DNA from: Methylobacterium sp. 2A
GTDB taxonomy: Bacteria > Pseudomonadota > Alphaproteobacteria > Rhizobiales > Beijerinckiaceae
Direction of reading: 5' to 3'
NCBI RefSeq assembly: GCF_009806555.1
Contig: NZ_VUOK01000060.1
Span: 186,001-250,000 of the forward strand
Length of the DNA stretch: 64,000 bases
Shown in pieces: positions 1-64,000 of this stretch (its first letter is position 1; each line of letters starts with the position of its first letter). Under the pieces are notes generated by a model, which was not told the DNA's origin, did no database searches, and was given only the letters and a program-made list of their open reading frames with translations. Both the position numbers and the translations under genes were made by a program.

Positions 1-400
1 CTCCGAGCGCGCCGCCATCGACCTCGTGCGCGAGCGGCGTACCGAGGGGTTCGCCACCGTGGCCCAGACCCTCGCCTACGCCGAGCGCGTCACCGGCGGC
101 GCCTTCAGCCTGGGCGGCTATCGCGTTGATTACCGCCCGGAGGCCCCCTTCGCCCGGGTGCGGATCTGCTACCGCCTGGGGATCGATCCGCCGACCTGCG
201 GGCTGGATTACCGAATCGCCGTCAATCCGGCCCATGTCGAGCCGTCCGACCGCTATGACGGCCTCACCCGCGACCTCGAACATGGACCACGGGCTTTCCT
301 GCGGGCGCTCGCCCGGGATGTCGATCTCCAGCGCCAGCCCGCGATTCTGCGCAAGATCCAGGCCGCCCTCGACCCATACAACCCCTACGATTGGCGCTGA
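1..400 (+). CDS. 3' end of an unrecognised protein gene
   Basis: The reading frame is open from the left edge of the window to a TGA at 398-400, so only the last ~132 residues are visible and the start lies outside. The visible part is soluble-looking, with no membrane segment, and ends in a Pro/Tyr-rich tail (NPYDWR). Codon use and GC3 match the neighbouring genes, and the frame is continuous, which supports a real gene. I do not recognise the family and see no catalytic motif. It converges on the minus-strand oxidoreductase that ends 3 bases further on. Confidence 0.6.
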   Translation, partial: SERAAIDLVRERRTEGFATVAQTLAYAERVTGGAFSLGGYRVDYRPEAPFARVRICYRLGIDPPTCGLDYRIAVNPAHVEPSDRYDGLTRDLEHGPRAFLRALARDVDLQRQPAILRKIQAALDPYNPYDWR

Positions 401-403
401 GAG

Positions 404-1681
404 TCAGATCAGCCGCGGCCAGCGCAGGAGCCGGTCCGGCGCGAAGGCCGCCACCGGAACGGCCGGCGTTCGGCCGGTCGCGAGGTCGGCCACGATCTCG
501 CCGGTGATCGGCCCGGTCGACAGGCCGATATGGCCGTGGCCGAAGGCGAAGAGCAGTCCGTCGTGCCGTGGTGCGCGGCCGATCACCGGCATCCCGTCCG
601 GCGTCGAGGGGCGGGAGCCGAGCCACGGCTCGTTGTCGAGGGGCCCGCCCAGCCGCAGGGTTCCCGTGGCCTCGCGGGAGGCCGCCTCGATCTGGGTATG
701 GTCCGGGGCGGCCTCGCGGGCGTTGAGTTCCACGCCCGACAGCACCCGGACACGATGCTCGCCCATCGGCGACAGGATCGAGCCGGCGCCCGTGTCGAGC
801 ACGGGGCGGGTGAGCGGCGGGCTCTCCGGATGCAGGGCGTAGTGCCTGTGATAGCCGCGCTCGGCCGCCACCGCGAAGCGGTAGCCGAGCGTCCGCGCGA
901 TCGCCCCCGAGGCGGCGCCTGCCGCGAGCACCACCTGCCGCGCCCGGACCGCGCCGGCCTCCAGTTCGACCCGCCAGCTGCTGGAATCCGGCGCCAGCCG
1001 CGCGACGCTGCCGCGCAGGCGGCGTCCGCCGAGCCCGGAGAACAACGCCTCGCAGGCCTCGACGAGGCGGCCGGGCTCGCGCACCGAGCCGGTCTCGGTC
1101 AGCAGCATCGCCCTGGCGTAGGGCCGTACCAGGGCCGGTTCCAGATCGCGGAGCGCTGCCGTGTCGAGGATCGCGAAGGCGACGCCATGCCGGGTCAGGA
1201 TCTCGCGCTCCAGCGCCGCAGCCGCGAAGGCGGCCTCGGTGCGGTAGGCCTTCAGCCAGCCGGTCTGCTGCAGCCGGTCAGAGGTTCCGGCCCGCGCCGC
1301 GAGGCGCTCATGCGCGGGATAGGCCGCGCTCGTCAGCGGCAGCAGCGCCTCGGCGGCCCGGCGCCAGCGGGCGGCGCGGGCACTCGCCAGGAAATGCGCC
1401 GTGTAGGGCAGGATCCGCGGCAGGTGCGCGTAGTTCAGGCGCAGGCCCCGGTCGGCGTTGCGCAGATAGGCCGGGAGCTTGCCCCACAGGGCCGGGCTCG
1501 ACATCGGCAGGATCGAGCCGCGGCTGATTACGCCGGCATTGCCGTAGGAGGTCCGGGCGCGCGCCTCGCCGGGATCGCACAGGACCACGTCGAGGCCGCG
1601 ATCCTTGAGCGCGATGGCGCTGGCGAGGCCGACCATCCCGCCGCCGATCACCACGATGTCGGCCGTCTCGTCCGTCGCCAT
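404..1681 (-). CDS. FAD-dependent D-amino-acid dehydrogenase-like oxidoreductase (DadA family)
   Basis: A 425-residue DAO-superfamily flavoprotein, the usual length for DadA. An N-terminal Rossmann fold (residues 9-38) carries the dinucleotide-binding GGGMVG, and the family hallmark SYGNAG follows near residue 45. The C-terminus has the FAD-contacting segment [11 protein letters not shown] and then [11 protein letters not shown]. DadA enzymes oxidise D-amino acids to 2-oxo acids and pass electrons to the quinone pool; the substrate here cannot be read from sequence. It is transcribed away from gltX, with about 150 bases between their starts. No partner such as an alanine racemase is adjacent. 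Glycine or opine oxidase-like activity is an alternative within the same superfamily. Confidence 0.85.
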
Positions 1682-1830
1682 TGCGCCTCGTCCCGCACCA
1701 CGCGGTGTCTTCTGGCGGGTTTCCTCGACCCTGGGTAGCGCCTCGACCGCCGGCCGCCATGACCTGGGCGAGGGGCCGATCCTGTGAAGTCCCCCGCCAC
1801 TTGGGCCGAAGATCGGGTATGGAGCGGGCC

Positions 1831-3171
1831 ATGACTATCGTCCGCTTCGCCCCGTCGCCGACCGGCTATCTCCATATCGGCAATGCCCGGCCGGCCCTGC
1901 TGAACGCCCTGTTCGCCCGCAGGACCGGCGGGCGCTTCCTGCTGCGCCTCGACGACACCGACGCGGAGCGCTCGACCGAGGCTTTTGCCGAGGCGATCCG
2001 GGAGGATCTGGTGTGGCTCGGCATCGAGCCCGACCTGTTCGCCCGGCAGAGCGACCGGAAGGCGCAGCACGATGCCGCCGCCGACCGCCTGCGTGCGGCA
2101 GGCCGGCTCTATCCCTGCTACGAGACGCAAGACGAGCTGGAGCGCCGCCGCAGGCGTCAACTCGGCCGCGGCCAGCCGCCGATCTACGACCGGGCAGCCC
2201 TCAAGCTCACCGCGGAGGAGCGTGCCGCCCTGGAGGCCGAGGGCCGCCGGCCGCATTGGCGCTTCCTGCTGGAGGCCCGCACCGTGACCTGGGACGATCT
2301 CGTCCGCGGGCCGGCCCATGTCGACTGCGCGTCCCTGTCCGATCCGGTGCTGATCCGCGCGGACGGCACCTACCTCTACACGCTGCCCTCGGTCGTCGAC
2401 GACGCCGATCTCGGCATCACCCATGTGATCCGCGGCGAGGACCACGTCACCAATACCGGCGTGCAGGTCCAGATCTTCGAGGCGCTGGGCGCCCCCGTGC
2501 CGGTCTTCGGCCACCACAATCTGCTCACCACCGCGGAGGGGGAGGGGCTGTCGAAGCGGCTCGGCCACCTGTCGCTGCGGGGCCTGCGCGAGGCCGGCTA
2601 CGAGCCCGCCGCGGTGCGCTCGCTCGCCGTGCTGACCGGCTCGGCCGAAGCCGTGCGGGCCGTCCCCGATCTCGATACGCTGGCCGGCCTGATCGACTTG
2701 GCCGAAATCTCCCGGGCGCCCGCCCGGTTCGACACGGCGGAACTCGACGGCCTCAACGCGCGCCTCGTCCACGCGATGCCGTACACCGAGGCGGCCGACC
2801 GTCTGGCGGAACTCGGGATCCCGGCGGATCGCGCCGAGGCCTTCTGGCTGGCGGTGCGAGCCAACCTCACCCGGGTCGCGGAGGCGGCCGATTGGTGGCG
2901 GGTCGTCGCCGGCCCGGTCGAGCCGGTGCTGACCGAGCCGGCCGTGATCGCGGCTGCCCTGGAAACCCTGCCGCCGGAGCCCTTCGGCCCCGAGACCTGG
3001 AAGGCCTGGACCTCCGAGATCCGCATGCGCACCGGGGCCAAGGGCCGGGGCCTGTTCATGCCGCTCCGGCTCGCCCTCACCGGGCTGGAGCATGGGCCGG
3101 ACCTCGCCGGCCTGCTGCCGCTGATCGGGCGGGACCGGGCGGCGAAGCGGATTGCTGGCGAGGCCGCGTGA
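1831..3171 (+). CDS. gltX: glutamate--tRNA ligase (alphaproteobacterial second-type GltX)
   Basis: A 446-residue class I aminoacyl-tRNA synthetase. It has the N-terminal [15 protein letters not shown] (the HIGH motif as HIGN), the DDTD substrate-pocket segment, the Glu-type VIRGEDH motif, and a KMSKS loop reading EGLSKR, in which the first Lys and Met are replaced by Gly and Leu while SK is kept. The C-terminal part is the anticodon-binding domain. Alphaproteobacteria usually lack GlnRS, and one GltX may charge tRNA-Gln before GatCAB amidation; which tRNA this copy prefers is not visible. The start at 1831 is chosen because GGAG lies 6 bases before it; an in-frame ATG at 1819 has no ribosome-binding site. 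The gene is monocistronic. Confidence 0.9.
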
Positions 3172-3362
3172 TGAGATGAGCGCTGCCGCGACAAGGCTGG
3201 TCTTGGTGCTGGGTCCGCCCTGCTTTGCGTATAACCGGGCGCACAAAACCGCTCTCGAGATCGCAATCGCGGTGTGCGCGCAGGCTGAGTGGACCCGTAG
3301 ATCACCGACGGGCAGCGCCCCGTTGAGCTCCGGGCGCTCTGAGGTGCCGACCGCCTTTGTTT

Positions 3363-3377
3363 GCGGTATGCTACCGC
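3363..3377. promoter_or_regulatory. palindrome overlapping the toxin-antitoxin promoter
   Basis: GCGGTA-TGC-TACCGC is a perfect inverted repeat ending one base before the antitoxin ATG. It contains TATGCT, a plausible -10 element that would put the transcript start at or near the ATG. RHH antitoxins normally repress their own operon by binding such repeats. No Shine-Dalgarno sequence precedes the ATG, so a leaderless mRNA is likely. The role is inferred. Confidence 0.55.
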
Positions 3378-3378
3378 G

Positions 3379-3636
3379 ATGGCTGACCTTTCTACCCTGA
3401 CCGCCGAACTGCCACCCGACGTGCCGGCCAAGCTCGCTCGCCTGTCCGAGCGAACCGGCCGGGATAGCAGCGCCATCGTCGGCGAAGCGATCGCCGGTTA
3501 CGTCGATCATGAGCTGGCGATCATTGAGGAGATCGAGGCGGGCCTAGCCGCCTCACGCGCCGGCCGCGTCGTCGACCATGACGCGGTGATGCGGAAGGCT
3601 CGCGACCTCATCGAGGCTGCCCGAGCCGGACAGTGA
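3379..3636 (+). CDS. ribbon-helix-helix antitoxin (ParD/RelB-like)
   Basis: An 85-residue protein with an N-terminal ribbon-helix-helix DNA-binding region: a beta strand LTAELPPDV, then two helices with LARLSERTGRDSSAIVGEAIAGYVDHEL. An acidic, amphipathic C-terminal tail is the part that usually wraps and neutralises the toxin. The stop overlaps the start of the next gene in GTGA, showing translational coupling to a ParE/RelE toxin. ATG 3379 is used; a TTG at 3361 is in frame but lies in the operator. The pair sits alone between gltX and a convergent membrane protein gene, a typical place for a mobile chromosomal toxin-antitoxin module. Confidence 0.85.
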   Translation: MADLSTLTAELPPDVPAKLARLSERTGRDSSAIVGEAIAGYVDHELAIIEEIEAGLAASRAGRVVDHDAVMRKARDLIEAARAGQ

Positions 3637-3947
3637 AGCGTCGGGTTCGTTGGACCGAGCCGGCCGAGATGGACTTTCTGACCATCCTGGCCACCATCGC
3701 CGCCAAGAATCCGGCGGCAGCGGCGGCTGTTGCCGACCGTGTCGAGAGCGCCGTCGCCCACCTGGAAGAACTAGCGATCGGCCGGCCGGGGCGAGTCGCC
3801 GGCTCGTTCGAACTCGTGCTGCCGCCTCTACCCTACATCGTCGCCTATGCGCTGATCCCGCAGCCCGACGGTGCTGAATGGGTCGATGTGCTACAAGTGA
3901 TCCACGCCAAGCGACATTGGACAGCCGAGGGCTGGCCCCGCGACTAA
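3633..3947 (+). CDS. ParE/RelE-family toxin
   Basis: A 104-residue RelE/ParE-superfamily toxin of normal length. It has an N-terminal RWTEPAEMDF strand-helix, a central amphipathic helix, and the characteristic GRPGRVAGSFELVLPPLPYIVAYAL core strands, then VLQVIHAKRHW at the C-terminus, matching the conserved end of ParE proteins. ParE toxins poison DNA gyrase and RelE toxins cut mRNA on the ribosome; the strand pattern favours ParE, but the target is not proven by sequence. Translation starts at GTG 3633, overlapping the antitoxin stop. The full C-terminus is present, in contrast to the truncated paralogue at 6135-6347. Confidence 0.85.
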   Translation: MKRRVRWTEPAEMDFLTILATIAAKNPAAAAAVADRVESAVAHLEELAIGRPGRVAGSFELVLPPLPYIVAYALIPQPDGAEWVDVLQVIHAKRHWTAEGWPRD

Positions 3948-3962
3948 AACGCTCTCCGCCGC

Positions 3963-5246
3963 TTAAACCGACTCGGCCTCTTCCAGCCGCGTCGCCAGCA
4001 ATTTGTCGATGCGCCGTCCGTCGAGATCCACCACCTCGAAGCGCCAGCCGGCGATGTCGCAGGTCTCGCCCGTCTCCGGCAGGCGCTGGAGCGTGGCGAT
4101 GACGAGGCCGGCCGCGGTGGCGTAGTCGCGCGAGGGCGGGAGCCGCAGGCCGAGCTGATCGGCCAGTTCGTCGGCCGGCATCGAGCCCGCGATCAGCCAG
4201 GAGCCGTCCGGGCGGCGCACCGCATCCGGCTCGATCTGCTCGGAGGGGAACGCACCCGCGATGGCGTCGAGGATGTCGGCCGGCGTCACGAGCCCGTCGA
4301 AATGGCCGTACTCGTCGTGGACGAGAGCCATCGGCACCGGGGCGTTGCGCAGGACGTTCAGGGCATCGAGCGCGTCGAGCGTGTCGGGCAGAACCGGCGC
4401 CTTACGCAGATGCGCGCGCAGGTCGAGGGGTTCGCCCCGGGACAGCGGTCCGATCAGGTCGCGCACCTGCAGGACGCCGATCATCGCGTCGGGGCCGCCA
4501 TCCGCGACCGGCAATCTGGCATGGGGGCTCGCGAGGATCCGATCCCGCACGGTCGCCGGATCGTCGGCGAGGTCGATCCAGACCACGTCGGTGCGCGGGG
4601 TCATGACGCCGCGGACCAAGCGGTCGCCGAGCCGCAGCACGCCGGAGATCATCGCCCGCTCATCCCCCTCGATGACGCCGGCGGTCTCCGCCTCGGCCAC
4701 GAGACTGCGGATCTCCTCCTCGGTGACCGCGCTGGCGCTCTCGGTCTCCTGGCCGATCAGGCGGAACACGGCCCGGGTCGAGGCGTCGAGCAGCCAGACT
4801 GCGGGGAGCGCCACCTTCGAGACCACGCGCATGCCAGGGGCCACCGCGCAGGCGATCCCCTCAGGGTTTCGCAGGGCGAGGTGCTTGGGCACCAGCTCGC
4901 CGATGATCACCGAGAGGTAGGTGATCACGCCGATCACGAGGCTGTAGCCCAGCGTGTCGGCCCAGCCCCGCGGCAGGCCGAGATCGATCAGCATCACGGT
5001 CAGCCGGTCGCCGAGCGCCGCGCCCGAGACCACGCCCGACAGGATGCCGATCAGCGTGATGCCGATCTGCACCGTGGAGAGGAAGCGCCCCGGCTCCTCG
5101 GCGAGCGCCAGCGCCGCCTTCGCGCCGGCCCGGCGCGCGTCGGCCATCGCGCGCAACCGGCTCTTGCGCGCCGAGACCAGGGCCAGCTCCGAGAGGGAGA
5201 ACACGCCGTTCAGCACGATCAGCAGGACGACGGTGACGAGCTCGAT
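3963..5246 (-). CDS. CNNM-transmembrane and CBS-pair membrane protein (CorC/HlyC family 'hemolysin')
   Basis: A membrane protein of ~420 residues with the CNNM (DUF21) transmembrane domain over roughly the first 180 residues (LNGVFSLSELALVSARKSRL start, IGILSGVVSG and GELVPKHLAL segments), a tandem CBS pair (GVMTPRTDVVWIDL and VPMALVHDEYGHFDGLVTP) and a C-terminal CorC/HlyC transporter-associated domain ending near VDLDGRRIDKLL. Relatives are linked to Mg2+/Co2+ export and are often mis-named hemolysins. Start problem: the first usual start codon is GTG 5216, which would cut the first membrane helix. The hydrophobic frame continues upstream (ELVTVVLLIV) to a stop at 5256-5258 with only CTG or ATC as possible starts. 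I extend to the ATC codon at 5246 as an approximation. Confidence 0.8.
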   Translation of the reverse strand: MELVTVVLLIVLNGVFSLSELALVSARKSRLRAMADARRAGAKAALALAEEPGRFLSTVQIGITLIGILSGVVSGAALGDRLTVMLIDLGLPRGWADTLGYSLVIGVITYLSVIIGELVPKHLALRNPEGIACAVAPGMRVVSKVALPAVWLLDASTRAVFRLIGQETESASAVTEEEIRSLVAEAETAGVIEGDERAMISGVLRLGDRLVRGVMTPRTDVVWIDLADDPATVRDRILASPHARLPVADGGPDAMIGVLQVRDLIGPLSRGEPLDLRAHLRKAPVLPDTLDALDALNVLRNAPVPMALVHDEYGHFDGLVTPADILDAIAGAFPSEQIEPDAVRRPDGSWLIAGSMPADELADQLGLRLPPSRDYATAAGLVIATLQRLPETGETCDIAGWRFEVVDLDGRRIDKLLATRLEEAESV

Positions 5247-5370
5247 CAGGCCGGTTCATCGAGCCGGCCCCCGCCTAGCGGGGTCGGCTCCCTCTGGTTG
5301 CGCGGACAGGCAAGATGGGCACACGGTGCCCCATCCGCAACGGCCAAGCCTCGGCCCGGTTCGCCCCAGC

Positions 5371-6138
5371 TCAGCGCGGGCGCGCCTCGATCAGCACCGA
5401 ATCGAGCAGGAAGCTGCCATCGGCCTCGATCCGGAAATGCGCCGTGACCTCGGCGGCGGCCGAGGCCTGGAGCGCGCGGATCGCCGCGACCTGGGTCGGC
5501 GGCGTGCGCATGCGGGCGATCCAGCTCGCGAACTCCATGCGCGGGCGGCTCGCCAGCATGGCGCCGGGCGTGAAGCCTGCCGCCTCCAGCATGGCGCGCC
5601 ATTCCGAGACGCGGTAGTCGCGGACATGCGAGGGATCGCGCAGCAACTCCACCGCCTGGAGATGCGTGTCGAGCAGCGGATCCTCGGGGGCGACCGCGTC
5701 GCAGGCGACGAGCAGGCCATCTTGCTTCAGCACCCGCCGGGCCTCCGCGAGGGCGGCCGGCACGTCGCGCCAATGGTGGGCGCTGAACCGGGTCAGCACC
5801 GCGTCGAAGCACGCATCCGCGAAGGGCAGCGTCTCGGCCGCGCCCTGGCGGGTCTCGATCCGGTCGAGGCCGCGCCGGGCCGCCTCGGCGGAGACGGCTT
5901 CCAGCATCTCGGCCGAGAGGTCGTAGGCGGTGACATTCGCGCCGGCCGCCGCCGCCGCGAACGCGACATGGCCGCCGCCGCAGCCGAGATCGAGGGCCTG
6001 CGCCCCCGGAAGCGCGCGGATCAGGGCGCCGATCCGGTCGAGATCGGCGCCGCCGGCGTGAACCGCGCTCGAAACGTAGGCGGCGGCCTGCGCGCCGAAC
6101 TGGTCGACGACATGGCTGGCGTGATCGCGACCGCTCAT
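5371..6138 (-). CDS. class I SAM-dependent methyltransferase (UbiE/type 11-like)
   Basis: A 255-residue methyltransferase. Motif I is ALDLGCGGGHVAFAAA (residues ~48-63), the acidic ribose-binding residue follows in VTAYDLS, and motif post-I is TLPFADACFDAV with SAHHWRDV after it. This pattern belongs to the UbiE/BioC/type-11 group that methylates small molecules; the substrate is unknown. The N-terminus (FGAQAAAYVSSAVHAGG) is the usual substrate-lid helix. The start ATG at 6138 has an AGGAGG at good spacing, and it overlaps in ATGA the stop of a truncated toxin gene. The toxin remnant therefore now reads directly into the leader of this gene, and the two may be co-transcribed. Confidence 0.85.
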   Translation of the reverse strand: MSGRDHASHVVDQFGAQAAAYVSSAVHAGGADLDRIGALIRALPGAQALDLGCGGGHVAFAAAAAGANVTAYDLSAEMLEAVSAEAARRGLDRIETRQGAAETLPFADACFDAVLTRFSAHHWRDVPAALAEARRVLKQDGLLVACDAVAPEDPLLDTHLQAVELLRDPSHVRDYRVSEWRAMLEAAGFTPGAMLASRPRMEFASWIARMRTPPTQVAAIRALQASAAAEVTAHFRIEADGSFLLDSVLIEARPR

Positions 6139-6347
6139 GGATTCAACCTCCTATCAGGAACGTCGTCCGGAATCGCTGAGCGCGGACGATGCGTCGCGGC
6201 GCAGCGGTCCGCAATAACGGCGCGCCGGAACGCGTCGGACAGACCATCCTGGTAACGCTCGGCCTGAGCTTCACCGAAGCGCAAGGCGCCTGCCACGTAG
6301 GCTTCCGCGATGTCCTCGTCCGCCCGGGGCGAGGTCCGGTAGATCAT
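6135..6347 (-). pseudogene. 3'-truncated ParE/RelE toxin
   Basis: The first ~45 residues (IYRTSPRADEDIAEAYVAGALRFGEAQAERYQDGL) are a good match to the N-terminal half of ParE toxins. After YQDGLSDAF the sequence loses all similarity, and it ends at residue 70 with a Pro/Arg-rich tail. The core strands and the C-terminal VLHxxxxW element that the intact toxin at 3633-3947 has are missing. The start ATG overlaps the antitoxin stop in ATGA, as in working operons. The stop lies inside the methyltransferase start. A deletion joining half a toxin to the leader of the methyltransferase gene would explain this. The product is probably non-toxic. Confidence 0.75.
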
Positions 6348-6595
6348 CGCGCCCGGAGCGCCGCCAACCTCTCGCGGCCGAGACGGCGGATCTCCTCCTC
6401 CGACCGGTCGCTGACGCCGGCCGCCAGTCCGTCGTCGATCAGCCGCTGCAGCTCATCGATCTTGGCAAGGCGTTCCTGGTCGCGTCGGATCAGATCGCGC
6501 ACGTAGTCGCTTGCATTGGCATAGCGGCCGGTGCCGGCCTGCGCCTCAACCCACGCCTTCATGGGGTCGGGCAACGAGATATTCATGGTTGCCAT
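6344..6595 (-). CDS. ParD-type antitoxin, orphaned by toxin truncation
   Basis: An 83-residue type II antitoxin. MATMNISLPDPMKAWVEAQ and GRYANASDYVRDLIRRDQER form the ribbon-helix-helix typical of ParD/CC2985 proteins, followed by an acidic-basic C-terminal helix (LQRLIDDGLAAGVSDRS) that normally binds ParE. ATG 6595 is chosen because AGGAGG sits 7-8 bases upstream; longer frames upstream are not protein-like. The downstream partner is only half a toxin, so the antitoxin is either a remnant or serves as a repressor or as protection against related toxins. Confidence 0.85.
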   Translation of the reverse strand: MATMNISLPDPMKAWVEAQAGTGRYANASDYVRDLIRRDQERLAKIDELQRLIDDGLAAGVSDRSEEEIRRLGRERLAALRAR

Positions 6596-6626
6596 GCCGC
6601 CGCCTCCTGAAAGGAGAATGGCGGGT

Positions 6627-6643
6627 TTGGCAAAGATTGCCAA
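6627..6643. promoter_or_regulatory. perfect inverted repeat upstream of the ParD antitoxin
   Basis: TTGGCA-AAGAT-TGCCAA is a perfect 6-base inverted repeat with a 5-base spacer, 32 bases upstream of the antitoxin start and between it and the convergently placed end of the MFS gene. Its position fits an autoregulatory operator for the RHH antitoxin. The remaining ~80 bases up to the MFS stop show nothing else recognisable. Confidence 0.5.
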
Positions 6644-6723
6644 CTGGACCACGGACGGGAACCCGCGTTCCGGTGGTTCGGCCCCGAGCGGTATCTCGGG
6701 TTTGAGCGTCTGCCTGGACGGGC

Positions 6724-7938
6724 TCAAGCTGGCAGCGGCGCCAAGCGCGACAGCCGCAGCGCCACGAGGAGCGCCAGTCCGTAGAGCGCGCCGGTGAACA
6801 GCACGACGCCGGTCCAGCCGGAATGGGCGAAGAACCAGCCGCCCGCCGTTCCGAGCACCGAGGAGCCGAGGTAGTACAGGCACAGATAAAGCGAGGAGGC
6901 CTGCGCCCGGTCCCGCCGCGCCCGCCGGCCGACCCAGCTACTCGCGACCGAATGCGCGCCGAAGAAGCCGACCGTCGTTACCACGATCCCGGGCACGATC
7001 AGCAGGATGTGCGCCGAGAGGGTCATCAGGATCCCGGCGAGTCCGAGCCCGGTGGCGAGCCACAGCACCCGCCGCCGGCCGAACCGGCTGGCGAGTTCGC
7101 CGGCGACCGGGCTGCTCACCATCTCGGCGAGATAAACGGAAAAGATCAGGCCGATCACCGTCTGGCTGAGCGAGAAGGGCGGATCGAGCAGGCGGAAGCC
7201 GATGTAGTTGTAAATGCAGACGAACCCGCCCATCAGCAGGAACCCCTCCACGAACAGCCACGGCAGGCCGGCATCGCGGAAATGGTGGGTGAAGCTGCCC
7301 GGTACCTCGCGCCACGCCATCCGGTGCGCCACGAAGCTGCGCGAGGGCGGCAGCCAGCGCCAGAAGGCGAGGGCCGCGGCCAGCGCCAGGACGCCGATGG
7401 TGGCGAGCCCGATCCGCCAGCCGACATGATCGGCCATGACGCCGCTGATGAGGCGCCCGGACATGCCGCCCAGCGCGTTGCCGCCCACGAGCAGTCCCAT
7501 CGACAGGCCGATGGCCTGCGCGTCCATCTCCTCCGCCAGATAGGCCATGGCGACCGCCGGCAACCCGCTCGCCGTCAGTCCGGTCAGGGCACGCAGGATC
7601 AGGAATCCGTGCCAGCCGGGTATCAGGGCGGCCACGATGGTGAGCAGCGCGGAGGCCAGCAGCGAGGCCAGCATCACGGGCTTGCGGCCCCATACCTCCG
7701 ACAGGGGGCTGACGACGAGGAGCGCCACTGCCAGCAGGCCGCAGGGCAGCGACAGGGCGAGGCTGCTCTCCGCCGGAGACACGGAAAAGACCTCGGCGTA
7801 GATCGGCAGCAGGGGCTGCACCGCGTAGAGCACCGCGAAGGTCGAGAACCCCGCGGCCGCGAGCGCCAGCGCCGTGCGGCGGAAGACCGGTGTGCCCGAC
7901 CGGATCAGCCGTCCGTCCGCTTCGCTGTCCATGTCCAT
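6724..7938 (-). CDS. MFS transporter (YnfM/arabinose-efflux-like, 12 TM)
   Basis: A 404-residue major facilitator with about 12 hydrophobic segments. The loop 2-3 signature is SPLSEVWGRKPVML and the loop 8-9 equivalent is ELASRFGRRRVLW. The arrangement resembles the YnfM/YdhP branch of DHA1 drug or sugar efflux carriers; the substrate is unknown. The start is either ATG 7938 or ATG 7932. The second has AGCAGG better placed, but the two differ by only two residues. It lies downstream of, and in the same direction as, the TetR gene with 79 bases between them, so the same regulator may control it. The other MFS gene transcribed divergently from tetR belongs to a different sub-branch. Confidence 0.85.
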   Translation of the reverse strand: MDMDSEADGRLIRSGTPVFRRTALALAAAGFSTFAVLYAVQPLLPIYAEVFSVSPAESSLALSLPCGLLAVALLVVSPLSEVWGRKPVMLASLLASALLTIVAALIPGWHGFLILRALTGLTASGLPAVAMAYLAEEMDAQAIGLSMGLLVGGNALGGMSGRLISGVMADHVGWRIGLATIGVLALAAALAFWRWLPPSRSFVAHRMAWREVPGSFTHHFRDAGLPWLFVEGFLLMGGFVCIYNYIGFRLLDPPFSLSQTVIGLIFSVYLAEMVSSPVAGELASRFGRRRVLWLATGLGLAGILMTLSAHILLIVPGIVVTTVGFFGAHSVASSWVGRRARRDRAQASSLYLCLYYLGSSVLGTAGGWFFAHSGWTGVVLFTGALYGLALLVALRLSRLAPLPA

Positions 7939-8017
7939 CCTGCTTTGCCGATCGTCGCGCTTTGGTGATGTTCGGCGGTGCCGCCGTCAACTCCGATGGG
8001 TGGATCGGGGTCGCCGG

Positions 8018-8614
8018 TCACGCCGCTCTGAGCGCGGCCAGCGCCGGCTCGATCAGCGCCTGCAACGCCTCCCGCGAAGCCCCGTCGCGCGCTTGGAACG
8101 AGATGGCCTGCATGATGCCGTGGTAGAACGCCGCCAGCCGCGCCGGATCCGCTTCCGGCGGCAGGTCGCCGGTATCTCTGGCACGCTCCAGCCGATCGCG
8201 GATCAGCGCCAGCGTCTTGCGACGAGCGCGGAGCAGGTGCGCGCGCGGGTTGTCGCTGGCGGGCAGGCTGCTGACCACGCCGAGGATCAGCAGGCAGCCG
8301 CCCGAGCGGTTCGAGAGGGCGACGTCGATGCTGCCCTCCAGCATCGCGCGCAGGCCCGCGCGCGCCGTCGGCGCATCCTCGAGGGCCTGCATCGGCGCGG
8401 CACCCACCGTGGCGATGTAGAGATCGACCGCCTCCCGGAAGGCGGCCTCCTTCGAGCCGAAGGCGGCGTAGAAGCTCGGCGGCGCCACCCCGATGGCGGC
8501 GGTCAGATCGCCGATCTGCGCTCCCTCGAAACCTTTGGACCAGAACACATCCAACAGGCGCTGGAGGGCCCAGCCGCGATCGAAGCTCCGGGGTCGGCCA
8601 CGTGCCGCCGGCAT
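8018..8614 (-). CDS. TetR/AcrR-family transcriptional repressor
   Basis: A 198-residue TetR-family regulator. The N-terminal helix-turn-helix is clear: GRPRSFDRGWALQRLLDVFW, then GFEGAQIGDLTAAIGVAPPSFYAAFGSKEAAF, with the typical FYxxFGSKE end of the recognition helix. The remaining ~130 residues are the helical ligand-binding and dimer domain, which has no recognisable ligand signature. It is divergent from an MFS exporter starting at 8716, the classic arrangement for a drug-responsive repressor. Two similar 16-base sites lie in the shared intergenic region. Derepression by an exported compound is inferred. Confidence 0.9.
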   Translation of the reverse strand: MPAARGRPRSFDRGWALQRLLDVFWSKGFEGAQIGDLTAAIGVAPPSFYAAFGSKEAAFREAVDLYIATVGAAPMQALEDAPTARAGLRAMLEGSIDVALSNRSGGCLLILGVVSSLPASDNPRAHLLRARRKTLALIRDRLERARDTGDLPPEADPARLAAFYHGIMQAISFQARDGASREALQALIEPALAALRAA

Positions 8615-8626
8615 GACGTACCTTTC

Positions 8627-8642
8627 TGTAGCCGATTTTACA
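8627..8642. promoter_or_regulatory. TetR operator candidate, proximal copy
   Basis: TGTAGCCGATTTTACA has inverted ends TGTA/TACA and lies 13 bases upstream of the tetR start. A near copy (TGTAGTCGATCTTAAA) occurs 56 bases away on the same strand, nearer the MFS gene. Thirteen of 16 positions agree. Paired copies flanking a divergent promoter suggest binding by the TetR protein. Confidence 0.55.
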
Positions 8643-8682
8643 TAAACCGTTGACGTGCGGGCGCAAGCGCGGCAGGCATATA

Positions 8683-8698
8683 TGTAGTCGATCTTAAA
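8683..8698. promoter_or_regulatory. TetR operator candidate, distal copy
   Basis: TGTAGTCGATCTTAAA matches the proximal copy at 13 of 16 positions and ends 17 bases before the MFS start codon, so a bound repressor would block transcription or elongation of the exporter. The right half is degenerate compared with the proximal copy. Confidence 0.5.
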
Positions 8699-8715
8699 GA
8701 AATGGACGGCTGGCC

Positions 8716-9924
8716 ATGAACACCTCCGTGACGAGCGCCGCGATGCCGCGTGCGTGTGATTCGGATCCGGCTTGCCGGTCGGTCCCGGGCTGGGTCTTCC
8801 TGCTCGGCGCGGCGATCTTCGTGGTGACGACCGCGGAATTCATCGTCGCCGGCCTGATGCCGACCCTCGCGGCGGCCTTCTCGGTGACCGTGCCGGAGAC
8901 CGGGTTTCTCATCGCCCTGTTCGCGCTCGGCATGACGCTCGGCGGGCCGATCGTCACGGCGCTGCTCCTGGCGCTCGGCGTTCCGAACAGGCCGGCCCTG
9001 CTCTGGCTCCTCGGCCTCTTTCTGGCGGCCAGCACCCTCGCGGCGCTGGCCACGGATTATCCCGTCCTGGCGCTCGCCCGCACGCTGCAGGGCGTCGCCA
9101 GCGCCGGATGCTTCGGCGTGGCGATCACGCTCTGCGCGGCCCATGTCCGCCCCGAGATCCGAGGGCGGGCGGTGTCCGTGGTCCTGGCCGGGCTGATGAT
9201 CGCACCCGTCATGGGCGTGCCCGGTGCGGCGCTGATCAGCCAGGCGTTCGGCTGGCGCGCGAGCTTCTGGGGCATCGTCGCTCTGGCGGCGCTCGCGCTC
9301 GCCGCAATCGGTGTCGGCGTTCCGAGGACGGAGCGGCAGGCCGGCGCGAGCCTCGCCGCCAACCTCGGCGCACTGCGGAGCGGACGTCTCTGGGCGGCCT
9401 ACGCGACGAGCGGCCTGATCATCGGGGCGACCTTCGCGGCCTTTAGCTACGTCACGGCGATCATGACGGAGGTCGGCGGCTTCAGCCCCTCGGCGATCCC
9501 ACTGCTCCTGGCCGGTTACGGCGTCGCGAACGTGGTAGGGAACCTCGTGGTCGGCCGGCTCGCGGATCGGTATACGATCCCGGTCTTGGGCGGCGGGTTG
9601 GCGATCCTGGCCACCGCCCTGGCGACTTTCGCGGCCTTCGCGGGCAACCCCGTGATCAGCACCGCGGCCTTCCTGGCGGTCGGTCTGGTCGGCGTCTCGC
9701 TCAACCCCGCCATGGTGGCGCGGGTGATGCGCGCGGCCGAGCCGAGCCCCCTGGTCAACAGCTTTCACACGTCGGTCATCACTGGCGGACTCGCCTTCGG
9801 AACCTGGGCGGGCGGTGCCGCGATCGATCTGGGGCTCGGCCTCACCGCACCGCTCTGGGTCGGCGCAGGTCTCGCGGTCCTCGGCCTGCTCAGCCTTGCG
9901 CCCCGCCGCGCACGGCTGACGTGA
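8716..9924 (+). CDS. MFS exporter (DHA1 family, AraJ/CmlA-like)
   Basis: A 402-residue, 12-segment major facilitator. After a short polar N-terminus, TM1 begins at GWVFLLGAAIFVVTTAEFIVAGLMPTLA, and TAEFIVAGLMP is the typical opening of the AraJ/CmlA/sugar-efflux branch. Motif C-like residues (GVPGAALISQAFGWRASFWG) in TM5 are characteristic of drug:H+ antiporters. Loop 8-9 has VVGRLADRYTIPV. The family exports sugars, chloramphenicol-like drugs or toxic metabolites; which one is not visible. It is divergent from tetR and has two candidate operators in its leader, so TetR control is likely. No strong Shine-Dalgarno sequence is seen. Confidence 0.88.
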   Translation: MNTSVTSAAMPRACDSDPACRSVPGWVFLLGAAIFVVTTAEFIVAGLMPTLAAAFSVTVPETGFLIALFALGMTLGGPIVTALLLALGVPNRPALLWLLGLFLAASTLAALATDYPVLALARTLQGVASAGCFGVAITLCAAHVRPEIRGRAVSVVLAGLMIAPVMGVPGAALISQAFGWRASFWGIVALAALALAAIGVGVPRTERQAGASLAANLGALRSGRLWAAYATSGLIIGATFAAFSYVTAIMTEVGGFSPSAIPLLLAGYGVANVVGNLVVGRLADRYTIPVLGGGLAILATALATFAAFAGNPVISTAAFLAVGLVGVSLNPAMVARVMRAAEPSPLVNSFHTSVITGGLAFGTWAGGAAIDLGLGLTAPLWVGAGLAVLGLLSLAPRRARLT

Positions 9925-9934
9925 GCCATGCGCA

Positions 9935-9962
9935 ATCGGGCGCTCGATGACGGGTGCCCGAT
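9935..9962. terminator. hairpin between convergent MFS and OmpA genes
   Basis: ATCGGGC and GCCCGAT form a 7-bp stem separated by 14 bases, between the MFS stop (9924) and the OmpA-protein stop (9984). There is no clear T-tract on either side, so it may be a weak bidirectional terminator or merely an mRNA 3'-end stabiliser. Confidence 0.35.
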
Positions 9963-9983
9963 CGAGACCGGTCCCCGGCCGGT

Positions 9984-11852
9984 TCAGCGCGGCGGCGGCG
10001 CAGCCAGGCCGTGCGCTTGCCCCTGCTGCAGCAGCGGCGTGATCCGCTGGACCACGACCCGGCGGTTCTCCCGCGACGGGCTCTGCGTGTTCACCTTGAG
10101 GTACTGCTCGCCGTAGCCCTGGGTCGTCAGGTTCTCCGGCGGCACCTGGAACTGCTGCGAGAGGACCGTCGCGACGGATTGGGCGCGCCGGTCCGACAGC
10201 GAGAGGTTGTCGATCGCGGAGCCGACCGCGTCCGTGAAACCCTCGATCAGGAACACCTCCTGCGGGTTGGCCCGGATGGCGCGGTTCATCGCGGCGGCGA
10301 TCACCGACAGCTTCTGCGCCTGATCGGGCGTGACGGTGAACGAGCCCGTGTCGAAGGTGATCGTGTTGATGTCGACCGCGCGGAGCCGGGCGCGGAGATC
10401 CGGGCTGTAGCGGATCTGATCGAGCGTGTAGCGGCGATCGACCGCCGCCACCGGCGGTGCCGTCAGCGCCTCGTAGACCTCGCCCTCATCGGCCTGCGCG
10501 TAATCAACGATGTAGCGATCGCGCGGGATCCGGATATCCGGAGGCGGCAGGACCACCACGTCGTCGTAAATCGGGCGGAGCGGGCCGGCATAGCTGTTGT
10601 CGATCAGCACCAGTTCGCGCCCGTCGCGATAGCGCAGGTAACGGCGCAACAGCCGCCCATCGTCGCCGGTCACGGTGACGATCTGCTCGCCGCCGGGACG
10701 GTCGATCGTGCTGTAGAAATCGGCGCCCCGCCGCTCGTAGCGGTAGCCGCGCGGGTCGAGATCGCGGAAGCGCTCGTTCTCGTCGTGGCGGATCAGGTAG
10801 GTGTCCCGGTCGCGCACGATGATGCGGCCGGGCTCGCGGTAGACGGTCCGGCCGCCCTCGTTGAATTCGCGCCGGTCGCTGCGGACCTGCTCGAAATCGC
10901 GAACCGTATCATCCTGACGGAAGCCGCCGGGGACATAGCCGGGCTGACCCGGGGCGTTGAAGGCGCCGCGCTCGCCCGGGGCACCGGGGCCACCTGCGGG
11001 GCCGGGGCCGCCCGCCTGACCCGGCGGCTGGAACGGCCGACCGACGACTCCGGGCGCCATGTTGGGCGGCAGGGGGCGGCCCGGCTCGGCGCCCGGGCCG
11101 GCATTCGGTTGCGGCCGGCCGTCAGGCTGGATAGTCTGACGCTGAAGATCCTGGCGCTGCCCCGGCGCCGTGCCGGGCGGTGCGGGACGGCCGGGTTCCC
11201 CGGCAGGACCCGTGCCCGGCTGCGGACGGATATCGTGTTGGGTGTCGGGGCGCGGATTGGGCCGGTCCGGGCCACCTTGCAGCGTGTTCGGGCGATCCGC
11301 ATCCGGCGCGTGGCGGTCGCGGTCGGGGGCTTGCCGCTGCGGCGGCACCGGACGGTCGTTGCCCGGCCGGGGCTCGGCGCCGGGACCGACGTTCCGGTCC
11401 GGGGCTGGCCGATCCGGTTGATGCTCCTGACGCGGAGGCTGACGCTCTTGGCGCTGCTCCTGACGATCCGGCCGCTCCCGGGCAGGCGGACGCGCGTCCG
11501 GCGGCCCGGGCCGGCGCTCGGGCGCGCGTTCCCGCTGCGGCGGCTCGGCAGGGGGCTCGGCATGTGGCTCGGCTTGGCGCTGGGCCGGGGGCTCCGGCCG
11601 CTCCCGCGGCGGCGGGGCGGCCCGTTCCGGCCGCTCGCGTCCAGCCGGAGGGCCGGGGGGAGGGCCGGGCCTTTCCTGCGGCGGGCGTTCCGGTCGCGGG
11701 CCGCCATGCGGGGGCTCGCCACCCCGGGGGCCACGCTCCTCCGGGCCGCCCTGCGCCAGCAGGATCCGCCCCGGCGACGCGTCGGCCGGACGAAGGGCGG
11801 TCAGTCCCGGCAGAACGGTGCCGGTGAGGAGGAGCAGTCGCAGGAGCCGCAT
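9984..11852 (-). CDS. OmpA-family outer-membrane/peptidoglycan-binding protein with long Pro-rich segment
   Basis: A 622-residue exported protein. Residues 1-26 are a signal peptide (MRLLRLLLLTGTVLPG). Residues ~34-320 are an extreme Pro/Arg/Glu/Gly-rich, low-complexity stretch (repeated PERP, PPQER, GPGAEPGRP units), likely disordered and wall-spanning. Residues ~330-470 form a charged beta-rich domain of unknown function (YRYERRGADFYSTI). Residues ~490-612 are a C-terminal OmpA domain with ITFDTGSFTV, EGFTDAVGS, NLSLSDRRAQSV and GYGE, ending ENRRVVVQR; these residues bind diaminopimelate in peptidoglycan. It lies 68 bases downstream of the DUF2865 gene on the same strand, so they may be co-transcribed. 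Rhizobial homologues have the OmpA part; the length of the proline segment is likely variable. Confidence 0.85.
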   Translation of the reverse strand: MRLLRLLLLTGTVLPGLTALRPADASPGRILLAQGGPEERGPRGGEPPHGGPRPERPPQERPGPPPGPPAGRERPERAAPPPRERPEPPAQRQAEPHAEPPAEPPQRERAPERRPGPPDARPPARERPDRQEQRQERQPPRQEHQPDRPAPDRNVGPGAEPRPGNDRPVPPQRQAPDRDRHAPDADRPNTLQGGPDRPNPRPDTQHDIRPQPGTGPAGEPGRPAPPGTAPGQRQDLQRQTIQPDGRPQPNAGPGAEPGRPLPPNMAPGVVGRPFQPPGQAGGPGPAGGPGAPGERGAFNAPGQPGYVPGGFRQDDTVRDFEQVRSDRREFNEGGRTVYREPGRIIVRDRDTYLIRHDENERFRDLDPRGYRYERRGADFYSTIDRPGGEQIVTVTGDDGRLLRRYLRYRDGRELVLIDNSYAGPLRPIYDDVVVLPPPDIRIPRDRYIVDYAQADEGEVYEALTAPPVAAVDRRYTLDQIRYSPDLRARLRAVDINTITFDTGSFTVTPDQAQKLSVIAAAMNRAIRANPQEVFLIEGFTDAVGSAIDNLSLSDRRAQSVATVLSQQFQVPPENLTTQGYGEQYLKVNTQSPSRENRRVVVQRITPLLQQGQAHGLAAPPPR

Positions 11853-11920
11853 CGAGGTCTCGTTTCGGTTCAGGCCGAGCCGAACACGGACCGCCGCGAT
11901 TGGTTCCCTGCGCTCGTGCT

Positions 11921-13000
11921 CTACGGTGTCAGGCGCTGGGGCACTGCGATCACGTTCGGCGCGATGATACGCACGGCCACGTGATCGGGCTTCACGGACC
12001 CTGTGACCGTGCCCTCCGGCTCACCGTTGCCCGTGTTGGTGTCGGCGGTCTCGCCGTCGCCCTTCGGCCCGACGCCCGCCCGTCCGGCCGCGTCGGCGGC
12101 CAGTTCCGCCGCGGTCCGGTCGGCCCGGCCGACCAGCGTCAGCCTGACCTTCGGGCGCGAGAGCGCCTCGGCCTGCATCGGGGTCACGAAGATGTCGCCC
12201 TTGTGCCGGACCAGCATGCTCTCGGCCTTGACCAGCGACTGCGCCCAGGTCTTGCCCTCGGGCTTGCAGGAGCAGTTCGGGACGAATTCCTTGCGGAACT
12301 TGAAGGCGTTGGCCAGGCTCGTATAGGCGCGGCTGCCTTTCACCGTCGCGGCGTGCTTCAGGGCATCGTCGCCATAGGGCATGGAATAGGCCTGCGCCTC
12401 GGTGCCGGGGCAGAGGGCTTGGCACATCTCGTCCGCGCTGCCGCGTCCCTCGGGCAGGTTGCGCATCGGGAAGAAGCCGCCATCGCAGCTCCGCACGCAG
12501 ACCATCTGCGAGCCGCCCCGGGCATAGGATTCCCCGCCCGCCGCGTAGACCTCCCGCGCCGGGCAGGTGGAGGCCACCAAGCCCTGAAGTTCGCGTCTGC
12601 GGGTTCCGTCGTCGTCGAGCACCGCGCCGCCGTAGGTCGCCTTGAGGGCGCGGATCCGCTGCTCGACGGCGCCGCATTGCGGCGGCCTCGTATCGAAGAA
12701 CAGGAATTTCTCCGTGCAGTTGAGGCCGCGGTAATAGGCCTCCAGCCGCCCGATCTCGTCGTTGAGGGCCCGCGTCGTGCTGGCGCCGGTCTGGAGCGAT
12801 GCCAGTTCGGCCCGATAGCGCCGGCACTGGGGCGAGGGCACCTGCGGGACCGGTCGCGCCTCGGCGGCCGGCCCGTCCGCCGGTGTCTCCTGCGCGACGG
12901 CCGGGACGAGGAGGGGGCTGGAGAATCCGAGGGTCAGGGCCGCAATCAGGAGGACGCGGCCGAGCGAACGGACGATCGGACGGTGAAGCATAGGATGCAT
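11921..13000 (-). CDS. DUF2865 domain-containing secreted protein
   Basis: A 359-residue exported protein. A signal peptide (HRPIVRSLGRVLLIAALTLG, cleavage near AVAQE) is followed by a helical region of ~110 residues. The DUF2865 core comes next, with its Cys-rich signature: VCVRSCDGGFFPM, MCQALCPGTEAQAYSMP and YTSLANAFKFR, then NCSCKPEG. The paired cysteines suggest disulfides in the periplasm. The family is almost restricted to Rhizobiales and its function is unknown. The start is uncertain: ATG 13000 or 12991 gives a clean signal peptide, while the longer frame upstream to 13126 is not protein-like. It is divergent from creA, whose start lies 149 bases away. Confidence 0.8.
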   Translation of the reverse strand: MHPMLHRPIVRSLGRVLLIAALTLGFSSPLLVPAVAQETPADGPAAEARPVPQVPSPQCRRYRAELASLQTGASTTRALNDEIGRLEAYYRGLNCTEKFLFFDTRPPQCGAVEQRIRALKATYGGAVLDDDGTRRRELQGLVASTCPAREVYAAGGESYARGGSQMVCVRSCDGGFFPMRNLPEGRGSADEMCQALCPGTEAQAYSMPYGDDALKHAATVKGSRAYTSLANAFKFRKEFVPNCSCKPEGKTWAQSLVKAESMLVRHKGDIFVTPMQAEALSRPKVRLTLVGRADRTAAELAADAAGRAGVGPKGDGETADTNTGNGEPEGTVTGSVKPDHVAVRIIAPNVIAVPQRLTP

Positions 13001-13149
13001 CGCGTGGACCGGGTACGCTACGTTCCGAAGAGGCCGAGCGGCGCGCATCCGCGCTTCGGGGCCGAAGCATCCCGATCCTACGCCCCCTCGCAGGACGGCG
13101 ACACCCCTCCTACATCCCATCGACAAGCTTGAGGGGGAATTGGCCGGCG

Positions 13150-13662
13150 ATGTGGTTTCGGAGTCTCACCTATGTTGGCGTTCTGGCGCTGGGGCTGGCC
13201 ACGGCCGGAGCGGTGGCAGCCCAGGAGCCGGACCGGATCTTCGACAAGTCGACGGTCTGGCGCCCGCTGACGCCCAACGACAAGCTGGTGGTCTACGGGA
13301 TCGATGATCCGGCGGTGGCAGGCATCGCCTGCTGGTACACGCAGCCCGAGAAGGGCGGGATCAAGGGGACTTTGGGTCTGGCCGAGGATGTCTCCGATAT
13401 CTCGCTCGCCTGCCGCCAGACCGGGCCGGTCGCCTTCAAGGGCAAGCTCAGCCAGGGCGAGGTGGTGTTCAGCGAGCGCCGCTCGCTGATCTTCAAGTCG
13501 ATGCAGATCGTCCGCGGTTGTGACGCGCGGCGCAACACCCTGATCTACATGGTCTATTCGGACAAGGTCATCCAGGGTTCGCCGAAGAACTCGACCTCGG
13601 CGGTGCCGCTTGCCCCCTGGGGCACCGAGCCGGCCCCGAAATGTGCCGACGCCTTGAAGTAG
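13150..13662 (+). CDS. creA: CreA family periplasmic protein
   Basis: A 170-residue protein with a signal peptide (MWFRSLTYVGVLALGLA, cleavage near AVAAQE) followed by the whole CreA domain. Conserved blocks are DKLVVYGIDDPAVAGIACW, GGIKGTLGLAEDVSDISLACRQ, FKGKLSQGEVVF, ERRSLIFKSMQIVRGCD and VYSDKVIQGSPKNSTSAVP. CreA is a widespread proteobacterial periplasmic protein first named from the creABCD locus of Escherichia coli; its biochemical role is unclear. No creBCD genes are nearby. ATG 13150 is preferred over TTG 13129 because it begins the signal peptide directly. Confidence 0.9.
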   Translation: MWFRSLTYVGVLALGLATAGAVAAQEPDRIFDKSTVWRPLTPNDKLVVYGIDDPAVAGIACWYTQPEKGGIKGTLGLAEDVSDISLACRQTGPVAFKGKLSQGEVVFSERRSLIFKSMQIVRGCDARRNTLIYMVYSDKVIQGSPKNSTSAVPLAPWGTEPAPKCADALK

Positions 13663-13677
13663 GGCGGTCGCGGGCGG

Positions 13678-14025
13678 TCAGTCCTGGCAGGTGATGCGGA
13701 TCGGCCGCTCGGTCGGGGCCGGCACGGGGCCGCTGATCGCGCCCGTGTACTCGTCGGCGGCGGCGACGCCGTAGGAATTGGCCGCCGCGTAGCCCTGCGC
13801 CTCGCACCACGCGTTGGCGACGACCTGGCCGCAGCTGCTGCCCGGCGTCGTCAGGCATTCGCCGACGCCGTAGCCGTCGCTCGACGGGATGAGGAACGTC
13901 TTCTCCACGTGGCTCGGCGCCTTCGCGGGTGTCTCGCCGTCGCTGCCCGCCAGCGCGGCATGCGCGAGTCCGGCGGTGGCAAAGGCGGTGGCGAGGGCGA
14001 GGATACCGGCGGCCGAGCGTCGCAT
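13678..14025 (-). CDS. small secreted protein of unknown function
   Basis: A 115-residue protein with a convincing signal peptide (MRRSAAGILALATAFATAGLAHA, cleavage after AHA or ALA). The mature part is ~90 residues with four cysteines (ECLTTPGSSCG, WCEAQGY and a final ITCQD), suggesting two disulfides. The central VVANAWCEAQGYAAANSYG block resembles short secreted proteins of Rhizobiales that I cannot name. It ends 16 bases after the creA stop, convergently. The region from its start to cysS (14026-14311) contains no other gene that I can support. Confidence 0.7.
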   Translation of the reverse strand: MRRSAAGILALATAFATAGLAHAALAGSDGETPAKAPSHVEKTFLIPSSDGYGVGECLTTPGSSCGQVVANAWCEAQGYAAANSYGVAAADEYTGAISGPVPAPTERPIRITCQD

Positions 14026-14311
14026 CGAGGGTCCTTGAGCACAGGATCTGCGGCGTGAGGTTCGTGGCCCGGACGGTCCGACGGCGCGGTTAAGGAAGCC
14101 TTACCCGCAAGGCGCTAAGGCCTTCTCGAATTTCTCACGCTTTTGCGTTAGCCCCATCGCGCGGCCCGCGCCGTCGCGGCGATGCAACAGGATGCCGTGG
14201 CGGCATCGCCTGATGCGCCACGTTTCGGCCGTTCTTGGCCGTGGGCGCTCCGTAGGCCTCTGAGGGCTGGCTCGTTTTGCCGGCGGCTGCGCCGGGAGGA
14301 GGATGGGTTTC

Positions 14312-15706
14312 ATGGCGCCGATGTTGCGGCTCTACAACACGCTGACCGGCGCCAAGGAGAGCTTCGCGCCGATCGATCCGGAGCATGTGCGCATGTATGC
14401 CTGCGGTCCGACCGTTTGGGATACAGCCCATATCGGCAACGCCCGGCCGATCATCGTCTTCGACCTGCTGTTCCGGCTGCTGCGCCACCTCTACGGGCCG
14501 GCGCACGTCACCTACGCGCGCAACGTCACCGACGTGGATGACAAGATCAACGCCCGGGCCGCCGAGCGTGGCATCACCATCCGCGACCTCACCGACGGGA
14601 CGCTGGCGCAATTCCATCGCGACGTGCGCGACCTCGGCGTTCTGATGCCCGAGGACGTGAACGTGGCCGGCGAGCGCCCCCGTTTCATCGAACCGCGGGC
14701 GACGGATCACATCGCCGAGATGGTCGCGATGATCGAGGCTTTGGTCCGCTCCGGCCACGCCTACGTGGCGGAGGGCCATGTCCTGTTCGACGTACCGTCG
14801 ATGCCGGATTATGGCGGCCTGTCGAAGCGCCCCCTCGACGAGATGGAGGCGGGCGCCCGCGTGGAGGTCGCGCCCTACAAGCGCTCGCCCCTCGATTTCG
14901 TGCTGTGGAAGCCGGCGAAGCCCGGCGAGCCGTCCTGGCCGTCGCCGGCCGGGATCGCCGAGCCCGGGCGGCCGGGCTGGCACATCGAGTGCTCGGCCAT
15001 GTCGGCCAAGCATCTCGGTCAGACCTTCGACATCCACGCGGGCGGCATCGACCTGATCTTCCCGCATCACGAGAACGAGGTGGCGCAATCGCGCTGCTGC
15101 TTCGGCACGCCCGTGATGGCCAATGTCTGGCTGCACAACGGCTTCCTCCAGGTGGAGGGGGAGAAGATGTCGAAGTCGCTCGGCAACTTCGTCACCATCC
15201 GCGACGTGCTGAAGGACTGGCCGGGGGAGGTGGTGCGGCTCACCATGTTCAGGACTCATTATCGCCAGCCGATCGACTGGACGTTGCGCGGCCTCGAGGA
15301 GTCGAGCCGCGTGCTCGACCGCTGGTACAACGCCGCCGGGGACGAGCCGGCGGCGACGGGCATCCCCGACGCAGTGGTCGACGCCCTGTGCGATGACCTG
15401 AACACGCCGGCGGCGATCAACGAACTTCACCGGCTCAGCGGCGCGGAGGCGGAGCCCGGTGCCTTGCGGGCCGGGGCGAACCTGTTCGGCCTTCTCGCAC
15501 GCACCCGAAGCGGCCGTGAGCAGGATGCGGTCGCCGCCTCCGGCATCGACGTCGCGGCGGTCGAGGCGCTGATCGCCGACCGCCGGGCGGCCCGGGCCGC
15601 CAAGGATTGGGCCGCGTCCGACCGGGCGCGCGATGCGCTCGCCGCGATGGGCGTTGCCGTGAAGGACAACAAGGACGGCACGACGACGTGGACAGTGGCG
15701 CGCTGA
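14312..15706 (+). CDS. cysS: cysteine--tRNA ligase
   Basis: A 464-residue class I synthetase that attaches cysteine to tRNA-Cys in the cytoplasm. The zinc-binding entry [17 protein letters not shown] includes the HIGH motif (HIGN). Further features are NVTDVDDKI, the zinc ligands in WHIECSAMS and [11 protein letters not shown], and the KMSKS loop EKMSKSLGN. The C-terminal anticodon-binding helices are present, so it is full length. ATG 14312 is preferred: AGGAGG at 14297-14302 is 9 bases before it, whereas the in-frame ATG at 14303 abuts the ribosome-binding site. No cysteine-biosynthesis gene is adjacent, and a trypsin-like protease follows with about 90 bases between them. Confidence 0.96.
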
Positions 15707-15795
15707 CGTTTCGGCTGCGTCCTCTCGCTCGCTTGCGCCGACGGTTGCGGCTCGCATCTGTCAGGCAGGACAGTTCGCCGGGAGAGAATCCGCAC

Positions 15796-16557
15796 GTGAG
15801 CATCTTCGGAACCCTCGGAGGGCGGCTTGCCTGCGCCGGATTGGCGTTGGGGGTCGGGCTCGGCCTCTCGGGGCCGGCCGCGGCGATCCAGGGCGGTGCG
15901 CCGGCGGGGCGGGATGCCCTCGCGCGGGCCACCGTCGCCATCGGCACGATCACCCAGCCCGAGGAGGCGCTGAAGCTGACCCGCTGCACCGGCGTCCTCA
16001 TCGCACCGGACCTCGTGCTGACCGCGGCGCATTGCGTGAACGGCGATCCCCTCGGGGCGCTGGTGGTGTTCTTCCGCGGCTCCGATCCGACGCCGCCGGT
16101 CTACGGCGCACGGATCGCCGCCCGCTACAGCCCCGATCCGGGGGAAATGCTGCCGAACGCGGCGCCCGACGTGAGCCTCGCCGATCTCTCCCTCGACCTC
16201 GCCGTGCTGCGCTTGACCGAGCCGGTGCGCGATCGCCGGCCGATCGCGTTGGCGGCCGATCCGGAACGTGTCCCGAAGAGCCTGCGGATCGCCGGGGCCG
16301 GCCTGTCGGGGAACGGCGTCGGGCGGCTGCGTACGGCAGCGCTGACGCCGCTGGCGGCCAGCACCACAGGGCTGACCATCGCGCAGGCCCGGGGCGCCCA
16401 GGTCTGCTTCGGCGATTCCGGCGGACCGGTCGTCGCGCAGGATCGGCGGGGCCTCTATGTCTGGGGCGTCGCCAGCGCAGTGATCAGCCGGGCCGCGCCC
16501 TGCGGCAACTACGTGGTGATCGCGCCAGCCGCGCAGGTTTTTTCCAAGGCGCGCTGA
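15796..16557 (+). CDS. secreted trypsin-like serine protease (S1 family)
   Basis: A 253-residue S1 peptidase with signal peptide (residues ~8-30, ending AAA). The mature enzyme shows the catalytic triad: His79 in LTAAHC, Asp134 in LDLAVLRL and Ser208 in CFGDSGGPV. The Cys64-Cys80 pair next to the His is as in trypsins. The residue six before the catalytic Ser, usually Asp in trypsin, lies in AQVCFGDS and is not Asp, so trypsin-like Arg/Lys specificity is uncertain. GTG 15796 is used, with GGGAGAG 9 bases before it. It is probably periplasmic or extracellular and may act in envelope quality control. No inhibitor or partner gene is adjacent. Confidence 0.88.
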   Translation: MSIFGTLGGRLACAGLALGVGLGLSGPAAAIQGGAPAGRDALARATVAIGTITQPEEALKLTRCTGVLIAPDLVLTAAHCVNGDPLGALVVFFRGSDPTPPVYGARIAARYSPDPGEMLPNAAPDVSLADLSLDLAVLRLTEPVRDRRPIALAADPERVPKSLRIAGAGLSGNGVGRLRTAALTPLAASTTGLTIAQARGAQVCFGDSGGPVVAQDRRGLYVWGVASAVISRAAPCGNYVVIAPAAQVFSKAR

Positions 16558-16574
16558 AGCCTCGGCTTCTCCCA

Positions 16575-16703
16575 ACAGATCCCCTCATCCTGAGGTGACC
16601 GCGAAGCGGGCCTCGAAGGAGGGCTCCAGGGATCGCGCGGCCAGCTGGAGGGCTCCTTCGAGGCCTGCGCTGCGCTCCGGCACCTCAGGATGAGGGGATC
16701 TGT
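16575..16703. repeat. dispersed palindromic repeat, family A, copy 1
   Basis: A ~129-bp imperfect palindrome between the protease and ctrA terminator. The outer arms CCTCATCCTGAGGTG and CACCTCAGGATGAGG are exact complements, and the inner arms are CCTCGAAGGAG and CTCCTTCGAGG. A second copy with the same arms lies at 32307-32421. It resembles the REP/BIME-like intergenic palindromes that are abundant in Methylobacterium and other Rhizobiales, and it would form a long RNA hairpin if transcribed. Confidence 0.85.
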
Positions 16704-16742
16704 CGGGATATCCGACATCTCGCGCGCTGCGTCCAAAACGCG

Positions 16743-16776
16743 AAAACCCCGCGCGGCCGGACCGCACGGGGTTTTT
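16743..16776. terminator. rho-independent terminator downstream of ctrA
   Basis: AAAACCCCG and CGGGGTTTTT flank a GC-rich loop, giving a strong stem with T-runs on both strands. It lies 23 bases past the ctrA stop, so it should end the ctrA mRNA (minus strand), and it may also stop read-through from the plus-strand protease. Confidence 0.8.
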
Positions 16777-16798
16777 CGGGATCGGATCGCTTGGCGGA

Positions 16799-17500
16799 TC
16801 AGACCGCCATGCGCTCCTCGCCGTCCATCGGCTCCCGGAGCACGTAGCCGCGGCCCCAGACGGTCTCGATGTAGTTCTTGCCCTGGCTGGCGTTGGCGAG
16901 CTTCTTGCGCAGCTTGCAGATGAACACGTCGATGATCTTCAGCTCCGGCTCGTCCATGCCGCCGTAGAGATGGTTGAGGAACATCTCCTTGGTGAGCGTC
17001 GTGCCCTTCCGCAGCGAGAGGAGTTCCAGCATCTGGTACTCCTTGCCGGTCAGGTGCACCCGGGCGCCGCCGACCTCGACGGTCTTCTGGTCGAGGTTCA
17101 CGATCAGGTCGCCGGTGGTGATGACCGACTGGGCGTGGCCCTTCGAGCGGCGCACGATGGCGTGGATCCGCGCCACCAGCTCGTCCTTGTGGAACGGCTT
17201 GGTGAGGTAGTCGTCGGCGCCGAAGCCGAGGCCCTTCACCTTGTCCTCGATGCCGGCCATGCCGGACAGGATCAGGATCGGCGTCTTCACCTTCGCCACG
17301 CGCAGGTTGCGCAGCACCTCGTAGCCCGACATGTCGGGCAGGTTCAGATCGAGCAGGATGATGTCGTAATCGTACAGCTTGCCGAGGTCGATACCCTCTT
17401 CACCGAGATCGGTGGTGTAGGTGTTGAAGTTCTCGGACTTCAGCATCAGCTCGATGCTCTGCGCGGTCGCGCTGTCGTCCTCGATCAAAAGTACCCGCAT
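16799..17500 (-). CDS. ctrA: cell-cycle response regulator CtrA
   Basis: A 233-residue OmpR-type response regulator. The receiver domain (1-~118) has acidic residues E7/D8/D9, phospho-acceptor Asp51 in [16 protein letters not shown] and Lys in [12 protein letters not shown]. The DNA-binding winged helix (~125-225) shows [19 protein letters not shown] and the CtrA-typical [12 protein letters not shown] and [10 protein letters not shown]. CtrA is the master cell-cycle and motility regulator of alphaproteobacteria, phosphorylated through CckA-ChpT. Its usual C-terminal two-Ala degradation tag is AV here, which may change ClpXP recognition. It is divergent from fliI, and the leader has a TTAACGAT half-site and GAnTC sites, as expected for autoregulation and CcrM control. 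Confidence 0.96.
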
Positions 17501-17917
17501 CGTCGGTCCCCAGCCCCGCCGGCCGCATCAGCGCGCAGACACGTCCCATCGTTCGCCCGCCACCGGCCTGTGGACGGGCGCCTCGTCATGCTTGACGTGG
17601 GACGCTATGGATTAATCGTTAACAAAACCTGATTCCCGTCCGCAAGCGCCTCGTTCGCGGATCCGCGAGCTTGACCGGAAGAATAAGCCTCCTCCGGCCC
17701 CGTCCGGGACCGTGATTCCGTGGCGCCCGCGACCGGGGCCTCCGCCCCTGCGGTCTAAGTACTTCTCACGCAACGCTTCGGTCTGAGTTGTGGTTCACCG
17801 GCCACAGCGCCCGATTTCATCGAGCTTGGCCGGGACCCAACGCCGGACCGAGCCGCTACGTGCCCGTGGATCGCAGTGTTAAGGAGGCCGGTAAACGAAG
17901 CGTTGAGAGCGCGGCTC
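17501..17917. other. ctrA-fliI intergenic region
   Basis: About 415 bases between two divergent genes. It holds the candidate CtrA/CcrM sites at 17608-17638. There is a further GATTC near 17713 and a perfect AAGGAGG at 17881-17887, which stands 15 bases before an in-frame TTG (17903) and 30 before the ATG chosen for fliI. I see no RNA gene or credible short open reading frame in it. Confidence 0.5.
17608..17638 (-). promoter_or_regulatory. candidate CtrA half-site and CcrM (GAnTC) site in the ctrA leader
   Basis: Read on the minus strand, GAATC is followed 8 bases later by TTAACGATTAAT. TTAACGAT differs by one base from the CtrA half-site TTAACCAT, and a second TTAA follows immediately. GAATC is a CcrM methylation target (GAnTC). 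Both lie 110-135 bases upstream of the ctrA start. In Caulobacter the ctrA promoter has the same two kinds of site; the function here is inferred. Confidence 0.5.
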
Positions 17918-19270
17918 ATGACACAGGATTCGGCAAGACCCGTTTCCTCCCTCGCGGCGGCGCGGGCGGCTTTGGAGCGGGTCGAGGTGCTGGAGACCTT
18001 CGGCCGGGTGGTGGCGATCCGCGGCCTGCTCGTGGAGGTCGCCGGGCCCGTGGCGGCGATGCGGCTCGGCGGCCGGATCGACGTCGAGGGCGCGAACGGC
18101 CATGGACTGGTCCCCTGCGAGATCATCGGCTTCCAGGGGGACCGGGCGCTGGCGATGCCCTTCGGCTCCCTGGAGGGCGTCCGCCGGGGCTGCCCGGCCT
18201 ATGTGCGCGACGAGTCCGCGGGGGCGATCCGCCCGTCCGGCGGCTGGCTCGGCCGGGTGATCGATGCCCTGGGTCGGCCGGTCGACGGGCTCGGCCCCCT
18301 GCCGCAGGGGCCGGACATCTACAGCCTGCGGGCCGATCCGCCGCCGGCCCATGCCCGCGCCAGGGTCGGCGGGCCGCTCGATCTCGGGGTCCGCTGCATC
18401 AACACCTTCCTGACCATGTGTGCCGGACAGCGGATGGGCATCTTCGCCGGCTCGGGCGTCGGCAAGTCGGTGCTGCTCTCGATGCTCGCCCGCTACACCG
18501 CGGCCGACGTGGCGGTGATCGGGCTCGTGGGCGAGCGTGGGCGCGAGGTCCAGGAGTTTCTGCAGGACGATCTCGGCGCTGCGGGCCTCGCCCGCTCCGT
18601 GGTGGTGGTGGCGACCTCGGACGAGCCGGCCCTCATGCGCCGCAACGCCGCCTACGTGACCCTCTCGGTGGCCGAGTATTTTCGCGATCAGGGCGCCAAG
18701 GTGCTGTGCATGATCGATTCGATCACGCGCTTCGCCATGGCCCAGCGTGACATCGGCCTCGCGGCCGGAGAGCCGCCCACCGCCAAGGGCTACACGCCGA
18801 CGGTGTTTTCCGAGTTGCCGCGCCTGCTGGAACGGGCCGGCCCGGGGGTGGGGCAGGGGACGATCTCGGCCTTGTTCACCGTTCTGGTCGAGGGCGACGA
18901 CCACAACGAGCCGGTGGCCGACGCGGTGCGCGGCATCCTCGACGGCCACATCGTCATGGAGCGCGCCATTGCGGAGCGCGGGCGCTATCCGGCGATCAAC
19001 GTGCTGCGCTCGGTCTCGCGGACCATGCCGCGATCCTGCGATCCGGCCTACCTGCCGGTAGTTCGAAGAGCGCGGCGGGTGCTCTCGACCTATGCCGACA
19101 TGGAGGAGTTGATCCGGCTCGGCGCCTACCGCGCCGGCTCGTCCCAGGAGGTCGACGAGGCGGTGGCGCTCATGCCTCATCTTGAGGCTTTTCTTGGGCA
19201 GGGTAAGGAAGAAGCAACGTCCATCGGCGATGGTTACGCACGGCTCGGTCAGATTGTCGGCGGGGCCTAG
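17918..19270 (+). CDS. fliI: flagellar export ATPase FliI
   Basis: A 450-residue type III secretion/F1-beta-like ATPase that energises unfolding and chaperone release at the flagellar export gate. The Walker A is GSGVGKS (residues 178-184) and Walker B is KVLCMID. Other hallmarks are [36 protein letters not shown] and the C-terminal [18 protein letters not shown] 17918 is used; TTG 17903, 15 bases after AAGGAGG, or GTG 17876 would add 5 or 14 residues. FliJ follows after about 60 bases, consistent with a fliI-fliJ operon. CtrA control from the adjacent divergent region is plausible, since CtrA activates flagellar genes in this class. Confidence 0.95.
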
Positions 19271-19331
19271 GGGCAGGGATCCGACGTCATTCTGGGCCCT
19301 GCCTTGAGCGTTGCGTGGAGTGAGCGTCCTG

Positions 19332-19739
19332 ATGAAATCGCGTGACACGCTGATCCGCCTGCGCCGCTTCCAGGTCGATGAGAAGCGCCGGCGCGTGACC
19401 CAGATCGAGATGATGATGGCCGACTTCCAGCGCATGGCGGTGGAGCTCGACCGCGAGGTCGCCGTGGAGGAGGCCCGCGCCGGCATCACCGATGTCGGTC
19501 ATTTCGCCTATCCGACCTATGCGCGTGCCGCGGCGACCCGCCGGGACAACATGCGCCAGTCCGCCCAGGCGCTGGAGGGCCAGCTCGCGGAGGCCAAGGC
19601 CGAACTCGGGGAGGCGTTCGAGGAATTGAAGAAGGTCGAGATCCTGAACGACCGCGAACGTACCGCCGAGCGGGCCGCCGAATCGGTCCGCGATCAGGCC
19701 GCGATGGACGGCATCGGGTTGAACCGCGCCCGCGGTTGA
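19332..19739 (+). CDS. fliJ: flagellar export protein FliJ-like
   Basis: A 135-residue protein predicted as one long coiled coil (KSRDTLIRLRRFQVDEKRRR, then QIEMMMADFQRMAVELDREV and a second helix from LEGQLAEAKAELGEAFEELK). It has the short, charged, helical hairpin form of FliJ, the soluble stalk that couples FliI to FlhA. It directly follows fliI. Sequence identity in FliJ is low, so the call rests on size, coiled coil and position. ATG 19332 is preferred; GTG 19320 would add four residues. Confidence 0.82.
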   Translation: MKSRDTLIRLRRFQVDEKRRRVTQIEMMMADFQRMAVELDREVAVEEARAGITDVGHFAYPTYARAAATRRDNMRQSAQALEGQLAEAKAELGEAFEELKKVEILNDRERTAERAAESVRDQAAMDGIGLNRARG

Positions 19740-19886
19740 TGCGGGGGGGGGCCGGAGCCGCCTCGGCCGGCCGCCCGGCACGAAACCGTCATGATCACCT
19801 GACAAGGGGGCCTCGGGTGGCGTCACGCCGCTTGCAGGGCGCCGCGTGACGGCGCATCAGGGGCTCTCCCCGGGGCGTCGGTGTTC

Positions 19887-20954
19887 ATGAAGAAGATCAG
19901 CGAGTTCATCTGGCCACTCATCGGCCTCGCCGCGGTCGTCGTCTCGGGCTATTTTCTCTATCAGGAATTGAAGACGACCTCGCTGTCGGCGATCTGGGCC
20001 GCGGTGCTGGCGATCCCGCCGCACCGGATCGTGCTGGCGGCTCTCTCGACGCTGGTGGCCTACGCGGCGCTCGCTTGGTACGACCGGATCGCGCTGCTGC
20101 ATCTGGGCGTCCGCCACATTTCGTGGCTGTTCGTTTCGCTCTGTTCGTTCACGACCTACGCGCTCTCGCACAATATCGGCGCCTCGGTCTTCTCCGGTGC
20201 CCTGGTGCGCTACCGGGCCTATACCGCCAAGGGCCTGACCGCGGCGCAGGTGGCCGTGCTGGTGGCCCTCTGCTCGTTCACGTTCTTCCTGGGCACGGTC
20301 CTGCTCGGCGGGTTCACGCTGGTGGTCGATCCGAACCTGCTGTCGCGGCTCGAGGGCAAGCTGCCGGGCTTCCTCACCGATCCGAAGACCGCGCTGATCG
20401 TCGGCATCGGCATGCTGGGCTTTGTCGGCCTGTACGTGATCGGCTCGATCCTGCACCTGCGGCCGCTGCACATCCGGTCCTTCAAGCTCGAATATCCGCG
20501 GCCCGGCATCATGGTGCGCCAGCTCCTCGCGGCGCCGCTGGAGCTGCTGGGTGCGGCCGGCATCATCTATTTCGCGCTGCCCGAGGCGATGAATCCGGGC
20601 TTCATCCCGGTGCTGGCGATCTTCCTGGCCTCGTTCTCGGTGGCCCTGGCTTCGCATGCGCCGGGCGGCCTCGGCGTGTTCGAGATCGTGTTCATCACGG
20701 CCATGCACATCACGGACGAGGCCCAGAAGGACGCGATCATCGCCGCGGTGATCATCTTCCGGATCTTCTATTTCTGGATCCCGGCGCTGATCTCGGTGAT
20801 CGTGGTGATCGCCTTCGAGCGGTCCCGGCTCGCGGCGGCCATCGGCTCGGCGGCGAACGGATCGAAGGCGGCCGTGGTGCCGGATCCTCCGGTCGTCGCG
20901 CCGGGGCTCGATCCGCACGAGCTGGAGCGGGAACTCAAGCAGAAGGCGGTGTGA
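19887..20954 (+). CDS. UPF0104/YbhN-like integral membrane protein (LPG synthase N-domain family)
   Basis: A 355-residue protein with about eight hydrophobic helices, starting FIWPLIGLAAVVVSGYFLY. Motifs typical of the lysylphosphatidylglycerol-synthase TM (flippase-like) family are SHNIGASVFSGALVRYRAY and SHAPGGLGVFEIVFI. Only the membrane domain is present; the C-terminal aminoacyl-transferase domain of MprF is missing, so it is more likely a lipid-moving or lipid-associated membrane protein than an LPG synthase. The C-terminal 35 residues are polar and charged. It sits between fliJ and flhA but has no known flagellar link. ATG 19887 is used; GTG 19881 is equally possible. Confidence 0.82.
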   Translation: MKKISEFIWPLIGLAAVVVSGYFLYQELKTTSLSAIWAAVLAIPPHRIVLAALSTLVAYAALAWYDRIALLHLGVRHISWLFVSLCSFTTYALSHNIGASVFSGALVRYRAYTAKGLTAAQVAVLVALCSFTFFLGTVLLGGFTLVVDPNLLSRLEGKLPGFLTDPKTALIVGIGMLGFVGLYVIGSILHLRPLHIRSFKLEYPRPGIMVRQLLAAPLELLGAAGIIYFALPEAMNPGFIPVLAIFLASFSVALASHAPGGLGVFEIVFITAMHITDEAQKDAIIAAVIIFRIFYFWIPALISVIVVIAFERSRLAAAIGSAANGSKAAVVPDPPVVAPGLDPHELERELKQKAV

Positions 20955-20972
20955 AGTCGGTCGGTGGGCTTA

Positions 20973-21233
20973 TTTCCCTCCCTCCTCTGCTGGGGAGGGT
21001 GGCCCCCGACGGGGGTCGGGAGAGGGGAGCGACGCTGCAGGACAAAGAGCTCCTCACAAAACTCCCGGGCACCGGACATTTCCCTCTGGCCGCGACAGCG
21101 CAGCGGGAGTTTCGTGAGAGGCTCAAAGTTCAGTGCTGCGTGTAGATCCCGCCCTTTTTTCTCAACCCGGGTTCCCGTCTCCCGCCCCCTGCTGACGCAG
21201 GTGCCGCCCTACCCTCGCAGGGGAGAGAGGAAA
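20973..21233. repeat. dispersed GC-rich inverted repeat, family B, copy 1
   Basis: This fills the gap between the YbhN-like gene and flhA. The left end reads CCCTCCTCTGCTGGGGAGGG followed by GGGTCGGGAGAGGGG, and the right end has the complementary CCCGTCTCCCGCCCCCTG and CTCGCAGGGGAGAG. The two ends form a large imperfect inverted repeat. Related sequences occur at 30369-30398 and 35843-36027. No gene is seen within it. Confidence 0.7.
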
Positions 21234-21267
21234 TGCGGAGCCGTCGGCGCCCTGACTCCGTACACCC

Positions 21268-23406
21268 TCAGATAGAGCTCACCGTCCGCAGCCGCGCCCG
21301 CGGGTGGATCTCCGCCTGGCTCATCACCGGGGTCTCCCGGCGGAACCGCTCGATGATCGAGCGTACGAACGGCCGGGTCTGCGCCGAGGTCACCAGGACC
21401 GGCATCTCGCCCTGCCGCGCCGCGGTCTCGAACCGGTCGCGCACGGCGTTGACGAAGTCGCTGAGCTTGGACGGCTGCATCGCGAGGTAGCGCTCCTCCC
21501 GCTCGCCGACGATCGATTCCAGGAAGGCCTGCTCCCAGGCCGGCGACAGGGTGATGATCGGCAGGCTGCCGTTCTGGTCCTGATACTGGGCGCAGATCTG
21601 CCGCCCGAGCCGGGCACGGACGTGCTCGACCACGTCGCGCGGGTTCTTCACGCCGCCCGCGACCTCCGCGATCGCCTCCACGATCGCCCCCAGGTCGCGG
21701 ATCGAGACGCGCTCGGCCAGCAGGAATTGCAGCACCCGCTGGATGCCGGTGGTTGAGATCTGCGACGGCACGATCTCCTTGAGGAGTTCGGTATGCTCCT
21801 TCGGCAGCTCGCGCAGCAGCTTGGACACTTCGACGTGGTTCAGGAGCTCGGAGACATGCGCCTTGATCACTTCGGTGAGATGCGTCGAGACCACGGTGGC
21901 GGCATCCACCACGGTGTAGCCTTTCACCTGGGCCTGATCGCGGAGCGCCGCATCGATCCAGGTGGCCGGGAGCCCGAAGGTCGGCTCCAGCATGTGCTGG
22001 CCGGGCAGCTGGACCTGTCCGCCCATCGGATCCATCGCCATGAACTGGCCCGGGAAGATCCGGCCGGTGCCGGCCTCGATCTCCTTCACCCGCACCACAT
22101 AGGTGTTGGCATCGAGCTGGACGTTGTCGAGGATGCGCACGGAGGGCATCACGAAGCCCAGCTCCGCCGCGAGCTGCCGGCGCAGGGCCTTGATCTGATC
22201 CGTGAGCCGATCCTGGCCCTCGCCATTGACGAGCGCGAGCAGCGCGTAGCCCATCTCAAGCTTCAGGTCGTCGAGCCTGAGCAGGTCGGTGACGGTCTCC
22301 TCCTTGGCGGCCGCGACGCCCTTCGCGTCCGTCGGGGCGCCCTCTGCGTCGAGGGGTGGAGCCTCCTTGGCGGTCTTGTTGATCCGCCACGCGGCGTAGC
22401 CGGCGCCGCCGCCGAGCAGCAGGAACGGCAGCATCGGCATGCCGGGCAGGAGCGCGATCAGCAGCATCACCGCCGCCGACATGCCGAGCGCCTTGGGATA
22501 ATGCGCGAGCTGCTTGCCGAGCGCCTTGTCGGCCGCGCCCTTCACGCCGGCCTTGGAGACCAGCAGGCCCGCGGCGGTCGAGACGATCAGGGCCGGAACC
22601 TGGCTCGCGAGCCCGTCGCCGATCGTGAGCAGCGTGTAGCTCTTGGCGGCCTCGCCGAAGCTCAGGCCCTGCTGCGCCACGCCGATGATGATGCCGCCGA
22701 CCACGTTGATGAAGGTGATCAGCAAAGCCGCCACAGCGTCGCCGCGCACGAATTTCGAGGCGCCGTCCATGGCGCCGAAGAAGGAGGATTCCTCCTCCAG
22801 GGCTGCGCGCCGGGCCTTGGCGACCTTCTCGTCGATCAGCCCGGCCGAGAGGTCGGCGTCGATCGCCATCTGCTTGCCGGGCATGGCGTCGAGGGTGAAG
22901 CGGGCCGCGACTTCGGCGATGCGGCCCGAGCCCTTGGTGATGACCACGAAGTTCACGATGATCAGGATCGCGAACACGATGATCCCGATCACGAAGTTGC
23001 CGCCCATCACGAAGCGGCCGAAGGCCTCGATCACGTGGCCGGCCGCCGCCGTGCCCTCGTGGCCGTGCCCCAGGATCAGGCGGGTCGAGGCGAGGTTCAG
23101 GGCGAGCCGCAGCATCGTGGCGATGAGCAGCAGCGTCGGGAAGACGGTGAATTCCAGCGGGTTGTCGATCGACAGGCCGGTCATCATGATCAGCACCGAC
23201 GTGATGATCGACACCGCCAGCAGCAGGTCGAGCAGCATGGCGGGCAGCGGGAAGATCAGGACCGCGAGGATCGCCAGCACGCCGGTGGCGAACAGGAGAT
23301 CCGAACGCTTCGACAGGGCCTGCACGTCGCCGCGGCTGGGCAGCGCGAACTGCCCCAGTATGGCCGCCGGACCCATCCGTGTCGGCGCGCTCGCCGTCTC
23401 CGCCAT
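21268..23406 (-). CDS. flhA: flagellar biosynthesis export-gate protein FlhA
   Basis: A 712-residue FHIPEP-family protein, full length. The N-terminal half (to about residue 340) has eight membrane helices, with the family signature region LRLALNLASTRLIL and the cytoplasmic FHIPEP loop EVAARFTLDAMPGKQMAIDADL. The C-terminal cytosolic half (from about 370) forms the substrate-docking platform, with the linker after INKTAKEAPPL. FlhA is the export gate that receives FliI/FliJ and chaperone-substrate complexes. It is transcribed towards the other flagellar genes but on the opposite strand, with a repeat between. ATG 23406 is chosen; GTG 23415 adds three residues. Confidence 0.95.
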   Translation of the reverse strand: MAETASAPTRMGPAAILGQFALPSRGDVQALSKRSDLLFATGVLAILAVLIFPLPAMLLDLLLAVSIITSVLIMMTGLSIDNPLEFTVFPTLLLIATMLRLALNLASTRLILGHGHEGTAAAGHVIEAFGRFVMGGNFVIGIIVFAILIIVNFVVITKGSGRIAEVAARFTLDAMPGKQMAIDADLSAGLIDEKVAKARRAALEEESSFFGAMDGASKFVRGDAVAALLITFINVVGGIIIGVAQQGLSFGEAAKSYTLLTIGDGLASQVPALIVSTAAGLLVSKAGVKGAADKALGKQLAHYPKALGMSAAVMLLIALLPGMPMLPFLLLGGGAGYAAWRINKTAKEAPPLDAEGAPTDAKGVAAAKEETVTDLLRLDDLKLEMGYALLALVNGEGQDRLTDQIKALRRQLAAELGFVMPSVRILDNVQLDANTYVVRVKEIEAGTGRIFPGQFMAMDPMGGQVQLPGQHMLEPTFGLPATWIDAALRDQAQVKGYTVVDAATVVSTHLTEVIKAHVSELLNHVEVSKLLRELPKEHTELLKEIVPSQISTTGIQRVLQFLLAERVSIRDLGAIVEAIAEVAGGVKNPRDVVEHVRARLGRQICAQYQDQNGSLPIITLSPAWEQAFLESIVGEREERYLAMQPSKLSDFVNAVRDRFETAARQGEMPVLVTSAQTRPFVRSIIERFRRETPVMSQAEIHPRARLRTVSSI

Positions 23407-23619
23407 CGATCCCACCCGTCGCCGCCTGTCCGGGACGCGTTTCCCGCGGCGAACCCGGCAAGATCTGCCGGGTGGATGGTTAGCGGCCCGTTAAGAGGGC
23501 CGCCGACGGGATCGGGAACCCGGTGCGCTTCCGCCGCTTGACGGGGCGATGAACGCACCGCCCGGCGACGGTCCCACCGTGTCCGGCCGGCGGCGTCGCC
23601 GCGGATCCGGGAGATTTCG

Positions 23620-24222
23620 ATGGCCGCACGCGCATTGACCGCCCTGTACGACGATTACGAGGACGCCGCCCGGGCGGTGGATCAGCTCGAGGCTGCCGGC
23701 ATTCCCCACGGCGAGATCAGCATCATCTCGAATCGGACCGACCCCGAGGCCGCGGCGCTGTCGCCGATCGACAAGGCACACGAGCCCGACGAGACCATCG
23801 ATTCCGCCGGCACCGGCGCGACGGTCGGCACGGTGCTGGGCGGCGGTGCGGGTCTGCTCGCCGGCCTCGGCCTCCTGGCCATTCCCGGACTCGGGCCGGT
23901 CGTGGCTGCGGGCTGGCTCGTGGCGACCGTGACCGGCGCGGGCGTCGGCGCCGCCGCCGGAGGATTGATCGGGGGGCTGACCGGGGCGGGATTGAGCGAG
24001 GGCGAGGCCGAGACCTATGCCGAGGGCGTCCGCCGTGGCGGGACGCTGGTCACGGTCCGCGCCGACGAGAGCAGGGCCGACCGGGTGCTCGGCATCCTGG
24101 CTCAATCGGGCTCGATCGATCTCGACGAACGCGCCGAGGGCTGGCGCGCCCAGGGCTGGACCGGCGGCACCGTCGGACCCGCGGCGAGCCGGTCCGGCAT
24201 GCCGGCCGGCTCCGACCGCTGA
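23620..24222 (+). CDS. general-stress-type protein with glycine-zipper core
   Basis: A 200-residue protein. Residues 4-40 (ALTALYDDYEDAARAVDQL and IPHGEISIISN) resemble the ferredoxin-like start of general stress protein 17M/YflT-like domains. The middle (~66-130) is a Gly/Ala-rich membrane-compatible stretch (GATVGTVLGGGAGLLAGLGLL) of glycine-zipper type. Then GTLVTVRADESRADRVLGIL returns to the ferredoxin-like fold and a polar tail follows. Such proteins are often induced by desiccation or heat and may sit at the membrane; the function is unknown. It is divergent from flhA and convergent with the KpsE gene. Confidence 0.7.
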   Translation: MAARALTALYDDYEDAARAVDQLEAAGIPHGEISIISNRTDPEAAALSPIDKAHEPDETIDSAGTGATVGTVLGGGAGLLAGLGLLAIPGLGPVVAAGWLVATVTGAGVGAAAGGLIGGLTGAGLSEGEAETYAEGVRRGGTLVTVRADESRADRVLGILAQSGSIDLDERAEGWRAQGWTGGTVGPAASRSGMPAGSDR

Positions 24223-24238
24223 GTCGAGGTGTCGCCTC

Positions 24239-25480
24239 TCAGGCCATCATCTTCCGCGCGAACATGGCGGCGGCGAACAGCACGGCGGACCCCGCCGTGA
24301 TGAGGCTGATCATCAGCAGGCGCCGCGGCTCCGTCGACGATTCGGCCCGCACCGGCTCCACGATCGGGCTGAAGAACTCGATCTGGCGCGCCGCGATCAT
24401 GCGGGCGCGCTCATGGGCCGTCAGCACCGATTGGTAGTACTTTTCGGCGTTCTTCCGGTCGTTCTCCAGCGCCTCGAACCGCGTCAGCGCATCCGAGAGA
24501 AGGCGCTTCTGCTCGGGATCCTGGCTGGCGGATTGCCGCTCGATCCGCGCGATGTTCTCGTCGAGATCCTTGATCTGCTGCTTGATGTCGATGATGCGGC
24601 GCGACTCGGGGCCGAGATCGCGCTGGCCGATGGCGAGCTGGACCGCGAGGTTGATCCGCGAGGCCCGCAGCTCGGCGATCATCTTCAGATTGACTTCATT
24701 CGATTTCTGCGCGTCGAGCACGCCCTCGCGGTTGCGCAGGTCGCGCATGGCGAGGCGGATCTTGGTCATCCGCTCCTCGGCGAGCTTCAGCTCGCGGGTG
24801 CTCTCGGCCACCGAGTCCTCGCGCGCCTTCACGCTGAGGTCGTTCACCATCCGCTCGGCCTCCTTCATGACGGCCTTGGCGATGGCGAGGGATTGATCCG
24901 GGTCGAACGCCTCGACGGTGACGGCCATGATCCCGGAATTGGGTTCGATGTCGATATCGACGCGCCGCTTCCAGTAGCGGAGGAACTTCTCGATCGGCTT
25001 GCTCGGATCGAAGCGCGAGATGTAGTCGATGCTGTCGTTGCCGAACCACTCGCGCAGCGGCAGCTGCGCCTCGAGGGTCTCCAGCATCGGCCGGCTCACG
25101 ATGTATTCCTTCGTGATCAGCGTGTCCTGCGCCACCATCTGTGTCGGGACGCCGGCGCTGGTCCCCACCGAATCCGGGGCCGCCTTGTCGGCCGTCCCGA
25201 TGGCCGGCCGGATCGCGAAGCGCGCCTCGGTGACGTACCGGTCAGAGGCGATCAACCCGAAATAGAGGGCGCCGGCGAGCGTCGGCAGCACGAAGCAGAC
25301 CGCGAACAGGATCGGGATCCAGGGGTCGTTCTTGACGTGGCTCTGGTAGGACCGGATGCCCTTCTTGCGGTCGGCGAAGCGCGACATCCGCGCGATCTGC
25401 CGCAGCGACTCGGTGATCGCCTGCTGGCGCTCCGCGGTCGTGACCGGCTGCCCTTCGGCTTTCCGGATCTCCATGTTCAT
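24239..25480 (-). CDS. kpsE: capsule polysaccharide export inner-membrane protein (KpsE/BexC/CtrB family)
   Basis: A 413-residue polysaccharide co-polymerase. A cytoplasmic N-terminus is followed by TM1 (PWIPILFAVCFVLPTLAGAL). A long periplasmic part with two extended coiled coils (KAREDSVAESTRELKLAEER and EIDIKQQIKDLDENI-like helices) follows, and TM2 is near the C-terminus (LLMISLITAGSAVLFAAAMF). This is the KpsE/CtrB layout: it links the ABC exporter in the inner membrane to an outer-membrane secretin such as KpsD. It is about 140 bases downstream of kpsT on the same strand. The start at ATG 25480 or 25474 is not fixed by a strong ribosome-binding site. Confidence 0.88.
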   Translation of the reverse strand: MNMEIRKAEGQPVTTAERQQAITESLRQIARMSRFADRKKGIRSYQSHVKNDPWIPILFAVCFVLPTLAGALYFGLIASDRYVTEARFAIRPAIGTADKAAPDSVGTSAGVPTQMVAQDTLITKEYIVSRPMLETLEAQLPLREWFGNDSIDYISRFDPSKPIEKFLRYWKRRVDIDIEPNSGIMAVTVEAFDPDQSLAIAKAVMKEAERMVNDLSVKAREDSVAESTRELKLAEERMTKIRLAMRDLRNREGVLDAQKSNEVNLKMIAELRASRINLAVQLAIGQRDLGPESRRIIDIKQQIKDLDENIARIERQSASQDPEQKRLLSDALTRFEALENDRKNAEKYYQSVLTAHERARMIAARQIEFFSPIVEPVRAESSTEPRRLLMISLITAGSAVLFAAAMFARKMMA

Positions 25481-25617
25481 GGCTTGATTCCCGGCCTCCC
25501 CGGCCCTGAAGATCGATCCGTCTGGAAGCACCTGTCCGCAAGGCGGCGCACGCGTCCGATCGGTCTCTCACGCGGACACGGCAAAAGCATGTCCGCCCAT
25601 CCGCGGGCCGCGGCGCC

Positions 25618-26271
25618 TCACGCGTTGAGCCGCCGGTAGACCTCGATGGCGTCGTTGACGTCCTCGTAGATGATCGCGCGGCCATTGAGCAGGACGAGGC
25701 CCTGCGTGCACCATTGCCGGATCGTCTCCATGGAGTGGGAGACCATGATGATGTCGGCGTTCTTGCGGCGCTGGGAGAAGACCTCGTCGCAGCGCTTGGA
25801 GAAGCGCGCGTCGCCGACCGAGGTGATCTCGTCGATCAGGTAGCAGTCGAACGGGATCGCCATGCTCATGCCGAAGGCGAGGCGCGCGCCCATGCCGGAT
25901 GAATACGTGTAGATCGGCACGTCGAGGTAGCTGCCGAGTTCGGAAAAGTCCTCGACGAAATCCAGGACTTTTCGCGGGTCCTCCCCGTAGATCCGAGCCA
26001 CGAACACGACATTGTCGCGGCCGGTCATCTTCGGGTGGAAGCCGCCCGCGAAACCCAGCGGCCAGGAGACCCGCAGGCCGCGATGGATCTTGCCCCGGGT
26101 CGCGTCCTCCGTCCCGGCGATCAGCCGCATCGTGGTCGATTTGCCGGCGCCGTTGATGCCGAGGATCCCGTAGGAAATGCCCGGCTTCAGGGTGAATGTC
26201 GCCTGTTCGAGGATGGTCCGTTTGTGACCGTCCGTGCGGTAGACCTTGCTGACTTTGTCGAAGCGGATCAC
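25618..26271 (-). CDS. kpsT: capsule polysaccharide ABC transporter ATP-binding protein (KpsT family)
   Basis: A 217-residue ATPase of the ABC-2 polysaccharide export group, the usual KpsT length. Walker A is GINGAGKST, the signature is the KpsT-type YSSGMGARLAFG, Walker B is CYLIDEITS, and the switch His is in MVSHSME. KpsT pairs with the KpsM permease to export capsular polysaccharide to the periplasm, then through KpsE and an outer-membrane channel. GTG 26271 is chosen because GGAG is 8 bases upstream and the protein then begins VIRFDKVSKVYR. KpsM is not next to it, so the permease and the outer-membrane partner must be elsewhere. Confidence 0.9.
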   Translation of the reverse strand: MIRFDKVSKVYRTDGHKRTILEQATFTLKPGISYGILGINGAGKSTTMRLIAGTEDATRGKIHRGLRVSWPLGFAGGFHPKMTGRDNVVFVARIYGEDPRKVLDFVEDFSELGSYLDVPIYTYSSGMGARLAFGMSMAIPFDCYLIDEITSVGDARFSKRCDEVFSQRRKNADIIMVSHSMETIRQWCTQGLVLLNGRAIIYEDVNDAIEVYRRLNA

Positions 26272-26473
26272 CGGATGACTCCAGGGCGGGGTGCCGAACC
26301 GCCGGTCCGAGCTGTCGGCCGCCGCGCTCCTGCGCGCCGAAAGCGGCAAATCTGAGAACACGATAGGCCTGCTGGCCGGGGGATCCGGGCCGATGGCCTG
26401 CGCCTCCGGGATACAGATCGGCCCGGAATGAAAGTGCAGCTCTTGAGCCGGGCGTTGACGCCATTCCCCATAT

Positions 26474-26489
26474 GGCATACCAAATACCA
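26474..26489. promoter_or_regulatory. candidate oxalate operator upstream of PAS-frc
   Basis: GGCATACCAAATACCA, whose wider form ATGGCATACCAAATACCA contains inverted half-sites of the type TGGyAT/ATrCCA. It lies 80 bases upstream of the PAS gene that precedes frc. A 13-of-16 match (GGCATGCAATATACCA) lies upstream of oxlT at 33845-33860. The half-site spacing resembles GntR/FCD-type operators. Function is inferred from the shared motif. Confidence 0.5.
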
Positions 26490-26568
26490 ACGGTTCTGGG
26501 CGCGGAAACGCGGGCACGGGACCAGCGAGCTGGAACTTTAGCTCCAATCCCGGAGAGAAAGGCCGCCC

Positions 26569-27039
26569 ATGACGCATCCCTTGATGGATGGGGACACCAG
26601 CGCGCGGCCCGCCGCGCCGTACGACCTCGCGGGTCTCGTCGATGCGATCGGGGATGCGGTCGTCGTGGCCGATCCGGAGGGGGCCATCACCGTCTGGAAT
26701 CCGGCTGCGGAGCGGATCTTCGGCTTCACCGCCGCGGAGGCACTCGGCCAGACGCTGGACCTGATCACGCCCGAGCGGCACCGCCGTCGGCACTGGGACG
26801 GCTACGCCAAGACGATGCGGACCGGCACCACACGCTACGGGGCGCAGACCCTGAGGGTGCCGGCGATCCGCAAGGACGGAAGCCAGCTTTCCATCGCCTT
26901 CACGGTGGGGATGGTCCGGGACTCCGCTGACCGGGTGACCGGAATCGTGGCGGTGATCCGCGACGAGACCGAGCGCTGGTCGGAAGAAAAGCGGCTGCGC
27001 CAGCGCGTGGCCGAGCTCGAAGCCGCCGTGCCGGCCTGA
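26569..27039 (+). CDS. stand-alone PAS domain protein upstream of frc
   Basis: A 156-residue cytoplasmic protein that is essentially one PAS domain (residues ~20-140). It has [38 protein letters not shown], the FIST-like [15 protein letters not shown] and the PAC part [12 protein letters not shown], with a short coiled-coil tail ([14 protein letters not shown]). No output domain, histidine or HTH is present, so it must act through a partner. It is only 59 bases upstream of frc on the same strand, behind a shared candidate operator, and the two are probably co-transcribed. A heme or flavin cofactor is possible but cannot be read off; GAGAAAGG precedes the ATG. Confidence 0.8.
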
Positions 27040-27098
27040 ACGGGTCCGCCGGGCATCGCCTTCACCCCAACGCCAATCAATCCAAGGGAGGACGCCCC

Positions 27099-28349
27099 AT
27101 GAGCAAGCCGCTGGAAGGCATCAAGATCATCGATTTCACGCATGTCCAGGCCGGCCCGGCCTGCACGCAGCTGCTGGCGTGGTTCGGCGCCGACGTGATC
27201 AAGGTCGAGCGCCCCGGCGCCGGCGACGTGACCCGCACGCAGCTGCGCCACGTCGAGGATGCGGACGCGCTCTATTTCACGATGCTGAACTCCAACAAGC
27301 GCTCGCTCACCCTCGACACCAAGACCCAGGCCGGCAAGGAAGTCCTCGAGAAGCTGATCCGGGATTCGGACGTCATGGTCGAGAATTTCGGCCCCGGCGC
27401 GCTGGACCGGATGGGCTTCTCCTGGGCCCGCATCCAGGAATTGAACCCGGGCATGATCCTTGCCTCGGTGAAGGGGTTCTCCGACGGCCATCACTACGAG
27501 GACCTGAAGGTCTACGAGAACGTCGCCCAATGCGCGGGCGGTGCTGCCTCGACCACGGGCTTCTGGGACGGCCCGCCCACCGTCAGCGCCGCTGCGCTGG
27601 GTGACTCGAACACCGGGATGCATCTGGCCATCGGCATCCTCACGGCGCTCCACCAGAAGAACAAGACCGGCAAGGGCCAGAAGGTCGCCGTGTCGATGCA
27701 GGACTCGGTGATCAACCTCTGCCGGGTGAAGCTGCGCGACCAGCAGCGCCTCGACGCGCTCGGCTATCTGGAGGAATACCCGCAATATCCCCACGGCGAG
27801 TTCTCCGACGTGGTGCCGCGCGGCGGCAATGCGGGCGGCGGCGGCCAGCCGGGCTGGGTGCTGAAGTGCAAGGGCTGGGAGACCGACCCGAACGCCTACA
27901 TCTACTTCACGATCCAGGGCCACGCCTGGGCCCCGATCTGCAAGGCGCTCGGCAAGGAGGAGTGGATCACCGATCCCGCCTACAACACTCCGCGGGCGCG
28001 TCAGGATAAGATCTTCGACATCTTCAAGACGATCGAGGAGTGGCTCGCGGACAAGACCAAGTTCGAGGCGGTGGACATCCTGCGCACCTACGACATCCCC
28101 TGCGCGCCGGTGCTGTCGATGAAGGAGATCGCCGAGGACAAGTCCCTGCGCGAGAGCGGCACCGTCGTCGAGGTGGCGCATCCGAAGCTCGGCAAGTACC
28201 TGACCGTCGGAAGCCCGATCAAGTTCTCCGACATGAAGGTCGAGGTGAAGGCTTCGCCGCTGCTCGGCGAGCACACCGACGAGGTGCTGGCGGGTCTGGG
28301 CTACACGCAGGAGCAGATCCGGGCCATGCACGAGGCCCGCGCGGTCTGA
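27099..28349 (+). CDS. frc: formyl-CoA:oxalate CoA-transferase
   Basis: A 416-residue class III CoA-transferase that moves CoA from formyl-CoA to oxalate. The N-terminus is [37 protein letters not shown]. Catalytic Asp169 ([11 protein letters not shown]) falls at the same number as in Oxalobacter formigenes FRC, and the glycine loop GGGGQPG that gates the active site is at 246-252. The C-terminal [13 protein letters not shown] is also conserved. Together with Oxc it turns oxalate into formate and CO2, which feeds methylotrophic formate oxidation. It lies 59 bases downstream of the PAS gene and is followed by a strong terminator; oxc is about 2.1 kb downstream on the other strand. Confidence 0.96.
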
Positions 28350-28381
28350 TAGGAACGGGACGCCCTCCGCGATCCTGAGAC

Positions 28382-28412
28382 AGGACGGCGCCGCCTCGGC
28401 GTCGTCCTTTTC
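28382..28412 (+). terminator. rho-independent terminator after frc
   Basis: AGGACGGCGCCG and CGGCGTCGTCCT form a nearly perfect 12-bp stem (one G-T pair) with a 3-base loop, followed by TTTTC. It lies 33 bases past the frc stop and just before the HPP gene, so it ends the PAS-frc transcript. Confidence 0.85.
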
Positions 28413-28432
28413 ATGTGCGAGCCTCGGATCCG

Positions 28433-29611
28433 ATGCGTACGTTCCTGAGTCGTTTTCTTCCGGAGCTGACCCCGGTCAGCAAGCGCGAGCGCCTGCGCTC
28501 CGCTGCCGGAGCCCTGGTGGGGATCCTGGCGACCGGCCTCGTCTGCCGGGCTTCCGTCCCGGCCGAGGCGCTGCCGATCCTGATCGCGCCGATGGGCGCC
28601 TCGGCGGTGCTGCTCTTCGCGGTGCCGGCGAGTCCCCTGGCGCAGCCCTGGTCGATCCTCGGCGGCAATCTGGTCGCCGCTTTGGTTGGCGTCACGGCGG
28701 CGGGGTGGATCGCCGATCCGTTCGTGGCCGCGTCCTGCGCCATCGGGGTGGCGATCGCCCTGATGATGCTCCTGCGCTGCCTGCACCCGCCGAGCGGGGC
28801 CGTGGCGCTGACGGCCGTGCTGGGCGGCCCGGCGATCCGGGCGCTGGGCTACGGCTTCGTGCTCTGGCCGGTGGCGGCCAACTCGTTGATCCTGCTCGCC
28901 ACCGCCCTGCTGTTCAACAACCTGACCGGGCGCGCCTACCCGCATCATCGCCCGGCCGGACCGCGGACGGCCGATCCGCCCTCGGGCGCCCGGGTCGGAT
29001 TCCGGGCCGCCGATCTCGATGCGGCGCTTGAAGAGTTCGACCAGCTCCTCGACGTCGATCGCGGCGACCTGGAGCAGATCCTGCGGCGGGTGCAGATGCG
29101 GGTCTACGGCCGCAGCTCGGGGCCGATCACCTGCGCGGCGATCATGTCGCGTGACGTGATCGCGGTGGCGCCCGACGCGCCGCTCGCCGAGGCGCTGCGG
29201 CTGCTGCGCCGCCACCGGATCAAGGCGCTGCCGGTCACCGACGAGCGCGCTCGGGTGCTCGGGATCGTCACCCAGACCGACCTCCTCGACAAGGCGGCCT
29301 GGGACCGGTCCGGACCGCGCCTCGGCCTCGGCCGCCGCCTCCTGCTCACCGCCGAGCGGGGCCGGGCGCCCCATGGCTGCGCCGCCGACATCATGAGCGC
29401 GGTCGAGCCGGTCAAGCCCGATATGCCCATCGCGGCGCTCGTGCCGCGGATGTCGGAGGCGGGGCTGCACCACCTCCCGGTGGTCGATGCCGATGGCCGG
29501 CTCGTCGGGATCGTCTCGCAGACGGACCTGATCCCGGCGCTGCTCGCCGAAGCCGGCACACCCGAGGCGCCGGCCCGCCTCCGTGCTCCGGCTCAGCCCG
29601 CCCTGGCCTGA
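28433..29611 (+). CDS. HPP-family membrane protein with CBS pair
   Basis: A 392-residue protein in two parts. The N-terminal HPP domain (residues ~20-165) has four hydrophobic helices and the name-giving LRCLHPPSGAVALTAVLGG. A linker of ~70 residues follows, and then a C-terminal CBS pair: ITCAAIMSRDVIAVAPDAPL, RHRIKALPVTDERARVLGIVTQTDLL and HHLPVVDADGRLVGIVSQTDLI. HPP proteins may carry small anions (a plant chloroplast member imports nitrite); CBS domains usually bind adenylates as a regulatory switch. The substrate here is unknown. The start is uncertain: ATG 28433 has no clear ribosome-binding site and GTG 28415 abuts the terminator. Confidence 0.88.
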   Translation: MRTFLSRFLPELTPVSKRERLRSAAGALVGILATGLVCRASVPAEALPILIAPMGASAVLLFAVPASPLAQPWSILGGNLVAALVGVTAAGWIADPFVAASCAIGVAIALMMLLRCLHPPSGAVALTAVLGGPAIRALGYGFVLWPVAANSLILLATALLFNNLTGRAYPHHRPAGPRTADPPSGARVGFRAADLDAALEEFDQLLDVDRGDLEQILRRVQMRVYGRSSGPITCAAIMSRDVIAVAPDAPLAEALRLLRRHRIKALPVTDERARVLGIVTQTDLLDKAAWDRSGPRLGLGRRLLLTAERGRAPHGCAADIMSAVEPVKPDMPIAALVPRMSEAGLHHLPVVDADGRLVGIVSQTDLIPALLAEAGTPEAPARLRAPAQPALA

Positions 29612-30300
29612 TCCGCGGGCCGATCGCGCAGGAAGAAGTCCACGGCCTGCGCCACGACGTCCGGCTGGTGGGCGTGCGGCCCGTCATACTCGACATAGGT
29701 GACCGGGTAGCCGGCCTCGCGCAGGGCCGGCACGTGCACCCGGGCGCTCCGGTCGATCGGGATCTGCGCGTCCCGCGTCCCATGCGACAGGAAGATTCTT
29801 GGCGCGCCGACTTGAAGGTGCACGGACAGGAAGCCCGCCGACGAGACGATCAGGTGGCTCGCCACGTCGCCGTTCGCGAGGCCGAGGGAGAGCGTGTAGC
29901 TGCCGCCATCGGAATGGCCGGCGAAGCCGAGGTGTTCGGGGTCGAGCAGGAACCGGTCGGCCACGTGTTCCAGCGCCGCCGCGACGCGCTCCCGATCGGG
30001 GCCGTGGCCTGCGATGACGATGTCCCAGGTCGGGAACAGTGATTGCGGGACGAGGAGCAGGAACTTTTCGGATTGGGCATGGCGGTCCAGCCTCGGCAGG
30101 ATGCGTTCGGCGCTGCCGCCGCCGCCGTGGAACAGCACCACGAGCGGGGAGGGGCGGCGGGGATCGACGCCTTCGGGGACCAGCAGCACTGCGTCGCGCT
30201 CGGCGAAGAGCCCGAGATCGTGCCGGCCCGGGGGAAGGGGTTGCTGCGTGGGCAGGCGGTGACGGAAGTCCAGGCGGCCGGCGAGGTCGGGGTCGATCAT
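29593..30300 (-). CDS. alpha/beta-hydrolase, probable esterase
   Basis: A 235-residue alpha/beta-hydrolase fold protein without signal peptide. The oxyanion-hole segment is LVVLFHGGGGS, the nucleophile elbow is FAGHSDGGSY (Ser130), the acid is probably Asp177 in HGTRDAQIP, and the His is 209 or 211 in YDGPHAHQP. The form matches phospholipase/carboxylesterase or PHB-depolymerase-like enzymes; the substrate is unknown. It overlaps the 3' end of the HPP gene by 19 bases on the opposite strand, so one of the two stop regions is shared antisense. It is not obviously linked to oxalate use despite its place between frc and oxc. Confidence 0.82.
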   Translation of the reverse strand: MIDPDLAGRLDFRHRLPTQQPLPPGRHDLGLFAERDAVLLVPEGVDPRRPSPLVVLFHGGGGSAERILPRLDRHAQSEKFLLLVPQSLFPTWDIVIAGHGPDRERVAAALEHVADRFLLDPEHLGFAGHSDGGSYTLSLGLANGDVASHLIVSSAGFLSVHLQVGAPRIFLSHGTRDAQIPIDRSARVHVPALREAGYPVTYVEYDGPHAHQPDVVAQAVDFFLRDRPADQARAG

Positions 30301-30368
30301 CTTAGGACAATGGCGGGTGGCTTCGCGTGTGCGCGTCGCCGTCAGGATTGAAGCGATGGCATCCGCTG

Positions 30369-30398
30369 CTCTCCCTCCCCCCTCTGCGGGGGAGGGAA
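30369..30398. repeat. dispersed GC-rich repeat, family B, partial copy 2
   Basis: A short hairpin, CTCCCTCCCCCC...GGGGGAGGG, identical over 26 bases to the left end of copy 3 at 35843 onward. It lies between the esterase gene and the oxc terminator. Only the core hairpin is present here. Confidence 0.65.
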
Positions 30399-30429
30399 GC
30401 GCGTGCGGTGCGTCCAGTCTGCATCAGAA

Positions 30430-30458
30430 ACGGCCGGACCGCTGAGCGATCCGGCCGT
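30430..30458 (-). terminator. rho-independent terminator after oxc
   Basis: On the minus strand ACGGCCGGATCGCT pairs with AGCGGTCCGGCCGT (one mismatch-like G-T), then TTTC. It lies about 35 bases past the oxc stop and should end its transcript. Confidence 0.75.
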
Positions 30459-30492
30459 CAAAGGTCATCCAGTCAGGGGCCTCGGCCCGCCC

Positions 30493-32238
30493 TCACTTCT
30501 TCTTCTTGATCCCGCTCTGCGGGTTGAGGCTGCCGATATTGCCGCTCTCGCTGCCCGCGGCCGGATCGATGACGGCGTTGACGAGCGCCGGACGGCCCGA
30601 ATTCATCGCCTCGTTGACCGCGCGGGTCAGCTCGTCCGGCGTGGTGACGTGGTAGCCGACGCCGCCGAAGGCCTCCATCATCTTGTCGTAGCGGGAATCC
30701 GGCACGAACACCGTCGTGGCCGGATCGCGGCCGGTCGGGTCGGTGTCGGTGCCGCGGTAGATTCCGTTGTTGTTGAACACCACGATGCAGACCGGCAGGC
30801 CGTACCGGCAGATCGTCTCGACCTCCATGCCGGAGAAGCCGAAGGCACTGTCGCCCTCGACACAGAGCACCGGCTTGCCGGTCTCGACCGCGGCCGCGAC
30901 GGCGAAGCCCATGCCGATGCCCATGATGCCCCAGGTGCCGACATCGAGCCGCTTGCGCGGCTGGTACATGTCGATGATGCCCCGGGCGAGGTCGAGGGTG
31001 TTGGCGCCCTCGTTCACCAGGATCGCGTCCGGCCGTTCCTTCACGATGGTGCGGAGCGCCCCGAGCGCGGCATGGAAGGTCATGGGCGAGGCGTTGCTCA
31101 TGAGCTTCGGCGCCATCTTGGCGATGTTCGCCTCGCGCTTGGCCTTGAGCGTGTCGATCCAGTCGGACGGAGGCTGCTGCCAGCCCTGGCCCATGCCGTC
31201 GAGCAGCGCCTGCACGCAGGAGGCGATGTCGCCGACCACGGGCGCGACGATCTCGACATTCGAGTCCATCTCGCGCGGCTCGATGTCGATCTGGATGAAC
31301 TTGGTCGAGCCCGGCTCGCCCCAGCTCTTGCCCTTGCCGTGCGACAGCAGCCAGTTCAGCCGGGCGCCGATCAGCAGCACCACGTCCGAATCCTTCAGCG
31401 CCGTCGAGCGTGCCGCGCCGGCCGAGAGCGGGTGGGTGTCGGGCAGGAGGCCCTTGGCCATGCTCATCGGCACGTAGGGGATGCCGCTGGTCTCGACCAG
31501 CGCGCGGATCGCCTCGTCGGCCTGGGCGTAGGCCGCGCCCTTGCCGAGCACGATCAGCGGCCGCTTGGCGGATTTCAGGACCTCGAGCGCCCGGGCGATC
31601 GCCTCGGGGGCGGGGCGCTGGGCCGGGGCCGGATCGATCACCTTGACCAGCGACTTCTGGCCGGCCTCGGCATCCATCACCTGGGCGAACAGCTTGGCGG
31701 GCAGATCCAGATAGACGCCGCCCGGACGGCCCGAGCAGGCGGCGCGGATGGCGCGGGCCACGCCGATGCCGATATCGGCCGCGTGCAGCACCCGGAAGGC
31801 CGCCTTGCACAGGGGCTTGGCGATGGCGAGCTGATCCATCTCCTCGTAATCGCCCTGCTGCAGGTCGACGATCTCGCGTTCGGAGGAGCCCGAGATCAGG
31901 ATCATCGGGAAGCAGTTGGTGCTGGCGTTGGCGAGCGCCGTCAGCCCGTTCAGGAAGCCCGGGGCCGAGACCGTGAGGCAGATGCCCGGCTTCTGGGTGA
32001 GGAAGCCCGCGATCGCCGCGGCGTTGCCGGCGTGCTGCTCGTGGCGGAACGAGATCACCCGCATGCCCTCGGCCTGGGCCATGCGGCCGAGATCGGTGAT
32101 CGGGATGCCCGGGACGCCGTAGATCGTCTCGATGCCGTTGAGCTTGAGCGCGTCGATTACGAGGTGGAAGCCGTCGGTCAGCTCGGGCTCCGCGTCGATT
32201 TCGGGATTGGTATGGACGATCTTGGCCAGGGCGGTCAT
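30493..32238 (-). CDS. oxc: oxalyl-CoA decarboxylase
   Basis: A 581-residue thiamine-diphosphate enzyme that decarboxylates oxalyl-CoA to formyl-CoA. The PYR domain has [11 protein letters not shown] and the cofactor-activating Glu67 in SFRHEQHAG. The central domain binds ADP in relatives. The PP domain has the ThDP motif [17 protein letters not shown] ending [12 protein letters not shown] (around residues 458-495). The C-terminal [11 protein letters not shown] resembles other OXC ends, which close over the active site. Its product returns to Frc as CoA donor. It is on the opposite strand from frc and in the same direction as oxlT, from which it is separated by a 240-base gap with a palindromic repeat. 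Confidence 0.96.
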
Positions 32239-32306
32239 CGGGGGTCTCTCCAGAGGATGAATGCTACGGCTCTCTGAGCCGGTGAGCGTGTCGAATTCCC
32301 ATCCTC

Positions 32307-32421
32307 CCCCTCATCCTGAGGTGCTGCGCAGCAGCCTCGAAGGAGGGCTCCAGAGGTCTCGGCGATCCCTGGAGACCTCCTTCGAGGCCTCCGCTTCGCT
32401 TCGTCACCTCAGGATGAGGGA
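32307..32421. repeat. dispersed palindromic repeat, family A, copy 2
   Basis: A ~115-bp palindrome in the oxlT-oxc gap. It has the same outer arms as copy 1 (CCTCATCCTGAGGTG / CACCTCAGGATGAGG) and the same inner CCTCGAAGGAG / CTCCTTCGAGG; the loop sequences differ. If oxlT and oxc are co-transcribed, it would form a hairpin between them and could reduce read-through or stabilise the upstream message. Confidence 0.85.
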
Positions 32422-32478
32422 GAGAATAGGAGATCAGTGCGTGTTCGGCGTCCTTCGTGTCGTCTCAGGGGCGCGTGT

Positions 32479-33765
32479 TCAGGCCGCCCGGATCGGCTGG
32501 GCGGCGAGCGCCGCGGGGGCTTCGTCCGCGGCGAGGTAGCGGGCGCGCATCGGGCGAAGCAGGAACATGGCCAGCGCCGCCGCCGTGACGTTGAGGACGA
32601 TGATCAGCGTGAACACCGCCGACCAGCCATAGGCCGCCGAGAGCAGGCTCGCGAAGGGCACGAGGAAGGCCGCGGTGCCCTTCGCGGTGTAGAGCAGGCC
32701 GGCATTGCTGGCGGCATATTTCGAGCCGAACGTGTCGCCGCAGGTCGCCGGGAACAGCGAGTAGATCTCGCCGAACACCCCGAAATACACCGCGGTGGCC
32801 AGAACGAACACCATCGGGTTGTGGCCGTAGGTGAGCAGCACGATCACCGCCGCCGCCGCCGTCGAGAAGGCGATGAACATCGTGTTCTCTCGGCCGATAT
32901 GGTCGGAGACGAAGCCGAAGAACGGCCGGCCGAACCCGTCGAAGATCCGGTCGAGCGAGATCGCCAGCGTCAGCGCGGCCATCTGCAGGCCGAACAGGCT
33001 CACCGGAACGCCGGCCACCTGGAAGTCGTGGGCGATCGGGGCGATCTGCGCCGCCGCCATCAGGCCGCCGGAGGCCACCATCACGAACATCGCGTACATC
33101 ACCCAGAAGACCGGGGTGCGCACCGCCTCGCGGGGGCTGCGGTCCACCTTGGTCTGGGGCAGACGCAGGCTCTTGCGCTGGACCGGCGTGATCGTCGACG
33201 GCTTGCGCAGCAGGAAGGCGAGGGCCAGCACCACGGCGCCCTGGCCGATGCCGAAATACAGGAAGGCGTCCTGATAGCCGCTGGAGGCGATCATCCGGGC
33301 GATCGGCACCACCGTGATGGCCGCGCCCGCGCCGAACCCGGCCGCCGTGGCGCCGGCCGCGAGACCGCGGCGATGCGGGAACCACTTGAGGGCGTTGCCC
33401 ACGCAGGTGCCGTAGACCGAGCCCGCGCCGATGCCGGCGATCACGGCCCCGAGATACAGCATGAACAGGCTGTCGGCGTAGGCGTCGATCGTCCAGGCCA
33501 GGGCGATCATCACGCCGCCGAAGGCGACCACGATCTTCGGGCCGTAGCGGTCCACGAACCAGGCCTCGACCGGGACCAGCCAGGTCTCGGTGGCGACGAA
33601 CAGCGTGAAGGCGAGCTGGATCGCGGCCCGGCCCCAGTGATAGCGCTGGTCGATCGGATCGACGAACAATGTCCAACCGTATTGGAGGTTGGCGATCATG
33701 GCCATGCAGGTCACGCCGAAGGCGAGCTGCCACCATTTCGCCGACGGCGAATCCTGGCGTTCCAT
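32479..33765 (-). CDS. oxlT: oxalate/formate antiporter, MFS (OxlT-type)
   Basis: A 428-residue, 12-segment major facilitator of the OxlT family, the likely importer of oxalate in exchange for formate. The N-terminus is WWQLAFGVTCMAMIANLQYGWTLF. Two charged residues inside helices fit those that bind oxalate in OxlT: Arg in SLDRIFDGFGRPFFGF (TM8, OxlT Arg272) and Lys in GLLYTAKGTAAF (TM11, OxlT Lys355). The assignment of these residues is by eye. ATG 33765 is used, with GAGAGG about 7 bases upstream. A candidate operator shared with the frc side lies at 33845-33860, and oxc is downstream on the same strand. Confidence 0.9.
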   Translation of the reverse strand: MERQDSPSAKWWQLAFGVTCMAMIANLQYGWTLFVDPIDQRYHWGRAAIQLAFTLFVATETWLVPVEAWFVDRYGPKIVVAFGGVMIALAWTIDAYADSLFMLYLGAVIAGIGAGSVYGTCVGNALKWFPHRRGLAAGATAAGFGAGAAITVVPIARMIASSGYQDAFLYFGIGQGAVVLALAFLLRKPSTITPVQRKSLRLPQTKVDRSPREAVRTPVFWVMYAMFVMVASGGLMAAAQIAPIAHDFQVAGVPVSLFGLQMAALTLAISLDRIFDGFGRPFFGFVSDHIGRENTMFIAFSTAAAAVIVLLTYGHNPMVFVLATAVYFGVFGEIYSLFPATCGDTFGSKYAASNAGLLYTAKGTAAFLVPFASLLSAAYGWSAVFTLIIVLNVTAAALAMFLLRPMRARYLAADEAPAALAAQPIRAA

Positions 33766-33844
33766 CCCTAAGCCTCTCTTTGGGCGGCGCGGCCTTGCGG
33801 TGGCGGCGTCTCGATTGCGGAGCCAATCATGCACATCCCTTCCA

Positions 33845-33860
33845 GGCATGCAATATACCA
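33845..33860. promoter_or_regulatory. candidate oxalate operator upstream of oxlT
   Basis: GGCATGCAATATACCA, 80 bases upstream of the oxlT start, matches the site upstream of PAS-frc (26474-26489) at 13 of 16 positions, and both lie about 80 bases before their start codons. The other strand reads TGGTAT-N4-GCATGCC, an imperfect inverted repeat. The rest of the gap to 34005 shows nothing else recognisable. Confidence 0.5.
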
Positions 33861-34005
33861 GATCGAGACGGTCCGTATGAACTGTCAGTCCGGCGATATT
33901 TTTCCGCTTGACCGGAATACGAGTGTTGAGCGCCGCAGCCTACAACTCTGACTCGTAGACCGCGCGGCGTCCATGCAGGGCGCCGCGTGCGGGAGCCGCC
34001 GCCCG

Positions 34006-35835
34006 TCAGATCTGGTCCGCACCGGCCATTGGAGGCGCCGCTTCAGAATCCGTAGGCGGACCCCAGGCTCCGAGCGTGGGCTCCTCGGCCGGGTTCAGCG
34101 TCTCGTCGAGGGCGGGGATCGCGGTCGGGTCGGCCGGTACGCCGATCAGGGTGCGAGCGGCCGCCCAGTCCGGCCCGTCGCCGAGAGCCGCGAAGGCGTC
34201 GCGGTCGAGCCCGGTGAGCCGGCCACGGTCGAGCCGCAGGATCGCCCGTCCGGTTTCGGCCTGCACGAAGCGGATCGCCGCCATCCGGCGCAGGCATTCC
34301 CGCAGGAACCCGGTATTGGCGGAAGCCGCGAGGTCGGCGCCCTTGAACACGGCGTCGGGCGCGCGTGCAAAGATGTCGACCTTGCGGAAGCGGTCGATGT
34401 CGATCAGCCCCTTCACGTCGAGGATGTTGAGGATCCCGTCGGCCCAGAACGCGATGGTACGCGGGCGCTCGCCGAGCGGCACGCTGTTGTCGAGGAACTC
34501 GCAGACCACCTGCTTGTCGCGCGACAGTGCCCAGTTGAAGAACAGGCGCGGCATGCCGGTATAGGCCTCGACATTGTGGGCCAGCAGATCCTCCACCGCC
34601 TTGTAGCGGCCGAACATCTCGCCCCGCCGCCAAGCGCGTTCCACGGTGTCGGCCGGCGGCGTGACCATGAACTGCATGTAGACCCGGTCGCCGAACCGGG
34701 TGAGCAGCTGGCCACCCCCATCCGAGCCAGCCTCGGCCTGGAAGCTGTCGAACCGGAAGCGGTCGATCAGCAGGTTCGAGATCCGCCGCTCGGAGGCCTT
34801 CCGGGTGACGTAGCGGTCGAGCTTCATGTCGATGATCTCGACCTCGTAGCCCGTCAGCGTGCCGGCATAGCGGGCGGCCGGACCGAGGCTGTCGTAATCG
34901 AGCAGGTATTTGCGCCAGACATCCGGGGTGATCACCGCGAAGTCGGACCACGCCATGCCGAGGCGCCGGGCGAGGCCCAGCTGATAGGGGCGGATGGTAC
35001 TCTTGCCGGAGGCCGAGGCGCCCTTGACGTTCATCACCACCGGATGGGCCTGGGCCGCGAGCCGGCGGTAGCCGCGCGCCTCGATCACGGTGGCGATCCA
35101 GGGCTCGATCATCGCGCCGATGCGGCGGCTGCCGTAACCGTTGCTGACCAGTGTCCCGGCGAGGCTGCGCAGGAGGGCCGCGTCGCGGATCAGCGTATTC
35201 TGCCGGGCGATGAGGCCCGACACGACCATGCGCAGCGCCTCGCAGGCGGCGATCTCGAGGCCGTCGCCGGTGTCCAAGGCCCGCCGCTGCCAGGATTCGA
35301 TGTGGAGCAGAGCCCGGGTCGCGCGGTCCACGCGCGGTGCCTCTACCGCTGGCGGGCGGCGGCCGAGCAGCCGATCGAGCCAGCGCGGCTCCGGCGGGGG
35401 AGGGGCTGGCGGATCGTCCAGGATAGCGGCGATCTCGCGGGTGAGCACCGCGTCGGCCTCGGCGCGGATCCGGGTGAGCGCGTCCTCGACCTCTCTGAGG
35501 CGGGGCTCGACGCCCTCGCGCAGGATCGTGGCGACGATCGCGCGGAAATTCACGCCGAGATCGGCATAGACCGCGCCCACCGGCACGGACAGATCCGACA
35601 TGACCCGGATCAGAACCTCATGGACCACGAGGCGGCTCGCCCGGAAGCGCGTGAGCTGCCGGGCCGGCAGGCCGCACAGGTCGCTGAGATCGAGGGCGTC
35701 GCGCAGCGGCGTCTCGACATGCTCCGGGCGGTAGACGGTGACGAGCGGCAGGAAGGCGGCGGGCAGGTCGGAGCGGACGCCGGGATTCCAGGGGCCGACG
35801 GGCGGTTCCGAGGTGTTGGCTGCCGCGTCGATCAT
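34006..35835 (-). CDS. large zeta-toxin-like P-loop protein of unknown function
   Basis: A 609-residue cytoplasmic protein. Residues ~1-150 are helical and charged, with a Pro-rich linker (PPAPPPPEPRW) at about 141-152. Residues ~165-260 are a second helical region. From VVMNVKGASASGKSTIRP (Walker A, 272-280) comes a nucleotide-kinase core of the zeta-toxin/AAA_33 type, with ITPDVWRKYLLDY following as in zeta kinases and a basic helix KASERRISNLLIDRFRF. A C-terminal ~200-residue part (FFNWALSRDKQVVCEFLDN) has no match I can name. No epsilon-like antitoxin gene is adjacent. Kinase action is inferred from the P-loop only; target unknown. The family repeat B begins 8 bases upstream of its ATG and supplies the GGGAGGGAG ribosome-binding site. 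Confidence 0.75.
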   Translation of the reverse strand: MIDAAANTSEPPVGPWNPGVRSDLPAAFLPLVTVYRPEHVETPLRDALDLSDLCGLPARQLTRFRASRLVVHEVLIRVMSDLSVPVGAVYADLGVNFRAIVATILREGVEPRLREVEDALTRIRAEADAVLTREIAAILDDPPAPPPPEPRWLDRLLGRRPPAVEAPRVDRATRALLHIESWQRRALDTGDGLEIAACEALRMVVSGLIARQNTLIRDAALLRSLAGTLVSNGYGSRRIGAMIEPWIATVIEARGYRRLAAQAHPVVMNVKGASASGKSTIRPYQLGLARRLGMAWSDFAVITPDVWRKYLLDYDSLGPAARYAGTLTGYEVEIIDMKLDRYVTRKASERRISNLLIDRFRFDSFQAEAGSDGGGQLLTRFGDRVYMQFMVTPPADTVERAWRRGEMFGRYKAVEDLLAHNVEAYTGMPRLFFNWALSRDKQVVCEFLDNSVPLGERPRTIAFWADGILNILDVKGLIDIDRFRKVDIFARAPDAVFKGADLAASANTGFLRECLRRMAAIRFVQAETGRAILRLDRGRLTGLDRDAFAALGDGPDWAAARTLIGVPADPTAIPALDETLNPAEEPTLGAWGPPTDSEAAPPMAGADQI

Positions 35836-35842
35836 CCGCGCG

Positions 35843-36027
35843 TCTCCCTCCCCCCTCTGCGGGGGAGGGTGGGCCGGCCGTCAGGCCGGGTCGGGAGAGG
35901 GGAGCGCGGCTTCAGGGACACGCGCGACCGGCAAGAAGGGCGGAGCCGGGTGCTGCACCGTCGCTCCCCCCTTGCGGGACTTCGTCCCGACCCGTCCCCC
36001 GCAGAGGGGGGAGGGAGGGCGCGTGGC
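35843..36027. repeat. dispersed GC-rich inverted repeat, family B, copy 3
   Basis: The most complete copy. The left end TCCCTCCCCCCTCTGCGGGG and the right end CCCCGCAGAGGGGGGAGGGA are exact complements (20 bases), with secondary arms CGGGTCGGGAGAGGGGAGCG and CGCTCCCCCCTTGCGGGAC inside. It fills the gap between ilvE and the P-loop gene. It also contributes the ribosome-binding site of the P-loop gene. Confidence 0.85.
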
Positions 36028-36091
36028 AGGTCTGGCAAGCAGGCTGGGCGAGCCCGATCCACGCTCTGCCAATGCAAGTGGTTGAGAAGTC

Positions 36092-37180
36092 TCAAAACAC
36101 CTTCTGGAACCAGCCATGGGCATCGTTGGTGTTGCCTCGCTGGATATCGACGAGCAGGGTCCGCAGCCGCTGCGCCACCGGCCCGGCCTTGCCGTTCCCG
36201 ATGGTGAAGCTCTCCTCGCGGCCCTTCACGGTGCCGATCGGCGTGATCACCGCCGCGGTGCCGCAGGCGAAGGCCTCGGTCAGGCGGCCCTCACGCACGT
36301 CGGCGCGCCATGCGTCGATGGCGTAGGGTTCCTCCTTCACGGTGAGGCCGGCCTCCTTCGCCAGGGTGAGCACCGAGTCGCGGGTGATGCCGTGCAGGAT
36401 GCTGTCCGAGAGCGGCGGCGTGACCAGCGTCCCGTCCCCGAACACGAAGAACACGTTCATGCCGCCGAGTTCCTCGATGAAGCGGCGCTCGACCGCGTCG
36501 AGGAAGACCACCTGCTCGCATCCCTGCGCCGTCGCCTCCGACTGCGCGGCGAGGCTCGCCGCGTAGTTGCCGCCGCATTTGGCCGCGCCGGTGCCGCCCG
36601 GCGCCGCCCGGGTGTAGTGCTCCGACACCCAGACCGTGACGGTGCTGTTCGGATCCTTGAAGTACGAGCCCACCGCCGACGCGATGGTGAGGAACAGGTA
36701 TTCGGAGGCCGGCTTGACCCCCAGGAACGCCTCGGTGGCGATCATGAACGGGCGGAGATAGAGGCTGCCGTCCGGCGTGTCGGGAATCCAGGCGCGGTCG
36801 AGCTTGACGAGTTCGTGCATCGCCTCGACGAAGGCGTCCTCCGGGAAGGGCGGGATCGCCAGGCGCTCGGCGGAGTGACGGAAGCGGCGCGCGTTGGCGT
36901 CCGGCCGGAACAGGGCCGCCCCGCCGTCGGCCGTGCGATAGGCTTTGAGACCTTCGAAAATTTCCTGCGCGTAGTGCAGCACCGCGGCGGCGGGATCGAG
37001 CGGGATCGCCTCGCGCGCCTTGATCTGCGCGTCGTGCCAGCCGCGGCCGGCCGAGTAGCGCGCGATCACCATGTGGTCGGTGAACACCTTGCCGAAGCCG
37101 GGATTCGCCATGAGCGCGGTCCGCTCCTCGGCGCTCCGCGGGGCGGGGTGGCTTTTGATCTCGAACGTCAGGTCGCTCAC
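36092..37180 (-). CDS. ilvE: branched-chain amino acid aminotransferase
   Basis: A 362-residue fold-type IV PLP enzyme that makes Leu, Ile and Val from their 2-oxo acids with glutamate. The PLP lysine is Lys201 in GGTGAAKCGGNYAASL. Other hallmarks are YAQEIFEGLKAYR, IEELGGMNVFFVFGDG and the substrate-loop ITPIGTVKG. Length and motifs match the IlvE group II type (like GCN/BCAT) common in alphaproteobacteria. The gene stands alone between the P-loop gene and an MsbA-like exporter, with ~90 bases to the exporter, so they are not obviously an operon. Confidence 0.95.
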   Translation of the reverse strand: MSDLTFEIKSHPAPRSAEERTALMANPGFGKVFTDHMVIARYSAGRGWHDAQIKAREAIPLDPAAAVLHYAQEIFEGLKAYRTADGGAALFRPDANARRFRHSAERLAIPPFPEDAFVEAMHELVKLDRAWIPDTPDGSLYLRPFMIATEAFLGVKPASEYLFLTIASAVGSYFKDPNSTVTVWVSEHYTRAAPGGTGAAKCGGNYAASLAAQSEATAQGCEQVVFLDAVERRFIEELGGMNVFFVFGDGTLVTPPLSDSILHGITRDSVLTLAKEAGLTVKEEPYAIDAWRADVREGRLTEAFACGTAAVITPIGTVKGREESFTIGNGKAGPVAQRLRTLLVDIQRGNTNDAHGWFQKVF

Positions 37181-37271
37181 GGTAGGGTCCTCATCGACTG
37201 CGGCTCTTATGGCGCGCTCCGGCGCGCGAATCTACGGAGCCGGCGCATGACGGCACCGCCGCACATGCGCA

Positions 37272-39032
37272 TTATTCCGCCGCCGCAGGCTCCGAGAGCT
37301 GCAGGCGATGCAGGCGCGCGTAGACGCCGCCGGCCGCGAGCAGGTCGTCGTGCCGGCCGGTCTCGATCACGCGACCGGCTTCCATCACGGCGATCTGATC
37401 GGCCTCCCGCACGGTCGAGAGGCGGTGGGCGATCACCAGGGTGGTCCGGCCGCGCATCAGCCGGGTCAGCGCCTCCTGGACCAGCCGCTCCGATTCGGAA
37501 TCGAGGGCCGAGGTCGCCTCGTCGAGGAGCAGGATCGGCGCGTCCTTGAGGAAGGCGCGGGCCAAAGCCACCCGTTGCCGCTCGCCCCCCGAGAGCCGCC
37601 CGCCGCCGGGGCCGACCCGGAAGTCGTAGCCTTCGGCCAGGGCCGAGATGAACCCGTGCGCCGCGGCGGCTTGGGCCGCCGCCTCGATTGCCGCGCGGGA
37701 GGCACCGGGGCGGCCGAAGCCGATATTGGCGGCGATCGTGTCGTCGAACAGCACCACCTCCTGCGAGACCACCGCCACCGCGGCACGCAGCGACGCCAGG
37801 GTCACGGCGCGGACGTCCTGACCGTCGATGGTCACCCGGCCCGCAGTCACGTCGTAGAGCCGGGGCACGAGGTTGAGCAGGGAGGATTTCCCGGAGCCGG
37901 AGCGCCCGACCAGGGCCGTGACCGCGCCGGCGCCGACGTGAAGATCGATGCCTTCCAGCGCCGGCGCATCCGGCCGGTAGCGGAACTGGACACCTTCGAA
38001 GCGGATCGCCCCTTCGGTCACGGTCAGCGGCCGGGCGTCGGGCGCCTCGCGGATGGCGGGGGCCTCGTCCATCACGTCGAAATAGCGGCGCAGGGCCGCC
38101 GCCGCCTCCTGCAGGATGGCGTTGAGATTGCCGAGCGCCCGCGCCGGCTGGGCCGCGAGCAGCAGGGCCGCCACGTAGCCGGTGAAGTCGCCGACCGTCT
38201 TCTCCCCCGCCAGCACCCGCTGCCCGACCAGCACCAGCACGCCCGCCACCGCGATGCCGCCGCCGATCTCCAGCAAGGGATCGAGTCGCCCGCGGGCATT
38301 GGCGGCCTTCATCTTGAGGCGGCGTACCTCGTCGAGGGCCTGGGCGGCGCGGCCCTTCAGGTAGGTCTCCATCGCGTAGGTCTTGGCGACCCGCGCGCCC
38401 TGCAGGCTCTCGGAGATCAGGCTGGCGGTGGCGCCCATCTGCTCCTGGGTCGAGGTCGAGACCCGCCGCAGCTTCTTGCCGATCCGCCCGATCGGGCCGG
38501 CCACGAACGGCACCGTGAGGCCGGCCACGAGCGTCAGCACCGGATCCATCCAGAGCAGCGCCGCCACGAGGCCGATCAGCATGGCGATGTCGCGCAAGAG
38601 CACCGTCGAGATGCGGGTCAGCGCTTCCTTGATGAAGGCGAAGTCGGTGGTGAAGCGCTGGGTCAGCGCCGCCGGGCTCTCGCGACCGAGCTGGGCAAGG
38701 TCGGACTCGATCAGGTGGCCGTAGAGCGCCGCCTGCATGTCGGCCTCGACCCGGGTGACGACCCGGTTGGTCAAGACCGTCTGGCCGTAGAGCGCGAAGC
38801 CCCGCATGGCCGTGACCACGATCACCACCAGCGGCCCGTAGGCGATCGCCGCCGCATCCTTGCGGTCGAAGGCGTCGAAGGCCGCCTTGATCAGCGCCGG
38901 GTAGAGCCCGGTCGAGGCGCCGACCAGCGCGATCAGCACCAGCACCACCGCGAGGGTGGCCCGGTGCGGATAGAGCCAGGTGCGCCAGAGCCGGGCGAGG
39001 AGGGGAGCCGTGTCGCCGGGAAGGCGCGCCAT
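37272..39032 (-). CDS. ABC transporter, MsbA/lipid-A-flippase-like half transporter
   Basis: A 586-residue fusion of membrane and ATPase domains. Residues ~1-310 hold six helices of ABC type I exporters. The ATPase (from ~335) has Walker A LVGRSGSGKSSLLNL, Q-loop VVSQEVVLFDD, signature RLSGGERQRVALARAFL, Walker B PILLLDEATSALD and switch His IAHRLSTV. It works as a homodimer. The sequence pattern best fits MsbA-like lipid or multidrug exporters; the substrate cannot be read. ATG 39032 is used since the frame upstream is not protein-like. No lipid A gene is adjacent. Confidence 0.88.
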   Translation of the reverse strand: MARLPGDTAPLLARLWRTWLYPHRATLAVVLVLIALVGASTGLYPALIKAAFDAFDRKDAAAIAYGPLVVIVVTAMRGFALYGQTVLTNRVVTRVEADMQAALYGHLIESDLAQLGRESPAALTQRFTTDFAFIKEALTRISTVLLRDIAMLIGLVAALLWMDPVLTLVAGLTVPFVAGPIGRIGKKLRRVSTSTQEQMGATASLISESLQGARVAKTYAMETYLKGRAAQALDEVRRLKMKAANARGRLDPLLEIGGGIAVAGVLVLVGQRVLAGEKTVGDFTGYVAALLLAAQPARALGNLNAILQEAAAALRRYFDVMDEAPAIREAPDARPLTVTEGAIRFEGVQFRYRPDAPALEGIDLHVGAGAVTALVGRSGSGKSSLLNLVPRLYDVTAGRVTIDGQDVRAVTLASLRAAVAVVSQEVVLFDDTIAANIGFGRPGASRAAIEAAAQAAAAHGFISALAEGYDFRVGPGGGRLSGGERQRVALARAFLKDAPILLLDEATSALDSESERLVQEALTRLMRGRTTLVIAHRLSTVREADQIAVMEAGRVIETGRHDDLLAAGGVYARLHRLQLSEPAAAE

Positions 39033-39126
39033 GAAACCTACCGGGTCGGACCAGCGCCGCCCTCGTACAAAAGGCACGGCGGCAGCGGGTTTGCCGCCGC
39101 CGCCGCCGCGGATCAAGGTTTTTGGG

Positions 39127-39651
39127 TCAGTGGTCGTCGCCGCGCGGCCCGTGATCGTCGTCGTGGCCGTGATGCCAGCCGCCCCGCATGCCGTGGCCGC
39201 CCATCGGCCGGGCGAGGATCATGGCGCGCCGCTTCTGGTCCTGATCCAGGCTGGCGTAGAGTGGCTGCGACGCGTCGGCGAGCTTGCGCAGGGCCTCGCC
39301 GCGGGCCGTCGCGGCGTCCGCCATGGCCCGCAGGGCGGCGGGGGCGTCGTCGGCGAACCGGGGCCGGTCGCGCATCGCCTCGCGGCGCTGCTGGTGCAGC
39401 TTGGCCATGTCGCGGATGGCGGATTCCACCGGCGGCCACAGCTTCTCCTGATCGGCGTTGAGCTTCAGGCCGGCATGGAGGGCGGCGATCCGGGCATCCG
39501 TGAAGGCCGCCCGGTCCTCGGGGCTCAGCGCGCTCCACCGGCCCTGGCCCCGGAACCCGTCGCGCCCATGATCGTGTGCCGCCGCCGCTCCCGCGAGCCC
39601 CAGGCCGAGGGCACCGGTGACGAGGAGGACTGCTCTCAAACGTCGGGACAT
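39127..39651 (-). CDS. periplasmic Spy/CpxP-like LTXXQ-motif protein
   Basis: A 174-residue exported protein. Signal peptide MSRRLRAVLLVTGALGLGLAGAAAA, then a His/Asp-rich mature start (HDHGRDG). Two helical repeats follow with an LTxxQ-like motif, LNADQEKLWPPVE; a second half has LASLDQDQKRRAMIL-type residues. The tail is a His/Gly/Asp-rich, metal-binding-looking stretch (MGGHGMRGGWHHGHDDDHG). CpxP/Spy proteins are periplasmic chaperones, often induced by metals or envelope stress. It is divergent from the zinc-type binding protein with a Zur-like palindrome between, so shared metal control is possible. GGAGG lies 6 bases before ATG 39651. Confidence 0.82.
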   Translation of the reverse strand: MSRRLRAVLLVTGALGLGLAGAAAAHDHGRDGFRGQGRWSALSPEDRAAFTDARIAALHAGLKLNADQEKLWPPVESAIRDMAKLHQQRREAMRDRPRFADDAPAALRAMADAATARGEALRKLADASQPLYASLDQDQKRRAMILARPMGGHGMRGGWHHGHDDDHGPRGDDH

Positions 39652-39744
39652 GGAAACCTCCGTCTCACGCTCGGGACGCCGGCGGACCGGCCGCGATGGC
39701 GCCCGAGGCCCCATCGAACGCCGAACGTGTATCCCGCTTGTGTA

Positions 39745-39759
39745 TGTAATAGTGTTACA
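39745..39759. promoter_or_regulatory. Zur/Fur-type palindrome between cpxP-like gene and znuA-like gene
   Basis: TGTAATAGTGTTACA: TGTAA and TTACA are perfect inverted repeats 5 bases apart, a 15-base arrangement similar to proteobacterial Zur boxes (TGTTATnnTATAACA form). It lies 49 bases upstream of the zinc-type binding protein start and 94 bases upstream of the divergent His-rich protein. Zur binding is inferred. Confidence 0.5.
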
Positions 39760-39807
39760 CTACTGGCCTGCGGCGGACGTGAGCGGGGAGTCGGGGCCGT
39801 GCCTGGA

Positions 39808-40770
39808 ATGGCGGAAAAGATGCAGACGGTGAGCCGCGCGATGGTCGGCCTCGCGGTCCTGGCCGTGGCGATCGGCCTCGCGCGGCCGGCCGGTGCGGCT
39901 CCGGACGGACGCCCGGTGCGGGCGGTCGCGAGCTTTTCGATCCTGGGCGATCTGGTCCGGGCGGTCGGCGGCGTGCGCGTGGTCGTGTCGACGCTGGTCG
40001 GGCCGGATTCCGATGCCCACGGTTTCAGCCCGACCCCGGCCGATGCGCGCAAGCTGGCCGAGGCCGACATCGTGTTCGTCAATGGTCTCGGATTGGAGGG
40101 CTGGCTCGACCGGTTGATCCGGGCCTCGGGCACGCGCGCGCCGGTGGTGGTCGCCTCCGCCGGGGTGACGCCGATTCCCGCTGAGGATGAGCACGCACAC
40201 GGCGAGCCCGAACAGGACGAACACCCGCACGGCGACCGCGCCGTCGATCCGCACGCCTGGCAGAACGTCGCCAACGTGCGGATCTACGTCGCCAACATCC
40301 GGGACGGCCTCGCCAAAGTCGATCCGGGCCACGCCGACGCCTATCGGGACGCGGCCGCCGCCTACCTCGCCGAACTCGATGCCCTGGAGCGGGCGGTGCG
40401 CGCCACGATCGACGGCATCCCGCCGGAGCGTCGCCGCATCATCACGACCCACGACGCCTTCAAGTACTTCGCGGCGGCCTACGGCCTGCATTTCGTGGCG
40501 CCCCAGGGCGTCTCGACGGACAGCGAGGCGAGCCCCCGCGACGTGGCGGCGATCATCCGCCAGATCCGCCGGGACCGCATCCCGGCCGTGTTCCTGGAGA
40601 ACATCAGCGACCCGCGCCAGATGGAGCAGATCGCCCGGGAGAGTGGCGCCCGGATCGGCGGGAAGGTTTATTCCGACGCGCTCTCCGGCCCGGACGGCCC
40701 GGCCTCGACCTACCTCGCCATGATGCACGCGAACCTGCGGGCCTTCGCGGCGGCCCTCGGTCCCGGCTGA
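39808..40770 (+). CDS. zinc/manganese ABC transporter substrate-binding protein (ZnuA/AztC-like), orphan
   Basis: A 320-residue cluster A-I metal-binding protein. Signal peptide residues ~10-30 (VGLAVLAVAIGLARPAGAA). Metal ligands fit His in SDAHGFSPTP, His in VDPHAWQN, a His in TTHDAFKYF and an acidic residue near the end. A His/Glu/Asp-rich loop (EDEHAHGEPEQDEHPHGD) precedes the second ligand, a sign of zinc-type ZnuA/AztC. The conserved FSILGDLVRAVGG and GLGLEGWLDRL support AztC/ZnuA. No permease (ZnuB) or ATPase (ZnuC) is adjacent; a heparinase-like gene follows. The upstream Zur-like palindrome supports zinc repression. Confidence 0.85.
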   Translation: MAEKMQTVSRAMVGLAVLAVAIGLARPAGAAPDGRPVRAVASFSILGDLVRAVGGVRVVVSTLVGPDSDAHGFSPTPADARKLAEADIVFVNGLGLEGWLDRLIRASGTRAPVVVASAGVTPIPAEDEHAHGEPEQDEHPHGDRAVDPHAWQNVANVRIYVANIRDGLAKVDPGHADAYRDAAAAYLAELDALERAVRATIDGIPPERRRIITTHDAFKYFAAAYGLHFVAPQGVSTDSEASPRDVAAIIRQIRRDRIPAVFLENISDPRQMEQIARESGARIGGKVYSDALSGPDGPASTYLAMMHANLRAFAAALGPG

Positions 40771-40919
40771 GCTGTCGCCCGCGGAGCGACGGGCATGACA
40801 TAGCGTAAACCGCCGGTTAAGAGGCCCCCTCTAGCCTTACGTAACGGGTGCCACCCGATCCTCGTCCGCGAGGGCTCAGGGCCTTGGGGCCTTGTCGGAA
40901 CGCGCAGCTCGGAGATCGC

Positions 40920-42668
40920 GTGGCTTGGGGGCCTGACCGCTGGCGCTTCTATCGGCTCGTCGCGCGCGAGGCCGCGCGCACGATCCGCGCGGCCGGCGCC
41001 GGCTTGACGGCGCCCCCCGACATCCTCGCCCGGATGCGGGTGACCGGGCTGGTCATCGCCCCGCAGGACCTGCGCACCTCCGACGCGACGTTCGCGGACG
41101 ACATCTATGCCGGGCTGTTCGTCTTCGCCGGGCGCTCGCTCGCGGCGAGCGGCGGCTCGCCGTTCGACTACGCCGCGCCCTCGCCGGAATGGGCCGACGA
41201 GCTCTACGGCTTCGGCTGGCTGCGCCACCTGCGCGCCGCCGACACGGCGCTTGCCCGGGCCAATGCCCGCGCCTTCGTGGCCGATTTCATCGCCGGACGC
41301 GGTGACCCGGCGCTCGCCCGCCAGACCCCGGTGGCGGCGCGGCGGCTGATCTCGTTCCTGTGCCAGTCGCCCCTCGTGCTGGAGGGCGCCGACCACGCCT
41401 TCTACCAGAGCTTCCTCAAGGCGATCGCCCGCAACGCGCAGCAGCTGGAGCGCGACCTGCGCCGGGGCGTGCCGCCGCAATGGCGCCTGAATGCCGCCGT
41501 GGCGCTCTGCTATGCCGGCCTGTGCTGCGACGGCATCCAGCCGATCCTGCGGCGGGCGACCCGGGTCCTGTCGCGGGAACTGGACCGCCAGATCCTGACC
41601 GATGGCGGCCACCGCTCGCGCGATCCGCGCTTCGCCATGGAGCTGCTTCTCGACCTGCTGCCGCTCCGCCAGAGCTATCTCAGCCGCAGCGTCGAGCCGC
41701 CGGCGGCGCTGCTCCGCGCCATCGACCGGATGCTGCCGCTGCTGCGGCTCCTGCGCCATCCGGATGCCTCGCTCAGCCATTTCAACGGCATGGGCGCCAC
41801 CGATGCGGACCACCTCGCGACCCTGCTGGTCTATGACGGCGCGCTCGCCCAGCCGCTGATGCACGCGCCGAATTCCGGCTACGAGCGCCTGGAGGGCGGC
41901 CGGATCGTGATCGTGGCCGATGTCGGTGCGAGCCCGCCGCTGCCCTACTCGGTCAATGCCGGCGCGGGCTGCCTCGCCTTCGAGATGTCGAGCGGGCCGC
42001 AGCGCATCGTGGTCAATTGCGGCCTGCCGGCGAGCGGGCCGGACCTGCGCCTGCTCGCCCGATCGACGCCCGCGCATTCCACCGCCTCCGTGGCCCATGC
42101 CTCCTCGTGCCGGTTCCTGACGCGCAGCGGCTGGTGGGGCGAGCGCCAGCTCGCCGACTGGCTGATCCGGCGGCGCGGCCCCGTGGTTCTGAGTGGCCCC
42201 TCCACGGTCGCGGCCGAGCGGGCCGAGGAGTCCGACCGCGTTCTGCTGGCCGGCCGCCACGATGGATTCGGCCCGGATTTCGGGATCGTCCACGAGCGGC
42301 GCTGGGAGCTCTTCGCCACGGCGGCGCGCGTGGAGGGCCGCGACGCCTTCCTGCGCCAGGGCAAGGCGGGCAATCGCGGCCGCCGCCGCGCCCACGACGT
42401 GGCGATCCGCTTCCACCTGCATCCCGGCATCGCCGTGCGCGGCGTGCCGGAGGGGCTCGAACTCGCCTCGGCGCTCGGCGAGATCTGGCAATTCCAGGCG
42501 GAGAATGCCGAGATCGCCCTGGAGGAGAGCGTGTACTTCTCCGGCCTGACCGGACCCCGGCGCACCGACCAGATCGTGCTCCACCTCACCGTCTCCGAGG
42601 ATGTCGAGGTGCGCTGGAGCTTCACGCGGCTCGCCTCGGCCCCGCTGCGCGGCGTGGCGCCCGGCTGA
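40920..42668 (+). CDS. heparinase II/III family protein
   Basis: A 582-residue protein matching the heparinase II/III-like layout: a helical, alpha-toroid N-terminal half (AADTALARANARAFVADFI, LLDLLPLRQSYLSR) and a beta-sandwich C-terminal half (SGWWGERQLADWLI, RWSFTRLAS) with the characteristic YSVNAGAGCLAFEMSSGPQRIVVNCG and ARSTPAHSTASV. Known members are polysaccharide lyases, but alphaproteobacterial housekeeping versions lie next to purH and have no proven substrate. No signal peptide is seen. GTG 40920 has GGAG 6 bases upstream and gives the expected length. purH begins 70 bases downstream. Confidence 0.85.
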   Translation: MAWGPDRWRFYRLVAREAARTIRAAGAGLTAPPDILARMRVTGLVIAPQDLRTSDATFADDIYAGLFVFAGRSLAASGGSPFDYAAPSPEWADELYGFGWLRHLRAADTALARANARAFVADFIAGRGDPALARQTPVAARRLISFLCQSPLVLEGADHAFYQSFLKAIARNAQQLERDLRRGVPPQWRLNAAVALCYAGLCCDGIQPILRRATRVLSRELDRQILTDGGHRSRDPRFAMELLLDLLPLRQSYLSRSVEPPAALLRAIDRMLPLLRLLRHPDASLSHFNGMGATDADHLATLLVYDGALAQPLMHAPNSGYERLEGGRIVIVADVGASPPLPYSVNAGAGCLAFEMSSGPQRIVVNCGLPASGPDLRLLARSTPAHSTASVAHASSCRFLTRSGWWGERQLADWLIRRRGPVVLSGPSTVAAERAEESDRVLLAGRHDGFGPDFGIVHERRWELFATAARVEGRDAFLRQGKAGNRGRRRAHDVAIRFHLHPGIAVRGVPEGLELASALGEIWQFQAENAEIALEESVYFSGLTGPRRTDQIVLHLTVSEDVEVRWSFTRLASAPLRGVAPG

Positions 42669-42737
42669 CGGGCGGCTGGCCCGGCTTCCCGTTTCCGTGC
42701 TACCGCGCGAAAAAATCTCGAACCTCGGCACGAAACC

Positions 42738-44336
42738 ATGGCGCACGATCAGGTGCGGGTCTCCCGCGCGCTCCTCTCGGTCTCCGACAAGACCGGTCTC
42801 GTCGACTTCGCCCGGGCGCTGCAATCCCGCGGGATCACCCTGGTCTCCACCGGGGGCACCCATCGGGCGCTCCAGGAAGCGGGCCTGGCGGTGACGGAAG
42901 TCGCCGACCTGACGGGTTTTCCCGAGATGATGGACGGGCGGGTCAAGACCCTGCATCCGGCCGTGCATGGCGGCCTGCTGGCGATTCGCGACAACCCGGA
43001 GCATCAGGCGGCGCTCGCCGCCCACGGCATCGGGGCGATCGACCTGCTGGTGGTGAACCTCTACCCGTTCGAGGCGACGATCGCGGCCGACCGGCCCGAT
43101 GCCGACTGCATCGAGAATATCGATGTCGGCGGCCCGGCGATGATCCGCGCGGCGGCCAAGAACCACGCCGACGTGGCGGTCGTGACCGACGTGTCCGACT
43201 ATGCCGCCGTGCTCGCCGCGCTGGAGGCCGGCGACGGCGCCCTCGGGGCCGACATGCGCCGGCGGCTCGCGCAGAAGGCCTTCGCCCGCACGGCGGCCTA
43301 TGACGCGGCCATCGCCAACTGGATGGCGGCCCGCTTCGGCGCCGACGCGCCGGCCCCGTTCCGCGCCTTCGGGGGCTCCCTGGCGCAGGGCCTGCGCTAC
43401 GGCGAGAACCCGCACCAGAGCGCGGCCTTCTACCGCGCCCCGGGCAAGCCCCGCGCGGGCGTGGCGACCGCCCGCCAGCTCCAGGGCAAGGAGCTGTCCT
43501 ACAACAACTTCAACGACACGGACGCCGCCTACGAATGCGTCGCCGAGTTCGACCCGGCCCGCACGGCCGCGGTGGCGATCATCAAGCACGCCAATCCCTG
43601 CGGCGTCGCCGAGGGGGCGAGCCTGATCGAGGCCTATGAGCGGGCGCTGAGCTGCGACCCGACCTCGGCCTTCGGCGGTATCGTGGCGCTCAACCGGGTG
43701 CTCGATGCCGAGGCGGCGGAGAAGATCGTCGAGATCTTCACCGAGGTGATCATCGCGCCGGACGCCACGCCCGAGGCCGCCGCGATCGTGGCGGGCAAGA
43801 AGAACCTGCGGCTGCTGCTGGCCGGCGGGCTGCCCGACCCGCGGGCACCCGGCGAGGTGGTGCGGTCGCTGGCCGGAGGGCTGCTGGTCCAGGGTCGCGA
43901 CGCGGTGGTGGTCGACGAGATGCCGCTCCAGGTCGTGACCAAGCGCGCCCCGAGCGAGACGGAACTCGCCGATCTCCGCTTCGCCTACCGGGTCGCCAAG
44001 CACGTGAAGTCCAACGCCATCGTGTATGCCAAGGGCGGTGCGACGGTCGGGATCGGTGCCGGGCAGATGTCGCGGGTCGATTCCTCGCGGATCGCCGCCT
44101 GGAAGGCCGCGGAGGGCGCCAAGCGGCTCGGCCTGTCCGAGAGCTTGGCCGTCGGTTCCGTCGTGGCGTCCGACGCCTTCTTCCCGTTCGCGGACGGCCT
44201 GATGGCGGCGGCGGAAGCGGGGGCGACGGCGGTGATCCAGCCCGGTGGCTCCATGCGCGATTCCGACGTGATCGCCGCGGCCGACGCCGCCGGCCTCGCC
44301 ATGGTGTTCACGGGCCATCGCCACTTCCGCCATTGA
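42738..44336 (+). CDS. purH: bifunctional AICAR formyltransferase/IMP cyclohydrolase
   Basis: A 532-residue protein that carries out the last two steps of IMP synthesis. The N-terminal MGS-like cyclohydrolase domain (1-~150) has [39 protein letters not shown] and NLYPFEATI. The C-terminal transformylase has [40 protein letters not shown] and a C-terminal [14 protein letters not shown]. It directly follows the heparinase-like gene with 70 bases between, an arrangement seen in several Rhizobiales. Full length, no anomaly. Confidence 0.97.
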
Positions 44337-44651
44337 GAGCCGCAAGCGGGCGACGACAGGTTGTCCGTCCGGTCGATCAAGGCTGACCCTGGCGGCGCCC
44401 GAGTGTTAACGATCCCGGCTGTTTGACCGGCGACCGACGCTTTATGGACCAGATATGCCCAACGCTTGCGGCCGCAATTCAGTGGTCGCAGCCGTGTCGA
44501 TTGACTATCATCGATAATAATCGGCAGTGCTGCAAAGTATCAAAGCACATTGTCCTGCCGTAGTGCAACCGATCGTAGATAATTCCGATCGAACATACCC
44601 GGGGTTGATGTGAGAACGCCAGCACGTCATCATCGATCGGATTGAAGCAGG
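44337..44651. other. gene-free stretch after purH; lower-GC island begins
   Basis: About 315 bases with falling GC. It holds AT-rich tracts (ATCATCGATAATAATCGG near 44510) and outer arms CGATT/AATCG around them that could form a weak hairpin or an operator. The rest has no gene I can support. It is the leader of the small membrane protein starting at 44652. Confidence 0.4.
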
Positions 44652-44930
44652 ATGATTGCGCGAAGCATCTCCTCAAACGGATTCGATCTGGGTGGCGAGA
44701 TGCTGGTCGCTGTGATGTTGTTTGTGGTCGGATGGCTTGTCGGCCGAACCTATACGGTCGTCGTTCTGGCCATGACGTCGTCGGTCATCATGTGCACGTC
44801 CGTGGCCGTTTTCGTCACGACCTACGGGCTCGACATCTTTCATATGTTGATCACGCTGGGTTACCTCGGTGCGCATCAATCCGGGTACCTGCTGGGGGCC
44901 TACATGAGCGGATACCAGCAGGACAATTGA
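44652..44930 (+). CDS. small hydrophobic membrane protein, unknown
   Basis: A 92-residue protein with about three hydrophobic helices: residues ~17-31 (MLVAVMLFVVGWLVG), ~33-56 (TYTVVVLAMTSSVIMCTS) and ~62-85 (IFHMLITLGYLGAHQSGYLL). The tail is AYMSGYQQDN. AGCAGG precedes ATG 44652. Codon use is less GC-rich than in neighbouring genes, as is the whole 44.4-45.5 kb stretch. I do not recognise the family, and it might not be expressed, but the hydrophobic pattern and the Gly/Tyr-rich third helix are typical of real short membrane proteins of Rhizobiales. Confidence 0.6.
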   Translation: MIARSISSNGFDLGGEMLVAVMLFVVGWLVGRTYTVVVLAMTSSVIMCTSVAVFVTTYGLDIFHMLITLGYLGAHQSGYLLGAYMSGYQQDN

Positions 44931-45509
44931 CCGTGGGCAGTCATGACCACCACCAGACGGGATGGCCCGCGATCTTATTGATAATCAACCACAAGACTAT
45001 TGTCGCCAGAGGCCAAGATACTACAAATAGAAGCGGCGGTTGCGTACCGGTTTTGCGCCGCAGGTGAGTCAGGCCAAGGTGCACGTTCTGAGTCCCGATA
45101 CTCTGTTCATTGGGAGCGCCTTTAACGGCCTGATACCGTACTTGGTTCCCAGCGATTTCTGGGCAGAAAAGCGAGAATTAGTCAACGCGGACAAAGACTG
45201 AGACGGATACTAAGTATCGTAAACCCTGAAAAATTTTCCGGCCGGAACGTCAATTCGAGCTGCAAATCGATAGTATTCTCATAGTTTGTCTTGTTTTCGT
45301 CTTGGAATTGCGATCCATACCGGTTTTGCCAACCTCCTATCCTGCGCGGAAGGATAGCCTGACAGCGCGGTGGAATGCCGTACGTTTGCTTTGGCACTTG
45401 AGGAGCCGATGCAGCCCTGTCGACCGGGCTGCACGGCCCCTCGGCCGGGAGCACCCGGGTTGCACATGCCGCCCGGGCTTCATCGACCGGTGAGGCCGGG
45501 GCGTCGCGA
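44931..45509. other. gene-poor lower-GC stretch before the MHS transporter
   Basis: About 580 bases. A reading frame from GTG 45067 to TGA 45201 encodes 44 residues (VSQAKVHVLSPDTLFIGSAF...) and could be a gene remnant, but it has no family match I can name. A minus-strand frame (45182-45454) is Pro/Cys-rich and not convincing. AT-rich tracts occur around 44985-45020 and 45210-45300. No RNA gene was recognised. Confidence 0.4.
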
Positions 45510-47192
45510 TCAGCCGTCCGCGAAGATGTCGCGATCCTTGGTTTCCGGCACGAAGAGGATGCCGATGATCACCGTCGCGACCGCGATGACGATCGGGTAC
45601 CAGAGGCCGAAGTAGATGTCGCCGGTCTGCGCCACCATGGCGAAGGCGGTGGCCGGCAGCAGGCCCCCGAACCAGCCGTTGCCGATATGGTAGGGCAGCG
45701 ACATCGAGGTGTAGCGGATCCGTGTCGGGAACAGCTCCACCAGCATGGCGGCGATCGGGCCGTAGACCATCGTGACGAACAGCACGAGGATGAACAGCAG
45801 GCCGATCACCTGGGCGACCTGCGGCCGGAAGATGTCGAACGGGTTCGCCATCTTCACGATCTCCGGATCGCCGGCCTTCGGGTAGCCCGCGGCCAGGAGC
45901 GCGGCGGTGGTGGCCTTGTTGGCCTCGGCGTTGCCGCCCGGCGGGTACGGGATTTCGGTGTCGTTGACCCGGATCGTGGTGGGCTGGCCGGCCGCGCCCG
46001 CGGCGGTGGTGTAGCGCACCGAGGATTTCGACAGGAAGTCGCGGGCGAGGTCGCAGGGCGCCGAGAAGACGCGGGTTCCGACCGGATTGAACAGCGTCCC
46101 GCAGGCGGCCGGATCGGCCGTCACCGTCACCGTCACGGTCTCGATCGCCGCCTCCAGCTTCGGGTTGGCCGTGGCGGTGATGCCCTTGAAGATCGGGAAG
46201 AACGTCGCCGCCGCGATGGCGCAGCCCGCCAGGATGATGACCTTGCGGCCGATCTTGTCGGACAGCCAGCCGAAGACCACGAAGAAGCCGGTGCCGAGGA
46301 GCAGCGACCACGCGATCAGGAGATTCGCCGTGTAGCCGTCGACCTTCAGGATCGATTGCAGGAAGAACAGCGCGTAGAACTGGCCCGTGTACCAGACCAC
46401 ACCCTGGCCGGCGACGAGCCCGAACAGGGCGATGAGCGCGAACTTGGCGTTCCGCCATTGGCCGAAGGCCTCGGTCAGCGGCGCCTTCGAAGTCTTGCCC
46501 TCCTCTTTCATCTTCTTGAAGGCCGGGGATTCCGAGAGCTGGAGGCGGATCCACACCGAGACCCCGAGCAGCAGCACCGAGACCAGGAACGGGATGCGCC
46601 AGCCCCACTCGGCGAAGGCGGCCTCGCCCGTGACGCTGCGCGTCGCCAGGATCACCAGCAGTGACAGGAACAGGCCGAGCGTCGCGGTGGTCTGGATCCA
46701 GCTCGTGTAGAAGCCGCGCCGTCCGTTCGGAGCATGTTCGGCCACGTAGGTCGCAGCACCGCCATATTCGCCGCCGAGCGCCAGACCCTGTGCGAGCCGC
46801 AGCACGATCAGGATGATCGGCGCCGCGATGCCGATCGCGGCCGCGTTGGGCAGGATGCCGACGATGAAGGTCGACAGACCCATGATGAGGATCGTGACCA
46901 GGAAGGTGTATTTGCGCCCGACGAGGTCGCCGATGCGTCCGAACACCAGGGCGCCGAATGGCCGGACGATGAACCCCGCCGCGAAGGCCAGCAGGGCGAA
47001 GATATCGCGCGTGGCCGGCGGATAGGCCGAGAAGAACTGGGCGCCGATGATCGCCGCAAGCGAGCCGTAGAGATAGAAATCGTACCACTCGAACACGGTG
47101 CCGAGCGACGACGCGAAGATCACGCGCTTCTCGGCCGAATTCATGGGCCGCGCTTTCTCACCCGCCCGCGGAATCACGGTTCCCACAGCCAT
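45510..47192 (-). CDS. MFS metabolite:H+ symporter (MHS family, ShiA/KgtP/ProP-like)
   Basis: A 560-residue major facilitator of the MHS type. Diagnostic segments are VIFASSLGTVFEWYDFYLYGSLA, GRIGDLVGRKYTFLVTI, RLAQGLALGGEYGGAATYVAEHAP and the loop 8-9 VFGWLSDKIGRKVIIL. Relatives carry organic acids, betaines or shikimate with protons. A large polar insertion (roughly 110 residues, NPKLEAAIETVTVTVTADP to GYPKAGDPEIVKMANPF) between TM8 and the last four helices is longer than in ShiA. It is the last of four same-strand genes after acs, yjcH and actP, with 237 bases to actP, so an organic acid substrate is likely but not proven. GGAGAGG lies 7 bases before ATG 47192. Confidence 0.88.
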   Translation of the reverse strand: MAVGTVIPRAGEKARPMNSAEKRVIFASSLGTVFEWYDFYLYGSLAAIIGAQFFSAYPPATRDIFALLAFAAGFIVRPFGALVFGRIGDLVGRKYTFLVTILIMGLSTFIVGILPNAAAIGIAAPIILIVLRLAQGLALGGEYGGAATYVAEHAPNGRRGFYTSWIQTTATLGLFLSLLVILATRSVTGEAAFAEWGWRIPFLVSVLLLGVSVWIRLQLSESPAFKKMKEEGKTSKAPLTEAFGQWRNAKFALIALFGLVAGQGVVWYTGQFYALFFLQSILKVDGYTANLLIAWSLLLGTGFFVVFGWLSDKIGRKVIILAGCAIAAATFFPIFKGITATANPKLEAAIETVTVTVTADPAACGTLFNPVGTRVFSAPCDLARDFLSKSSVRYTTAAGAAGQPTTIRVNDTEIPYPPGGNAEANKATTAALLAAGYPKAGDPEIVKMANPFDIFRPQVAQVIGLLFILVLFVTMVYGPIAAMLVELFPTRIRYTSMSLPYHIGNGWFGGLLPATAFAMVAQTGDIYFGLWYPIVIAVATVIIGILFVPETKDRDIFADG

Positions 47193-47381
47193 GACCAACC
47201 CTCTCCGACACCATCGGCCTGCCGGCGTTCGACCGGAGGCGCGGCGCGTCCCAGCCTTGCGCCAGCTGCTGATCACCTATGCGTTATAGGAATTGGCGCG
47301 GGAATCAATTGGTAAACTGATTGTGAACGAACCCATCAACGCTGCCGCCTCCGGATCATGACGCAGGGCTCCAGAACGAGG

Positions 47382-47408
47382 AAGGGCGCGGCTTTCGCCA
47401 CGCCCTCC
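47382..47408 (-). terminator. hairpin downstream of actP
   Basis: On the minus strand GAGGGCGTGGC, loop GAAA, GCCGCGCCCTTC: an 11-bp stem with one mismatch about 22 bases past the actP stop, followed by TCGTT. T-run weak, so terminator activity is moderate. Confidence 0.5.
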
Positions 47409-47429
47409 AAGTTTCGTCGCGTGCGAGGG

Positions 47430-49112
47430 TCAGTGCGCGTGCGCGCCGGCCGCCCCGATGCCGGTCTCGGAGCGCACGTACTGCGCCTCGAAGGCCGCCC
47501 GCTCGCGCTGCGCGCGCCGGGACCTGTCCATCAGCGACACCACCCAGATCGTCGCGAAGGCCAGCGGCATCGAGAACAAGGCCGGGTTGTCGTAGGGGAA
47601 GAGCGGCGCGGGATGGCCGAACGTCGTCACCCAGACGGCCTTCGACAGGATCACCATGATGAACGCCGCGATCAGGCCGACGAGACCGCCGGCCAGCGCC
47701 CCCCAGGTCGTGGTGCCCCGCCAGAGGATCGACATGGCGAGAACCGGGAAGTTGCAGCTCGCCGCCACCGCGAAGGCCAGCCCGACCATGAAGGCGACGT
47801 TCTGGTTCTCGAACACGTAGCCGAGATAGATCGCCACGATGCCGATCACCACCGCCGCGATCTTCGAGAGGTTGACCTCGTGCTTCTCGGTGGTGCGCCC
47901 GCGGGCGATCACCTGGGCGTAGAGGTCGTGGCTGATCGCCGAGGCGCCGGCGAGCGTCAGGCCGGCGACGACCGCGAGGATCGTCGCGAAGGCCACCGCC
48001 GAGATGAACCCTAAGAAATACGGGCCGCCCACCGCATTGGCGAGGTTCACCGCCACCATGTTGGTGCCGCCGATCATGTCCTTCAGCTTGTCGAAGGCGC
48101 CGGCCGGGCCGAGCTTGAAGTAGCTCGGATCCGACATCAGCAGAGCGATGCCGCCGAAGCCGATGATGAAGGTGAGGATGTAGAAGTAGCCGATCAGGCC
48201 GGTGGCGTAGAACACCGACTTGCGGGCGGCCTGGGCGTCCGACACCGTGAAGAACCGCATCAGGATGTGCGGCAGGCCGGCGGTGCCGAACATCAGGCCG
48301 ACGCCGAGGGAGAGCGCCTCGACCGGGTTCGACACGAGGCCGCCCGGCGCCATGATGGCGTCGCCCTTCGGATGGACCCGCACCGAATCCGCAAACAGCG
48401 TCTCCGGATTGAAGCCGTATCTGAACAGCACCGCGCCGGCCATGAAGGTCGCCCCGCCGAGCAGCAGGCAGGCCTTGATCACCTGTACCCAGGTGGTCGC
48501 CTTCATGCCGCCGAAGGCCACGTAGACGATCATCAGCACGCCGACGATGACGACCGCGTAGAGGTAGGGCAGGCCGAACAGGAGCTGGATCAGCTTCCCC
48601 GCGCCGACCATCTGGGCGATCAGGTAGAAGGCCACCACCACCAGGGTGCCCACCGCCGAGATGATGCGGATCGCCGTCTGGTCGAGGCGGAAGCTCGCCA
48701 CGTCCGCGAAGGTGAACTTGCCGAGGTTGCGCAGCCGCTCCGCGATCAGGAACAGCACGATCGGCCAGCCGACCAGGAAGCCCGTCGAGTAGATCAGCCC
48801 GTCGAAGCCCGAGGTGTAGACGAGGCCCGAGATCCCGAGGAACGAGGCCGCCGACATGTAGTCGCCGGCGATCGCCAGCGCGTTCGTCCCGGCCGAGATC
48901 CCGCCGCCCGCCGCGTAGAAGTCGGCGGCGGACTTCGTGCCCTTGGCCGCCTTGTAGGTGATGCCGAGCGTCAGCAGGACGAAGAACAGGAACATCAGGA
49001 TGGCCGGCCAGTTCGTGGCCGATTGCTGCACGGCGCCGAGATCCGGGCCGGCGGCGTAGGCGGTGCTCGCCGCGATCGTGGCGAGGGTCAATCCGGGGAG
49101 GAGGCGGTTCAT
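47430..49112 (-). CDS. actP: cation/acetate symporter ActP
   Basis: A 560-residue solute:sodium symporter of the SSS family with about 13 helices, beginning with a signal-like helix. Typical segments are [32 protein letters not shown] and [21 protein letters not shown]. The family imports acetate (and other short acids) with Na+. It overlaps yjcH by 4 bases (ATGA) and lies downstream of acs, the standard acs-yjcH-actP order. C-terminal residues [12 protein letters not shown] are His/Ala-rich. Together with Acs it allows growth on low acetate. Confidence 0.94.
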
Positions 49113-49483
49113 CGGGCGACGCTCCGCTTCAGGGCGGCGCTCAGCGCGTCGAAGCGCGTGTTGGCCCGGGCCACGTAGATGCCGGTGAGCGCGAAGGCGA
49201 ACAGGATCACGAACACGCCCACGAACAGCCCGAGCGAGGCGGTGCCGCCGACCTTCACGGCGAGCAGCGATTTGTCGAAGGCGATCAGGCCGATGAAGCC
49301 GAAATAGACCACCAGCATCAGGATCGTCAGCGTCCAGGCGAAGCGCGTGCGCTCGCTGACCAGCTGCTGGAATTCCGGTGCCCGCGCGATCCGCGCAACC
49401 TGCGGATCCTGATCTGCCCCGAGGGTCGCTGTCCCCGGGGGCGCCGGGCGTCCCCGCGCGCCGAGTGTCGTACCGCTGCTCAT
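49109..49483 (-). CDS. yjcH: DUF485 membrane protein YjcH
   Basis: A 124-residue protein with two membrane helices ([19 protein letters not shown] and [21 protein letters not shown]), the DUF485 family, which nearly always precedes ActP-type symporters and may assist them. Family features are [16 protein letters not shown] and [12 protein letters not shown]. The N-terminus (~35 residues) is polar and Pro/Gly-rich. ATG 49483 is chosen with GGAGG 8 bases upstream; a longer frame from 49573 lacks a better site. The stop overlaps actP in ATGA. The 137-base gap to acs suggests the same operon. Confidence 0.9.
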
Positions 49484-49620
49484 CGCTGTTCCTCCCGCGA
49501 GGGCTCCGCGGCCCCCGGGCTCATCGCCTTGGATTTGCATGGTTCTTTTTGGAGGCGGGCGCCGCACCGGCATCCGCCTCGATCAAGTCCCGCGCCGCCG
49601 TCTCGAAGGCGCGGGCACGA

Positions 49621-51567
49621 TCAGGCCCGGTTCTGCCGGTTCTCGATCAGGTCGTCGACGACGGCGGGCTCCGCCAGCGTCGAGGTGTCGCCGAGCGAGC
49701 CGAAATCATCCTCCGCGATCTTGCGCAGGATCCGGCGCATGATCTTGCCCGAGCGAGTCTTGGGCAGGCCCGGTGCGAACTGGATCAGGTCGGGCGAGGC
49801 GATCGGACCGATATCCTTGCGGACCCAGGTCACGAGCTCCTTGCGCAGCGCATCGTCGCCCTCCTCGCCGTCATTGAGGGTCACGTAGGCGTAGATGCCC
49901 TGGCCCTTGACGTTGTGCGGGTAGCCGACGACGGCAGCTTCAGCGACCTTCGGGTGCGCAACCAAGGACGATTCCACCTCCGCCGTACCCATCCGGTGGC
50001 CCGAGACGTTGATCACGTCATCGACTCGGCCGGTGATCCAGTAATAGCCGTCGGCGTCGCGCCGCGCACCGTCGCCGGTGAAGTATTTACCGGGATAGGT
50101 CGAGAAGTAGGTCTGCTCGAACCGCTCGTGATCGCCGTAGACCGTGCGCATCTGGCCCGGCCAGGAATCGGCGATGCACAGATTGCCCTCGCAGGGCCCG
50201 TCCAGGACCTTGCCCTCGGCATCGACCATCTCCGGCTTCACCCCGAAGAACGGCCGCGTCGCCGAGCCGGGCTTGAGGGCGGTGGCGCCGGGCAGCGGCG
50301 TGATCAGGATGCCGCCGGTCTCGGTCTGCCACCACGTGTCCACGATCGGGCAGCGCCTGTCGCCGACCACGTTGTAGTACCAGTCCCAGGCCTCCGGGTT
50401 GATCGGCTCGCCGACTGAGCCCAGCACCCGCAGCGAGGCCCGCGAGGTCTTCTTCACCGGGCCCTCGCCGCCGCCCATCAGCGAGCGGATGGCGGTCGGC
50501 GCGGTGTAGAAGATGTTGACCTTGTGCTTGTCGATCACCTCCCAGAAGCGGGAATTCGACGGGTAGGTCGGGATGCCCTCGAACATCAGTGTCGTCGCGC
50601 CGTTCGCCAGCGGCCCGTACACGATGTAGCTGTGGCCCGTGACCCAGCCGACATCGGCGGTGCACCAGTAAACGTCGCCCTGGTGGTAATCGAAGACGTA
50701 TTCGTGCGTCATCGACGCGTAGACGAGGTAGCCGCCGGTCGTGTGCACCACGCCCTTCGGCTGACCGGTCGAGCCCGAGGTGTAGAGGATGAACAGCGGG
50801 TGCTCGGCCTCGACCGCCGTGGCCGGGCACTCGTCGGTCACCTGCTCGGCCGCTTCGTCGTAATAGACGTCCCGGCCCGCCTCCATGGCGACGCTGCCGC
50901 CCGTCCGGCGCACCACGATGACGTGGTCGACCAGATCGCTGCCGATGCGCTTGATCGCTTCGTCGACATTGGCCTTGAGCGGCACCTTGCGGCCGCCGCG
51001 CAGGCCCTCGTCGGCGGTGATCACCAGCTTGGAGCCGCAGCCCTGGATGCGCGAGGCGAGGGAATCCGGCGAGAAGCCGCCGAACACGATGGCGTGGATC
51101 GCCCCGAGTCGCGCGCAGGCGAGCATCGCGTAGGCGGCTTCCGGGATCATCGGCAGGTAGAGCGTGACCCGGTCGCCCTTGCCGACGCCGCGGTTGCGCA
51201 GGACATTGGCCATCCGGCAAACCTGCGCGTGCAACTCGCGGTAGGTGATGTGCTTGGATTCGTCGGGGTTGTCGCCCTCCCAGATGATCGCGGTCTGGTC
51301 GCCGCGAGTCTCCAGGTGCCGGTCGATGCAATTGTAGGCGACGTTGGTGGTGCCGTCCTCGAACCACTTGATCGAGATCTTGCCCGGCTCGAAGCTGGTG
51401 TTCTTGACCTTCGAGAACGGCGTCATCCAGTCGATGCGCTTGCCGTGCTCGCCCCAGAAGGCGTCCGGATCGGAAATCGACGCCTTGTACATGTCATGAT
51501 ACTTGGCATCGTCGACGTGAGCACCCTCACGCCAGGCCGACTGCACCTCAATGACCTTGCCTTCCAT
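49621..51567 (-). CDS. acs: acetyl-CoA synthetase
   Basis: A 648-residue ANL-superfamily ligase that makes acetyl-CoA from acetate, ATP and CoA. Motifs are the P-loop [15 protein letters not shown], the acetate pocket [15 protein letters not shown], the adenylate [11 protein letters not shown] and the C-terminal catalytic Lys in [15 protein letters not shown], the site that Pat/Sir2 acetylation controls in other bacteria. ATG 51567 gives the usual length (GGAAAG upstream); the longer frame upstream to 51723 is not protein-like. It heads the acs-yjcH-actP set. Methylotrophs use Acs for acetate and acetate-linked growth. Confidence 0.96.
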
Positions 51568-51748
51568 GGCTTTCCATCCCTGCTTGGCGCCCGATCGTAT
51601 CGCGGTCTGTGCCGCGCAGCCAGGACTTCCAAAGTCACGTAGCCTACACTTGAAGCCGGCGATATCCTCGTCGTTCCGCCCGTCAGTCCCCTGATTTTGC
51701 TGAATGAATTGGGCGCAATGCAACGCCGTGAGTGAAGCGTCGGCTTGG

Positions 51749-51769
51749 AGCTGTCAAGACGAGCTCCTG
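51749..51769. terminator. small hairpin between the degenerate kinase and acs
   Basis: GGAGCT-N9-AGCTCC, a 6-bp stem in the 248-base gap between the kinase stop (51816) and the acs start. It could end the kinase transcript, but there is no T-run. The rest of the gap shows no gene. Confidence 0.35.
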
Positions 51770-51815
51770 AAGAGTTCCGACAAGACAGTGTTCTTTGTCC
51801 GAGTATGGGGCGGAT

Positions 51816-54371
51816 TCAGCCGCCTGCCGCCCGCCGCGCCGGCATGATGATCTCCACCAGCGTGCCGTCGTCGGCCGGCGTGGAGAGCCGAAGGCGACCG
51901 CCATTGGCCTCCACCAGGGCGCGGGGCAGGGCGAGGCCCTCCTCCACATCCGTGCCGCGACCGTCTGTGGCCCCCGTATCCCGAACCCGCAGGGCGACCG
52001 CCGCCCGCTCGACCGCCCCTGTCGACACGATGATCTGGCCGCCGGCCGCCGAACGCCGAAGCGCGTTCTCGATGATCAGGGCTGCGGCCCGACTCACGGA
52101 GCGCTCGTCGGCCTCCAGTTCCGCCAGATCGGAGGAGAAGCTCGTGCGCACGAGGATGCGGCCGCGGGCCGCCTCCGCCTGGAGCCGCGCCACGCATCCG
52201 GCCGCGACGTCGTTGAGATCGAGGGCGCGCGGTTCAAGGTGCAGGGCGCCGGCCTCCACGGCCGCGAGGTCGAGGAGTTTGCCGACGCGTTCGAGCATCC
52301 CGTGGCCCGAGGCCTTGATCTCGGCGAGACAGGCGCGATAGCGCGCATCGCCGAGGGCGCCGAAGGGCTCCTTCAGCATCGCATCGGCCAAGTCGATCAT
52401 CCCGGTGAGGGGGTCGCGGACGGCGCGGTCCAAACGCGCCAGGGCTGTCTCGTTCGAGGAGTCGCGGTCAGATGTCTCCAGTGGCGGATGCCCGCGGAGG
52501 CGGCTCGTCCGCTCGAGGAGGCCGATGAGACGGTCATCCCCCGCGGCGGCCTTGACCTCGAGCGTCACCGGCGTTCCCGCGAGGGTCACACGGCGCGGTC
52601 CCCCCACCACGCCGCGCAGGATGTCGGCGACGGTCAGCACGCAATCTCGGTCGAACTGGGCGACGAAGCTCCCGCCGACGATCTCCCGGGGCTCGCAGCC
52701 GAACAGGGTGGCGGCGGCGCGGTTCACGGCCACGATCCGTCCCGCCTGATCCAGGGTGACGATGCCGGTATCGAGAGCGTCCAGAGCGGCTTCGGCGCCG
52801 ACGGCCCGCTCGGCCTGCGCGGCCCGGGCAAGGCGTTCCGCCGCCAGGGCGGTCGCCGCATCGGCCTCCTCGACCGGGCGGAGGATCAGGCAGGTCGCGG
52901 CCTCGCCCGCCCAGATGCAGGCTCCGCTCAGGACTTCGACCGGCTGCGTATGCCCAGCCGCGCCTGAAATCGCGGTCAGGCGCGGGGCCGGATCCGCGTC
53001 CCCCGTCCGGGACAGGCCCGGAAGCAGCGTGTTGAGCCCGCGCTGCGACATGGCCGCGCTATCGGCGTCGCCGGTCAGCTCCAGTAGCCTGCGGTTTGCC
53101 GCGAGGACCACGCCATTCCGATGCACCAGAGCCGGAACCGGAAGCCCGTCCAGAATCTCGGCGAACGGAGCTGCGCTGCGCTGACCGTCGCGCAGATCCG
53201 GGATCCCCGCCTGTGGCCCGGGAAACGGCATGATCGCCCCGCCTTCCGGTCGCGATGCCGCGCTTTCGGGGGCCGCCTCGTCGCCGGCATAGCGTGCCCC
53301 GAGTGCCCGGGCGATCTCCCGGAATGCGGCATGCTCGTCCTTCGACAGAGCGACCGACGCGCGCTCGGCCTCGCCAGCACGCGCGGGCACAGGTTCGTCC
53401 GCGATCGCTTCGGCTTCGGCTTCGGAGGGCGCCTCGGTGAGGGCGGGCGCCGCGCTGTGCGCAACTTGCGTTTCCGGCGGGGCTGTCGGCGTGACCGTCG
53501 GCAGGGAGCGGATCAGGCCGAAGCCGGCAAAGCCCGAGAAGCTGGCTTCACCCCGTCCGAGCGGCGCGCCCGACAGTTCGATCCGGCACGGACCGGCGCC
53601 GGCATCCAGCACTGCCGGCTCGCCACGAAAGGTCCGCCGCTCCCGCAGGGCCGCCAGAACCCCATCGGCGCCCGACACGCGGCCGGCCGCGGCGAGATCC
53701 TGCCATCGCTGGCCGACGAGGCCCGCCAGCAGGTCCGGACCGGTGAATTGAACGACCACGCCCGAGGCATCGAGCCGCCACAGGAACCGGTCGTCCCGAA
53801 CCGAGGCGGGCGTGGGCTCTGCACCGGGCCCGATCGCGTTGCCCTCGGGTCCGGCTCCATACCGGCCCTGCGACGCATACGCGTGCGCCGAACCGGTATC
53901 CGCGCCGTCGGAACGCGCTGCCGGCACCGCTGCTGCCGCCATCGGGCGCGTCCGCGACACCACCGGAGCCGTGGGAATCAGCAGGATCGCGCTCCTCCCA
54001 TCATCGCGTTTCCCGCCGGCCAGCCAGCAGAGCATGGGCGGTGCGATGCGGCGTGGATCGAGGCGCAGCCGCGCGAGCCGGGGGGGAGCTTCGGTCGGAG
54101 CCGCCGCGACGATCTGGCGGGACAGCTCCGCAAGGCCGGGTCCGGAGAGCGACTCGGCCAGGGCGCGCGCCGCCGGGGGAGCGTGCAGGATCCGGCGCTC
54201 GTCCGCATCGATCACCAGATAGATCGCGTCCGACCGCGTCAGCGCCGCCGACAGGCTCGGCAGCCGCCGCCAGCTCGCGAACGCCGCGGCGAGGCCGTGC
54301 TCACGCTCCAGATCGGCCGGTGTCAGTGTCGTCTCCAAAGCCCGCGACCTCGAACCCAAACGCAATTCCAC
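51816..54371 (-). CDS. PAS-domain PdhS/PleC-like kinase lacking the phospho-His
   Basis: An ~851-residue cytoplasmic protein (start uncertain: TTG 54401, GTG 54371 or TTG 54365; GGGAGG lies at 54375-54380). Several PAS-like parts are visible: near residues 190-260 (DDRFLWRLDASGVVVQFTGPD), 400-480 (AEILDGLPVPALVHRNGVVLAANRRLL) and 530-610 (DALDTGIVTLDQAGRIVAVN). The C-terminal ~220 residues match PdhS/PleC kinases: ARYRACLAEIKASGHGMLERV, LLDLAAVEAGAL, LNDVAAGCVARLQ, ILVRTSFSSDLAELEADERSVSR, IIENALRRSAAGGQIIVST. The H-box reads DRAVRDPLTG where relatives have HELRTPLN-type residues: the phospho-His is Arg. The G1 box is DTGATD and G2 GLALPRALVEANGG, so ATP binding may also be weak. Confidence 0.82.
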   Translation of the reverse strand: MELRLGSRSRALETTLTPADLEREHGLAAAFASWRRLPSLSAALTRSDAIYLVIDADERRILHAPPAARALAESLSGPGLAELSRQIVAAAPTEAPPRLARLRLDPRRIAPPMLCWLAGGKRDDGRSAILLIPTAPVVSRTRPMAAAAVPAARSDGADTGSAHAYASQGRYGAGPEGNAIGPGAEPTPASVRDDRFLWRLDASGVVVQFTGPDLLAGLVGQRWQDLAAAGRVSGADGVLAALRERRTFRGEPAVLDAGAGPCRIELSGAPLGRGEASFSGFAGFGLIRSLPTVTPTAPPETQVAHSAAPALTEAPSEAEAEAIADEPVPARAGEAERASVALSKDEHAAFREIARALGARYAGDEAAPESAASRPEGGAIMPFPGPQAGIPDLRDGQRSAAPFAEILDGLPVPALVHRNGVVLAANRRLLELTGDADSAAMSQRGLNTLLPGLSRTGDADPAPRLTAISGAAGHTQPVEVLSGACIWAGEAATCLILRPVEEADAATALAAERLARAAQAERAVGAEAALDALDTGIVTLDQAGRIVAVNRAAATLFGCEPREIVGGSFVAQFDRDCVLTVADILRGVVGGPRRVTLAGTPVTLEVKAAAGDDRLIGLLERTSRLRGHPPLETSDRDSSNETALARLDRAVRDPLTGMIDLADAMLKEPFGALGDARYRACLAEIKASGHGMLERVGKLLDLAAVEAGALHLEPRALDLNDVAAGCVARLQAEAARGRILVRTSFSSDLAELEADERSVSRAAALIIENALRRSAAGGQIIVSTGAVERAAVALRVRDTGATDGRGTDVEEGLALPRALVEANGGRLRLSTPADDGTLVEIIMPARRAAGG

Positions 54372-54520
54372 GTTCCTCCCGGGAGAAACGACGACGACCA
54401 ACGCCCTTTTGTAAACGCTCTCTCGGGCAGGCGCTAAAACTTCGCAACGACCGTCACATGTTTACGTTATGTCAACCTTAATGCCGATGGCGTGGCTGGC
54501 ATATGACGGCGAATCGGTTA

Positions 54521-54535
54521 TTGTGCAGCGCACAA
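54521..54535. promoter_or_regulatory. TGC-rich palindrome in phasin promoter (PhaR-type candidate)
   Basis: TTGTGC-AGC-GCACAA is a perfect 6-base inverted repeat with 3-base spacer, 38 bases upstream of the phasin ATG. PhaR/AniA regulators of PHB synthesis bind TGC-rich palindromes. Identification as a PhaR site is inference. Confidence 0.55.
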
Positions 54536-54572
54536 CAAGCCATCCACAGGCTGATACGAGAGGAGACGACAC

Positions 54573-55061
54573 ATGGCCAATCCCCCGAACTACGAAGTCC
54601 CCGCCGAGATGCGCGAGATGGCCGAGAAGAGCGTCGAGCAGGCCCGCAAGGCGTTCGACAGCTTCATCGGCGCCGCCCGTCGCACGGCCGACACGGTGCA
54701 GGGCTCCGCGGAGCTGGCGCGGACCAACGCCCGTGACGTCTCGACCCGCGGCTTCGAATACGCCGAGCAGAACGTCAACGCGGCCTTTGATCTCGCTCAG
54801 AAGCTGGTCCGTTCCCGCGACATGCAGGAGGCCATGCAGCATCAGGCCGAATTCGTGCGCAGCCAGTTCGCCGCCATCCAGGCGCAGGCCAAGGAGTTCA
54901 GCGGCCTCGCCCAGAGCGCGATGCAGCAGGGCGCCGAGCGCGCCAAGTCGGCGATGCAACAGAGCGCCGACGAGGCCCGCAAGGCCATGGAGCAGGGTCA
55001 GGATGCCGCCAAGCAGACTGCTCAGAACGCGCAGGACGCCGCCGAGCGCGCCACGCACTGA
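54573..55061 (+). CDS. phasin family PHB-granule protein
   Basis: A 162-residue, almost wholly helical, Ala/Gln-rich protein without signal peptide, fitting the phasin_2 family that coats polyhydroxybutyrate granules. Hallmarks are EMREMAEKSVEQARKAFDSFI near residue 12 and SRGFEYAEQNVNAAFDLAQKL with KLVRSRDMQEAMQHQAEFVR; the last third is a coiled coil of repeated AMQQ, AKSAMQQSADEARKAME units. GAGAGGAG lies about 9 bases before the ATG. A TGC-rich palindrome in the promoter fits repression by PhaR. It stands alone; no pha biosynthesis genes are near. Confidence 0.9.
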   Translation: MANPPNYEVPAEMREMAEKSVEQARKAFDSFIGAARRTADTVQGSAELARTNARDVSTRGFEYAEQNVNAAFDLAQKLVRSRDMQEAMQHQAEFVRSQFAAIQAQAKEFSGLAQSAMQQGAERAKSAMQQSADEARKAMEQGQDAAKQTAQNAQDAAERATH

Positions 55062-55191
55062 CGTCGCCCTCCCGGACTGGGTCACGGCCCGCTGCCGGCA
55101 TCCGGTGGCGGGCCGTCTCGTTTTCGCCTGTATTGCCGCCGAGAGCCGCCCGGCGGACGGAACGGGTCCGCATCGAGCGAAGGATATTGGG

Positions 55192-55542
55192 ATGCGCCTC
55201 GCTGTCTTCGGCCCGACGCGCCAGCGTCATGCTCTCCGCTTGACGATCGCCGCCCTGGCGCTCGCTACCGCGCTGCCCGGGACGGCGGCCCGGGCGCAGT
55301 ACGTCGACGGCCCGAGCTACGATGATCCGGGCTATGAGCGCGGCTACCGCCGGGCGCCGCGTCGGGTCGAGCGTGAGCCCGTCGGCTTCAATTGCGATGC
55401 CGTGCAGCAGGGCATCACCGGGCCCAAGCCCTTCTCCTGCCCGCTTCCGGGTCCGCGGCCGCTCGGCGTGCGGTGTTTCTGCGATCTGCCGATCGCCTCG
55501 TTCAGCCCGGCGCAGACCGCCGTCGGCCGGGTCGTGCCGTAA
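55192..55542 (+). CDS. small secreted protein of unknown function
   Basis: A 116-residue exported protein. The signal peptide is RLTIAALALATALPGTAARA (to residue ~36). The mature part is short, Tyr/Asp/Arg-rich at first (YVDGPSYDDPGYERGYRR), then has four cysteines (FNCDAVQQ, FSCPLPGP, RCFCDLP) likely paired as disulfides. AAGGA lies about 8 bases before ATG 55192. No family recognised; conserved Cys and Pro residues (KPFSCPLPGPRPLGVRCFC) look like a compact periplasmic fold. It follows the phasin gene by 130 bases. Confidence 0.65.
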   Translation: MRLAVFGPTRQRHALRLTIAALALATALPGTAARAQYVDGPSYDDPGYERGYRRAPRRVEREPVGFNCDAVQQGITGPKPFSCPLPGPRPLGVRCFCDLPIASFSPAQTAVGRVVP

Positions 55543-55610
55543 GTGACGAGAGCGGCCGCGGCGCCCGGTATGGGCGACGCGGCCGGTGGTCCGGTGAGTC
55601 GCCGGACCGC

Positions 55611-56258
55611 TCAGTTCAGCACAACGACCTTGGCGCCGACTTTGACCCGCTCGTACAGGTCGGTCACATCCTCGTTGGTCATCCGGATGCAGCCCGACGA
55701 CACGGCCTGGCCGATCGTATCCGGCTCGTTGGAGCCGTGAATACGGTACTCGGTGTGGCCGATATACATGGCGCGGGCGCCGAGCGGGTTCTCGATGCCG
55801 CCGGCCATGTAGCGCGGCAGATCGGGGCGGCGGGCGATCATCGCCTTGGGCGGCGTCCACGACGGCCACTCGCGCTTCGCCGTGATCGTGTTGGTGCCGC
55901 TCCAGCTGAAGCCCGGGCGTCCGACGCCGACGCCGTAGCGGATCGCCTGACCGTGGCCGAGCACGTAGTAGAGCCGGCGCTCGGCGGTGGAGACCACGAT
56001 GGTGCCCGGGGCGTAGGGCGCGTCGAAGGCCACGACCTCACGGGGGATCGGCTGGACCTGCGCCTGCGGTGCGGCCTGCACGCCCTGGCCGTAGCCCGGG
56101 ACGTAGGTGCCCTGGTAACCGTACGGACCCTGATCCTGGTAATACGTGTCGGCCTCGTCGCTCCCGAAGGGATCGTAGGACGAAGCGGCGAGGGCGGGTG
56201 TCGCGGCAAGAACAGTCGCGCCCAGCAGCGCGGCGAGTGCGGTGACCGAGGTCTTCAT
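55611..56258 (-). CDS. L,D-transpeptidase (YkuD family)
   Basis: A 215-residue exported enzyme. Signal peptide MKTSVTALAALLGATVLAATPALA, then a Tyr/Gly/Gln-rich linker (~25-75) and a YkuD catalytic domain (from ~75). The active-site motif is IHGSNEP...GQAVSSGCIRM: His in IHGS and Cys in SSGCIRM. ANTITAKREWPSWTPP and ARAMYIGHTEYRI are typical of alphaproteobacterial YkuD proteins. These enzymes make 3-3 peptidoglycan cross-links or anchor outer-membrane proteins. GGCAGGCC precedes ATG 56258. It is convergent with the small secreted protein gene. Confidence 0.9.
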   Translation of the reverse strand: MKTSVTALAALLGATVLAATPALAASSYDPFGSDEADTYYQDQGPYGYQGTYVPGYGQGVQAAPQAQVQPIPREVVAFDAPYAPGTIVVSTAERRLYYVLGHGQAIRYGVGVGRPGFSWSGTNTITAKREWPSWTPPKAMIARRPDLPRYMAGGIENPLGARAMYIGHTEYRIHGSNEPDTIGQAVSSGCIRMTNEDVTDLYERVKVGAKVVVLN

Positions 56259-56382
56259 GGGTGGCCTGCCTGTGCAATAACCTTTGCCATTACAAGCGTG
56301 AGCATAGGCAACCAGTTCCACACAACCGCCACGATTTTGGTTGGCGGTGAAATACGCAGGCCCTTTCACCCGTGCTGGTTAA

Positions 56383-57201
56383 TCAGACCCCCTCGTCGGT
56401 ATGCACATCGAACCGGGCGAGATGGGCGTAGCCGAAGTTGGTGGAGATCGCGCAGTCGGTGGCATCGCGCCCGCGCGCCATGACGATGCGGCCGATGCGC
56501 GGGCGGTTGTGCCGGGCGTCGAAGGTGTACCAGCGCGGCCCGGACGGCCCGTCGAGATAGACCTCGAACCAGGCGGAGAAATCCATCGGCGCCGGGTCCT
56601 TGGGCACGCCGATGTCGCCGAGATAGCCGGTGGCGTAGCGGGCCGGGATGTTCATGCAGCGGCAGAACGCGATGGCCAGATGCGCGAAGTCGCGGCAGAC
56701 GCCCTCGCGCTGCATGAAGCCGTCATGGGCGGTGCGGGTGGCGTCGGCACGCTGGTAGTCGAAGCGCAGGCGCTCGTGGGTGTAGTCGACGATCGCCTGG
56801 ACGCGAGCCCAGCCCTCCGGCGTGCTGCCGAACAGCGACCATGCGGTCTGGGACAGCTTGTCGGTGTCGCAGTAGCGCGAGCCGAGCAGGAACATCAGCA
56901 CGGCATCCGGCAGGTCCTGCACCGGGATCTGGCGCGCTCCGGGCTCGACCACGTCCGGCTCGCCGCTGTCGGCGACCGTGAAATCGGCCGAAACCGTCAG
57001 TTGGCCCGGCGGCGCAACGATGCGGTGGCAGATGTTGTCGAAGGTGTCCCGATACTCGTGGGCCGGGATCGGCGGATCGAAGGTGATGACGTGCGGCGTC
57101 AGCACGTCGGGCATCCGCGACGGGTGGACGCTCAGCATCAGGATCATCGGGGTCGGCTGGGTCATCGTGAAGGCGATATCGAAACCCGTCTTGATCTTCA
57201 T
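56383..57201 (-). CDS. transglutaminase-like cysteine-peptidase-fold protein, His-to-Ser at the usual active site
   Basis: A 272-residue protein of the COG1305 transglutaminase-like group. An N-terminal beta part (residues ~1-130) is followed by the core with Cys in REGVCRDFAHLAIAFCRC, then DFSAWFEVYLDG and WYTFDARHN. In canonical members the aromatic before AW is His (HAWxEVY); here it is Ser, so the Cys-His-Asp triad is incomplete if no other His substitutes. This may be a non-catalytic branch, or a family-wide variant. It lies 66 bases downstream of a related gene with an intact His. ATG 57201 is chosen for its GAGATGG; ATG 57210 is possible. Confidence 0.8.
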   Translation of the reverse strand: MKIKTGFDIAFTMTQPTPMILMLSVHPSRMPDVLTPHVITFDPPIPAHEYRDTFDNICHRIVAPPGQLTVSADFTVADSGEPDVVEPGARQIPVQDLPDAVLMFLLGSRYCDTDKLSQTAWSLFGSTPEGWARVQAIVDYTHERLRFDYQRADATRTAHDGFMQREGVCRDFAHLAIAFCRCMNIPARYATGYLGDIGVPKDPAPMDFSAWFEVYLDGPSGPRWYTFDARHNRPRIGRIVMARGRDATDCAISTNFGYAHLARFDVHTDEGV

Positions 57202-57266
57202 CGCGGCCATCTCGCTGTGGTGCCATTCGCGCGGGGTCGCCACGCACGCTCGTTCCGGGTCCGGAA

Positions 57267-58211
57267 TCAACGCGCCGGGACTGGGGTGGAATCCTGGCTC
57301 TGGATCGGCGCTGCCGGGGCCGGATTCATCGTGGCCATGGGCAACTCGACGACGTCGACTTCGACGCGCATGCCGAGATCGTCGCTGGCCAGACCGAAGA
57401 AGGATCCGTGCAGCGGCACGGCCTGTGCCGGATCACGCGTCACCGCCACGCGGATCAGGTCGCGGTTCCCGACAATCCCGTTGGTGGGGTCGAACTCGAC
57501 CCAGCCGGCGCCGGGCAGGTAGACCTGCAGCCACGCATGGGTTGAGCCGCCGCCGACATGGCGCGCCCGGTCGTTGCGGGGATTGTAGAGATATCCGGAC
57601 ACGAAGCGGGCCGCCATGCCGAGCGCCCGCACCGCCTCCATCATCAGCACCGCGAAATCGCGGCACGAGCCGCGCTTGCCGCGCAGGGTGGTGAGCGGGT
57701 CCTGCACGCCCTTCTCGGAGCGCGCGAGGTAGGTGAAGTTGGCGCGCACGCTGCGGGTCATGGCGGCCAGCAGTTCCTGCGTGGGGATGCGCCCGTCCGC
57801 CGGCAGGAAGCTGCGCGCCCAGGCATCGACCTCGTGGCGCGGGTCCGGCCATTGCCGCTCGATCGAGCGGGCGAGATCCGGCATGTCCTCCGCGCCGTAG
57901 CCGAACGGGTAATGGGTCGCGTGCGGGGCGAGGGGGAAAACCGGGGCGTGCTCCGGCGTGTGCTCGAGGGTGATGCCGCAGGCGAAGGTGAGTCTTTCCG
58001 CCCGTGTGTCGAAGGTCGCCACTGCCACGCAATTGCCGAACACGTCGAAGAGCCAGCGCAAGGTGGCCGGCTCCGGCGTGATGTCGAGGGTCGCCTCGAT
58101 CAGCCGCTGGTCGTAGCTGTCGCGCGGCCGGAACATGATCCGGTGCTCGCCGAACGAGACCGGGCGCCGGTACTGGTAGACCGTTTGGTGGCGGACGGAC
58201 AGGATCGGCAA
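57267..58211 (-). CDS. transglutaminase-like protein with intact triad
   Basis: A 314-residue COG1305 protein. Residues ~1-110 are the Bact_transglu_N beta-rich domain (SVRHQTVYQYRRPVSFGEHR). The core has Cys in GKRGSCRDFAVLMMEAVRAL, His in STHAWLQVYLPG and Asp in WVEFDPTNG, with VSGYLYNP between, so the protease/transglutaminase triad is complete. Its role is not known; relatives are often paired with a second copy, as here (56383-57201). TTG 58211 is the start: GGGAGAG is ~6 bases upstream; longer frames upstream are not protein-like. No signal peptide. Confidence 0.85.
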   Translation of the reverse strand: MPILSVRHQTVYQYRRPVSFGEHRIMFRPRDSYDQRLIEATLDITPEPATLRWLFDVFGNCVAVATFDTRAERLTFACGITLEHTPEHAPVFPLAPHATHYPFGYGAEDMPDLARSIERQWPDPRHEVDAWARSFLPADGRIPTQELLAAMTRSVRANFTYLARSEKGVQDPLTTLRGKRGSCRDFAVLMMEAVRALGMAARFVSGYLYNPRNDRARHVGGGSTHAWLQVYLPGAGWVEFDPTNGIVGNRDLIRVAVTRDPAQAVPLHGSFFGLASDDLGMRVEVDVVELPMATMNPAPAAPIQSQDSTPVPAR

Positions 58212-58339
58212 ATCGGCTCTCCCGGCGCATGCCGCCGTGGCTTCATCAACGCGCGACGGCACGATGCAAGGGCCGGGCCCCGCCGGTCGAAGGCCGGTGC
58301 GCGAAGGGGCGATTGGCAGCGCAACCGGACGATGGCCCC

Positions 58340-58933
58340 TCAGAGGACCGGCGGTGGCGGCTCGGCGGCTGCGCGTTCCGCCTCGACCAGGACGTCGAGC
58401 GGGCGCCAGGGCTTGGCGATGAACACGGCCTCTTGCGGCAGTTCGGGGCGGGGCAGATCGTGGCCTGAGGTCACGACCAGTCGCGCCCGGGGCCAGAGGG
58501 TCGCCACCGCCCGGGCGAGCTGCAGCCCGTCCATCTGGCCGGCGAGCCGGACATCGGCGAAGACCAGCGCGACCTCGCCACCCCGCGCCTGCAGGACCGA
58601 CAGGGCCGCTTCGGCGCTGTTGCACCCGATGACGTCGAGCTCGGTCTCTTCGAGCAGCGTCTCGGCGAGGGCGCGGATTTCGGGATCGTCTTCAACCACG
58701 AGTGCTAGCCGCGGATGCGCGGTAGCCGATGCGGCGACGCCGGCCTCCTGTCGGGCGGGCTGGTCGGCCTCCTGACGCACGCGGCGCACGAGGGCGGCGA
58801 GATGCTCCGGCACGCCCTCGGAAACCAAATCATCGTAGAACGACGCCAATGTCCGGCCGATCTGATCGAGCGGAACGCCCGGCGTCAGCGTATCGGTAAG
58901 CGGCAGGGGTGCGCTCGTCTGGTGCTTGCTCAA
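58340..58933 (-). CDS. NepR-like domain fused to a response-regulator receiver
   Basis: A 197-residue protein in two parts. Residues ~22-54 (PLDQIGRTLASFYDDLVSEG then VPEHLAALVRRVR) follow the two-helix pattern of the anti-sigma factor NepR (xxIGxxLxxxYDxVVxEPVPxxxxxLL). Residues ~75-190 are a receiver domain: acidic EDD81-83, phospho-acceptor Asp127 in LVFADVRLAGQMDGL, Thr/Ser in VVTSGHDLP and Lys174 in VFIAKPWRP. NepR normally binds sigma EcfG and is removed by phosphorylated PhyR; here the same two functions appear covalently joined, though the receiver is of a different branch from PhyR. TTG 58933 is chosen with GGGGGGAG upstream. No sigma factor or kinase is adjacent. Confidence 0.78.
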   Translation of the reverse strand: MSKHQTSAPLPLTDTLTPGVPLDQIGRTLASFYDDLVSEGVPEHLAALVRRVRQEADQPARQEAGVAASATAHPRLALVVEDDPEIRALAETLLEETELDVIGCNSAEAALSVLQARGGEVALVFADVRLAGQMDGLQLARAVATLWPRARLVVTSGHDLPRPELPQEAVFIAKPWRPLDVLVEAERAAAEPPPPVL

Positions 58934-59052
58934 GGACTCCCCCCGAAGTCTTCCCGTGCGACGGACAAGAACGCGGTGCACAGGGAGGAAAGTCGGCAAT
59001 TCGCCGGTGGTTGCGAAACGCAGACCGAATCGCGACGCGGCTCTCGGACCCG

Positions 59053-60234
59053 TTACTGCGTGACGGTTTCCGCGTCGGCATACGCCATGATGCCGGAGAC
59101 CGCCCGCACGTTCTGGTAGCGCGAGCCGCGGGTGCTCATCATCGCCTCGAACTTCTCGTGGACCTGGGCCACCGACAGGCTGACGGGCTTGCGATGGCGA
59201 CCGCGGCCGGTGAAGCGACCCGCCGCGAAGAAGATCGCGCGGTTGGCCCGGGCCGGACCGGGGAGCAGCGCAGCTGCGGCCGTGGCCGGCTTGTTCACGA
59301 CGTTGGCGAGGAATTCCTCGGCGTCGTCCGGCCCGAGGAAGTGGGCAAGGTAGACTTCGCCGAGAGTAAGTTCGCGCCCGATGCGCAGCGCGATCCGGGC
59401 GGCGTCCCGCTTGAGCATCTCGCCGGCCATCAGCGCCGAAAGATAGGGATCGCGGCGCAGTTCGAGTACCCGGGCGCGCTCGGCCGGATCGGTGATCACC
59501 GGCCGGTCGTTGGCATCGGCCGTGACCAGCGCGGCCTCCTTCTCCAGGCCGTACTTGGCGCCGAAGTCGCGGACGACGCCGAGCCACGTGCGCTCGATGA
59601 ATTGATAGAGGCCGGTCGCCGAGGAGGTCTTGGCCTGGACCGCCGTGATAAAGCTCGATTCCTTGTCGGCCACCGCCATGAGCAGGACTGGGTCGGTCTG
59701 CACGGCCTGTGCGGCGCGCACGATCGTCTGGACGATGTGGCGCCGGATCTTCATCGGGCCGAATTCGAGGATGTCGTTCGGGTCGCCCCCCGCACTTTCG
59801 GAGAGCAGGAAGTCGTAGGACACGCGGTCGACCGTGTTGGAGCCGATCTCGGTGTCGAGGTCGTGCACGGCGGCGAAGCTCGACGCAGCGCGCAGGGGCG
59901 TGCGCTCCAGCTCGTCCTCCAGCGCCACGGTGTGGATGCGCGGCCGCGGCATCGGGATCTCGGTGGCGGCTTCCGCGACCGACACGGCCGGCGACAGGCC
60001 GACCTTGCCGAGATCGACGCCCGAGCCGATCAGCGCCGCGCTGAGGCCGCCGGCGATCAGCGACACGGTCATCACCGACCGGACAAGGGCGGAACGGCTG
60101 CCATGGGCGCGGCCGAGCATCGGCTGCGCGGCGATCACGTCGGCGCGGCCCGCGCCGAAATGCCCGGCGCCCGGTTTGCCCGTGCCCGACTTGCCCATGA
60201 TGGTCTTCGACGTTCCGACCGTGCGGCCCTGCAT
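59053..60234 (-). CDS. lytic transglycosylase-like (SLT-domain) protein
   Basis: A 393-residue protein. A basic, Gly-rich N-terminus (~1-45) precedes a membrane or signal helix (SLIAGGLSAALIGSGVDLG, with AVSVAEAA after it). The SLT core follows, with catalytic Glu in MAVADKESSFITAVQAKTSSATGLYQFIERTWL. A long helical C-terminal region (DPYLSALMAGEMLKRDAARI, LGEVYLAHFLGPDDAEEFL) is typical of rhizobial soluble transglycosylases. They cut the glycan strand to 1,6-anhydromuramyl products. ATG 60234 is chosen with GGAT; ATG 60282 is possible. The gap to the TonB receptor (60235-60506) has no gene I can support. Confidence 0.82.
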   Translation of the reverse strand: MQGRTVGTSKTIMGKSGTGKPGAGHFGAGRADVIAAQPMLGRAHGSRSALVRSVMTVSLIAGGLSAALIGSGVDLGKVGLSPAVSVAEAATEIPMPRPRIHTVALEDELERTPLRAASSFAAVHDLDTEIGSNTVDRVSYDFLLSESAGGDPNDILEFGPMKIRRHIVQTIVRAAQAVQTDPVLLMAVADKESSFITAVQAKTSSATGLYQFIERTWLGVVRDFGAKYGLEKEAALVTADANDRPVITDPAERARVLELRRDPYLSALMAGEMLKRDAARIALRIGRELTLGEVYLAHFLGPDDAEEFLANVVNKPATAAAALLPGPARANRAIFFAAGRFTGRGRHRKPVSLSVAQVHEKFEAMMSTRGSRYQNVRAVSGIMAYADAETVTQ

Positions 60235-60506
60235 CGTTGATCCGATTCCCCGCGCGCCGGTAATGGCGCCCGGATTCAACATCGCTTGACAGATGTGGCG
60301 ACAACACGGCCGTGCTTGTGGCGGCTCTGGGGCGGGGCGAGGTGATTTTGCGGCCGAGGCCAGGAGGAGGACAGGCGGAAGCACGATTCCCGGCGCCATG
60401 CCGGTATTCGGCGCAGGGGACGGTCGCCTCTTACCGCCCGCCTTCGCGACAGCCGCACAGCGCGAAGTCGGCCACGGAAGCGGGCCACGAAGGAGAAGCC
60501 GTCACG

Positions 60507-62660
60507 CTACCATTGGACCGAGACGCTCGCCAGCAGTGTCCGCCCGAGGCTCATCCGGCAAAAGCCGCTGCTGCAGATGCCCCGCCGCTGATCCGCCACG
60601 TTGCGTGCGGTGACGGCGAATCGAACGGCCGAAATCTCGTAATGTAACGACAGGTCAATGGCGGTAAGGGTCGGATTTGTCTGCGTGTTGATCGGATTGG
60701 CCTTGGTTCTCCCGGTGTAGCGAAGGCCGGCGCCACCGCCGAGCCCGGCCAACTCGCCGGTCGGGACCGTGTAGTCCAGGAAGATCCCGGCTTGTTCGAG
60801 GGGAACTCCGACCGGGACCTTGCCGCGGTCGGCACCGTTGCTCTTCGTGACCCTGGCGTCGGTGTGGGCATAGGATGCGATGCCGCTGAACCCGTCGCCG
60901 AGCGAGAAGACACCCTCGAACTCGGCACCCTTCACCGTTATTGCACCTGTCTGAACGAAGTAGCGCGGGTCCTGCGGATCGGGGGTCAGGACGTTCGACT
61001 TGGTCAGCTCGTAGAGCGCGGTCGTGAACAGGGCGTTCATGCCGCCCGGCTGATACTTGACGCCGATTTCGTAATTCTCACCCTCGGACGGTTCGAACGG
61101 CGTGGATCCTCTCCGCGGCGACTGCGTGCCGCCCTGCGGCAGGAAGGAGGTCGCGTAGGTGGCGTAAGGCGCGACGCCGTTGTCGAACAGGTAGGTCAGG
61201 CCCACACGCTCGGTCAGCGCCGACGGGGTGGCCTGCGCCTCCCCCAGGGTGATCCGGTCGAGCGTGTTCAAGCTGGCGAAGTCCTGCCGCACGCCCGCCG
61301 TCAGCCGGAACCGACCGAGGGCGATCTGGTCCTGACCGTAGAGGCCGACCTGCTGCAGGGACTGGCCGGTCAGCGAACCCATCTGGGACAAAGCGTACGG
61401 ATAGGGCGCATTGATCGGATTGCGAAGGTCCAGCGCCGGGGCCATGCCATAGAGTTCGCGCTTCGCCGTGTCCTGCTGGAAATAGTCGAGGCCAATCAGG
61501 CCGGTGTGGATCAGAGGGCCGGTCTTGAACCCGGCCTGGACATTGTTGTCGACCGTGACGACGGAGAGGTTTTCCCGGATCTGTTCGGCGTATCGATTGA
61601 GCGTATAGCCGTTCGACGCAAGACCCATCCCGTCGACTAGGTTCCCACGGAAATCGACGCCGCCGACGCGGAAGCTCTGGCGGAAGACGATGTCGTCGCC
61701 GGGGCGGCTCTCGAGTCTGTAGCCGAACTGGTACTGGCTTTGGTCGAGCCTGTCGAAGTTCGGGTCGCTGAGCCCGATCCGCGTTACCTTACCGGACGGC
61801 CCGCTGTAGACGAAGGGCCACATCGCCGTGTGGTTGCGGGCGACCTCGCCGAGCAGCGTCAGCGTCGTGGCGTCGCCGAGTCTGACGGTGAGCGCCGGTG
61901 CAAGGCTGATCCGGTCGTCCGGCGTCCAGGCAATCTGCGTTCCGCTCTGCCGCACGAGCCCCGTCAACCTATAGAGCACGCCGTCGGCCCCGGCGACCGG
62001 ACCGCTCACGTCGAACCGGCCCTGGCGGCGTCCGTAGTTGCCGATATCGGGGCCGGTCTCGTGGAACGGCTGCGCGGTCGGAACCTTGCTGACGAGATTC
62101 ACTAGGCCGCCGGGATCGTTGGCTCCGAACAGCACCGAGGTCGGCCCGCGCAGGACCTCGATTCGCTCCGTCTCGTAGGGGTCGTTGCGGAAATAGGCGT
62201 AGACGCCGTTGCCTTGCCGAAGCCCGTCCTTGTAGTTGCCGAACTGGCTTGCGGCGAAGCCGCGGATGATGAACACGTCGTAGCGCGCGTCGTGGCCGAA
62301 CGGCTCGTTTTGCACCCCGGCCGAGTAGGATAGCGCTTGGCTCACGGCCTGCGAGCCCTGTCGCTGAATCTGCTGCTTCGTCACGACGGACACGGATTGC
62401 GGTGCCTCGAGGACCGGTGTGTCCGTCTTCGTGCCAACGAGGCTTCGAGCTGCGACGTAGCCGTTTCCGGGACCGGTCGGCGATTCGGGCGATTGCGGCG
62501 AGGGATCTGATCGCGATCCGAAAACCTGCAACTCTTCGAGGGTTACGGAACTCTGACCCAGTGCGGCGCCGGATCCGCACGCCATGCCTACCGCGGCCCC
62601 ACCCAACCAGGACCGGAACGGGCGTCCACGCCGCCGGAGGATGATCCAGAACCTCTGCAT
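60507..62660 (-). CDS. TonB-dependent siderophore receptor (FhuA/FpvA-type)
   Basis: A 717-residue outer-membrane receptor. Signal peptide near residues 13-36 (RPFRSWLGGAAVGMACGSGAALGQ). Plug domain (~80-190) has PQSVSVVTKQQIQRQGSQ, the TonB-box-like region VTLEELQVFG, and the characteristic DVFIIRGF and IEVLRGPTSVLFG. The beta-barrel runs to the end, with PSEGENYEIGVKY and a C-terminal SLGRTLLASVSVQW ending in Trp (outer-membrane sorting residue, usually Phe). Ferric siderophore is inferred from the family; the ligand is not visible. No siderophore biosynthesis or TonB system gene is near. Fe control by Fur is not evident in the leader. Confidence 0.9.
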   Translation of the reverse strand: MQRFWIILRRRGRPFRSWLGGAAVGMACGSGAALGQSSVTLEELQVFGSRSDPSPQSPESPTGPGNGYVAARSLVGTKTDTPVLEAPQSVSVVTKQQIQRQGSQAVSQALSYSAGVQNEPFGHDARYDVFIIRGFAASQFGNYKDGLRQGNGVYAYFRNDPYETERIEVLRGPTSVLFGANDPGGLVNLVSKVPTAQPFHETGPDIGNYGRRQGRFDVSGPVAGADGVLYRLTGLVRQSGTQIAWTPDDRISLAPALTVRLGDATTLTLLGEVARNHTAMWPFVYSGPSGKVTRIGLSDPNFDRLDQSQYQFGYRLESRPGDDIVFRQSFRVGGVDFRGNLVDGMGLASNGYTLNRYAEQIRENLSVVTVDNNVQAGFKTGPLIHTGLIGLDYFQQDTAKRELYGMAPALDLRNPINAPYPYALSQMGSLTGQSLQQVGLYGQDQIALGRFRLTAGVRQDFASLNTLDRITLGEAQATPSALTERVGLTYLFDNGVAPYATYATSFLPQGGTQSPRRGSTPFEPSEGENYEIGVKYQPGGMNALFTTALYELTKSNVLTPDPQDPRYFVQTGAITVKGAEFEGVFSLGDGFSGIASYAHTDARVTKSNGADRGKVPVGVPLEQAGIFLDYTVPTGELAGLGGGAGLRYTGRTKANPINTQTNPTLTAIDLSLHYEISAVRFAVTARNVADQRRGICSSGFCRMSLGRTLLASVSVQW

Positions 62661-64000
<1,340 letters not shown>

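Follow-up and report, generated by a model that had tools for sequence, protein, structure and literature searches.

The window, a stretch of 64,000 nucleotides from Methylobacterium sp. 2A, carries a gene for a protein in which a NepR-like domain is followed by a variable linker and a response-regulator receiver (Table 1). GGGGGGAG stands directly upstream of its TTG start, and a start at the same place was found by eye in 13 of 22 aligned orthologs (TTG in 12, GTG in one). The gene is flanked by two unrelated-looking genes and adjoins neither phyR nor ecfG: upstream lies a frame judged by eye to be lytic transglycosylase-like (59053-60399, minus strand), and downstream a transglutaminase-like gene, also by eye (57267 to about 58214, minus strand). 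The latter forms part of a pair of adjoining transglutaminase-like genes (56383-58214, minus strand, by eye) directly downstream of the NepR-receiver gene; further along the window, a large frame (51816-54401, minus strand) looks by eye like a PAS/HisKA sensor kinase. The upstream neighbour is present in 44/44 of the loci L016-L029 and L074-L103 (L074 is the window's own locus, and several of the other 43 are identical strains from two collections), in 11/11 of the loci L104-L114 and in 13/14 of the loci with pseudo-receiver orthologs, and since it is kept across loci the NepR-receiver orthologs are taken as positional orthologs. The nearer transglutaminase-like gene is present in 43 of 55 intact-ortholog loci, many of them with short flanks. 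The closest named relatives are Methylobacterium species.

Table 1. Features of the NepR-receiver gene and its upstream region (positions in the window; residues of the encoded protein).
Feature	Position	Strand	Remarks
NepR-receiver protein CDS (197 aa)	58340..58933	-	TTG start 58931-58933, TGA stop 58340-58342; frame open
NepR-like domain, residues 22-53 (helices 22-38 and 43-56)	58775..58870	-	PF18557, hhalign, shuffles, AlphaFold, dN/dS
Variable linker, residues 57-73	58715..58765	-	pLDDT < 50 at 57-71; dN/dS about 1.0 for residues 54-73
Receiver (REC) domain, residues 75-190	58364..58711	-	PF00072, structure match to 2rdm, AlphaFold strands
Asp127 codon, predicted phospho-acceptor	58553..58555	-	Asp in 90/90 full-length genomes; Gly in 14/14 pseudo-receiver orthologs
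Lys174 codon, receiver switch lysine	58412..58414	-	Lys in 90/90 full-length genomes; Lys-Pro-Trp motif gone in 14/14 pseudo-receiver orthologs
ECF-promoter-like block GCAAC-N17-CTTT	58989..59014	-	between upstream gene and start codon; aligned conservation

The original prediction had placed, by eye, a NepR two-helix pattern at residues ~22-54 of this protein and a complete receiver with Asp127 and Lys174 at residues ~75-190, and both halves of this architecture were borne out; a significant NepR match by profile, the lack of which would have told against the prediction, was obtained. The Pfam NepR family (PF18557) is found at residues 23-51, with 25.5 bits (E 1e-5) for the whole protein, just below the gathering score of 25.7, and a profile check of the first 65 residues alone gives 28.2 bits (E 1.4e-6), above it. 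All 44 rows of an alignment of the window protein and 43 orthologs match both Pfam NepR and Response_reg at E ≤ 0.01. Profile-profile comparison (hhalign) of 16 N-termini, the window's included, with stand-alone NepRs returned a probability of 95.2% (E 2.8e-8). With a stand-alone NepR profile, built from 28 proteins drawn from across the class, including two of Methylobacterium, the N-terminus of the window protein scores 25.4 bits, against a maximum of 11.3 among 20,000 composition-preserving shuffles, by which chance similarity is rejected. In the reverse direction, the N-terminal profile was run against two sets of 397 genomes, one from the family and one from the order, with six matches outside the genus in the first and 19 in the second, the 19 all lying in frames of 78-180 aa; Pfam, run on three of the six and six of the 19, identified NepR above the gathering score in 9/9. 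Within the core, the L, the Y and the hydrophobic residues of VPEHL are kept, none of the 44 rows departing from L29, Y33 or L45; where NepR has R33 there is an invariant Ala (A30), and the usual EP motif reads EG. The two helices foreseen in the original prediction do appear in the AlphaFold model (21 sequences; mean pLDDT 75.4), at low confidence only (pLDDT 53-61 per ten-residue block), and the receiver is confidently modelled from residue 76.

Other searches speak against these matches or limit how far they can be read. The NCBIfam NepR equivalog model gives the window protein 16.2 bits against a cut-off of 100, which is passed by no match in the genome, the strongest NepR included. A PDB sequence search with the single sequence has NepR as its top match (3t0y_B, E 0.24), and with the ortholog profile ATP-citrate synthase (E 0.0018) ranks above NepR (E 0.079); as this search was borderline, the Pfam and reverse searches were relied on instead. 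Structure searches probe the receiver only, and the absence of NepR chains among the matches listed is uninformative on the helices. As to the specificity of Pfam NepR, 8 of 14 control genomes have a match at E ≤ 1 and one has a match over the cut-off, with E ≤ 1e-5 reached in Caulobacter only. Across the class, PF18557 at E ≤ 1e-5 gives 47 matches in 39 of 289 genomes; of the 34 matches that were read, 32 look stand-alone by eye and two are proteins of the present genome, one of them an ECF sigma factor with a NepR-like extension. With 197 aa and a receiver, the window protein departs from the stand-alone character of the NepR family. By profile it is a NepR homologue, neither a stand-alone NepR nor a PhyR.

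Response_reg (PF00072) matches residues 78-159 at 42.1 bits, and none of the 44 rows deviates at E81, D82, D127, T155, S156 or K174. AlphaFold predicts no helix between beta4 and beta5, the strands at 151-156 and 170-173 being separated by coil, and structure comparison of the receiver places 2rdm first (VIA-align Z 19.0, 1.8 A over 121 residues). By its receiver, the window protein is a response regulator, predicted to be phosphorylated, and the union of a NepR-type helix pair, a variable linker and a complete receiver in one protein is confirmed at the level of sequence. The idea of a stand-in PhyR, which would bind the sigma factor when phosphorylated, is disfavoured: Pfam search found no sigma-family match in the whole protein or in its N-terminus, the PRK09191 (PhyR) model gives 30.6 bits over residues 39-187 against a cut-off of 240 (the genome's PhyR scores 360.7), and the PhyR receiver, 28% identical to that of the window protein, ranks 23rd of its 24 own-genome matches, a rank which also leaves a PhyR origin of the receiver unsupported. 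The closest own-genome receiver (G000:C45:159459-159800, plus strand, in L151) has about 130 residues and 60% identity and lies about 85 kb away on the same contig; having no visible NepR part, it is possibly a relative that has lost it. The receiver-domain tree has mostly modest support and carries long-branch warnings, and it is taken as evidence only for the existence of related receiver lineages.

The NepR core is the most constrained region of the NepR-receiver protein: in 946 pairwise comparisons of 44 sequences, residues 22-53 have a dN/dS of 0.13, residues 54-73 one of 1.02 and residues 74-190 one of 0.20. A full-length match (E ≤ 1.5e-59, query start ≤ 14, end ≥ 192) is found in 90 of 111 genomes of the genus, and Glu81, Asp82, Asp127, Thr155 and Lys174 are present in all 90 (86 aligned by script, four by eye); of the 86 script-aligned genomes, 84 have Ser and two have Thr at position 156. 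L29 and Y33 are invariant both in these 86 and in 14 pseudo-receiver orthologs. Among the 21 genomes of the genus without a full-length match, 14 match the N-terminal profile. In five (G030, G032, G036, G050, G051) of the remaining seven, a related receiver protein begins with a degenerate NepR-like stretch, and the N-terminal profile finds no match in G073 or in G078 (70% complete). The NepR-receiver protein is real and conserved.

In the 14 pseudo-receiver orthologs (L145-L149, L190-L198) the NepR core is kept and the phospho-acceptor, together with most of the receiver active site, is lost. All of them retain Gly26, Leu29, Tyr33, Asp34, Pro42 and Leu45, and all have Gly at both Glu81 and Asp127; Thr155 is replaced by Ala or Val and Ser156 by Gln or His, the second acidic residue (82) stays Asp or Glu, and the Lys-Pro-Trp motif falls in a gap, with an Arg near the Lys site in 13/14 (by eye). 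Their NepR part remains under constraint, with a dN/dS of 0.24 (linker, 0.85; pseudo-receiver, 0.30). Related proteins were also seen elsewhere. Another genus of the family has a NepR-receiver protein (L139:1941-2504, plus strand, in genome G300, 61% complete) with an altered acidic stretch (VVEREDEP) and with the Asp and the Lys kept. In a paralogous group of receiver proteins beginning with MR (L115-L121, L123), the NepR-like N-terminus is degenerate and the receiver retains its Asp and Lys; Pfam NepR picks up three of the eight members at E ≤ 1, with a best E of 0.012, seven members score 0.2 to 21.8 bits with the stand-alone NepR profile, and the group's own profile compared with NepR gives 93.4%.

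The genome contains several further NepR-like modules. A strong NepR gene (52.8 bits with Pfam NepR) adjoins phyR. Four ECF sigma factors have NepR-like N-terminal stretches (L006, 39.2 bits; L010, 23.3; L012, 16.2; L014, 13.9), of which that of L006 alone is over the Pfam cut-off; they are called EcfG-type because of the published NepR-like extension. There are also four short NepR-like frames (L007, 29.8 bits; L011, 22.6; L013, 15.4; L015, 12.8), again with a single one, L007, over the cut-off; the L007 frame lies just before an overlapping sigma-factor frame, and the L011 frame near an ECF sigma gene (L014). A hybrid histidine kinase of 809 aa (C34:58814-61243, i.e., L150:3815-6244, plus strand) has the order PAS-PAS-HisKA-HATPase-REC-REC followed by a NepR-like helix pair. 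With Pfam NepR (gathering score 25.7), the kinase scores 28.5 bits in the genome search and 23.4 bits as a whole protein; with the stand-alone NepR profile its tail scores 35.3 bits. In 79 of 111 genomes of the genus, a match to the second receiver and tail of the kinase (E ≤ 9.1e-61) extends at least to position 157 of 166, and nine diverged tails keep the NepR pattern in part. Tentatively, the NepR helix pair may be seen as a portable output module in Methylobacterium, placed on EcfG sigma factors, on a receiver and on a hybrid kinase tail; in that case two-component signalling would reach the anti-sigma side directly and form, in parallel with PhyR, a second branch under phospho-control, which receiver decay would have frozen in one clade.

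The block upstream of the gene resembles an ECF promoter. In the form GCAAC-N17-C(T/G/A)T(T), its GCAAC is aligned in 21 of 22 upstream regions, and it departs from the published EcfG consensus GAAC-N16,17-C/GGTT. Tested for EcfG control, the upstream site reaches 7 of 9, and 274 of 500 shuffles do at least as well; as the single site is thus no better than shuffles, only the aligned conservation speaks for a promoter. The extended GCAAC pattern has no second copy in the genome at ≤ 1 mismatch, and being single-copy it gives no regulon.

Published work on NepR paralogues offers a guide to what the helices may bind. M. extorquens has three of them: META1p1275 and META2p0735 co-precipitate PhyR and META1p2700 does not, no EcfG tested was bound by any of the three in two-hybrid assays (the authors allow for missed interactions), and overexpressed META2p0735 lowers stress resistance, META1p1275 and META1p2700 having no effect (available text of PMC4814048). 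In Sphingomonas, NepR2 co-precipitates PhyR and is a negative feedback regulator; alanine at L32/Y36 of NepR or at L31/F35 of NepR2 reduces activity, alanine at R33/R32 does not, and M46 of NepR2, the equivalent of M48, did not matter (accessible sections of PMC6599016). By alignment, L32, Y36, R33 and M48 of Sphingomonas NepR correspond to L29, Y33, A30 and L45 of the window protein. Furthermore, PhyR need not be phosphorylated for NepR to bind it, and NepR may act cooperatively with PhyR phosphorylation (PMC12148442, in the part available).

From these published paralogue and NepR-PhyR data we infer, with a probability of about 0.48, that the protein may be a phosphorylation-gated NepR paralogue that binds PhyR and lowers the general stress response (GSR), i.e., an anti-anti-anti-sigma factor in which phosphorylation of Asp127 would open or close the helices. 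The PhyR side is favoured because two of the three M. extorquens paralogues co-precipitate PhyR and none bound an EcfG tested. The NepR helices would compete with NepR proper for the sigma-like domain of PhyR, and such binding would lower the general stress response; a histidine kinase would phosphorylate Asp127 and thereby open or close the helices for binding, so that the response would gain a brake with its own signal input, which would be permanently set in the one clade without the phosphorylation site. Since the linker is unconstrained, phosphorylation is suggested to expose or hide the helices rather than to pass on a rigid movement, and such a linker argues against tight allosteric coupling. 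As the R33 position is Ala and EP reads EG, the partner may differ. For the proposed PhyR antagonist we count the two-way NepR homology, the published results on META1p1275, META2p0735 and NepR2, the constrained core, the kept L29 and Y33, the complete receiver, the NepR gene beside phyR and the conserved ECF-like block; against it stand the A30 and EG changes, the failure of META1p2700 to co-precipitate PhyR, the lack of effect of overexpressed META1p1275 or META1p2700, the locus away from phyR and ecfG, the non-EcfG character of the promoter block, the unconstrained linker and the 14 orthologs without a phosphorylation site. A sigma inhibitor and a PhyR decoy, both put forward in the original prediction, are possible.

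It is rather unlikely that the protein is a phosphorylation-controlled anti-sigma factor, its helices binding an EcfG-type sigma directly and its receiver releasing or applying the inhibition without PhyR. NepR proper of M. extorquens does bind EcfG1 and, weakly, EcfG5, for most EcfG paralogues of that species no anti-sigma factor is known, the control that PhyR probably exerts on EcfG2 lacks an explanation, and in the present genome several ECF sigma factors carry NepR-like stretches at the N-terminus; however, NepR bound only EcfG versions without their own NepR-like extension, and in two-hybrid assays the three paralogues bound no EcfG, with misses allowed by the authors (available text of PMC4814048). 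Repurposing of the helices without a GSR partner, so that they would act within the protein or on another receiver or kinase in a different pathway, is quite unlikely. The altered R33 position and EP motif are consistent with it, as are the paralogous group in which the receiver is kept and the NepR-like N-terminus is much degraded, the related receiver without a NepR domain by eye and the tested neighbours, which are not GSR genes; the core, on the other hand, keeps its L, Y and VPEHL hydrophobics under purifying selection stronger than that on the receiver, and is retained even where the receiver has lost its catalytic residues. A role as phosphate sink or adaptor, in which the helices bring the receiver to the PhyR-kinase complex and Asp127 drains phosphoryl groups from PhyR, is improbable: in Caulobacter the single-domain receiver MrrA takes part in the stress network (available text of PMC5964349), its hub role appears in PMC13344952 as well, and a long unconstrained linker would suit tethering, yet the 14 orthologs keep the NepR part without the Asp, so that draining cannot be the function in those orthologs. 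That the NepR resemblance is due to chance, or the N-terminus is untranslated, is very improbable, since in spite of the short domain, the TTG start, the whole-protein Pfam score just below the gathering score, the NCBIfam score far under its cut-off and the ATP-citrate synthase that outranks NepR in the PDB sequence search, none of the 20,000 shuffles attains the score, 44/44 rows match, the reverse search recovers NepRs and the frame evolves at a dN/dS of 0.13.

In the standard alphaproteobacterial model of the general stress response, PhyR phosphorylation throws the switch and NepR is the passive partner. If the PhyR-antagonist reading is correct, phosphorylation may also govern this supposedly passive step, and a protein conserved in most of the genus would supply a second phosphorylation input on the opposite side of the GSR switch. 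The reading would also provide a testable answer to how the M. extorquens NepR paralogues are regulated, and possibly bears on the unexplained PhyR control of EcfG2 (PMC4814048, available text). The pseudo-receiver orthologs are a natural test of the design, giving a ready comparison of switchable and frozen versions. In the available text of the open-access literature searched, whose scope excludes subscription papers, neither a NepR-receiver nor a kinase-NepR fusion is described, and the word 'receiver' is absent from PMC4814048. CstR (Mext_1965), a single-domain regulator of 381 nt (PMC13344952), was considered as an ortholog and rejected, since primer 1 of that paper matched 0/111 genomes at ≤ 1 mismatch and at most four of its seven fingerprint residues are shared: among eight related proteins, the mutated residues match 3/7 in L104-L106, L108-L110 and L122, and 4/7 in L107.

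Among the known systems, the window protein shares with NepR and its stand-alone paralogues (META1p1275, META2p0735, NepR2) the helix pair, the L-x3-Y-D-x4-E-x-(V/I/L)-P core and the conserved L/Y contacts, and probably, with the paralogues, a negative effect on the PhyR switch; unlike them, for which no receiver is described, it has a complete receiver, Ala at the R33 position and EG for EP. The receiver systems SypE and HsbR, in the descriptions available, likewise join a receiver to parts of a partner switch of the anti-sigma type, with protein families and sigma factors that differ from those of the NepR-receiver protein. MrrA, Mext_0407 and CstR, single-domain response regulators of the same class, are receivers in or near the stress network, but none of them is described with a NepR module. 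As in the EcfG extension of Methylobacteriaceae (PMC4814048, available text), a NepR module is fused ahead of another GSR-type domain, the fused partner being a sigma factor in EcfG and a phosphorylatable receiver in the window protein. Like PhyR, finally, the protein combines a receiver with a GSR binding module, and phosphorylation would be expected to control partner switching; whereas PhyR has the NepR-binding sigma-like domain, the window protein has the NepR side, with a receiver distant from that of PhyR.
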